A stretch of 40,113 nucleotides of DNA from NCBI GenBank assembly GCA_023269565.1, contig JAHFTD010000014.1:1-40113 (forward strand), given 5' to 3'. The DNA comes from Opitutaceae bacterium (GTDB lineage: Bacteria; Verrucomicrobiota; Verrucomicrobiia; Opitutales; Opitutaceae). The notes below the pieces were generated by a model. The model made no database searches, had not been told where the DNA came from, and saw only the letters and a list, made by a program, of their open reading frames with translations. Of this stretch, positions 1 to 40,113 are shown piece after piece; the first letter of the stretch is position 1, and each line of letters opens with the position of its first letter. Both the position numbers and the translations under genes were made by a program.

Positions 1-881
1 CGGGTGGCGTTTACGGCTTTGCGGAGACGCATCGCCAGCTTGCGGTCGACGGTGCGCACCGACGCCAAGCGGATACGCTGTTTTCGGGAGGAGATCTCAA
101 CATAGAAGATCGCATGACGATGCCCACGTTTTTCATATCGTCTGCATCCGACAATCACCCCTTTCCGGTAAACCCAGTGAGTCCGGCCAGCGCGCAGTAT
201 CTGGAATAGCTCATCACCAGGTAGAGCTTCTTTGATAAAGCGACCACCCGACCACTGGAATTCATGAAGGTCGTTACGGCGACGGTGTGTCATGCGCTTT
301 CGGGCATCGATTCTTCCCTTTTTAGCCTGTGCCTCTTCGGTCGAATCCCAAGAGGTGCTGACCAAGGGCACGAGCCAAGACCCGCTCGCGGTTCTTTTGG
401 AGCCTGCTCCGGCGAAAATGAACCGTGGTTTTCGGTAGATTTTCTTTAGGCGAGCCAACTCTCTGCGGTGCATTGGGCGCGCCCCTAGGTCATTGATAAA
501 TTGCCGGGCCTTTTGCGCGACGTTCGGTGCCGTGGTCATAACGCCGGCCTCGTGAAGAATATCTTTGGAGTTACGTGATGCGTTGTGACTGCCTACGATA
601 ACGGTGTGCCCAAAAACGAACACCTTGGCGTGCAAGCGCGCCGCCGAATAAACGCGGACACCTTTCCGAAGAAACTCCTCCAATGCGTGTGGATCAGTCC
701 GGCCGGACTTCATGGCTTCGTCACTGGCATCCACCACAAGTCGGCTACCGCGCCTAAGGCGCAGCAGCGCTGGTGAGTCGGATCCACAATAAGCCACCGC
801 GAGATCAGCTTTCTTGGACTTTCGGGCTAGTTGTGCGGTGCTATTCCACAATGCAGCGCCGGACAAAAAACGAGTGGGCAT
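1..881 (-). CDS. Phospholipase D-like (variant HKD motif) domain protein, partial at left window edge
   Basis: Manual reverse-strand translation from ATG at 881 is open to position 1. It reads MPTRFLSGAALWNSTAQLARKSKKADLAVAYCGSDSPALLRLRRGSRLVVDASDEAMKSGRTDPHALEEFLRKGVRVYSAARLHAKVFVFGHTVIVGSHNASRNSKDILHEAGVM... An in-frame TAA lies just upstream of the start. LHAKVFVFGHTVIVGSHNAS matches the PLD HxK...GSxN motif. The ORF is absent from the supplied track because it is not closed within the window. Confidence 0.8.
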   Translation of the reverse strand, partial: MPTRFLSGAALWNSTAQLARKSKKADLAVAYCGSDSPALLRLRRGSRLVVDASDEAMKSGRTDPHALEEFLRKGVRVYSAARLHAKVFVFGHTVIVGSHNASRNSKDILHEAGVMTTAPNVAQKARQFINDLGARPMHRRELARLKKIYRKPRFIFAGAGSKRTASGSWLVPLVSTSWDSTEEAQAKKGRIDARKRMTHRRRNDLHEFQWSGGRFIKEALPGDELFQILRAGRTHWVYRKGVIVGCRRYEKRGHRHAIFYVEISSRKQRIRLASVRTVDRKLAMRLRKAVNAT

Positions 882-1026
882 AAGCAAAGATTAGCCGAAG
901 CATTTTTCTCGGCCAAGGATAAAGCGGGGTGTGGGCATCTCGCTTGCATTCCCTCTTTGTCGGGAGGAGTGAACCCGCCTGCGTCCTGCTTATGCGGGAC
1001 TTCTACAAGGCAAGGTCGCGGCGGGA

Positions 1027-4000
1027 TTACTCCTCATCCGGCGGGGTGAAACCGCGCCGAAGGACATTTTCTGCAATCAACCTCGGGAAGAGGAAGTTCT
1101 CCAGATACTCGCGCCCGCCGGCCTTGGTGCCGCCGCCGGACATCTTGAAGCCGCCGAACGGATGGCGCTGCACGATGGCGCCGGTGCAGCCGCGGTTGAT
1201 GTAGAGGTTGCCGGTGAGGAACTCCTGCTGCGCGCGCTCGATGGCGCGCGGGCTGCGCGAGAAGAAACCGCCGGTGAGAGCATAGTCGTTGGCGTTCGCC
1301 ATCGCGAACGCCTCGTCGAGGTCCTTCGCCTTGAGGATGGCGAGCACCGGCCCGAAGATTTCCTCGCGAACGATCTGGTGGTCGGGCTTGCAGCCCGTGA
1401 ACACGGTCGGCGGCACGTAGTAACCGCCGCTGGCGAGCAGCTCGGGTGCGAGCCTGGCCTGCCAAGCGAGCTTGGATTCCTTTTTGCCGGCCTCGATGTA
1501 GCCGAGGATGGATTTTTGTGCGGCCTCGTCGATGACGGGATTCACGATGGTGCCGGGCTGCGCCGGATCGCCCACGGGCAGGGTGGGGCACGCGGAGAGC
1601 AGGCGCTCGACGAAATGGTCATAGACGCCCTCGAGCACGATGAGGCGCGAGAGCGCGGAGCACTTCTGGCCCGCGAATCCGAATGCGCTGTAGAGCGCGG
1701 CGGGGATCGCCTCGTCGAGGTCGGCGTCGTTGTCGATGATCATGGCGTTCTTGCCGCCCATCTCGCAGACGACCTTCTTGAGGTTGAGCTGGCCGGGCTT
1801 GGTCTTGCCCGCCTCCTCCCAGATGCCGAGGCCGACCTCGCGCGAGCCGGTGAACGCGATGAAGTCCACCTTCGGGTGCGCGACGAGGTGGGCGCCGGCG
1901 TCGGCGCCGGAACAGGGGAGATAGTGCAGCGCACCCGCGGGCACGCCGGCCTCGGTGAGGATGTCCATCAGGAACGCGCCGATGATGGAGGTCTGGCGCG
2001 CAGGCTTGATGATGACGCAATTGCCCGCGACGAGCGGCGCGACGGTCAGGCCGGTGAGGATCGCGAGCGGGAAATTCCACGGCGCCACGGCGACACCTAC
2101 GCCGCGCGGGGTCCAGGTCTGCACGCAACGCTCGCCGGGGACGTGCTGCGTGACGACGGGCTTGGCCATGCGGCGCATCTCGCCGGCGTAAAAGCGCAGG
2201 AAGTCGATCGCCTCGGAGGTGTCGCCGTCGGCCTCGACCCACGGCTTCGCGCCTTCGAGAATGAGCAGTGAGTTGATTTCCAGCCGGCGCGACTCCATGA
2301 GGTCGGCGGCGCGCTCGAGCATCTTTGCGCGGTCGTCGACCGGCGTGGCGCGCCACTTCGGGAAGAAGGCGACGGCGGCGGCGACGGCATCCTCGGCGTC
2401 CTGCACGGTGCCCTTGGCCCAGTAGCCGACGATCTGCGCGGGATGCGCGGGGTTGACGGACGGCAGGAAGGGCCGATCGGTGATCTTTTTTCCGTTGATG
2501 ATGCCCGGCCATTTTTTGCCGAGCTGCGTGGCGGTGAATTTTTCCAGCGCGGCGCGCTGCTTCTCGCGGTTCGACGCGATGGTGTAATCGGTGTTGGCGG
2601 CGTTGATGAACGCGCCAGCCGGGCGCGGCAGGCGTGCGAGCGGCTCGGGCGCGGCGGCGATGGCGTTGACCGGGTTGCCGAGGAGCTGCTCCTTCGAGGC
2701 CTCGCCCGTGTTCTTGATGCGGAGAAAGCCTTCGTTGGAAGTGTTCTCGAGCAGGCGGCGCACGAGATAAGCCATGCCCGGGAGGAGTTCGCCGATGGCG
2801 CCGTATTCGCGGACGCGGTGGCCCATCTGCAGCAGCGAGGCCTTCAACTCGTCAGCCATGCCGTAAAGCGCCTGGAATTCGTAGTGCTTCGGGTGCACGC
2901 CGAGGCGCTCGGCCTGCGCCATCGCGTGCGCGCAGGAGCGGACGTTGTGCGAGGCGAAGTTGGACGTGATGAGGTCAGCGTTCTCGAGCAGGAAGACGGT
3001 GAGCTTCTCGTAGTTGGCGTCGGACTCGGGCTTCTTCTGCCAGACCGGGACCGGCCACTCGCGCTGCTGGGCCATGACGGTTTCATAGTCCCAGTAGGCG
3101 CCCTTCACGAGGCGGATGTTGAGCGGGCGGTTGTGCTGGCGCGCCCAGGCGACGAGGTCGCGGAGGTCGGCCTCGCAGTCGCGCAGGTAGGCCTGCATCG
3201 CAATGCCGATGGCGGGCTTTTGGCGAAACTCCTCTTCCTCGAAGATGGACTTGAAGAGCGCGAGCGTGAGGTCCTTCAGCTTGTAGCTCTCCATGTCGAA
3301 GTTGATCAGCGCGCCGACTTCGATGGCGCGGCGGAGGATCGGGCGCAGGCGGTGCTGGAGCGCCTTGATGGAGTTTTCGGGGTCGGCCGGGTGGACGTCG
3401 GGCGTGAGCGCGGAGATCTTGACCGAGAGATTGAGGCGCGGCAGCGCCTTGCCATCGGGGCCGAGGTCGCTGACGCACGGCTCGGGCTCCTTGGCGTAGA
3501 ATTTCGAAACCGAGTCGAGGATCTCGAGGTTGCGCTGCAGGAACACATCGGCCTCCTCCTCGCTCACGACCGCCTCGCCGAGGAGGTCGATGGTCGTGGC
3601 AATGCCGAGTTTGATGTTTTTTTTGATCTGCCTGAGCAGATCCTCGCCGGTCTCGCCGGCGACAAACTGGCCGGCCATGTCGACGATCTGCGCCTTCACC
3701 GGCGTGGCGACAAGCGCGGGTGCAAACGACGACGCGGCGAGGCCGGCCTTGAGCGCCGGGTTGAGCTCGACGGCCTTGTCGCCGAGGTATTCCTGCAGGT
3801 GGCGGACGATCTCGGCGGAACTGTTGAGCGAGGGGAGGACGTCAACAAAGCGGAAGAGCTGGGTCTTGAAGACCGGGTCCTTCATCGACCAGTCCATGAG
3901 GCGCGCGTAGGCGCCCTTCTTGGAGAACAGTGCCGGAGGCGGCTGCTGGTCCATCAGGGCAAAGAGCTGTTCGCCCTTGGCGCGGACGACGGCTTCGATT

Positions 4001-4029
4001 TTCGGGTCGGGGGTGAGGAATTGAGACAT
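1027..4029 (-). CDS. putA: Bifunctional proline dehydrogenase / L-glutamate gamma-semialdehyde (P5C) dehydrogenase, PutA type without an evident N-terminal RHH DNA-binding domain
   Basis: 1000 aa. The PRODH barrel has segments such as RLVKGAYWDYE and ASHNVRSCAHA. The ALDH half has PWNFPLAILTG, IAFTGSREVG, EMGGKNAMII and GFAGQKCSALSR (catalytic Cys). Confidence 0.93.
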   Translation of the reverse strand: MSQFLTPDPKIEAVVRAKGEQLFALMDQQPPPALFSKKGAYARLMDWSMKDPVFKTQLFRFVDVLPSLNSSAEIVRHLQEYLGDKAVELNPALKAGLAASSFAPALVATPVKAQIVDMAGQFVAGETGEDLLRQIKKNIKLGIATTIDLLGEAVVSEEEADVFLQRNLEILDSVSKFYAKEPEPCVSDLGPDGKALPRLNLSVKISALTPDVHPADPENSIKALQHRLRPILRRAIEVGALINFDMESYKLKDLTLALFKSIFEEEEFRQKPAIGIAMQAYLRDCEADLRDLVAWARQHNRPLNIRLVKGAYWDYETVMAQQREWPVPVWQKKPESDANYEKLTVFLLENADLITSNFASHNVRSCAHAMAQAERLGVHPKHYEFQALYGMADELKASLLQMGHRVREYGAIGELLPGMAYLVRRLLENTSNEGFLRIKNTGEASKEQLLGNPVNAIAAAPEPLARLPRPAGAFINAANTDYTIASNREKQRAALEKFTATQLGKKWPGIINGKKITDRPFLPSVNPAHPAQIVGYWAKGTVQDAEDAVAAAVAFFPKWRATPVDDRAKMLERAADLMESRRLEINSLLILEGAKPWVEADGDTSEAIDFLRFYAGEMRRMAKPVVTQHVPGERCVQTWTPRGVGVAVAPWNFPLAILTGLTVAPLVAGNCVIIKPARQTSIIGAFLMDILTEAGVPAGALHYLPCSGADAGAHLVAHPKVDFIAFTGSREVGLGIWEEAGKTKPGQLNLKKVVCEMGGKNAMIIDNDADLDEAIPAALYSAFGFAGQKCSALSRLIVLEGVYDHFVERLLSACPTLPVGDPAQPGTIVNPVIDEAAQKSILGYIEAGKKESKLAWQARLAPELLASGGYYVPPTVFTGCKPDHQIVREEIFGPVLAILKAKDLDEAFAMANANDYALTGGFFSRSPRAIERAQQEFLTGNLYINRGCTGAIVQRHPFGGFKMSGGGTKAGGREYLENFLFPRLIAENVLRRGFTPPDEE

Positions 4030-4225
4030 GACGAGAGAGGCTCGGACGGAGGAAAGATCACCGAGTGTCGCCAGCGTCCCCGGTTTGGCAAGGGCGCGCT
4101 GGCCGCGGCGGCGGAGTTGAACCGGCGCTAATCCCGTATGTTAGGCCGGTTCGCACAGGTGGCTGCGACTTTCGCCGATGGCCGCGGGTCCTGTCCGCTT
4201 ATAAGCTTGGCCCGACGAAGCTTGC

Positions 4226-4867
4226 GTGGCAGGAGGAAAGTGCAACTTCGACGCGCGGCGCGGTGTTCTGAACGTGAATGACAATCCATCAGTGCAAGCT
4301 TCCACCGAAGGCATAACCGCCCCGCCCGACTTCACCACATTCATGCGCAATTACCAAGACATGGTCTACTCCACCGCCGCGCGCCTCACCGGCAACGAGA
4401 CGCAGGCGGAGGACATTGCCCAGGATGTGTTCATCAAGGCCTACGAGCACTTCGACAACCTGCGCACCAGCCCGACCGCCGGCGGCTGGCTGAAGACCGT
4501 CGCGACCAACCTTTCGATCAACCACATCCAGCGCTATAAGAAACGCTGGACCTTTTTCTCCGACATCGTGCGCAAGGACGACGAGGGCGGGGAGAAGGAG
4601 GTCGAGTTCGCCGCACCCGAGACGTTCTTCTCCGGCGTCGACTCCGCCGAGCGCCGCGAGTGGATCGAGCGGGCCCTCGAGAAACTTCCCGAACACCAGC
4701 GCGTGCCGCTTGTGCTCTATCACTTCGAGGACCTGCCCTACGAGGACATCGCCAAGAAACTCCGCATTTCCCTCAGCAAAGTGAAGACCGACATCCTCCG
4801 CGGCCGCGAGGCCCTCGCCAAGATCCTCGTGCGCAGCGGAGCCGCCCACGAAAAATTTTCCCTCTAA
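4226..4867 (+). CDS. RNA polymerase sigma-70 family (ECF-like) sigma factor
   Basis: Region 2 (YQDMVYSTAARLTGNETQAEDIAQDVFIKAYEHF) and region 4 (LEKLPEHQRVPLVLYHFEDLPYEDIAKKLRISLSKVKTDILRGREAL). The start is uncertain; an in-frame GTG at 4274 is an alternative. Confidence 0.9.
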   Translation: MAGGKCNFDARRGVLNVNDNPSVQASTEGITAPPDFTTFMRNYQDMVYSTAARLTGNETQAEDIAQDVFIKAYEHFDNLRTSPTAGGWLKTVATNLSINHIQRYKKRWTFFSDIVRKDDEGGEKEVEFAAPETFFSGVDSAERREWIERALEKLPEHQRVPLVLYHFEDLPYEDIAKKLRISLSKVKTDILRGREALAKILVRSGAAHEKFSL

Positions 4868-4876
4868 GGAGCCGCC

Positions 4877-5341
4877 ATGAAAAACATGAACGAACAGGAA
4901 CTCGAGCAATTCATCCACCGCCAGCTCCGCGCGCAGCCGCCGCGCCGCGCGCCGCGCACCCTCGAGACCCGCGTCCTGGCCGCCCTCGAACAGCGCGCCG
5001 CCATTGCGTGGTATCACAAGTCCTGGGCCTACTGGCCTGCCGCTGTCCGCTCGGCCTTCCTCGCCGTCGCGACGGGTGTTGCCGGAGCCGCCCTTACGGC
5101 TTGTTATCTTTTCAGCACTGGTGCCACCGCCACGAACCTCGGCGGCGAAGTGGCCGCGCGCTTCTCGTGGGCCACCCGTCTCGGCGCGGTCCTAAACGGC
5201 GTCTCGGAATTCATCAGTCTCGTCATTCGCAATGTGCCGCCGCTTTGGCTCTATGGCGGTGTGGCTTTCGTCGCCATGATGTATGTCACGTTCTTCGGTC
5301 TCGGCGCCGCCGCTTACCGCACTCTCTACCGTAGCAATTGA
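4877..5341 (+). CDS. Small membrane protein encoded directly after the sigma factor (possible anti-sigma-type protein)
   Basis: 154 aa with a basic N-terminal cytosolic segment and two hydrophobic stretches (AFLAVATGVAGAALTACYLF; LYGGVAFVAMMYVTFFGLGAAAY). It starts 9 nt after the sigma-factor stop. Confidence 0.6.
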   Translation: MKNMNEQELEQFIHRQLRAQPPRRAPRTLETRVLAALEQRAAIAWYHKSWAYWPAAVRSAFLAVATGVAGAALTACYLFSTGATATNLGGEVAARFSWATRLGAVLNGVSEFISLVIRNVPPLWLYGGVAFVAMMYVTFFGLGAAAYRTLYRSN

Positions 5342-7275
5342 AAATCTTCCCCATGAAAATGTCCCGCCTCCCGTTCCTTTCTGTCCTCTGGCTTGTCCTC
5401 GCGCTTGTGCTGTTCCCCGGGCTGCGCGCGCAGGTAGCACCGCCGGCGGCCGTGCCTGCGCCCGCCGTCAAACCGAGCGCACCGGCAGCCACGCCCACCA
5501 CGCCGTCAGCGCCGGACCACGACAAGGTCATCACGTCCGACGACAAGGACAACGAGGACCAGCAGTCCGACATGGAGTCGGCCGACGACGAGGTCCAGGC
5601 CGCCAGAGAAAAGGTGCAGGCGGCGCAGGAGAAAATTCAGGCCGCGAAAGAAGAGATGCGCCTCGCCGAGGAACAAATGCGCGACGAGGTCAAGACGAAG
5701 GTCGAGCGGACCAGTCGTAAGCTCCACTCGCTCGGCGTGAGCGTCGACACCGACTCCCACGCCAAGGTGCGCCGCTCCCGTCACGTTCGCCCCCGGGTGG
5801 ACTTGGGGATTTCCAGCGGCAACCACGAGATCGTCGTTTTCAACCGCAATGCCTTCGTCGGTAAAGGTGAGACGGCGGAAACCGTCGTCGCCATCGGCGG
5901 CAACGCCAAGGTGGAGGGCGACTCGCACGACGCGGTCGTCACCATTCTCGGATCTTCTGAAGTCAATGGAAAGGTCGGTGACGCCGTCGTAGCCGTGTTG
6001 GGCAGCACGATAGTCAACGGCCACGTGGCTGATGCCGTTGTCGCCGTCCTCGGCAATGTGACGCTCGGGCCCGATGCGGTCGTCGAAGGCGAAGTCGTTT
6101 CCGTCGGCGGCTCGATCACCCGCGATCCTAAATCGATCGTGAAGGGCAGCATCCAGGAGGTCGCCATCATGGATCACTTCCCCGATCTGACTGGCCTGAA
6201 GACTTGGATCGGAAAATGCGCCTTCTGGGGGCGCATGCTCTGGTTCGGGCCCGGGTTAGGCTGGGCCTGGCTCGTCGCCGCGGGCTTCCTCGTTTTCTAC
6301 ACGATTCTCGCGCTCCTCTTCCCGCGCGGCATCGAGAAAACCGCCGAGGTGCTCGAACAGCGCCCGGGCGGCACCTTCCTCACGATGTTGCTCACGGTGC
6401 TGCTGACGCCGGTGCTTATTGTTCTCCTCTGTATCACTGTAGTCGGCATTGCGGTCGTGCCGTTCCTGATCATCGGCATGATTTTCGCCACTCTGTTCGG
6501 CAAAGCCTCCGTGTTTGCTTGGATCGGCCGCCGCATCATCAAGCCCGGCACCGAGGGCGCGCTCGGCCACCCGGCCTTTGCCGTCTTCATCGGTGGATTG
6601 ATCGTCATGCTGCTCTACGCGATCCCGATCCTCGGCATCTTGCTTTTCAAATTCTTCGGCCTGCTCGGTCTCGCGATGGTGGTCTACCGGCTCGCACTCT
6701 CCATGCAGCGCGAAATACCAAAGAAAGCCGTCGCCGCTGCGCCTGCCGGCCCGGGCTTCGCGCCGCCGGGGATGCCGGTCATGGCCGCGGCTCCCGCCTT
6801 CAATGCCGATGGTTCGCCGGCCACCGCCGAGGTTCCTCCCGCTCCCGCCGCCCCCCTCGCGCCGCCGCCGGTGATGATCTCTGCGCTGACGCTGCCGCGC
6901 GCCGGATTCTGGATTCGCCTCGCTGCAGGGTTGCTGGATTTTCTGATGGTCTGCATCCTCGTCAACGTTGTCTTTCGGAGCCATGACGGACCCGGGTTGA
7001 TGTTCTTCTTCTTTGCCGCTTACAGTGTCGTGATGTGGAAGACGAAGGGCACCACGATCGGTGGCGTCATCTGCGGCCTGAAAGTCGTGCGCCTTGATGA
7101 TCTGCCGCTCGACTGGACCATCGCGATCGTTCGCGCGCTCACGGCTTTCCTTTCGCTCTTTGTGGCGGGCCTCGGCTTCATCTGGGTCGCCTTTGACGAC
7201 GAGAAACAGTCGTGGCATGACAAAGTGGCCGGCACCACGATCGTGCGCGTGCCGAAGGGCACCCCGCTGCTGTGA
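5338..7275 (+). CDS. Multi-domain membrane protein: signal peptide, coiled coil, polymer-forming/beta-helix-like repeats, TM segments and C-terminal RDD domain
   Basis: EKVQAAQEKIQAAKEEMRLAEEQ coiled coil. Repeats DAVVTILGSSEVNGKVGDAVVAVLGSTIVNGHVADAVVAVLGNVTLG. RDD-family C-terminus RAGFWIRLAAGLLDFLMVCILV...GTTIGGVICGLKVVR...WHDKVAGTTIVRV. The first codon may instead be the ATG at 5353. Confidence 0.8.
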   Translation: MKIFPMKMSRLPFLSVLWLVLALVLFPGLRAQVAPPAAVPAPAVKPSAPAATPTTPSAPDHDKVITSDDKDNEDQQSDMESADDEVQAAREKVQAAQEKIQAAKEEMRLAEEQMRDEVKTKVERTSRKLHSLGVSVDTDSHAKVRRSRHVRPRVDLGISSGNHEIVVFNRNAFVGKGETAETVVAIGGNAKVEGDSHDAVVTILGSSEVNGKVGDAVVAVLGSTIVNGHVADAVVAVLGNVTLGPDAVVEGEVVSVGGSITRDPKSIVKGSIQEVAIMDHFPDLTGLKTWIGKCAFWGRMLWFGPGLGWAWLVAAGFLVFYTILALLFPRGIEKTAEVLEQRPGGTFLTMLLTVLLTPVLIVLLCITVVGIAVVPFLIIGMIFATLFGKASVFAWIGRRIIKPGTEGALGHPAFAVFIGGLIVMLLYAIPILGILLFKFFGLLGLAMVVYRLALSMQREIPKKAVAAAPAGPGFAPPGMPVMAAAPAFNADGSPATAEVPPAPAAPLAPPPVMISALTLPRAGFWIRLAAGLLDFLMVCILVNVVFRSHDGPGLMFFFFAAYSVVMWKTKGTTIGGVICGLKVVRLDDLPLDWTIAIVRALTAFLSLFVAGLGFIWVAFDDEKQSWHDKVAGTTIVRVPKGTPLL

Positions 7276-7304
7276 GTCGGGCGATTGCAAGATAAGTTCT
7301 CCCC

Positions 7305-7332
7305 AAGGCCGGCACTTCGCCGGCCTTTTTTC
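7305..7332 (+). terminator. Rho-independent terminator
   Basis: AAGGCCGGC-ACTTC-GCCGGCCTT followed by a T-run, just after the RDD gene. Confidence 0.85.
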
Positions 7333-7386
7333 TTGGCGAGCAAGTTGGGGTTGAACCGCTCCCCACTCACTGCTTACTGCTCACCA

Positions 7387-7869
7387 ATGAAGCCACTCGT
7401 CGGAATCATCATGGGCAGCACCTCGGACTGGGAGACGATGCAGCACGCGGCCGCGCAACTCGCCGCGCTCGGCGTGCCGTTTGAAAAACGCGTCGTCAGC
7501 GCGCACCGCACCCCGAAACTTATGGTCGACTACGCCGAGTCGGCGGAGCAGCGCGGCCTGAAAGTCATCATCGCCGGGGCGGGCGGCGCCGCCCACCTGC
7601 CCGGCATGACCGCCTCGCTCACCACGCTGCCCGTGCTCGGAGTGCCGGTGGAATCAAAAGCGCTCAAGGGCCTCGACTCACTGCTCTCCATCGCGCAGAT
7701 GCCCGGCGGCGTGCCGGTCGCGACGTTTGCCATCGGCAAGGCAGGCGCGATCAACGCCGCGCTTTTCGCCGCCTCGTTGCTCGCCCAGAGCGACGCGAAG
7801 ACCAAGCGCGCGTGGGAAAAATTCCGCACCCAGCAGACCGCGAAAATTCGGAAGACGAAACTGCCGTGA
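7387..7869 (+). CDS. purE: N5-carboxyaminoimidazole ribonucleotide mutase
   Basis: [46 protein letters not shown]...[27 protein letters not shown] is highly characteristic of PurE. The ATG at 7387 fits better than the track start at 7285. Confidence 0.95.
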
Positions 7870-9035
7870 GCGGTCCCCCAAAAATCATCTTGCCCGGCGG
7901 CACGGTCGGCGTCCTTGGCGGCGGCCAGCTCGGTCGCATGCTGGCGCAGGCCGCGACGCGCCTCGGCTACCGCGTGCATGTCTACGAGCCGCAGCCGAAC
8001 TGCCCGGCCGGCGCCGTGGCGCACCGGGAAGTTAACGCGCCCTACGAGGACCTTGCCGCGCTCACGGTGTTCGCGCGCGAGTGCGCGGTCGTTACCTACG
8101 AATTCGAGAACGTCCCCGCGGCGCCGCTGCAGGCCATCGAGTCGCTCACGCAGCTGCGCCCGCACTGGAGCGTGCTGGAGACGACACAGAACCGTTCGCG
8201 CGAGAAACGCTGGCTGCGCGACCACCAGTTTCCGCACGCACGCTTCGCCGAAGTCGCGGCGGGCGGCGATCTGGCCGCGGGCATCAGCGAGGTCGGCGCG
8301 CCGTGCGTGGTGAAGACCGCGGACTTCGGCTACGACGGCAAAGGCCAGCTGAAGGTGATGAGCGCCGCCGACGTGCCCGCCGCACTCGCGCGGTTCGCGG
8401 GCCAGCCCGTCGTGATCGAGCAGTTCGTGGATTTCGCCTGCGAGGTTTCCGCCGTGGTCGCGCGCAGCCAGACGGCGGCGGTGCGGGTGTTTCCCCTCGC
8501 CGAGAACATTCACACGAACCACATCCTGGATTTTTCCATCGTGCCGGCGCGGGTGCCGGCCGACGTGCGCGCTCAGGCCGAGAAACTGGCGCGGCTCATC
8601 GCCGAGCGGATCGACCTCGTCGGCGTGATGGGCGTCGAGATGTTCGTGACCAAGGCCGGGGAGGTGCTGGTGAACGAGCTCGCGCCGCGCACGCACAACA
8701 GCGGGCACTACACGATCGACGCGTGCATGACGTCGCAGTTCGAGCAGCAGGTGCGGGCCATCTGCGGGCTGCCGCTCGGCGCCGTGACGCTCAACACGCC
8801 CGCCATCGTGATGGTGAACATCCTCGGCGACGCTTGGGCCCCTCGACCGGGCTCGGGGCAGGCCTCGGTCACGCCGAACTGGGACGTGCTCTTCGCGCAA
8901 CCCAACGTGCGCCTGCACCTCTACGGCAAGGCCGAGCCGCGCCCCGGTCGCAAGATGGGCCACTTCACCGTGACCGCGCGCGACGCCGACATGGCCCTCG
9001 AGTTCGCCGAGAAATACAAAGCGCGACTCGCTTGA
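7866..9035 (+). CDS. purK: 5-(carboxyamino)imidazole ribonucleotide synthase
   Basis: ATP-grasp protein: [30 protein letters not shown]..., [43 protein letters not shown]. The likely GTG start at 7866 overlaps the purE stop (GTGA). Confidence 0.94.
8838..8868. repeat. REP-like sequence in frame inside purK
   Basis: GCCCCTCGACCGGGCTCGGGGCAGGCCTCGG resembles, from memory, the widespread bacterial CCCTTCGACAAGCTCAGGGCAGGC-type intergenic repeat. It encodes the atypical segment [11 protein letters not shown]. Confidence 0.45.
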
Positions 9036-9071
9036 GCCGCGCTCAGCGGAGAGCGGGATGGGCGTCGATCC

Positions 9072-9593
9072 TCAGGGCAAGAGCGATGGTTTGTTCGGCA
9101 GATCGGAGCGCTTGAGGAACTCCGGCATTTTTTTGCCGTTGACCTGCGGCCCGCCATCGAAGACCCATTTCCATGAGCCGTCGGATTGACGTTTCCAAAT
9201 CGTGAGTGTCATGCCGAGCGAGATGCGCGGATCACCTTTCCCATCCTTGGGCGGGGCGGTGATCTTAAAGTAACCCCAGGTGTAGCCGAGGGTGCCGTCG
9301 TCGGACGCATCAGCGTAAAGGGGTTCCCATTCGAGTTTGAATCCGGCGGGCGGTGGAGGGGGCGCGGGTTTGGCAGCCAGTTCGGCGCGACTGAGGGCGA
9401 AATCGCCCGGGGCAAAGCCGTCCGGCGCCATGAATTTCAGAAAGGAAGCGGAGATGTCGCCTTTGGCCACGTCGGCGGCGAACTCCCGTTCGGCTTGCAT
9501 CAATTCGGCCTTAAGGGCGGCTTTGTCTGCGGCGGAGACGAGGACGATTGGGAGGAGGGCGAAAGCGGTCAAAACGAGGTAGCGGTTATTCAT
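9072..9593 (-). CDS. Secreted DUF4440/NTF2-like hypothetical protein
   Basis: Signal peptide MNNRYLVLTAFALLPIVLVSA, followed by LMQAEREFAADVAKGDISASFLKFMAPDGF and GYTWGYFKIT...TIWKRQSDGSWKWVFDGGP, which resemble SnoaL/DUF4440-type proteins. The ATG at 9593 is preferred over the longer track ORF. Confidence 0.7.
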   Translation of the reverse strand: MNNRYLVLTAFALLPIVLVSAADKAALKAELMQAEREFAADVAKGDISASFLKFMAPDGFAPGDFALSRAELAAKPAPPPPPAGFKLEWEPLYADASDDGTLGYTWGYFKITAPPKDGKGDPRISLGMTLTIWKRQSDGSWKWVFDGGPQVNGKKMPEFLKRSDLPNKPSLLP

Positions 9594-9695
9594 AGAAAAA
9601 CGGCAGACTGGGGAAGCGGAGGCGTGGGACGAGACCGATGCGACGAAAGCGGGAATATCCAAGGCATACTGACGGCGGGGATGGTCGAAGCCGAC

Positions 9696-11012
9696 TCAGG
9701 ACTGTGCGGGCAGGACGAGGCCGCTACACGCGCCGAAGCCAAGGCGCACGGCGCCGGGCCGCGCGGCGTGCGCGCGGAAGATGACCTCGTCGCCATCGGC
9801 GAGGAACTTCCGCTCCTCGCCGTTCGGGAGCTTGAGCGGCTCGGTGCCGCGCCAGGTGAGTTCGAGCAGACAGCCGCGCGAATCTTTCGCCGGGCCCGAG
9901 ACGGTGCCGCTGCCGAGGAGGTCGCCGGGCGAGAGGTTGCAGCCGTTGCTGGCGTGGTGCGCGAGCAGCTGCGCGAGCGTCCAATACATCGTGGAGAAAT
10001 TGCCGGAGGAGAGGCGGACGGGGGCAGCACCCGCGGCCCGCATCTTCGCCGTGGCGAGCCAGACCTCCATCGTAAGATCGAGGCCGCCGTGCGCGGCGTC
10101 GGTGGCATCAGTGAGGTAGGGCAGGGGGGCCGGATCACCGGCTGGCCGCGCAAAGGCCGGCGCGCGGAATGGCGCAAGTGCCTCCATCGTCACGATCCAC
10201 GGCGAGAGGGTGGTGGCGAAGTTTTTCGCGAGGAACGGACCGAGCGGCTGGTATTCCCACGTCTGGATGTCGCGCGCCGACCAGTCGTTCAGCAGCACGA
10301 CGCCGAAGAGGTGCTCAGCGGCCTGCGCGATGGGGATGGCGGAGCCGAGTTGGCTGCCCGGGCCGACGAAGGCGCCGAGTTCGAGTTCGTAGTCGAGGTT
10401 CTTGCAGGGGGCGAAGACCGGTGCGGGCGCGTCGGCGGGCTTGAGCTGGCCGGACGGACGGCGGACGGGCGTGCCGCTAACCACGAGCGAGGAGCCGCGG
10501 CCGTGGTAGCCGATGGGCACCCATTTGTAATTCGGCAGGAGCGGATTGTCGGGCCGGAGCATGGTGCCGACGTTGGTGGCGTGGTGGATCGAGGCGTAGA
10601 AATCCGTGTAGTCGCCGATCTGCGCCGGCAAATGCATCTTGGCCTCGGCCAGCGGCGCGAGACAGTCCTCGACTTGGTCGCGAAGCTCGCCGGGCGGACA
10701 GGTGTCCGAGCCGAGCAGCTCGCTCAAGCGCGCACGGAGCGTGGACCACGCCGGCGCGCCGAGAGCCATGAGTCCGTTGAGGGAAGTTTGCTGGCACGCC
10801 CCGGCGACGGCGACGGGCAGGAGCCCCGCCCGGGCGGCGGCGGCCAAATCAAGAACGCGGTCGCCGATGGCCGTGCCGGGACGCGCGACGGGTTGCGCGG
10901 CGGTGCGGAAAATCCCGTAGGGCAGGTTTTGCAGCGGGAAGTCGCACCCGGGGGCCTGGGCGGACTCCACCCAACTGCGGCGGGAGGGGTCGTGGGTCTG
11001 GTTGAGGGTCAT
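9696..11012 (-). CDS. fahA: Fumarylacetoacetase
   Basis: DFYASIHHATNVGTMLRPDNPLLPNYKWVPIGYHGRGSSLVVSGTPVRRPSGQ, LNDWSARDIQTWEYQPLGPFLAKNFATTLSPWIV, YWTLAQLLAHHASNGCNLSPGDLLGSGTVSGP are typical of FAH. Confidence 0.95.
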   Translation of the reverse strand: MTLNQTHDPSRRSWVESAQAPGCDFPLQNLPYGIFRTAAQPVARPGTAIGDRVLDLAAAARAGLLPVAVAGACQQTSLNGLMALGAPAWSTLRARLSELLGSDTCPPGELRDQVEDCLAPLAEAKMHLPAQIGDYTDFYASIHHATNVGTMLRPDNPLLPNYKWVPIGYHGRGSSLVVSGTPVRRPSGQLKPADAPAPVFAPCKNLDYELELGAFVGPGSQLGSAIPIAQAAEHLFGVVLLNDWSARDIQTWEYQPLGPFLAKNFATTLSPWIVTMEALAPFRAPAFARPAGDPAPLPYLTDATDAAHGGLDLTMEVWLATAKMRAAGAAPVRLSSGNFSTMYWTLAQLLAHHASNGCNLSPGDLLGSGTVSGPAKDSRGCLLELTWRGTEPLKLPNGEERKFLADGDEVIFRAHAARPGAVRLGFGACSGLVLPAQS

Positions 11013-11887
11013 AGCCAGCGGAGCTGCTGCAAACCTTCAAGGGGTTCGTCGAAGGAGCAAGAACCGAAGGAGCGGCAGAGCTGCCGGCGCGCGGCGGCGA
11101 GTTGCGCGGCGGTGAAGCGATGTGTCCGCCAGACGAGGGCGTCGGGCGAGCAGGTGAAATTTTCCGCGTTGCCGTCCACGAGCAGCGCGGTGGCGTCGGC
11201 GACGGAGCCGCCGGTGTGCAGCAGTGTGGCGGCGAGAAAGACGTTAAGGAAACCAAGCATCGTTCCTCGCGGGCTGCCCGGTTCATAGTTGAGGCGGTAG
11301 TCGCCGCGCAGCGGATGGTGCAGCCCGGCCGTGGCCTTGCAGACGACGCCGGCATCGCGGCACGCGACGAGGAAGCGCGCGACATCCGCGGCGGGCGGGA
11401 AGGCCTCGGGGGTGACGCCGCCGGTGCGGATCTTGGCCCCGCGACCGGCGGTCTTGATGGCGGCGATGAGCGGCGCGCAGTCGCCAGCCGATAGCACCTC
11501 GACCCAGACCTCAATCTCCACCGGGAATGGGGCGACCAGACGGGCGACCTCGGCAGGGGTGGCAGCTTTGGTTTCGACCGAGACGATCCGCGCATGCGGC
11601 TGGCGGGCATTGAACGCGAGTAGGGCGGCGAGATCGGCCGGCGGTTCCGGCCCGGCGAGCACACTGAGGTGCCAGTTTCGGTGCCCGGCGGGATCGAGTT
11701 GGTCGTAGGCGGCGGCAAACTCACCGAGGCGCGCCAAAGGGATGATGAGCCGGCCGAGCGCGGCGCGGTGCGGGCCGGCGAGGTAGCCGGCGTGGTTCCG
11801 CACGGCATCCGCCATCGGGAGCCTGGCCGGCGGGAACAGGCCCGCGTAATCGATGAGCGAGTCGAGGAGGGCGGGCAGGGCGGACAT
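11009..11887 (-). CDS. Conserved-type hypothetical protein, translationally coupled to fumarylacetoacetase (TIM-barrel-like)
   Basis: Starts MSALPALLDSLIDYAGLFPPARLPMADAVRNHAGYL. Internal segments IEVWVEVLSAGDC and AKIRTGGVTPEAFPPAADVARFLVACRDAGVVCKATAGLHHPLRG. The stop overlaps the fahA start by 4 nt (ATGA). Track start is 11923; ATG at 11887 is preferred. Confidence 0.7.
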   Translation of the reverse strand: MSALPALLDSLIDYAGLFPPARLPMADAVRNHAGYLAGPHRAALGRLIIPLARLGEFAAAYDQLDPAGHRNWHLSVLAGPEPPADLAALLAFNARQPHARIVSVETKAATPAEVARLVAPFPVEIEVWVEVLSAGDCAPLIAAIKTAGRGAKIRTGGVTPEAFPPAADVARFLVACRDAGVVCKATAGLHHPLRGDYRLNYEPGSPRGTMLGFLNVFLAATLLHTGGSVADATALLVDGNAENFTCSPDALVWRTHRFTAAQLAAARRQLCRSFGSCSFDEPLEGLQQLRWL

Positions 11888-12282
11888 CCGTGGCAACGAT
11901 GGTCGTCGCCCGAACGGAGTCAACCGGGCGTGCAGTTGTTCAACCGGCGCGAGCTAACCGTCTGGAAAATTATTGCTGACCATGCCGGCCCCTCTGTAGT
12001 CATCGAAGGTTTAAGACATGTCGGCCCCGGGAATCGGGTGGGGATAATCTTCGTTTTTACCAAAGCGGCCAAGGCGGCCGGCTATTTGCGTCGGCAGGTC
12101 AGAATATTCGGGAAAAATGGCAGCTCCGGCTCATTATTAGCCCCGGGGAGGCAATCAGTTGGCGTAAACGGGCGGGGGCGGGAAAAATTAGATTGATTTC
12201 CGGAAGAAACCTTGCTGCTCTGGACGCAGATTAAGCCGGGGTTGCCGGGGAATCTACAACACAACCCAGCACAACTACTACT

Positions 12283-15117
12283 ATGAACTACTCCGCAAGG
12301 AAGACCTTGGCGGCGCTTGCCTATGTTTCGGGCATGTTTGCCACAATCGCGGTATCGCCTGCATTAGCGCAGACGAATCCCGCTGCACCTATTGAAGAGA
12401 AGGCTGTAAGCATGGAGAAATATACTGTCACCGGCTCACTGCTCCCAGCGGTGGAGGGCGAGTCGTATATCCCCGTCACGACCTACTCCTCCGCGAAATT
12501 GCTGCTACTGGGCGCGGCCACCCCGATCGAGGGGTTGCGCAGCCTGCCCTCATTCTTCGGGGCGACCAGCACCGAGCTTGACAGCAACGGCGGCAGCGGT
12601 GCCGCCACGGTCAACTTGCGCGGTTTGGGTGGCACACTGACACTCATCAACGGTCGCCGCTCCTTCGGCTTCGCTGATCTTAACCTGATCCCGATCGATG
12701 CCGTCCAGAACATCGACATCCTGAAGGATGGTGCCGGCGCGGTCTATGGTGCCGATGCCTTGGCTGGTGTTGTGAACGTAGTCCTGAAGAAGAAGTGGGT
12801 CGGCACGCAGGTGCGCCTGGGTTACGGTATCTCCAGCGAGGGCGATTCCCAGCAGTGGGATGCCTCAGTGGCTATCGGCCGTGCCTTTGACAAAGGCTAC
12901 CTGACGGTGGTGGCCGGATATTCCGACAAGGACACCCTTTACGCCCGCGAACGCGCACTCTCCGCCAATGCTGATGGCCGGATCTTTGGCGGCCAGAACG
13001 GCGGCAGCCCGACCTTCCCCGGTCACATCGGCGGCGCAGCCTCCGGCCTGTTGCTGAAAAGCTCATTACAGTTTGGGCAGACTCCGGCTGATTATTTGCC
13101 GTTCAATCCCAGCACGGAATCATTCAATTTCCGCCTGTTCTCGCCATCCATCCCCGGCCAGACCCGCAAATTGGCGCACCTCGCGGGCGGCTATGAAATC
13201 TTTGACCGCCGGATGGAGGCCTATGTGGAGTTCGATTATGCCGATTCCCTTACCGCTAATGGTCTGGCTCCGGCGCCGTTCGCCCTCCCCTCCGCCACCG
13301 CCCGGAACAGCCGGTATAATCCTTGGGGTGCAGGTGTTACCATCCCCGGCGCTACGGTTCGTTATCGTGGCGTTGACCTGGACATCCGGCGCAACTCCTT
13401 CGACAAACAGGACTACCGCTACGTAATTGGCCTGCAGGGCAAGTTCGACAATGGCTGGGGCTACGATACCGGCTTCATGCAGTCGCATGAGAGCCTGTTG
13501 CAGACCGAAGCGAACGGCATTCTGCGCTCGAAGATCGTCGCTGCGACCGATAATGGCAGCTTCAACCCGTTTGCGCGTGCAGGCACGACTGGAACCTTCC
13601 GCGGTTTCTCTTGGGACAATCATACCTCCCTCGGGGGGGCCTTGACCGCTGGGCACAAGCCCTCCACTGGTGTCTTGGACGCCTTCGATTTCAAGCTGTT
13701 CGGCCCGGCGATGAAGCTGCCGGCCGGCCAAGTCCAGCTCGCCATCGGTTATCAACATCTCGCGAGGCATGACACCTTCAATCCGGAGAACATTTACTTC
13801 GCCGGCGATCTGCTGGGCTATAACTCCGGCAATCCGTTCGACGCGAGCGGTAAGAATGACGCGTTCTACGGCGAGGTGGATGTTCCGATCATCTCCGCGT
13901 CCGACAGCATCACCGGAGTCTCGTCGCTCAGCCTCAATGGCAATGTGCGCGAGGACAATGCCAAGGTGAAAGACAACATCACTGGCGACGCGGGATCTTT
14001 CGGCTCGTTCACCAAGCGCATTGGCCTGCGCTATCAGCCGACGAGCGAGCTCGTGCTCCGGGCCAGCTATGGCACCGGTTTCCGGGTGCCCGACTTGGGC
14101 AGCCTCTATGCCGCCCCGGGCGATAACTTCCCGACCCTGACCGACCCGCTCCGCTTCCCCATCGGCCAGCAGACGGACGTGCTCACGCAGGGCAATCCCA
14201 ACTTGGGACCCGAATCCAGCGTGAACAAGGCGCTCGGCATGATCTATTCACCGAAATGGGCGCCGGGCTTTAATGTCACCATCGACTATTACAAGACCAC
14301 GCTGGGCGGCCTGATCACCGACGGCGCGCAGTTCATTCTTAACCAGAATGCCGCCACCCAGGGTGCGGGATTCCCCATCATCACCAGAAACAGCGCCGGT
14401 GTGATCACCTCGGTCGTGACCGATCCCAACGCGCTGTATGCGGCCCGCATCCACCGCCACCCGGTCACCGGCGAGATTGACGACCAGTCAGGCCCGGCGA
14501 TTGACTCGACCAACCTCAATGTGGCGGTCCGCGCGGCCGAAGGCCTCGACTATACGTTTTCCTACCGCCAGCCGAAAGGCAGCTGGGGCCAATTCACGCA
14601 CACGCTTGAATTCAACCAGGTGCTGAGCTGGAGTTTGATTCCTGAGGCGGGCTCACCGGTGCAAGAATGGAAGGGCAGGTTCGTTGATCCGGCTTCCAAT
14701 GCGATTGCCCCCGGCTCGATTCCCGCGTGGAAGGGTTATTACAATCTGCTGTGGGAAAGTGGTAACTGGACCGCGAGTGCCACGATGAACTATACCCACT
14801 CGGTTTTGGATGATCCGGACACGCAGTTTCTCGACGCGGCCGGCGACTTTGCCTACTTGGATCCCGCGACCAACACGGTCAAGAAACAGAATGGGATCCC
14901 CACGATGGAGCGCTACATTACATTCGATCTCACCGTGTCCTATAAGTTCACCGACTCCAACAAGTGGATGAAGGGCACCGAGGTGCGGTTGGGTGTCCAA
15001 AATATCGGCAATGAACCGCCGCCGTTTTCGGCCGGTGCGTTCAACGACAACTACGACACCTCCATGTATAGCACGCGTGGCCGCTTCTATCAGTTTGGCG
15101 TCACGCAGAAGTTCTAA
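12283..15117 (+). CDS. TonB-dependent receptor (1 of 3 in tandem)
   Basis: Signal peptide, MEKYTVTGSLLP plug start, GAATVNLRGLGGTLTLINGRRSFG, VQNIDILKDGAGAVYGADALAGVVNVVLKK, C-terminal RGRFYQFGVTQKF. Confidence 0.95.
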   Translation: MNYSARKTLAALAYVSGMFATIAVSPALAQTNPAAPIEEKAVSMEKYTVTGSLLPAVEGESYIPVTTYSSAKLLLLGAATPIEGLRSLPSFFGATSTELDSNGGSGAATVNLRGLGGTLTLINGRRSFGFADLNLIPIDAVQNIDILKDGAGAVYGADALAGVVNVVLKKKWVGTQVRLGYGISSEGDSQQWDASVAIGRAFDKGYLTVVAGYSDKDTLYARERALSANADGRIFGGQNGGSPTFPGHIGGAASGLLLKSSLQFGQTPADYLPFNPSTESFNFRLFSPSIPGQTRKLAHLAGGYEIFDRRMEAYVEFDYADSLTANGLAPAPFALPSATARNSRYNPWGAGVTIPGATVRYRGVDLDIRRNSFDKQDYRYVIGLQGKFDNGWGYDTGFMQSHESLLQTEANGILRSKIVAATDNGSFNPFARAGTTGTFRGFSWDNHTSLGGALTAGHKPSTGVLDAFDFKLFGPAMKLPAGQVQLAIGYQHLARHDTFNPENIYFAGDLLGYNSGNPFDASGKNDAFYGEVDVPIISASDSITGVSSLSLNGNVREDNAKVKDNITGDAGSFGSFTKRIGLRYQPTSELVLRASYGTGFRVPDLGSLYAAPGDNFPTLTDPLRFPIGQQTDVLTQGNPNLGPESSVNKALGMIYSPKWAPGFNVTIDYYKTTLGGLITDGAQFILNQNAATQGAGFPIITRNSAGVITSVVTDPNALYAARIHRHPVTGEIDDQSGPAIDSTNLNVAVRAAEGLDYTFSYRQPKGSWGQFTHTLEFNQVLSWSLIPEAGSPVQEWKGRFVDPASNAIAPGSIPAWKGYYNLLWESGNWTASATMNYTHSVLDDPDTQFLDAAGDFAYLDPATNTVKKQNGIPTMERYITFDLTVSYKFTDSNKWMKGTEVRLGVQNIGNEPPPFSAGAFNDNYDTSMYSTRGRFYQFGVTQKF

Positions 15118-15143
15118 GCCCGCTGCAAAACGGCATTTTTCGA

Positions 15144-15173
15144 CCCCGGAGGGCTTCTGCCCCCGGGGTTTTT
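15144..15173 (+). terminator. Rho-independent terminator
   Basis: CCCCGG...CCGGGG stem followed by TTTTT, 26 nt after the first TonB receptor stop. Confidence 0.75.
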
Positions 15174-15210
15174 CTTTCCCGGGGCGCGACTGAGCCTGTC
15201 CCTGGGTTTG

Positions 15211-15358
15211 TTTATACCAACGTCCCTTTTGTTTTGGACTTTGCGGTGCCTGAGCCGGTAGGGGCGGTTGCCCTCAACCGCCCTCGGTGAGGCTAGGGCC
15301 GTTGAAGGGCAACGGCCCCTACCTGAAGCGGCTATTCTTCAAGGGACGTTGGTATTTA
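15211..15358. repeat. MITE/REP-like element: 14-15 bp terminal inverted repeats, possible 4-bp flanking duplication, two internal hairpins
   Basis: ATACCAACGTCCCTT at 15214-15228 is the exact reverse complement of AAGGGACGTTGGTAT at 15341-15355. TTTA flanks both sides (15211-15214 and 15355-15358). Internal arms GTAGGGGCGGTTGCCCTCAACCGCCCT (15258-15284) and AGGGCCGTTGAAGGGCAACGGCCCCTAC (15295-15322) are each self-complementary and near-complementary to each other. Confidence 0.75.
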
Positions 15359-15484
15359 GACATTTTTGCCCGGAAAAGATTTGGGTTGTTTTTCAGCCCG
15401 GATTTGCCTTGCATGCCGTCAAGTCCGTCAGGGCGACCACGACAACGCCGTCCTGCCAGCCCAACCTATAACCCAAGAAAACCC

Positions 15485-18430
15485 ATGAACCAGAGCTCCG
15501 TAAGGAACTTTAGGACGTGGCTAGCGCTCGGCGCCAGCCTGTCCGCCATCGCGGCTACCAGCGCCTTCGCGCAAACCGCCCCCGCCCCCGGTGACAGCAC
15601 CGTGAAGCTGGAGAAATACATCGTGACCGGCTCAAACATCCCGCGCACCGAGACGGCGGGCGAGGCCCAGACCTTCCCCGTCCAAATCATTGACCGGCGC
15701 GCCATCGAGGCCAGCGGTATGTTCAATACCTCCCAACTGCTGCAGACGATGGTGTTGTCCAACGGCGGCAGCGTCACCTTCTCCAATAACGCCACCGGGT
15801 TCACCCCGGGCGCCACCTCCACCTCGCTCCGCGGCCTCGGGCCCGAGGCGACCCTCGTCCTCATCAACGGCCGGCGCGTGGCGCCGTTCCCCGTGGGCCA
15901 GGGCGGACAGACCGCGTTCGTCGACCTCAATTCCATTCCGCTCAATGCCATCGAGCGCATCGAAGTGCTGAAGGACGGCGCCTCCGCCACCTACGGTGCC
16001 GACGCCATCGCCGGTGTGGTGAACATCATCCTCCGCCGCGATTTCAACGGCGCCGTTGGCACCATCTCCTACGGCAACACCACCAACCGCGACTCGAGCG
16101 AGTTCACCGCCAGCGTCCTTTACGGGGTGACCTCCGACAAGGGCAGCATCACCGTCGGGGCGAACTTCCAGAGCCGCAACCCGATCTTCAACCGCGACCG
16201 CAGCTATTCCGCGGTGCCGCCGTTCCTCTCGAGCAATTCCTCGCCGCCGAACTTCCAAATTTCGCGCGCCGCGGCGGTTGCGGCGATTTTTGGTCCCAGC
16301 GCGCCGCTCAACTCCGTCCTCACGGTCAACGGGGTGCCCAACACCACCACGCAGACCCTCATCGCCAGCACCTTTCCGGTGCGCGATACCAACACCAACG
16401 GCACTCTGCCGGCCAGCGCCTACACCTTCCGCACGGGAACGGTTTCCCGGTTCAACTTCAACGAGTTCTCGGGTTCATTCCCGGAATACCGCCGCAAGGG
16501 CATGTTTGCCGCCTGGGAACGCCAGTTCTTCGGCCCGAATGCCAAGACCTACGGCGATTTGATGTATCAGGACTTCTCCCAGGAAGATCAGCTCGCCCCG
16601 CTGGCGACAGGCTTCTTCCGGGCGCCCGGTTCAGTCACGCTGGTTGTTCCCGCCCGCACGGCCAATCCCATCCTGACTCCGTTTGAGCAGTCCCAGGGTC
16701 GCCGCACGGCCCCGGTCGGCGCCTTCAATCAGTTCAATCCCTTCAATCAGGACCTTTCGGACACGACGCGCATGCGTCTGGCCGACTGGGGCAACCGCAC
16801 CATTGTGGATTTAAACAAGGCGTTCGCGGCCACCGGCGGCATCAAGTTCGACAATCTGGGCGACAGCAACTACTCGCTCGATCTGAAGGCCCGCTACAGC
16901 CAGATCAACAATGTGACCAACCACCGGCTGATCTCCACCTCGCGTTTAAACCGCGTCTTCAATGGGAACGACTCGATCTTCAATCCCGCCAGTTCGGACT
17001 ATATCGGCACCACGCTGCCCTATAATCCCTTCGGGTATTTCCGCAATCCGATCGCGTCCAACGCACTCCCGGTGAACTACGCTTTGCAGTTTCAGCGCGA
17101 CTACAACACCTCCACCATGATGGATTTTGGCGCCCTGGTTAATACTGCGGCGCTGATGCAAACCAGCGGTGGCGACGTGGGTTTCGCCATGGGTTTTGAT
17201 CTCCGCCGCGAGGCCATCGATCAGCTGCCCGACTCGGCGCTGCAATCCGGTGACATCGCCGGTTCAGTGCCGGCTTCGCCGATTCAGCGCTCGCGCCGGA
17301 TCGCCTCCTATTTTGCCGAGGCGGAAATCCCCTTCAGCAAAATGTTGTCGATGAATGTTTCCGCCCGTTACGAGGATTTCATCACCAGCAAGAAAAACAC
17401 CTTCGTGCCCAAGATCGGCTTCAAGTGGATGCCGAACGAGACCCTCGTTTTCCGCGGCAGCTGGGGCAAGGGCTTCCGCGAGGCGTCGCTGTATGAGCTC
17501 TACGCCGGTGCGGTCGCCTCGCTCAATCCCGTCTCCATTGATGTCGCGAAATGGCCGGGCAACAATTCGGTGGAGCCCGAGATGACCGGCATTGCCGTGG
17601 GCAACGCCGCTCTCGCCCCCGAAAAGAGCACCTCGCTCAACGTCGGTGTCGTCTGGACTCCCAAGGGCGGGCAGCTCGACGGCTTCACCCTGGCGGTGGA
17701 TGTCTGGAACATTAAACGCGAGAACACGGTGTCCCTGGACTTTCAGGACACGCTCAATCGTTGGAACGGCTTGGCGCACACCGGCAACACCAGCCTGCCG
17801 GGTGAACGGGTCGACGTGGATTTTGGCGGCACGATCGTCCAGATCGTCGCTCCCTACAAGAATCAGGGCAGCTCGAACATCAAAGGCGTTGACCTGACGA
17901 CCAGCTATACTTGGAAGACCAATGAGATGGGCCGCTTCCAGCTCGGAGCCGCGTTCACCTACATCGACTCCTACAAGCTCGCCCTCAGCCCCGGCACGGG
18001 CCCCGTGGAGTTCATTGGCAAAGCCGTCACCGGCACCGCCTCGGATGACGCTTACCTCCAGTGGAAGGGCCAGGCTTTCCTCAACTGGACTTGGAAAGGT
18101 GTCTCGACACAGCTCACCGCCAATTACACCGACGGGTTCCAGGACATTGACGGCAATGACGACCCGGATGGCGACGGCATCGGCGAGCCCCGCCATACCG
18201 ACTCAAGGATGATCTATGACATGCAGATTAACTACACGCTCTATCCCTCCAGCGGCAGCGGCACAGCCAACTGGTTCTCCGACATCAAGCTGACCGGTGG
18301 CGTCCGCAATCTGCTCGACAAGGATCCGCCGTTTGCCTCCGGCAATGCCGGCAACTCGAACGGCTATCCCGGCTTCCTCTACACTGACGAAGGTCGCTTC
18401 TGGTATGTCGGCATCGAGAAGAAACTGTAA
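15485..18430 (+). CDS. TonB-dependent receptor (2 of 3 in tandem)
   Basis: MNQSSVRNFRTWLALGASLSAIAATSAFAQ signal peptide, KLEKYIVTGSNIPRTET plug, TSLRGLGPEATLVLINGRRVAPFP, IERIEVLKDGASATYGADAIAGVVNIILRRDF. ATG at 15485 is preferred over the track start at 15287, which lies inside the repeat element. Confidence 0.95.
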   Translation: MNQSSVRNFRTWLALGASLSAIAATSAFAQTAPAPGDSTVKLEKYIVTGSNIPRTETAGEAQTFPVQIIDRRAIEASGMFNTSQLLQTMVLSNGGSVTFSNNATGFTPGATSTSLRGLGPEATLVLINGRRVAPFPVGQGGQTAFVDLNSIPLNAIERIEVLKDGASATYGADAIAGVVNIILRRDFNGAVGTISYGNTTNRDSSEFTASVLYGVTSDKGSITVGANFQSRNPIFNRDRSYSAVPPFLSSNSSPPNFQISRAAAVAAIFGPSAPLNSVLTVNGVPNTTTQTLIASTFPVRDTNTNGTLPASAYTFRTGTVSRFNFNEFSGSFPEYRRKGMFAAWERQFFGPNAKTYGDLMYQDFSQEDQLAPLATGFFRAPGSVTLVVPARTANPILTPFEQSQGRRTAPVGAFNQFNPFNQDLSDTTRMRLADWGNRTIVDLNKAFAATGGIKFDNLGDSNYSLDLKARYSQINNVTNHRLISTSRLNRVFNGNDSIFNPASSDYIGTTLPYNPFGYFRNPIASNALPVNYALQFQRDYNTSTMMDFGALVNTAALMQTSGGDVGFAMGFDLRREAIDQLPDSALQSGDIAGSVPASPIQRSRRIASYFAEAEIPFSKMLSMNVSARYEDFITSKKNTFVPKIGFKWMPNETLVFRGSWGKGFREASLYELYAGAVASLNPVSIDVAKWPGNNSVEPEMTGIAVGNAALAPEKSTSLNVGVVWTPKGGQLDGFTLAVDVWNIKRENTVSLDFQDTLNRWNGLAHTGNTSLPGERVDVDFGGTIVQIVAPYKNQGSSNIKGVDLTTSYTWKTNEMGRFQLGAAFTYIDSYKLALSPGTGPVEFIGKAVTGTASDDAYLQWKGQAFLNWTWKGVSTQLTANYTDGFQDIDGNDDPDGDGIGEPRHTDSRMIYDMQINYTLYPSSGSGTANWFSDIKLTGGVRNLLDKDPPFASGNAGNSNGYPGFLYTDEGRFWYVGIEKKL

Positions 18431-18456
18431 CCCGACCCGATTCGCCTGAAATTCCA

Positions 18457-18488
18457 GCGACCCTGCTCCGGCGGGGTCGCTTTTTTTT
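18457..18488 (+). terminator. Rho-independent terminator
   Basis: GCGACCCTGCTCCGGCGGGGTCGC followed by TTTTTTTT, downstream of receptor 2. Confidence 0.88.
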
Positions 18489-18630
18489 GCGCTTTTTCCG
18501 GCGATTTCGGCACCTGCTTATTTTGCTTGTCACGGTTCTGGGGGGCCTTTTGCTGCCGACAACACACTGAGCGCATACTCCACCCGACCAGGTGGAGCGT
18601 CTGCTTCCCTAACCCAACGAACTACGAACC

Positions 18631-21303
18631 ATGAATGCACGTTTCTTTGGAAACCTGCGGGCCTTGCTTGCCATTGTTGCAGGCATGAGCCTCGCCATCG
18701 CCGGGGCGCAAACCACCCCTGCTGCCACGTCTGAAACGAAAGAGGGAATCCTCAACCTCCAGAAGTTTGAAGTCACCGGCTCGCGCGTGAAGCGCCTCGA
18801 CACCGAGACGCCCGCGCCGATGGTCTCTTACAGCTACCAGGACATCGAGGCGAAGGGCTACACCAACATCGGTGATTTCATCCAGAGCCTGCCGTTCAAC
18901 ACCGGCTCCGCCAATTCGATCTACCAGACCGCCAGCTTTACCCGCGGCGCGTCCACGACGAATGTCCGCGGTCTCGGCTCCCAGCGCTTCCTCGTGCTGA
19001 TCGACGGGCGCCGCCCGGCTACCTACGCGCTGCCCACCGGTGGCAACCGCCAGGTCTTCGATTTCAACAGCCTGCCCGCCGCCGCGATTGACAGCGTTGA
19101 GTTCCTCAAGGACGGCGCGTCCGCCATTTACGGCGCCGACGCGATCACCGGGGTGTTCAACATCAAGCTGAAGAAAAACTACACCGGGGCGTCCATTTCG
19201 GCCCTCTACGGCAACACGGTGGGGCACGACACGGGAGTGAAGAACTTCAGCGTCGTGGCTGGGGCCGGCATGGGCAAGACCAAGGCCATGGTGGCTTTCG
19301 ACTACAAGAGCGCCAACGCCAACTACCAGAGAGACTATGGCCTGACCACGACCGACTTCACGCTGGCGCTGGGCACCAACAAGGGTTCGAACCAGAACAG
19401 CACCCTGAACTGGCCGGCCAACATCACCATCACCGCGGCCCAGGCGGCCGCGATTCCCCTGGCCACTGGTTCCGGCACCTACGTCGTCAGCGGCGGCCGC
19501 CTCCTCTCCAGCCCGACCCGCGGGGACTTTGTCAAGGTGTCCGTGGTTCCGCCGGAGAACCGCTACAATTTTGCGAACGTCGCCCAGCGCTATCCCGATT
19601 ATGATTACATGAGCGCGTATGCGCAGTTTGACCACGAATTCAGCGAGAACCTCCACTTCTTCGGTTCGACGTCTTTCGCGGACAATCGCACGCTTTACTC
19701 GTTCACCCCGGCGGTGATCAACTTCTCCACGGAAGGCCTGTCGCTGCCGGTCAACAACCCCTTCAATCCGTTCGGCATTGCGCTGAACACGCTGCTCAAC
19801 CGCACGAGCTTCGGTCCTCCCCGCAAGTTCGACACGGAGTCCGTCTCGGGCAATTTCGTGGGCGGCTTCAAGGGCTCCTATGACAAGTGGGACTGGGAAA
19901 CCGCCGTCACCTACGGCTTCAACCAGGTCACCAGCGTGTCCCGCAACGCGATTCGTGCCGCGACCTTCCAGTCTGCCCTGAGCGGCACGCTTTCCGGCTT
20001 CTCCGGCGTGTTCTTCAACCCCTTCGGTGAGTCCAATGCCGCCCTCGCCAACGCCCTGTTCACGTCTTCCACCGGCATGAACAAGGGTGAGAGCACCGCT
20101 TGGGACGCCGGCGTGACCAACAGCTCGCTCTTCACCTTGCCCGGCGGCGACGTCGGTCTGGCGGTGGGCGTGGAATATCGCAACGAGCGCCTGGAGACCA
20201 GGCCCGACACGGCGGCCTACCTCGGGTCCGGCGGCGGCCAGCCCCTGCAGGGCGCCCGCAAGGTCAAGTCGGCCTACGTGGAAATCACCGCGCCGATCAT
20301 TGCCAAGATGCTCGAGATCCAGATTGCCGGCCGCCACGAGGACTACAGCGACTTCGGCAAGAACAACAGCCCGAAGTATGGTGCCAAGTTCCGTTTTCCG
20401 GAGAACAAGATCGCGAACGTCATCCTGCGCGGCTCTTACTCGGAGTCCTTCCAGGCCCCGGCCCTCGCGCTCCTTTACGCTTCGCAGACGATTGGCTTTA
20501 CCTCAGGCCTCCTGCAGGATCCCCTGCGCCCGCAGGATCCCCCGCAGCAGCAGCGCCAGGTGACTGGCGGCAATCCGAACCTGCTGCCGGAATTGGGCAA
20601 GACCATCTACGCGGGCATCGTCGTCGACATCCCCGCCGTGAAGGATCTCTCCTTCAACGTCGACTACTTCAAGTTCCGCATCAACCAGGTCATCGTCACA
20701 CCCGGCGCGGGCTTTCTGCTACTGCCCCAGGGCATCGCGCAGTTTCCCAACGCCGTGGTGCGTGACGGCCCCGGCGGTCCGATCCTGCGCATCGAGACGG
20801 TCCCCTCGAACAACCCCGCCGCTTTCCAGATCTACCGGGGCTTTGACATCGGCGTGAACTACCGGCTGCGCAATACCCGCGCCGGCGACTTCGGCGTGTC
20901 CGTCGATGTAACGCGCGTAGTCGAGATCGGCTCCGACTCGGGTCTCGGCGGCGGTTATTTCAACAATATCGGGCTCTACAACAATCCGAAGTGGCGCGGC
21001 AATGCCTCCGTGGGCTGGCGCTGGAAGGATTGGGGCGCGAATGTTAACGCCGATTACATCGGCAGTTATTTCAACGATGGCTTCACCGCCGCCGGCTGGC
21101 CGGAAGCTTCCTACACGGTCGCCAATGCCTCGGTCACTTACCGTGGTTTCTGGCACAGCACCGTCTCGGTCGGCGCCACCAACGTGCTCGACAACCTTCC
21201 GCCGCCCAACGGGCGGGCGGATTTGGGCGGTTACGATGCGAACACCTACGGCGCCGGCGCGCTCGGCCGCTTCATCTACATCCGCGTCCGCAAGGATTTT
21301 TAA
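18631..21303 (+). CDS. TonB-dependent receptor (3 of 3 in tandem)
   Basis: LQKFEVTGSRVKRLDTETPAPM plug, TTNVRGLGSQRFLVLIDGRRPATY, IDSVEFLKDGASAIYGADAITGVFNIKLKKNY, C-terminal RFIYIRVRKDF. Confidence 0.95.
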   Translation: MNARFFGNLRALLAIVAGMSLAIAGAQTTPAATSETKEGILNLQKFEVTGSRVKRLDTETPAPMVSYSYQDIEAKGYTNIGDFIQSLPFNTGSANSIYQTASFTRGASTTNVRGLGSQRFLVLIDGRRPATYALPTGGNRQVFDFNSLPAAAIDSVEFLKDGASAIYGADAITGVFNIKLKKNYTGASISALYGNTVGHDTGVKNFSVVAGAGMGKTKAMVAFDYKSANANYQRDYGLTTTDFTLALGTNKGSNQNSTLNWPANITITAAQAAAIPLATGSGTYVVSGGRLLSSPTRGDFVKVSVVPPENRYNFANVAQRYPDYDYMSAYAQFDHEFSENLHFFGSTSFADNRTLYSFTPAVINFSTEGLSLPVNNPFNPFGIALNTLLNRTSFGPPRKFDTESVSGNFVGGFKGSYDKWDWETAVTYGFNQVTSVSRNAIRAATFQSALSGTLSGFSGVFFNPFGESNAALANALFTSSTGMNKGESTAWDAGVTNSSLFTLPGGDVGLAVGVEYRNERLETRPDTAAYLGSGGGQPLQGARKVKSAYVEITAPIIAKMLEIQIAGRHEDYSDFGKNNSPKYGAKFRFPENKIANVILRGSYSESFQAPALALLYASQTIGFTSGLLQDPLRPQDPPQQQRQVTGGNPNLLPELGKTIYAGIVVDIPAVKDLSFNVDYFKFRINQVIVTPGAGFLLLPQGIAQFPNAVVRDGPGGPILRIETVPSNNPAAFQIYRGFDIGVNYRLRNTRAGDFGVSVDVTRVVEIGSDSGLGGGYFNNIGLYNNPKWRGNASVGWRWKDWGANVNADYIGSYFNDGFTAAGWPEASYTVANASVTYRGFWHSTVSVGATNVLDNLPPPNGRADLGGYDANTYGAGALGRFIYIRVRKDF

Positions 21304-21334
21304 TCGGACTCCGCATGTAGTTGTCCTCCCTTCC

Positions 21335-21366
21335 ACGGGCCACCAGATTGGTGGCCCGTTTTTTTT
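21335..21366 (+). terminator. Rho-independent terminator
   Basis: ACGGGCCACC-AGAT-TGGTGGCCCGT followed by a T-run, after receptor 3. Confidence 0.9.
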
Positions 21367-21405
21367 GACCACCGGTTTGTATCTCCTATTATCACCATCA
21401 CCCCT

Positions 21406-23418
21406 ATGAAGCGAATCACCCTCCTCATTGCCGCGGTCCTGGCGGCCGGCCCGCTGCTCGCTGCGCCCCCGGCCCCGGTTCCCGAGCTGCCGGTCGGGAC
21501 TTTTTTCCAGGCGCCATCCATCAGCAGCCTCGCGTTCTCGCCCAATGGCAAGTTTGTCCTGTGCGTCGTGCCTTATGAACACCGCCAGAATCTCGCGGTG
21601 ATTGACCTCGAAAAGGGCGTCAAAACCCTGCTCACGAACTTCAAGGACCGGCAGGTCGAAGGCCCGATCTGGGCCAACGACGACCGCATCCTGTTTCGTG
21701 TCGATGACGACGGCCAGGAATCCTACTCGCTCTACGCGGTGAATCGCGACGGATCGGATCCGGCCATCCTTGCCAGCGGCTGGACCAAGGCGGGCACGAC
21801 CGGCGAACTTAACAACCGCTTCCGCGGCATCCTCAAGCGCCTGCCCAAGGACAAGGATCATATCCTGGTTCTCGCCAACCTCACCCACAACGATTGGGCC
21901 GACGTCGCTCGGTTGCACCTGAAGACCGGCCTCATGACCGTGGTGGCGCGGGCGCCGGGTGAAGTCGAGGGTTACGTCCTCGATCGCGAGGGCGAAGTGC
22001 GTTTTGCCATCACCCACGATCCGCAGCAGATGCGGCATGTGCTCTACCGCGAGGGCGTAGGCAAGGAGTGGCAGGAGGTCGCTGTCTACCAACAGGACCA
22101 GCCCGGCTGGGAACCGGTCGCATTTGACGGCGACAATCGGACGGCGTTTGTGCTATCCAACCTCGGCCGCAGGACACGGGCCATTTACCGCTACGACACG
22201 GCCACGCACACGCTCGGCGACTTGGTGGTCGGGGACGACACCTATGATCTCAAGGCGACCTACGGCGACACCCAAAAGATTATTTACGACGATTCGCGGA
22301 AGAAGGTTGTCGGCATCGGCTATGAGACCGATCGCACGCGTTTCCACTGGTTCGTTCCGGAATACGAGCAGATGCACCGGCAAATTGAAAAAACGCTGCC
22401 CGATACCGTGCATCAAATCACCCAAATTTCGGAGGACGGCACGCGGGTGATCTTTTTCTCCTACAGCGACCGCGATCCGGGAGTCTATTACCTCTTCGAT
22501 CAGAATCGGAACAAGCTGTCCGAGCTCGCGGTGTCCGTTCCGCAGGTCGATCCGCTTTTGATGGCCGCGGTCCGGCCGGTCGCCTACGCCGCCCGCGATG
22601 GTTTGAAACTGCACGGGTATCTCACCCTGCCGGCTGGACGGGAGCCAAAGAATCTCCCGCTCATCGTCCATCCGCATGGGGGCCCATACGGCCCGCGCGA
22701 TCGGTGGCGTTTCGATTCCGAGGTGCAATTTTACGCCAACCGCGGCTTTGCCGTGTTGCAGGTCAACTATCGCGGCTCCGGCGGCTACGGCGACTGGTTC
22801 GAGGCGGCGGGCTACAAGAAATGGGGCCTTGAGATGCAGGACGATCTGACCGACGGCGTGAAATGGCTTGTGTCGCAAGGCATCGCGGACCCGCAGCGAG
22901 TGGTCATCTCGGGCGCCAGTTACGGCGGCTACGCCACGATGGCCGGCCTGGTCTACACGCCCGAGCTCTACCGCGCGGGCATCAATTACGTTGGCGTTGT
23001 CAATATCGAGTCATTGATCCCGAAGGCCCTGCCGCCGAACCGGCTTTACTGGATGAACACCCGTATTGCCGATCTCTCCAAGTCCGAGGACCGGAAGCGC
23101 GTCACTGCGACCTCACCCGTGAATTTTGCCGACCGTATCCGCGTGCCGCTGCTTATGGCCTACGGCAAAAACGACCCCCGCGTGCCCATCGACCAGGCCT
23201 ATGGCATCGAGCACGCGCTGAAACGGGCGAACATACCTTACGAGCTGATTATCGAGGGCGACGAGGGCCACGGATTCCGGAAAGAAGAGAAACGCATCGC
23301 GTTCTTCCAGCGCGTCGATGCTTTTCTCAAAAAACACGTTCCCGGGCCCCAAAGCACCGAGATCATTCTCGGCCCAACCAAGGTGATCGAAATGCCGGCC
23401 AAGGGGACCGAGCCCTAA
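21406..23418 (+). CDS. S9 family (prolyl oligopeptidase-type) serine peptidase
   Basis: N-terminal propeller (ISSLAFSPNGKFVLCVV...), LPLIVHPHGGPYGPRDRW, nucleophile elbow VVISGASYGGYATMAG, catalytic regions YGKNDPRVPIDQA and EGDEGHGF. Signal peptide present. Confidence 0.93.
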   Translation: MKRITLLIAAVLAAGPLLAAPPAPVPELPVGTFFQAPSISSLAFSPNGKFVLCVVPYEHRQNLAVIDLEKGVKTLLTNFKDRQVEGPIWANDDRILFRVDDDGQESYSLYAVNRDGSDPAILASGWTKAGTTGELNNRFRGILKRLPKDKDHILVLANLTHNDWADVARLHLKTGLMTVVARAPGEVEGYVLDREGEVRFAITHDPQQMRHVLYREGVGKEWQEVAVYQQDQPGWEPVAFDGDNRTAFVLSNLGRRTRAIYRYDTATHTLGDLVVGDDTYDLKATYGDTQKIIYDDSRKKVVGIGYETDRTRFHWFVPEYEQMHRQIEKTLPDTVHQITQISEDGTRVIFFSYSDRDPGVYYLFDQNRNKLSELAVSVPQVDPLLMAAVRPVAYAARDGLKLHGYLTLPAGREPKNLPLIVHPHGGPYGPRDRWRFDSEVQFYANRGFAVLQVNYRGSGGYGDWFEAAGYKKWGLEMQDDLTDGVKWLVSQGIADPQRVVISGASYGGYATMAGLVYTPELYRAGINYVGVVNIESLIPKALPPNRLYWMNTRIADLSKSEDRKRVTATSPVNFADRIRVPLLMAYGKNDPRVPIDQAYGIEHALKRANIPYELIIEGDEGHGFRKEEKRIAFFQRVDAFLKKHVPGPQSTEIILGPTKVIEMPAKGTEP

Positions 23419-25349
23419 ACCCGGCTCCACCGGACTGGCGCGACCGCGTTGTTGCGCGACCAGTCGATTTGCGGCAACCCTCGCGTCGGCGCCCGCCGGC
23501 CGAGGGTTTTCTTTTGGTGAAAATTCTCTTCCCGCAGTGTCTCCACTCCGCTGGTCAGTTGGACGTGGCTGACGGCCACTCGACCGATGCCCCGCACCGC
23601 CAGGCGCAGCCGGGCGTTACGTGTGTCCACCGGCACGGTGAACTCCCGCTTCAGTTTCGACTGCGGCCGGGCGGCGGCGGCGCGGAATTCGATGGTGAAG
23701 CGCGCGGCCAGCTCGCGCCAGGAACCGTCGGCCTGTTGTTGTTCCACGACGACCTGCTGCAGCGCCGGCGCGAAGTTGTGCACCCAGAATTGCAACTGCC
23801 AGGCCCCGCACAACGGCGTCGTCGCCCAAGCCAGTTCCGGCTGCCGGGCGGCCCGCCGCAGCCACGCCCGCCACTCGGCCAGCCGGCGTTCGTCGGTGGC
23901 GAGCATCAGCTCGTTCGGCCCCCGCATCGCCGGGTCGCGGGTGCGGCGCCACATGACCTGCACCGCGCGTCGCGCCAGCGTCAGTGCCCGGGCCAGCTGG
24001 GCCGCCTCCGCCGTCAAGCGCGTGATGAACGCCAGCGCCGGTTCGCGCCGCTCGCGGGCCAGGTGCCGGCGGATGGCGAAGATGGCGCGGGCTCCGCGCC
24101 GCACCACCCAGTCGCGCTGCGTCAGATAATGCCGGAACTCCACGCTGGCGGCGATAGCCTTGGGGAAGAACCGTCCCTGCGCCGCCAGCCGGCGGAAAAA
24201 CCGCGCCTCCGTCTCGTAGCGAGCCAGACTCTCGTTGCCAGCGAACACATCCCACCGGTCGTTGATCTGCCAGCGGGCATAGCCGGTAAAGGCATGTTCG
24301 TCCGCTGCCAGCAACGACCGCGCGATGGCGCGGGAATTTGGCGAGCGGAACACTCTTTCGATTCCCTTGGCCAGCATCGCGGTGGCGTCGTCGCTTTCCG
24401 GTTCGAGCCACAGGCTGGCGGCAGCGGCATCAACCACCGTGGTGGTTTCCAGCGCGAGCCGGCTCGACGCCCACGAAGTCACCAGAAACCCGTCCGCCTC
24501 TGCCTGGGCGCAGCGGCGCCACCAGGAGCGGAGGTTGCCGATCCGGTCTCCGAACACCGGCAACGGCTCGTGCCGGAAGGCGCCGTTCATCGGACAGCCG
24601 TAGTAGGCGATGCCCTGTTTTTTCAGCGGCGTGGCGAGGTCGCGCTCGGCAAAATTGAACAGCTCGACGCGCGGGAGCTTCCCGAACGGATAATAATACC
24701 AGTCGTAGGCCGTGGTGCCGCGCGGCAGCAAGGGGATCGCTTCCGGCAGGAAATACAGCAGGTCGGCCCAATAGCCCAGACTCAGCCCAAACTTCCCGGC
24801 CAGCGTGTGGAGCCGGTGCACATGGCCCGCGAAATGCACGGCGAGTCCGGCGCGGGCGATTTCCTCGCGGCAGCGCGGGCATTGGCCGAGGTGGAATGAC
24901 TCGTCGAGCCCCACGTGCACCTTGCCGGCGGTGCAATACGGCGCCAAGTCCCGCAGCAGTTTCTCGGCGACCTCCGGCAGCTGCGGGTGCAGCGGGCAAA
25001 CCTGCCCGCGTTCGAGCGGACGGCCGCGGACATCGCGCAGCTCGTTCAGGTCGCGCCACTCGGGATGCTTGATGAGATACTGCGTGTGCCCGAGCAGGTT
25101 GACAATGGGCACGACGCGGATGCCGGCGCGCGCCGCGGCCAGCACCAGTTCGCCGAGCTGCTCGTAGGTATAGGCGTCGTCGCGCCCGAGGCCCGGCAGG
25201 CTGGGGTAATGCACGGCGTCCTCCAGATGGAGGTAGAGTTCCTGATAGCCCCACGCGGCGTAGCGTGGAAGCAGCTTCTGCAACACCTCGGGTCGCTCGA
25301 CCTGCCGGGCAAGATCCCACTGGAAGGCTTTGATCGGGGCGGATGACAT
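23415..25349 (-). CDS. Glycoside hydrolase family 20-like (beta-N-acetylhexosaminidase-like) protein
   Basis: AFQWDLARQVERPEVLQKLLPRYAAWGYQELYLHLEDAVHYPSLPGLGRDDAYTYEQLGELVLAAARAGIRVVPIVNLLGHTQYLIKHPEWRDL; GKVHVGLDESFHLGQCPRC contains the GH20-like HxGxDE signature. ATG at 25349 is preferred over the track start at 25484. Confidence 0.78.
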   Translation of the reverse strand: MSSAPIKAFQWDLARQVERPEVLQKLLPRYAAWGYQELYLHLEDAVHYPSLPGLGRDDAYTYEQLGELVLAAARAGIRVVPIVNLLGHTQYLIKHPEWRDLNELRDVRGRPLERGQVCPLHPQLPEVAEKLLRDLAPYCTAGKVHVGLDESFHLGQCPRCREEIARAGLAVHFAGHVHRLHTLAGKFGLSLGYWADLLYFLPEAIPLLPRGTTAYDWYYYPFGKLPRVELFNFAERDLATPLKKQGIAYYGCPMNGAFRHEPLPVFGDRIGNLRSWWRRCAQAEADGFLVTSWASSRLALETTTVVDAAAASLWLEPESDDATAMLAKGIERVFRSPNSRAIARSLLAADEHAFTGYARWQINDRWDVFAGNESLARYETEARFFRRLAAQGRFFPKAIAASVEFRHYLTQRDWVVRRGARAIFAIRRHLARERREPALAFITRLTAEAAQLARALTLARRAVQVMWRRTRDPAMRGPNELMLATDERRLAEWRAWLRRAARQPELAWATTPLCGAWQLQFWVHNFAPALQQVVVEQQQADGSWRELAARFTIEFRAAAARPQSKLKREFTVPVDTRNARLRLAVRGIGRVAVSHVQLTSGVETLREENFHQKKTLGRRAPTRGLPQIDWSRNNAVAPVRWSRV

Positions 25350-25440
25350 CGCGATGCTCCGGGGTGTTGCGCGGGAGTGGTGGCCAGTTTCGGGCGAAGT
25401 GCCGCTTGCAAGCAAGCTCCTACCTCGGTTCGCTTCCGCC

Positions 25441-25938
25441 GTGCAGGTTGTCATCCGCCATTTGTTTGTCTCCCCCGGGCACAACTTCCGCGGCCATCAC
25501 GGTGGTCCGGCCGGCTCGCATCCCACCGTCGGGGTGGAGGCGATCACCTGCCGGGCCGGGCACGGCATTGAGGGTGATCGCTATTTCGACTACCGCGACG
25601 ACTTCAAGGGGCAGGTCAGTTTCCTCGCCTGGGAGGTGTATCTGGCGCTGATCCGCGAGTTCGCCGTGCCGGCGCTTTCACCCGGTGCGCTCCGCCGCAA
25701 CGCCGTGCTCGAAGGCGCCGACCTCCCGGCGTTGATCGGCCGGCAGTTTTCTCTCGGCGGCGTGGAATTCCTCGGCATGGAGGAATGCCGGCCCTGCTAC
25801 TGGATGGACGGAGCCGTGGCACCCGGGGCGGAGGCGTGGCTGCTGGGGCGCGGTGGTCTGCGCGCGAAAATCCTGACCGATGGTCTGCTGCGCACCGGCG
25901 CAACGGAGCTACGGGTGCATGCCCCGGTGACTGCCTGA
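25441..25938 (+). CDS. MOSC-domain-like protein
   Basis: FVSPGHNFRGHHGG...EAITCRAGHGIEGDRYFDYRDDFKGQVSF...LRRNAVLEGADLPALIGRQFSLGGVEFLGMEECRPCYWMDGAVAPGAEAWLLGRGGLRAKILTDG. Probable GTG start at 25441; the track start 25330 overlaps the divergent gene. Confidence 0.8.
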   Translation: MQVVIRHLFVSPGHNFRGHHGGPAGSHPTVGVEAITCRAGHGIEGDRYFDYRDDFKGQVSFLAWEVYLALIREFAVPALSPGALRRNAVLEGADLPALIGRQFSLGGVEFLGMEECRPCYWMDGAVAPGAEAWLLGRGGLRAKILTDGLLRTGATELRVHAPVTA

Positions 25939-25953
25939 CCGGCGGCGAGGTGG

Positions 25954-26919
25954 TCAGCCGCGCTTCTGCCGGATCAGCTGCTCGAGCTTGACGATGTCCG
26001 CGGCAAAAACGCGGATGCCTTCGGCGGTCTTTTCGGTTGCCATCGCGTCCTCGTTCAGCGCGTAGCGGAAGCTCTTTTCGTCGTGGCTGACTCGCGGCAC
26101 GTCGGCGCCACGGGCAGCGACTGGATCGAGCCTGCGCGGGAGCGGCTCGGTGCTCGCCTGCAGCTCCCCGAGCAGCTGCGGGCTGATGGTCAGCAGGTCG
26201 CAGCCGGCCAGCTCGGTGATCTGGCCCTTGTTGCGGAAGGAGGCGCCCATCACCTCGGTGGCGTGGCCGTATTTCTTGTAGTAAGTGTAGATCTGCCGGA
26301 CGGATTGGACGCCCGGATCCTCGGCACCGGCGTAATCCCGGCCGGTGCTCTTCTTATACCAGTCGTAAATGCGGCCGACAAACGGCGAGACGAGCTGCAC
26401 GCGCGCCTCGGCGCACGCCACGGCTTGGGCGAAAGAGAAGAGCAGGGTGAGGTTGCAGTTAATCTTCTCCCTCTGCAGCAGCTCCGCGGCCTTGATGCCC
26501 TCCCAAGTGGAGGCGACCTTGATGAGGATGCGCTCGCGCGGGATGCCGGTCTTTTCGTAGAGGCCGATGATCTCACGGGCTTTGGCGATGGAGCCGTCGC
26601 GGTCGAACGAGAGGCGCGCATCCACTTCCGTTGAGACGCGACCCGGGACGATCTGGAGGATCTCGCGGCCAAACGCGACGAGCAGCCGGTCGATGATCTG
26701 GCGGTCTGCCGCGCCTGCGCCGGCCTCCGCGATGGCCTGGTCGACCAGATAGGCGTAGTCGGGCTGGGCCGCCGCTTTCAGGATGAGGCTGGGATTGGTC
26801 GTCGCATCCTGGGGCGCGTAGGCCTTCATACTGGCGAAATCGCCGGTATCGGCGACGACCTTGGTGAACTGCTTGAGTTGCTCGAGCTGGGTGGCGCTGG
26901 TGGCGGTGATAGTGCTCAT
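25954..26919 (-). CDS. tal: Transaldolase
   Basis: [98 protein letters not shown]. Confidence 0.96.
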
Positions 26920-26934
26920 GGTTTGAAGTGGGTC

Positions 26935-28341
26935 TTAGTTTAACGCCGACGGATGCGCCCGCAAATAGTTTCGCATCCACTCCAGCCCGGCGGCCTCGTC
27001 GGGGAAGGCGCCGTCGAGTTGCGATTCAAATGCCGCCTCGAGTGCGGGGCCGAAGTGCGGTCCTGGCTTCAGTCCGAGCGCGATGAGGTGCCGGCCCATG
27101 ATGATCGGTTGCGGGGCGGTGTGCTCCAGCGCGAGCCGCTGGGCGACTTCGCGGAGCTGCTCGATGCGCAGGATGGTGTCGTGCGAGATGAGCGGGGGGC
27201 GGCCGAGATGGTCGGACATCATCACGGCGATGAGGTCGTCGATCGTCGCCGGGGCGATCTTGCGCGCCAGCCGGCGCACCGTGGTGTCGCGGAAGTGCGT
27301 TTGTCCGTGGTGGTGGGCCAGGTGGTGCATCACCAGCGGGCGGACAGAGGCGGCGAGGTCGTGCGGAGCACCGATGCGCTGGAGAAAGGTCTCGGTCAAC
27401 GGTCCGCCAGCGGACTCGTGGCCCGGGCTGATCCAGCGGAGCTGGCCGCGGCGCTCGGCTTGCTTGGTAGTGGTGGCCTTGCCGAAGTCGTGCGCCAGCA
27501 CGGCGAACGCCAGCCGCCGGCGCGTGGGCGCGTCGCCTTGGCGCCAGGCGGGCAGCGCGGCCAGGGCGTCGAGGCAGAGTCCGGTGTGGGTGAAGACATC
27601 GCCCTCGGGATGCCACTCGGGTTCCTGGGGCACGCTGTCGAGCGCGGCGATTTCGTTGAAGAGGATGAGCCAGCCGGTCTGCCTGAGCACGGCGAGTCCG
27701 AGCGAGGGTTGGAGGGACTTCGTCGCCCACTTGTCCCACTCGCCCCACACGCGTTCAACCGGCAGTTCCTTGAAAGTGTCGCGGATCGAGCGGCAGAGCG
27801 CGACCGTCTCGGGTGCCATGGTCAGCCCGAAGCGTGCGGCGAACTGGAATCCGCGCAGCACGCGCAGAGGATCCTCAGTGAACGCCGCGCTGGTGTGCCG
27901 CAGGGTTTTTTGCTGCAGATCCGCCGCGCCCCCGTGCGGGTCGATCACGCGCTCTGCAAACGGATCGTAGGCGATTGCGTTGATGGTGAAGTCGCGCCGC
28001 GCCGCCGCCTCGGCCTCGGTCAGTGCGGGGTCGGGCGCCACGGTAAAGCCGCGGTGTCCGGCGCCGGTCTTGGACTCGCGCCGGGGGAGGCTGAAGTCGT
28101 ATTCAACGCCGTCGAGACACAGCTTGAGCACGCCGAAACTGCGGCCAACGAGGTCGGTCGCGCCCAGCGGGGCCAGCGCGCGCCCCAGGGATTCGTAATC
28201 GAGTCCGTAGACTTCGATGTCGAAATCCTTCGGCTCGAGCCTGAGCAGCCAGTCGCGCACGCAGCCGCCGGCCAGCAGTGGGCGGCCGCCCGCGGAGCGG
28301 ATGGTCTGCAGGGCGGCAGTGAGTGACGGCGGCAGTTTCAT
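26935..28341 (-). CDS. cca: tRNA nucleotidyltransferase / poly(A) polymerase-family protein with HD domain (CCA-adding type)
   Basis: [85 protein letters not shown], and HD region [13 protein letters not shown]. Confidence 0.9.
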
Positions 28342-28342
28342 C

Positions 28343-28726
28343 TTATTCCGGCCGGTGAAATGCGCTCCACGCGACGAGTGCCCAACCGGCGAGAAAGGCC
28401 AGCCCGCCGAGCGGCGTGATGGGGCCGAGAAAACCCGGTCCGCCGAGTGCCAGCCAGTAAAGCGAGCCGGAAAACAGAACGATGCCCGCCACCCAGCACA
28501 GCGCGATCCTGGTTAGTGATGCGCCCAACGCGTCGCGCCAGCCGGCGAGGGCGAGCAGCGCGACGGAGTGCACCAATTGATAGAGCACGGCAGTCTGCCA
28601 GATCGGGAGCGTGCCGCGCGCGGCCAGCGTGTCCTTGAGCGCATGCGCCCCGAAGGCGCCGAGCGCGACACCGGTCAGGCCGAGCAACCCGGCGGCGAGG
28701 GTGATCCTGCGGAAGGTGGAGTTCAT
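28343..28726 (-). CDS. DUF423 domain membrane protein
   Basis: MNSTFRRITLAAGLLGLTGVALGAFGAHALKDTLAARGTLPIWQTAVLYQLVHSVALLALAGW...CWVAGIVLFSGSLYWLALGGPGFLGPITPLGGLAFLAGWALVAWSAF. ATG at 28726; the longer track ORF is probably overextended. Confidence 0.9.
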   Translation of the reverse strand: MNSTFRRITLAAGLLGLTGVALGAFGAHALKDTLAARGTLPIWQTAVLYQLVHSVALLALAGWRDALGASLTRIALCWVAGIVLFSGSLYWLALGGPGFLGPITPLGGLAFLAGWALVAWSAFHRPE

Positions 28727-28786
28727 AGCCGCTACCAGTGTGTGGACAAGCGGGTCGAAAACCAACACATCAATCATGACCAAACA

Positions 28787-29530
28787 ATGCGCCGCTTCCT
28801 CAACGTCATCGGAGTTTTTTTTGCGCTGACCGGCGGCATGCCGGCGCAAGGTGGCGAGGAACCGGTGGTGCGGGCGGATTTCGGTTTTGCGTCGCGGCAG
28901 GTGTTTCGCGGCCTCGTGCGCGCGGGGCCGTCGGCGCAGGGTGGGGCGGAGTTTGCTGCCAGGGGATTTCGCGCCGGAGTCTGGGGCAGCCTGCCGTTCG
29001 ACAGCGGCGAGACAGGGGAGTTGGATTTCAGCGCAGCCTATGCGTGGCCGGCGACGGACAGGCTTACGCTCGAGGCATCGGCCAATTTCTATGATTTCCC
29101 AACGGCCCAGGGCGGGGCGACAAGGCAGTCGCAGGCAGTCGGTCTGACCGCGACCTGGGCTTCGATGGCGGGGTTCACCCCGAGTCTTTTCCTCCAGCGC
29201 GATTTCCGGCTGGAGGCCACCACCGTGCAAGCGGCGGTGGCGTCCGGCGTGGCTCTCCCCAAGTTCGGCGCTTTTCTCGAGCTGAATTTATTCGCCGGGT
29301 GGACGGAAGGTAGTAACTGGCGGCCGGATGGACCTGGTCCGCGCCGGCGTGACGGCTATGGCTATTTTGGCGGCGAGGCCCGTGTGCCCTACCGCATCGG
29401 ACCGCATTCGACAGTCGTCGCCGGACTGCACTTCACGGACACGGCGGGCCGTTCCATAGCCAATGGGCCCATGAGCCTCCGGCAAGGGAGTAGTATTTGG
29501 GCCACGCTCGGCGTAAGCCTCGACTTTTAA
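28787..29530 (+). CDS. Outer-membrane beta-barrel-like hypothetical protein (porin-like)
   Basis: Signal peptide MRRFLNVIGVFFALTGGMPAQG followed by alternating barrel-like strands (ADFGFASRQVFRGLVRAGPSAQGGAEFAARGFRAGVWGSLPF...) ending SSIWATLGVSLDF with a terminal aromatic residue. Confidence 0.65.
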   Translation: MRRFLNVIGVFFALTGGMPAQGGEEPVVRADFGFASRQVFRGLVRAGPSAQGGAEFAARGFRAGVWGSLPFDSGETGELDFSAAYAWPATDRLTLEASANFYDFPTAQGGATRQSQAVGLTATWASMAGFTPSLFLQRDFRLEATTVQAAVASGVALPKFGAFLELNLFAGWTEGSNWRPDGPGPRRRDGYGYFGGEARVPYRIGPHSTVVAGLHFTDTAGRSIANGPMSLRQGSSIWATLGVSLDF

Positions 29531-29624
29531 GGGATTAAGCCACCCGACCGGCACATCAGACGGATCAGTCAGGTTCTGGGTTGACAGGGTGTGCCGGAAT
29601 CCTTCCTTTTGACCCCTTTCCGCA

Positions 29625-30047
29625 ATGAAAACCTATCTGGCCAAGAAAGAGACCGTGCAACCCAAGTGGTATCTGATGGATGCCGAGGGCAAGGTGCTGG
29701 GCCGTCTCGCCGTCCAAGCCGCCAACATCCTCCGCGGCCGCAACAAGCCCACTTACACCCCGCATGTTGATACCGGTGATTTCGTCATTGTCATCAACGC
29801 GAGCAAGGTTGTCCTCACCGGCAGAAAGGAAGAGGACACCCGTTACATGTCCTTCTCCGGCTACGTTGGCGGCGAGAAATACCGCAAACTCACCGAAGTC
29901 CGCGCCAAGAAACCCGAGTTCATCGTCACGCAGGCCGTCAAGGGCATGCTGCCGAAGAACCGCCTCGCCCGCACCATGCTCACCAAGCTGCGCGTCTTCC
30001 CCGGCGCCACGCATACGCACGTGGCCCAGAACCCCATCAAGCTTTAA
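29625..30047 (+). CDS. rplM: 50S ribosomal protein L13
   Basis: MKTYLAKKETVQPKWYLMDAEGKVLGRLAVQAANILRGRNKPTYTPHVDTGDFVIVINASKVVLTGRK... Confidence 0.98.
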   Translation: MKTYLAKKETVQPKWYLMDAEGKVLGRLAVQAANILRGRNKPTYTPHVDTGDFVIVINASKVVLTGRKEEDTRYMSFSGYVGGEKYRKLTEVRAKKPEFIVTQAVKGMLPKNRLARTMLTKLRVFPGATHTHVAQNPIKL

Positions 30048-30055
30048 CCTGATCC

Positions 30056-30454
30056 ATGAGCGCTGACTCCTCCGTCTATCTCGGCACCGGCCGCCGCAAG
30101 TCCTCCACCGCCCGCGTGCGCCTTGTCGCCGGCTCCGGCAAGTGCACGGTCAACGACCGCGGCTTTGATGTCTACTTCACGCACGACAACTTCGTGCGCC
30201 GCGCCACCGCCCCGCTCGCCACGGCCGACTCGAAGGAAAAATTCGACGTCATGGTGAACGTTGCCGGTGGCGGCATCAGCAGCCAGTCCGGCGCGGTCGC
30301 GCACGGCATCGCCCGCGCCCTGCTCAAGTTCAACCCCGAGCTCCGCGTCACGCTCAAGAAGGCCGGCCACCTCACCCGCGATCCCCGCGAGAAAGAGCGC
30401 AAGAAGGCCGGCCAGCCCGGCGCCCGCAAGCGCTTCCAATTCTCGAAGCGCTGA
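30056..30454 (+). CDS. rpsI: 30S ribosomal protein S9
   Basis: [34 protein letters not shown]...[27 protein letters not shown]...[25 protein letters not shown]. Confidence 0.98.
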
Positions 30455-30475
30455 CCGACAAGGAAAATTTTCCCC

Positions 30476-30512
30476 GAAGCGGAGCGCCCTCCCGGCCTCC
30501 GCTTCTTTTTTT
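30476..30512 (+). terminator. Rho-independent terminator after rpsI
   Basis: GAAGCGGAG-CGCCCTCCCGGC-CTCCGCTTC followed by TTTTTTT. Confidence 0.85.
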
Positions 30513-30570
30513 GCACCCACGAAACTTCTCGATTCTCCCTCTGGAAATCATCATCCTCGCCTTCCCCTAA

Positions 30571-31602
30571 ATGAAAGTCGGCATTGTCGGTGCGTCGGGC
30601 TACTCCGGCGAAGTCCTGGTCAGGCTCCTGCTCTCCCATCCCCACGCCACCCTGGCGGCCGTCACTTCGCGGCAGCATGCCGGCCGGCCTCTGGCCGCCC
30701 TGATCCCCGCCCTGCGCGGCACCGCGGCCGAGCGGATGAACTTTATCGATTCCGACCCGGCCAAACTGGCCGCCCGTGCCGACATCAACCTATGGTTTCT
30801 CGCGCTGCCGCACGGCGCCGCGGCCGACTTTGCGCGAGCTTTGGTGTCCGCCGGCCGCCGCGTCATTGACCTGAGCGCGGATTTCCGGATCGCCGACCTC
30901 GCGGTCTACGAAAACTACTACGGCCCCCACCATGCCCCCGAGCTGCTGCCGGGCGCGCGCTTTGTTCTGCCCGAGCTGACCGACCCGCGTTGGCAGACCG
31001 AGATCAAGCTCGCCGCCGCACCCGGTTGCTATCCGACAGGCGCGCTCATGCCGCTGGTGCCGCTGCTCCGCGCCGGCCTGGTTGCCCGCCAGCACCTCGT
31101 CATCAATTCCTTTTCCGGCGTCAGCGGCGCGGGCCGGAGGGTCGACGAGCAATACCTTTACGTTGAGCGGGCCGAGAGCGCCAAGGCCTACGGCCTCACC
31201 AAGCACCGCCACCTCGCCGAGATCGAGGAGCAGCTCTCCCTCGCCGCCGGCGCGCCGATCATTGTGCAGTTCAACCCGCATCTTGCGCCCATGCGCCGCG
31301 GCATCGCCACCACCATTACCGTGCCGGCCGCGCCCGGCGCGACGCTCGAGGCGGTCGATGCCGTGTGGCGCACCACCTACGCCGGCCGGCCGTTTGTCCA
31401 CCTCCTGCCCACCGGCGAGACGCCCGATACCGCGCACACCGCCGGCACCAATCGCATCGACATCTCCGCTGTGCACGATCCGCGCACGGGCAACTTCGTG
31501 CTTACGTCCGCCCTCGATAACCTCGTGAAAGGCGCAAGCGGCCAGGCCGTCCAGATTATGAATCTCTGGGGCGGTTTCCCCGAGACCGCCGGCCTTGGCT
31601 GA
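30571..31602 (+). CDS. argC: N-acetyl-gamma-glutamyl-phosphate reductase
   Basis: MKVGIVGASGYSGEVLVRLLLSHP, AAPGCYPTGALMPLVPLL, INSFSGVSGAGRRVDEQYLY, FNPHLAPMRRGIATTITV. Confidence 0.96.
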   Translation: MKVGIVGASGYSGEVLVRLLLSHPHATLAAVTSRQHAGRPLAALIPALRGTAAERMNFIDSDPAKLAARADINLWFLALPHGAAADFARALVSAGRRVIDLSADFRIADLAVYENYYGPHHAPELLPGARFVLPELTDPRWQTEIKLAAAPGCYPTGALMPLVPLLRAGLVARQHLVINSFSGVSGAGRRVDEQYLYVERAESAKAYGLTKHRHLAEIEEQLSLAAGAPIIVQFNPHLAPMRRGIATTITVPAAPGATLEAVDAVWRTTYAGRPFVHLLPTGETPDTAHTAGTNRIDISAVHDPRTGNFVLTSALDNLVKGASGQAVQIMNLWGGFPETAGLG

Positions 31603-31643
31603 CGACTCCCGGCCGGCCGCGCCGCTCCCCCGCTTCTTTCGAC

Positions 31644-32876
31644 ATGACACAACTGACCGTTACTCCCGACACCGCCGGCATCACGGACGTGCCCGGCTTC
31701 GAGGCTGCCGGCGTCGCCTGCGATCTCCGCCAGAAAAACGACCCGAAGCGCCTCGACCTTGCTCTGCTCTTCTCGCTCCGGACATGCACCGCCGCCGGCA
31801 CGTTCACCAAGAGCCTCGTCAAGGCGGCCCCCGTGCTGCTCTGCCAGAAGCACCTTGCCGAGGGCGGCCCGTTCCACGGCATCATCGTCAACAGTGGCAA
31901 CGCCAACGCCTGCACCGGCCTCGACGGCCTGCGCGACGCCCACACCACCGCGCAGCGCGCTGCCGCCTCGCTCAACCTCAAGCCACCCGCGTTCTTCGTC
32001 TGCTCCACCGGCCGCATCGGCCAGCCGCTGCCGATGGACCGGCTCGCGCGCGGTTTGGAGCGCGTCGTCACTGACAAGGGCCGCACGCCCGCGCACGGCC
32101 GGAAGGCCGCCGAGGCCATCCTGACCTCCGACACGCGCTCCAAGACCGTCACTGTCACTTTCACCTATGACGGCAAAAAACATTTTATCGCCGGCATCGC
32201 CAAGGGCGCGGGCATGATCCAGCCCGACATGGCCACGATGCTCGCTTTCCTCGCGACCGATTTCTCCGTTCCGCGCAGCTTTCTCCAGAAAACACTGAGC
32301 GAAGCTGTCGCCGGCACCTTCAACTGCATCACGGTCGACGGCGACATGAGCACCAACGACACCGTGCTGATGCTCGCCAACGGCCATTCCGGCGTCAGCG
32401 TGGGCGACAAGAGTCCTCGCGCGCTTCGCGTCCTCTTTGCCGAAGCCGTCTGGAAAGCCTGCGAAGTGCTGGCCGATAAGATTGTTTCCGACGGCGAAAA
32501 GATCACCAAGGTCATCGAGGTCAAGGTCGAGGGTGCCGCTTCGGCCGAGGATGCCCAGAAGGTGGCGCGCGCCATCGGAAACTCGCTTCTCGTGAAATCC
32601 TCCTGGAATGGCGAGGACCCCAACTGGGGCCGGCTCGCCGCCGCTGCGGGCTACGCCGGCGCCCGGCTCGTGGAGGACAAGCTCGACATCCGCTACAACG
32701 ACACGCCGGTGATGACCGCGGGTCGCCCGCATCCCGAGCTGAAGCCGAAGTGGAAGGAAATCGTGAAAGCGCGCCGCTTCACCATCACGCTCCACCTGCA
32801 TCTCGGCAAGGCGTCGTTCCGCCTGCTCGCGACCGACCTTTCCGAAGGCTACGTGAACTACAACAAGAGCGAGTGA
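31644..32876 (+). CDS. argJ: Bifunctional glutamate N-acetyltransferase / ornithine acetyltransferase
   Basis: GIIVNSGNANACTG, GMIQPDMATMLAFLATD, NCITVDGDMSTNDTVLMLANG (autocleavage region), GEDPNWGRLAAAAGYAG. Confidence 0.96.
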   Translation: MTQLTVTPDTAGITDVPGFEAAGVACDLRQKNDPKRLDLALLFSLRTCTAAGTFTKSLVKAAPVLLCQKHLAEGGPFHGIIVNSGNANACTGLDGLRDAHTTAQRAAASLNLKPPAFFVCSTGRIGQPLPMDRLARGLERVVTDKGRTPAHGRKAAEAILTSDTRSKTVTVTFTYDGKKHFIAGIAKGAGMIQPDMATMLAFLATDFSVPRSFLQKTLSEAVAGTFNCITVDGDMSTNDTVLMLANGHSGVSVGDKSPRALRVLFAEAVWKACEVLADKIVSDGEKITKVIEVKVEGAASAEDAQKVARAIGNSLLVKSSWNGEDPNWGRLAAAAGYAGARLVEDKLDIRYNDTPVMTAGRPHPELKPKWKEIVKARRFTITLHLHLGKASFRLLATDLSEGYVNYNKSE

Positions 32877-33023
32877 GGCGCCCGCGTCCGGCGCGGAAAA
32901 ATTCTTGCGCTACCGCACGCGCGTCAAACAGAGTTTGCCTTCCGAAAAGTTGCCAGCTCCCGGTGCAAACCGCATCCGCGAACAAACCAACCCCCGGGAT
33001 TCGCAACCAACCGGCCAAGACCA

Positions 33024-34481
33024 ATGATTCCATTCCATAACAAGATCCTCTTCGTGGGCTACGGCGCCGTGGCCGAGTGCACGCTGCCGATTATTTTCAA
33101 GCACATCCAGGTGCCGGCGAAGAATGTCACGGTCATGGATTTCGAAGACCGCGCGGCGAAGCTGCGGCCGTGGACCGAGCTGGGCGTGCGCTTCGTGCGC
33201 GACCGCGTGACCGAGGAGAACATGGGCGCGCTGCTGGCGAAGCATGTCGGCCCGGGCGACCTGCTTATCGACCTCGCCTGGAACATCGACGCCATCGAGA
33301 TCCTCCAGTGGTGCCACGACCACGGTGTGCGCTACATCAATACCTCCACCGAGCTCTGGGATCCCTATGCCGCCGGCCCGAAGCAGCACCCGACGGAGAA
33401 GACGCTTTACTGGCGCCACATGAACCTGCGTCGCCGTCTCGCGAGGTGGAAGAAAAAAGGCCCGACCGCCGTCATCGAGCACGGCGCCAATCCCGGCCTC
33501 ATTTCGCACATCGTCAAGCAGGGCCTCATCGACATCGGCCAGTCGCTTCTCGCCGACAGAAAACTCAAGGCTCGAGCCGCTGAGAAGGTCACCGGGTTCA
33601 TCGCCACACACCAGTTCAACGAGCTCGCGCAGGCGATCGGCGTGAAGGTCATCCACTGCTCCGAGCGCGACACGCAGATCACCGACAAGCCGAAGCAGGT
33701 CGACGAGTTCGTGAACACATGGAGCATCGAGGGCTTCCGCGAGGAGGGCACCACCACCGCCGAGATGGGGTGGGGCACGCACGAGAAAACGCTGCCGAGG
33801 CACGCGTTCCGCCACCGGGACGGCCCGAAGAACCAGATCTGCCTCGCGCGGATGGGCATCAACACTTGGGTCCGCTCCTGGGTGCCCGACTACAACATTC
33901 TCGGCATGGTCGTGCGCCACGGCGAGGCCTTCACGATCTCCGACAAGCTCACCGTCTGGGAGGGCAAGAAGGCCGTCTACCGGCCGACGATGCATTACGC
34001 CTACTGCCCGTGCGACGAGGCCATCGCGTCGCTGAACGAAATGCGCGGCTACAACTACAAGCTGAACGCCAACCAGCGCATCATGAACGACGAGATCACC
34101 GCTGGCGCGGACATTCTCGGCGCGCTCCTCATGGGCCACGCCTACAACTCGTGGTGGATCGGCAGCGACCTCACCATCGAGGAATCGCGCCGCCTCGTGC
34201 CGCACCAGAACGCGACCACCATGCAGGTGGCCATCTCGGTCGTCGCCGCTTCGATGTGGATGATCGAGAACCCCGCCGCGGGCGTCCTCGTGCCCGACGA
34301 GCTGCCGCACGAATACATCCTTGGCATCGCGAAACCGTATCTTGGCCGCTGGATCTCGAAGGCCTCCGACTGGACCCCGCTCCAGGGTCGCGACACGACC
34401 TTCGACGCCCACCACAAACCCGATCTCGACCGGAAGGATCCGTGGCAGTTCAAGAACTTCCTCGTCACCGACGCCGGTTGA
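33024..34481 (+). CDS. hss: Homospermidine synthase
   Basis: KILFVGYGAVAECTLPIIFKHIQVPAKNVTVMDFEDRA, DLLIDLAWNIDAIEILQWCHDHGVRYINTSTELWDPY, VIEHGANPGLISHIVKQGL, typical of bacterial homospermidine synthase. Confidence 0.92.
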   Translation: MIPFHNKILFVGYGAVAECTLPIIFKHIQVPAKNVTVMDFEDRAAKLRPWTELGVRFVRDRVTEENMGALLAKHVGPGDLLIDLAWNIDAIEILQWCHDHGVRYINTSTELWDPYAAGPKQHPTEKTLYWRHMNLRRRLARWKKKGPTAVIEHGANPGLISHIVKQGLIDIGQSLLADRKLKARAAEKVTGFIATHQFNELAQAIGVKVIHCSERDTQITDKPKQVDEFVNTWSIEGFREEGTTTAEMGWGTHEKTLPRHAFRHRDGPKNQICLARMGINTWVRSWVPDYNILGMVVRHGEAFTISDKLTVWEGKKAVYRPTMHYAYCPCDEAIASLNEMRGYNYKLNANQRIMNDEITAGADILGALLMGHAYNSWWIGSDLTIEESRRLVPHQNATTMQVAISVVAASMWMIENPAAGVLVPDELPHEYILGIAKPYLGRWISKASDWTPLQGRDTTFDAHHKPDLDRKDPWQFKNFLVTDAG

Positions 34482-34494
34482 CACCGGCGCAGAC

Positions 34495-35634
34495 ATGATC
34501 CCGCTCCGCCGCCTGCAGTCGCTCGCCCGCCAGCATGGCACGCCGCTGTTCGTGATCGACCACGACGCGCTGCGCCGGGCCTACCGCGAGTTCCGGCGCC
34601 ACCTGCCGCGCATCCAGGTCTACTACGCGGTCAAAGCCAACCCCGACCCGCTGATCGTCCGCACTTTGTTCAAGGAGGGGGCCAGCTTCGACGTCGCCTC
34701 GATGCCGGAGTTCATGATCGTTTACGAAAACATCCGGCGGATGCTCCCGAAAAAGCGCCAGGACTGGATTTGGGACAAGATCATCTACGCCAACCCGACC
34801 AAGCCAACCGACACGCTGGAGCAACTGAACCGCTACAAGCCGCTGGTCACTTTCGACAACCGCGAGGAGATCCACAAGATCAAGCGGCATGCGCCTAACG
34901 CCGGCCTCGCGCTTCGGCTCAAGGTGCCCAACACCGGCGCGATGGTGGAGCTCTCATCCAAGTTCGGCGCGCTGCCCGGCGAGGCGGTGGACCTCATCCT
35001 CGAAGCCGACCGCGTCGGCCTCACCGTGGAGGGCATCAGCTTCCACGTCGGCAGCCAGACGACCAATTTCGAGAATTACGTGCAGGCCCTGAACCTCACC
35101 GCCAACATCTTCCAGGAGGCGCGCGATCGCGGCTACACGAAGATGAACCTGCTCGACATCGGCGGCGGGTTTCCTGCGCCGTATGATTCCTCCGTTCGTC
35201 CGTTCCGCGAGCTGGCGAAGGTCATCAACACCGAGCTCGACCGGCTGTTCCCGAAGGACATCCAGGTGCTCGCCGAGCCGGGTCGTTTTCTCGCCGCGGT
35301 GTGCGGCACGAGCATCGCCTCCATCATCGGCAAGGCCGTGCGCGATGGCAAGGCCAGCTACTACATCAACGACGGCGTCTACCACACCTACTCGGGCGTC
35401 ATCTTCGACCACTGCAAGTATCCCGTAAAGGCGTTCAAGCGCGGCCCGACCAGCCTCTGCTCCGTCTTTGGCCCGACGTGCGACGCGCTCGATGTCGTCT
35501 CGATGGCCGAAAATCTTCCCAACCTCGAGCGCGGCGACCTCGTTTACTCCGTCAACATCGGCGCCTACAGCCACGCGTCGGCGACCTACTTCAACGGCTT
35601 TCCGCCGGCGAAGGTTGTCCATGTCAACCGGTAG
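34495..35634 (+). CDS. Type III PLP-dependent decarboxylase, probable ornithine decarboxylase
   Basis: TPLFVIDHDALRRAYREFRRHLPRIQVYYAVKANPDPLIVRTLFKEGASFDVASMPE, ISFHVGSQTTNFENYVQAL, LLDIGGGFPAPYDSS, VFGPTCDALDVVSMAENLPNLERGDLVYSVNIGAYSHASATYFNGF. Start ATG 34495, 13 nt after the hss stop. Confidence 0.9.
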   Translation: MIPLRRLQSLARQHGTPLFVIDHDALRRAYREFRRHLPRIQVYYAVKANPDPLIVRTLFKEGASFDVASMPEFMIVYENIRRMLPKKRQDWIWDKIIYANPTKPTDTLEQLNRYKPLVTFDNREEIHKIKRHAPNAGLALRLKVPNTGAMVELSSKFGALPGEAVDLILEADRVGLTVEGISFHVGSQTTNFENYVQALNLTANIFQEARDRGYTKMNLLDIGGGFPAPYDSSVRPFRELAKVINTELDRLFPKDIQVLAEPGRFLAAVCGTSIASIIGKAVRDGKASYYINDGVYHTYSGVIFDHCKYPVKAFKRGPTSLCSVFGPTCDALDVVSMAENLPNLERGDLVYSVNIGAYSHASATYFNGFPPAKVVHVNR

Positions 35635-35652
35635 ACGGCGCCCCTTTCGCCC

Positions 35653-36537
35653 ATGACCGATATTTCCGAACCCATTGCCAAGGCCCGCGTGCTGCTTGAG
35701 GCGCTGCCCTATATCCAGGATTTCCACGGCGCGATCTTCGTCGTCAAATACGGCGGCAGCTTCATGGACGATCCGGATCCCGCCGTGCGCATCCGCGTGG
35801 CCGCCGACATCGCGTTCCTCGCTGCCGTTGGCATCAACGTCGTCGTCGTGCACGGCGGCGGCAAAGCCATCACCCGGGCGATGGACGCCTCCGGCCTGAA
35901 GCCGACCTTCGTCAACGGCCTGCGCGTGACCGACGAGGCGACCATGGCCATTGTCCGGAAGACGCTCGACGAGATCGTGAACAAGGAGGTGTGCGACACG
36001 CTCGCTTCCGTGAAGGCGCGGCCGAAGGGTTTGCCGGGCGACAGCGTCTTGGTCTGCCAGAAGCTGACGGCCGACGACGACGGCCAGCCCTGCGATCTCG
36101 GCTTCGTCGGCGACGTGACCGAGGTGAAGGTGAAAATGGTGAAGAAGGAGATGGCCGACGGGTTCATGCCCGTCATCTCGCCCGTCGCCGAGGGTTACGA
36201 CGGCAAGCCCTACAATGTGAACGCCGACACCGTGGCCGGCCGCGTGGCCAGCGCCCTCCGCGCCCGCCGCCTCGTCTATATGAGCGACGTGCCGGGGCTG
36301 CTCGCCGATCCGAAGGATCCCACCTCGCTGATTTCCACACTCAAGGTCGGCGACGTCGAGGGGCTGAAGAAAAAAGGCGTCATCGACAAGGGCATGCGCC
36401 CGAAGATCGCCAGCGCCGTCCGCGCGCTGGCCGAGGGCGTGCAGCGGGTGCACCTGGTTGATGGCCGGCTGCCGCACAGCCTCTTGCTTGAAATTTTTAC
36501 CGATCGCGGCGTGGGCACGGAAATCGTGCACGACTAA
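35653..36537 (+). CDS. argB: Acetylglutamate kinase
   Basis: [77 protein letters not shown]. Confidence 0.96.
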
Positions 36538-36585
36538 TTTGTCGCCGCCGCGGCCGGCGGCGTCTATGAATAGACACTCCACCTC

Positions 36586-37800
36586 ATGCAACCGACCATT
36601 GTCCGCACCAATACCGCCGAGCTCTACGACGCGTATGTGATGAAAAACTACCCGCGCGCCGCGCTCACTCTGACGCGTGGCGCCGGCGTCTCCGTCTGGG
36701 ACGACACCGGCCGGGAATACTTGGATTTCACCTCCGGCATCGCCGTGTGCGCGCTGGGGCATTGTCATCCGGTTTGGGTTGAGGCCATCCGCCAGCAGGC
36801 CGGCCAGCTCAACCATGTCAGCAATGTCTTCCGCAATCCGCTGCAGGGCGAGTTGGCGCGCCGGCTGGTCCAGCAGGCCGGCCCCGGCCGGGTGTTCATG
36901 GCCAACAGCGGCGCCGAGGCCAACGAGGGCCTGCTCAAGCTCGCGCGCCTGCACGGCATCCGCAAGTCGGGCGAGGAGGGCAAGTGCTACAAGGTCATCT
37001 GCGCGAAGATGGCGTTTCACGGCCGCACCTTCGGCGGCATGAGCGCCACGCTCCAGGAGAAAATCCAGAAGGGCTTCCGTCCGCTCCTGTCCGGCTTCGC
37101 GTTTGGCGAGCTGAACGACCTCGCGAGTTTCGCCGAACTCGTCGACGACCAGACCGCGGCTATTTTCGTCGAGACGGTGCAGGGGGAGGGCGGCATCAAG
37201 CCGTGCACGGACGAATTTCTCTGGGGCCTGCGCCAGCTCTGCGACCGCCACAACCTGCTGCTCATGCTCGACGAGGTGCAGTGCGGCATCGGCCGCACGG
37301 GCGACTTCTTCGCCTTCCAGCACAGCGGCGTGCGCGCCGACGCCATCGGCATGGCCAAGGGCCTCGGCGGCGGCTTCCCCATCGGGGCTTTCTGGGCCGC
37401 CGAGAAGCACGCCGATCTCTTCACGCCCGGATCGCATGGCTCCACTTTCGGCGGCGGACCGCTCGGCTGCGCCGCGGCGCTCGCCGTGCTCGACACCCTC
37501 GAACGCGAAGGTCTCATCGCCAAGGTGCGCGCGAACGGCGCGGTCTGGAAAGCCCAGCTCGAAAAGCTCGTCACGGAATTCCCGCAGCATGTGAAGGCGG
37601 TCACCGGCCGCGGCTACATGCTGGGGCTGGTGCTGCAGAGCGAGCCGCCGCCCTATCTCGCCGCGTTGCGCGAGGAGGGGTTACTCGTGCCGGCCGCCGG
37701 CGGCAACACCCTCCGCCTCCTGCCGCCGCTGATCGCCACGCCGGAGCACCTCAACCGCGCGACTGAGATCCTCCGCACGGTTTTACGGAAAAAGGCCTGA
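36586..37800 (+). CDS. argD: Acetylornithine aminotransferase
   Basis: FTSGIAVCALGHCHPVWVEAIRQQAGQLNHVSN, ANSGAEANEGLLKLAR, LLLMLDEVQCGIGRTGDFFAFQHSGVRADAIGMAKGLGGGFPIGAFWA. Confidence 0.95.
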   Translation: MQPTIVRTNTAELYDAYVMKNYPRAALTLTRGAGVSVWDDTGREYLDFTSGIAVCALGHCHPVWVEAIRQQAGQLNHVSNVFRNPLQGELARRLVQQAGPGRVFMANSGAEANEGLLKLARLHGIRKSGEEGKCYKVICAKMAFHGRTFGGMSATLQEKIQKGFRPLLSGFAFGELNDLASFAELVDDQTAAIFVETVQGEGGIKPCTDEFLWGLRQLCDRHNLLLMLDEVQCGIGRTGDFFAFQHSGVRADAIGMAKGLGGGFPIGAFWAAEKHADLFTPGSHGSTFGGGPLGCAAALAVLDTLEREGLIAKVRANGAVWKAQLEKLVTEFPQHVKAVTGRGYMLGLVLQSEPPPYLAALREEGLLVPAAGGNTLRLLPPLIATPEHLNRATEILRTVLRKKA

Positions 37801-37803
37801 AGC

Positions 37804-38739
37804 ATGCGCCATTTCATCCAGGAGACCGATTTCACCCGCGCGGAGGCGGCGCAGATCTTCGCGCTGGCCCGGCGCTATAAGCGCGAGCGCGGCCGGCACG
37901 AGCAGCCGCTGGCGGGTCAGACTTGGGCGATGATTTTCGCCAAGTCCAGCACGCGCACTCGCGTGTCGTTCGAGGTCGGCATCCACGAGCTCGGCGGCAA
38001 GGCCCTGTTTCTGGGCGTCAACGACATCCAGCTCAGCCGCGGCGAAACGATTGACGATACCGCCCGGGTGCTATCGCGCTTCATTCACGGCATCGTCATC
38101 CGCACCTTCAAACAAGACGACTTGGCGGAGCTCGCGCAACACGGGCATGTGCCGGTGGTGAACGCGCTGACGGACTTCCTGCATCCGTGTCAGATCTACG
38201 CCGACGCCTTCACCGCGGCGGAGCGCTGGGCCGGGCCGGCGGGCGACCTCATGGCGTCGCTGGCGGGCCGCAAGGTCGCCTTCCTCGGCGACACCGGCTT
38301 CAATATCGCCAACTCGTGGATTCTCGGGGCGCACCTTTTCGGCATGAAAGTCTCGCTGGCCGGCCCTCCGGGTTGCGAGCCAGGTCCGGAGATTAGCAAA
38401 CTGGCCGGGAGCCTCGGCGGATGTTTCCATTACACCGCCGATCCCTTCGAGGCCGTGGCTGGGGCTGACATTGTCTACACCGATGTCTGGACCAGCATGG
38501 GACAGGAGAAGGAGGCGGAGGCGCGCCGGCGCCGGATGCTGCCGTATCAGGTGACGGCCAAACTCTTCGCTGCGGCCAAGCCGGACGCGCTCTTCATGCA
38601 CTGTCTGCCCGCCCACGCCGGCGAGGAGGTGACGCAGGAGGTGCTCGACAACCCGCGCTGTGTCATTTTCGACGAGACGGAAAACCGCCTGCATGTGCAG
38701 AAAGCCATCCTCGCCACGTTGGCGCGGCTGCGGACCTGA
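37804..38739 (+). CDS. argF: Ornithine carbamoyltransferase
   Basis: [63 protein letters not shown]. Confidence 0.95.
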
Positions 38740-38759
38740 CCGCCCCGACCTATTTCCCC

Positions 38760-39986
38760 ATGAAGATCGTGCTCGCATACTCCGGAGGCCTCGACACCTC
38801 TGTCATCGTCAAGTGGCTCCGTGAAACCTATGACGCCGAGATCGTCACCTTTGCCGCCGACATCGGCCAGGAAGAGGAACTGCGCGGCTTGTCCGCCAAG
38901 GCGCGGCGGACCGGGGCGGCGAAGCACTACACGCTCGATCTCGTCGAGGAGTTCGCGCGCGATTTCATCTACCCGATGATCCGGGCCAACGCGGTCTACG
39001 AGGGCCAGTATTACCTCGGCACCTCGATCGCCCGTCCGCTCATCGCCAAGGCGCAGATCGCCATCGCGCGCCGCGAAAAGGCCGACACTGTCGCGCACGG
39101 CGCCACCGGCAAGGGCAACGACCAGTGCCGCTTCGAGCTCACCTACATGGCGCTCGCGCCGCAGTTGCGGATCATCGCCCCGTGGAAAATCGACCGGTTC
39201 CGCGAGGAGTTTCCCGGCCGCGCCGAGATGATCGCCTACTGCAAGACGAACCGCATTCCGGTCGAAGCCTCGGTCAAGAAACCCTATTCGATGGACCGCA
39301 ACCTTCTCCACATCTCCTACGAGGCCGGCATCCTGGAGGATCCATGGTTCGATCCCACCACGAAGGCCAACCGCGGCATGTTTAAGCTCTCCGTCTCACC
39401 CGAGGACGCGCCGAACCGGGCCGAATACGTCGAGCTGGATTTCGTGCGGGGCGATTGCGTCGCGGTCAACGGCCGGAAGCTCTCGCCTGCCGGGGTGTTG
39501 AAGGCGTTGAACAAACTCGGTGGCAAGCACGGGGTGGGTCGGGTCGACCTCGTCGAGAACCGCTTCGTCGGCATGAAGTCCCGCGGCGTCTACGAGACGC
39601 CCGGCGGCACCATCCTCATGCACGCGCACCGGCAGGTGGAGTCGCTGACGCTGGACCGGGAGGTCATGCACCTGCGCGACTCACTCATCCCGAAATACGC
39701 CGAGCTCGTCTATTACGGCTTCTGGTTCGCGCCGGAACGCGAGGCGCTGCAGGCGCTGGTGGACGAATCCCAGAAGCACGTCACCGGCACCGTCCGGCTG
39801 AAGCTCTACAAGGGCAACATCATCACCTGCGGCCGCAAGTCGCGGCATTCGCTCTACGACTCGAAAGTCGCCTCGATGGAGGGAGTGAAGAGCTGGTATA
39901 ACCAGAGCGACGCCACCGGTTTCATCCGGCTCAACGGCCTGCGCCTCCGCGCCCGCTATTACGCGCAGGGCGGACCAAGGCTCTAA
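38760..39986 (+). CDS. argG: Argininosuccinate synthase
   Basis: [85 protein letters not shown]. Confidence 0.97.
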
Positions 39987-40004
39987 GCCCGCTTTTCCGC
40001 TTTG

Positions 40005-40026
40005 CCGACGAGTGCGTCGGGTTTTT
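40005..40026 (+). terminator. Probable Rho-independent terminator after argG
   Basis: CCGACG-AGTG-CGTCGG followed by GTTTTT. Confidence 0.65.
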
Positions 40027-40113
40027 GCCGGCGCATTTGTTATGAGCCGTTGGAGGAAGGGGAGGAGATGGCGCGTTCAATATACTGGCCGTTGCTGGCT
40101 TAGCTTCAGCCAT

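Follow-up and report, generated by a model that had tools for sequence, protein, structure and literature searches.

The window, by which we mean the whole 40,113-nucleotide stretch of Opitutaceae DNA analysed here, contains a 140-bp non-coding element (15215-15354) whose outer shell is very probably a MITE belonging to an IS630-family element that duplicates 3 bp (TNA) of its target. The shell encloses a head-to-head pair of REP hairpins (REPIN). This assignment rests on ends that the shell has in common with IS copies and on 3-bp duplications seen at empty sites. The element is intergenic, between two TonB-dependent receptor genes, and the locus comprises the following features:

12283-15117, forward strand: upstream TonB-dependent receptor (PF00593 and PF07715)
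15143-15175, forward strand: terminator-like stem-loop with T tail, 3' of the upstream gene and outside the element (seen in the sequence; folds well)
15211-15214, no strand: left flank TTTA, target duplication (family expectation TTA)
15215-15242, forward strand: left terminal inverted repeat TACCAACGTCCCTTTTGTTTTGGACTTT, made of an outer TACCAACGTC block and an inner TTTGGACTT block (profile 43.8 bits)
15243-15256, no strand: left arm spacer GCGGTGCCTGAGCC, common to the shell on contig C26 (from the alignment)
15257-15283, forward strand: REP unit 1, GGTAG tag and hairpin GGGCGGTTG-CCCT-CAACCGCCC (hairpin 15262-15283)
15284-15295, no strand: spacer separating the REP units (seen in the sequence)
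15296-15323, reverse strand: REP unit 2, inverted, hairpin GGGCCGTTG-AAGGG-CAACGGCCC (hairpin 15296-15318) and CTACC tag, completing the head-to-head dimer (REPIN)
15327-15354, reverse strand: right terminal inverted repeat, TACCAACGTCCCTTGAAGAATAGCCGCT as read on that strand, identical to the left end over the outer 14 bp only
15355-15358, no strand: right flank TTTA (seen in the sequence)
15485-18430, forward strand: downstream TonB-dependent receptor (PF00593 and PF07715)

The sequence TACCAACGTCCCTT at 15215-15228 (forward strand) has its exact inverse, AAGGGACGTTGGTA, at 15341-15354, giving perfect 14-bp ends. Allowing up to two mismatches, a search of the window for TACCAACGTCCCTT returned both element ends and no third match, with 0.07 expected by chance, so that coincidence does not account for the perfect ends. 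Beyond these outer 14 bp the two ends diverge: the right end scores 19.2 bits against the end profile, with a weak inner block, versus 43.8 bits on the left. The element is far more stably folded than its shuffled counterparts (z = -7.6). No gene is assigned to its interior, into which the downstream gene's open frame extends back mechanically. Short, non-coding and bounded by perfect terminal inverted repeats, the element has the general make-up of a MITE. The first-pass annotation of this DNA had described 15-bp inverted ends 142 bp apart end to end, which agree with our coordinates once the outer A/T is counted, flanked on both sides by TTTA, which is indeed found at 15211-15214 and 15355-15358. 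It had also placed the element between two TonB receptor genes and downstream of a terminator; both neighbours carry the expected domains, and the stem-loop at 15143-15175 is visible, although a consensus scan did not report it. Its central reading, a non-autonomous element with MITE-like ends holding a pair of REP hairpins, holds.

The genome from which the window derives (2.5 Mb in 153 contigs, 84% complete) contains a second shell at C26:18891-19080, flanked by TGA on both sides. Both arms, the first REP unit and the start of the spacer are common to the two shells, and the C26 copy has an extra REP segment; the count of two comes from similarity searches, not from a full profile scan. Of 252 family genomes, 25 have the end pattern, a reversed control pattern giving close to zero matches, and a phylum-wide sample of 388 genomes showed the end pattern only in the window's own family. 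An exact-end scan of genome contigs returned only three contigs, all from one Opitutae MAG, and nothing similar to the element was found in the plasmid records searched. In total, 59 short elements of 88-275 bp were delimited in the family. Their 28-bp ends consist of the conserved TACCAACGTC and a T-T/A-G/A-GACTT block about 18 bp inward, a two-block arrangement that would correspond to a cleavage tip followed by a putative transposase binding site, as is usual for such ends. Copies in the same genome often resemble each other (106 bp long in G043; 111 and 125 bp in G180), and 18 unrelated clusters of cores can be told apart, several cores having no GTAG tag. Copies with the same ends and variable flanks, which the first-pass annotation had proposed to look for, are thus found at unrelated sites, both in this genome and in the family. 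The shell moves as a unit of its own, distinct from the REP core.

Some shells lie close to each other or to other repeats. At L083 (G031:C6, 1127-1255 and 1501-1629) a near-identical pair of 129-bp shells stands 245 bp apart, each adjoining a copy of another dispersed repeat (GGTGGAGCGGGTTG...), with the second shell inside its repeat copy. Two shells with different cores were inserted 44 bp apart at L084 (G283:C5, 1501-1785). The shells of L044 and L047 adjoin a different dispersed repeat, AACGCAAAGACGC...GCGTCTTTGCG, so unrelated intergenic repeats are clustered in these genomes. Just 5' of the shell at L048 (G085:C99, about 1380-1500), near a terminator-like stem, there is a short inverted repeat (AAAATACCAGTTGAGCCTAGCTCCTGGTATTTTACGCCCGG...).

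The likely mobiliser of the shell is an IS630-family DDE transposase. At contig ends of genome G225, a shell end is followed by an open frame containing the DDE_3 motif LPPYSPELNPVERF, and a family-wide protein search found the transposase in 46 genomes. Twelve IS copies were delimited in related genomes. Full-length copies are about 1141 bp (~1.14 kb) long and consist of a transposase frame of 352-371 aa with shell ends on both sides, as carried by L136, L137, L140, L143, L145, L151, L154, L156 and L158, so that the ends of the shell are those of a transposase-coding, autonomous element. Matching flanking triplets are TGA/TGA at L136 and L151, TAA/TAA at L137, L143 and L158, TCA/TCA at L145 and TTA/TTA at L154. 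The transposase passes the NCBIfam model transpos_IS630 (NF033545) with 157.7 bits at a cut-off of 100, carries the Pfam domains DDE_3 and HTH_33 (winged-helix), and has a DDE triad of D182, D262 and E295 with 32 residues separating the last two. Its known-plasmid relatives are all less than 60% identical, the best listed being 28-36%. It is present in 11 of the 25 shell-bearing genomes versus 35 of 227 others (p = 0.0015, relatedness ignored).

Searches of the window's own genome (84% complete) found no IS630-type transposase: the enzyme may have been lost or be encoded in the missing 16%, or the genome may never have had it. In G017, which has 20 end matches, what is left of the transposase is a shortened frame with a single recognisable end. 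At L136, a second, short end pair sits directly beside the IS with one TGA between them. The 75 bp before the IS at L140 (G191:C12) match many genomes and stop matching exactly at the junction; this left flank resembles the terminal part of a different transposase gene that runs up to the IS. Either a RAYT or a DDE transposase with matching ends had been suggested as the mover at first pass: the DDE half of that suggestion stands for the shell, the related genomes supplying an IS630-family enzyme, and the RAYT half does not; no RAYT was found in the window's genome (84% complete).

The flanks and empty sites define the target duplication. Among 71 elements (the 59 short ones and the 12 IS copies), 48 have identical 3-bp flanks, nearly all TNA, versus 16.7 by permutation (maximum 32 in 10,000 permutations); TNA stands on both sides in 62, and all four middle bases occur. 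To look at sites without the element, flanks were joined and searched in family genomes, and the filled and empty DNA were then compared; a minority of the G180 sites was searched in this way, the last IS sites were not among the queries, and the two neighbouring insertions of L084 were queried as one. All 11 filled-versus-empty comparisons, representing six independent insertions, overlap by exactly 3 bp, which establishes the duplication at the level of the family. Empty counterparts exist for L086 (from G289) in G061 and G285, for L068 (G177) in G053, for L131 (G283) in G289, G061 and G018, for both elements of L084 in G289 and another G283 copy, and for L044 in a repeat copy within its own genome. 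The empty triplet differs by at least one base in 4 of the 11 comparisons, as expected for diverged sequences.

These empty sites, which the first-pass annotation had named as a sign of mobility, do not bear out its 4-bp TTTA duplication as typical, since the family rule is a 3-bp TNA. The window copy itself reads TTTA/TTTA as 4 bp and TTA/TTT as 3 bp; given the family rule, the simplest reading is that its TTTA is probably a TTA duplication with one extra T on the right. No close relative showing the empty site of the window insertion was found among the genomes searched, so mobility of this particular insertion rests on the C26 copy and on the family. We rejected both a 4-bp duplication as the family rule and a TA duplication with ends starting CCAACG, because the flanking triplets are direct repeats and the empty sites show 3 bp. 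A 2-bp TA target duplication is the norm for the IS630 family. Our elements depart from it with the 3-bp TNA at empty sites, and we file them as IS630 with a variant target duplication because the transposase is IS630. No earlier description of a TNA duplication in bacterial IS630 was found in the literature searched, with ISfinder outside it.

In the mechanism that we propose, the MITE would be a pair of transposon ends without the gene, moved in trans by the IS630-family DDE transposase. The enzyme would target TNA and duplicate those three bases, would recognise the bipartite end (TACCAACGTC and the T-T/A-G/A-GACTT block about 18 bp inward), and would excise the composite and paste it elsewhere. 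With the composite cut and pasted by the IS630 transposase, the REP doublet would be a passenger, having presumably joined the shell after, or during, shell formation. An inserted copy might affect transcripts by forming a strong hairpin.

The core (15257-15323) reads GGTAG-GGGCGGTTGCCCTCAACCGCCC-spacer-GGGCCGTTGAAGGGCAACGGCCC-CTACC and so consists of two GTAG-tagged REP hairpins placed head to head. With the element as query, its own genome returned 36 matches; outside the window and C26 nearly all comprise the REP part only (query 50-128), with flanks that have no shell, and about 20 further genomic places carry the REP core without the outer ends. The REP doublet is an independently dispersed repeat in this genome and, with its tags, hairpins, head-to-head units and dispersed copies, a REPIN. 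Its stems form the sub-families CG/CG, GC/GC and GG/CC. The variable stem positions are complementary in 24 of 25 hairpins at the loci of this genome, versus 10.2 expected under independence (maximum 18 in 2000 shuffles), which bears out the compensatory G-C/C-G swaps first noticed between the two hairpins of the window.

REP doublets of different families recur inside the same shell, as seen from 10 of the 18 core clusters that start with GTAG or GTGG and end with the inverse, with the tags pointing outward, versus 0.86 in shuffles (maximum 4). With strict GTAG at both core ends, 7 clusters remain versus 0.07 in shuffles (maximum 1). The REP family of the window occurs in shells of two genera (the window and L035), where it is joined to the arms at different positions, which suggests at least two independent nestings of the same family. 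Possible routes of entry are RAYT targeting the hairpin tip, capture at MITE formation and recombination between REPs. Elsewhere the core is a dispersed repeat of another kind, GTCATTGCGAGG... and CCGCGGATTACACGG... being examples; the repeat GTCATTGCGAGG...CCTCGCAATGAC is the shell core in several genera (L048, L063, L068, L083, L084, L090 and L123). In the G017 loci L043, L056, L087 and L098-L105 the arms are constant and the core is variable, giving elements of 99-243 bp, and some of these cores have shrunk to a few bases of REP stem.

One tentative reading of this recurrence is that REP doublets repeatedly insert at the shell hairpin tip, the shell serving as a landing site in a stable relationship and not through chance capture. 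The paired outward tags in independent core clusters and the differing positions of one REP family relative to the arms argue for it, as do the REP dimers nested in long palindromes of Anabaena variabilis and Halothiobacillus neapolitanus described in PMC3733652. However, no clean before-and-after pair of shells was identified for a REP insertion, and the core-length variation in G017 is explicable by deletion alone; we consider this reading possible but somewhat unlikely. It is doubtful, in turn, that the combination of IS630-type MITE shells with REPINs is a recurrent mobile system of two layers, in which doublets enter or exchange at the shell tip and the IS630 transposase carries them. If they did, REPINs would gain a RAYT-independent means of spread, which would explain their occurrence in a genome where no RAYT was found.

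For the element as a whole, an alternative to the IS630 MITE is that it is purely a REP/BIME element, mobilised by a RAYT tyrosine transposase, with the outer repeat as no more than an extended palindrome around the REPs. Such an origin would suit the GTAG-tagged head-to-head core, GTAG REPs being abundant in Opitutus terrae according to PMC3733652. RAYT-type Y1_Tnp genes are also present in 11 of 13 family genomes tested, but none was found in the window's genome (84% complete), and the window's REP (GGTAGGGGC) flanks none of 20 RAYT loci in relatives. Moreover, the outer ends of the shell are found around 18 unrelated cores, of which several have no GTAG tag, and around IS630 transposase genes, and they make 3-bp duplications. 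The IS200/RAYT mechanism produces no 3-bp target duplications. We consider this origin very improbable and reject RAYT as the mover of the shell. Scarcely credible is a conserved structural RNA or bidirectional terminator kept at the locus for its fold, which would be consistent with the strong fold, the covarying stems and the intergenic position after a gene, but which is disfavoured given the empty sites, has no Rfam match in the window, and is at odds with cores that differ wholly between genomes and with copies at unrelated sites, some of them (L086, L131) interrupting interspecies-conserved sequence that is intact elsewhere.

Reading the shell as an IS630-family MITE offers a concrete transposase for nested palindromes that had been noticed and left unexplained; in the accessible part of PMC3733652, REP dimers nested in palindromes are already known, with no transposase assigned. 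Added here are the transposon family of the shell, the length of its duplication as determined from empty sites, and its recurrence with interchangeable cores in a bacterial family. The family also represents a branch of bacterial IS630 elements that duplicate 3-bp TNA, and it offers a possible route by which REP doublets may spread without a transposase of their own.

Among known systems, the shell resembles RUP of Streptococcus pneumoniae, a non-coding element of about 107 bp with ends matching IS630-Spn1 and a proposed mobilisation in trans (PMC2229807, PMC3049150); RUP targets TA, whereas the window family has the 3-bp TNA and a core of independently dispersed REP doublets. The Correia/NEMIS elements of Neisseria are likewise small (about 107-155 bp), with inverted ends beginning TA, a strong hairpin transcript and size variants through differing internal sequence (PMC2229807), but their end sequence is unrelated and their interior does not consist of interchangeable REP doublets. 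The core shares with GTAG REPs and REPINs the tag, the hairpin, the head-to-head dimer, the alternative complementary stems and the occurrence in Opitutus (PMC3116915 and PMC3733652, in the latter of which stem sub-families of the same kind and head-to-head dimers were reported earlier). It differs in that the window doublet lies inside a DDE-transposon shell and that no RAYT linked to its REP family was found. REPs nested in longer palindromes are also described for Anabaena variabilis, T. roseum and Halothiobacillus neapolitanus; their outer palindrome has no assigned transposase in the accessible text of PMC3733652, while the window shell is tied to an IS630-family IS, a duplication and empty sites. 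Finally, the IS630-Tc1-mariner group, which duplicates TA (PMC8533490), has other members with non-TA duplications, namely Sailor with TATA (PMC8533490) and the eukaryotic Fot of the pogo superfamily with TAA (PMC7386202). Their transposases are distant from ours, and in the window family the triplet is TNA with all four bases in the middle.
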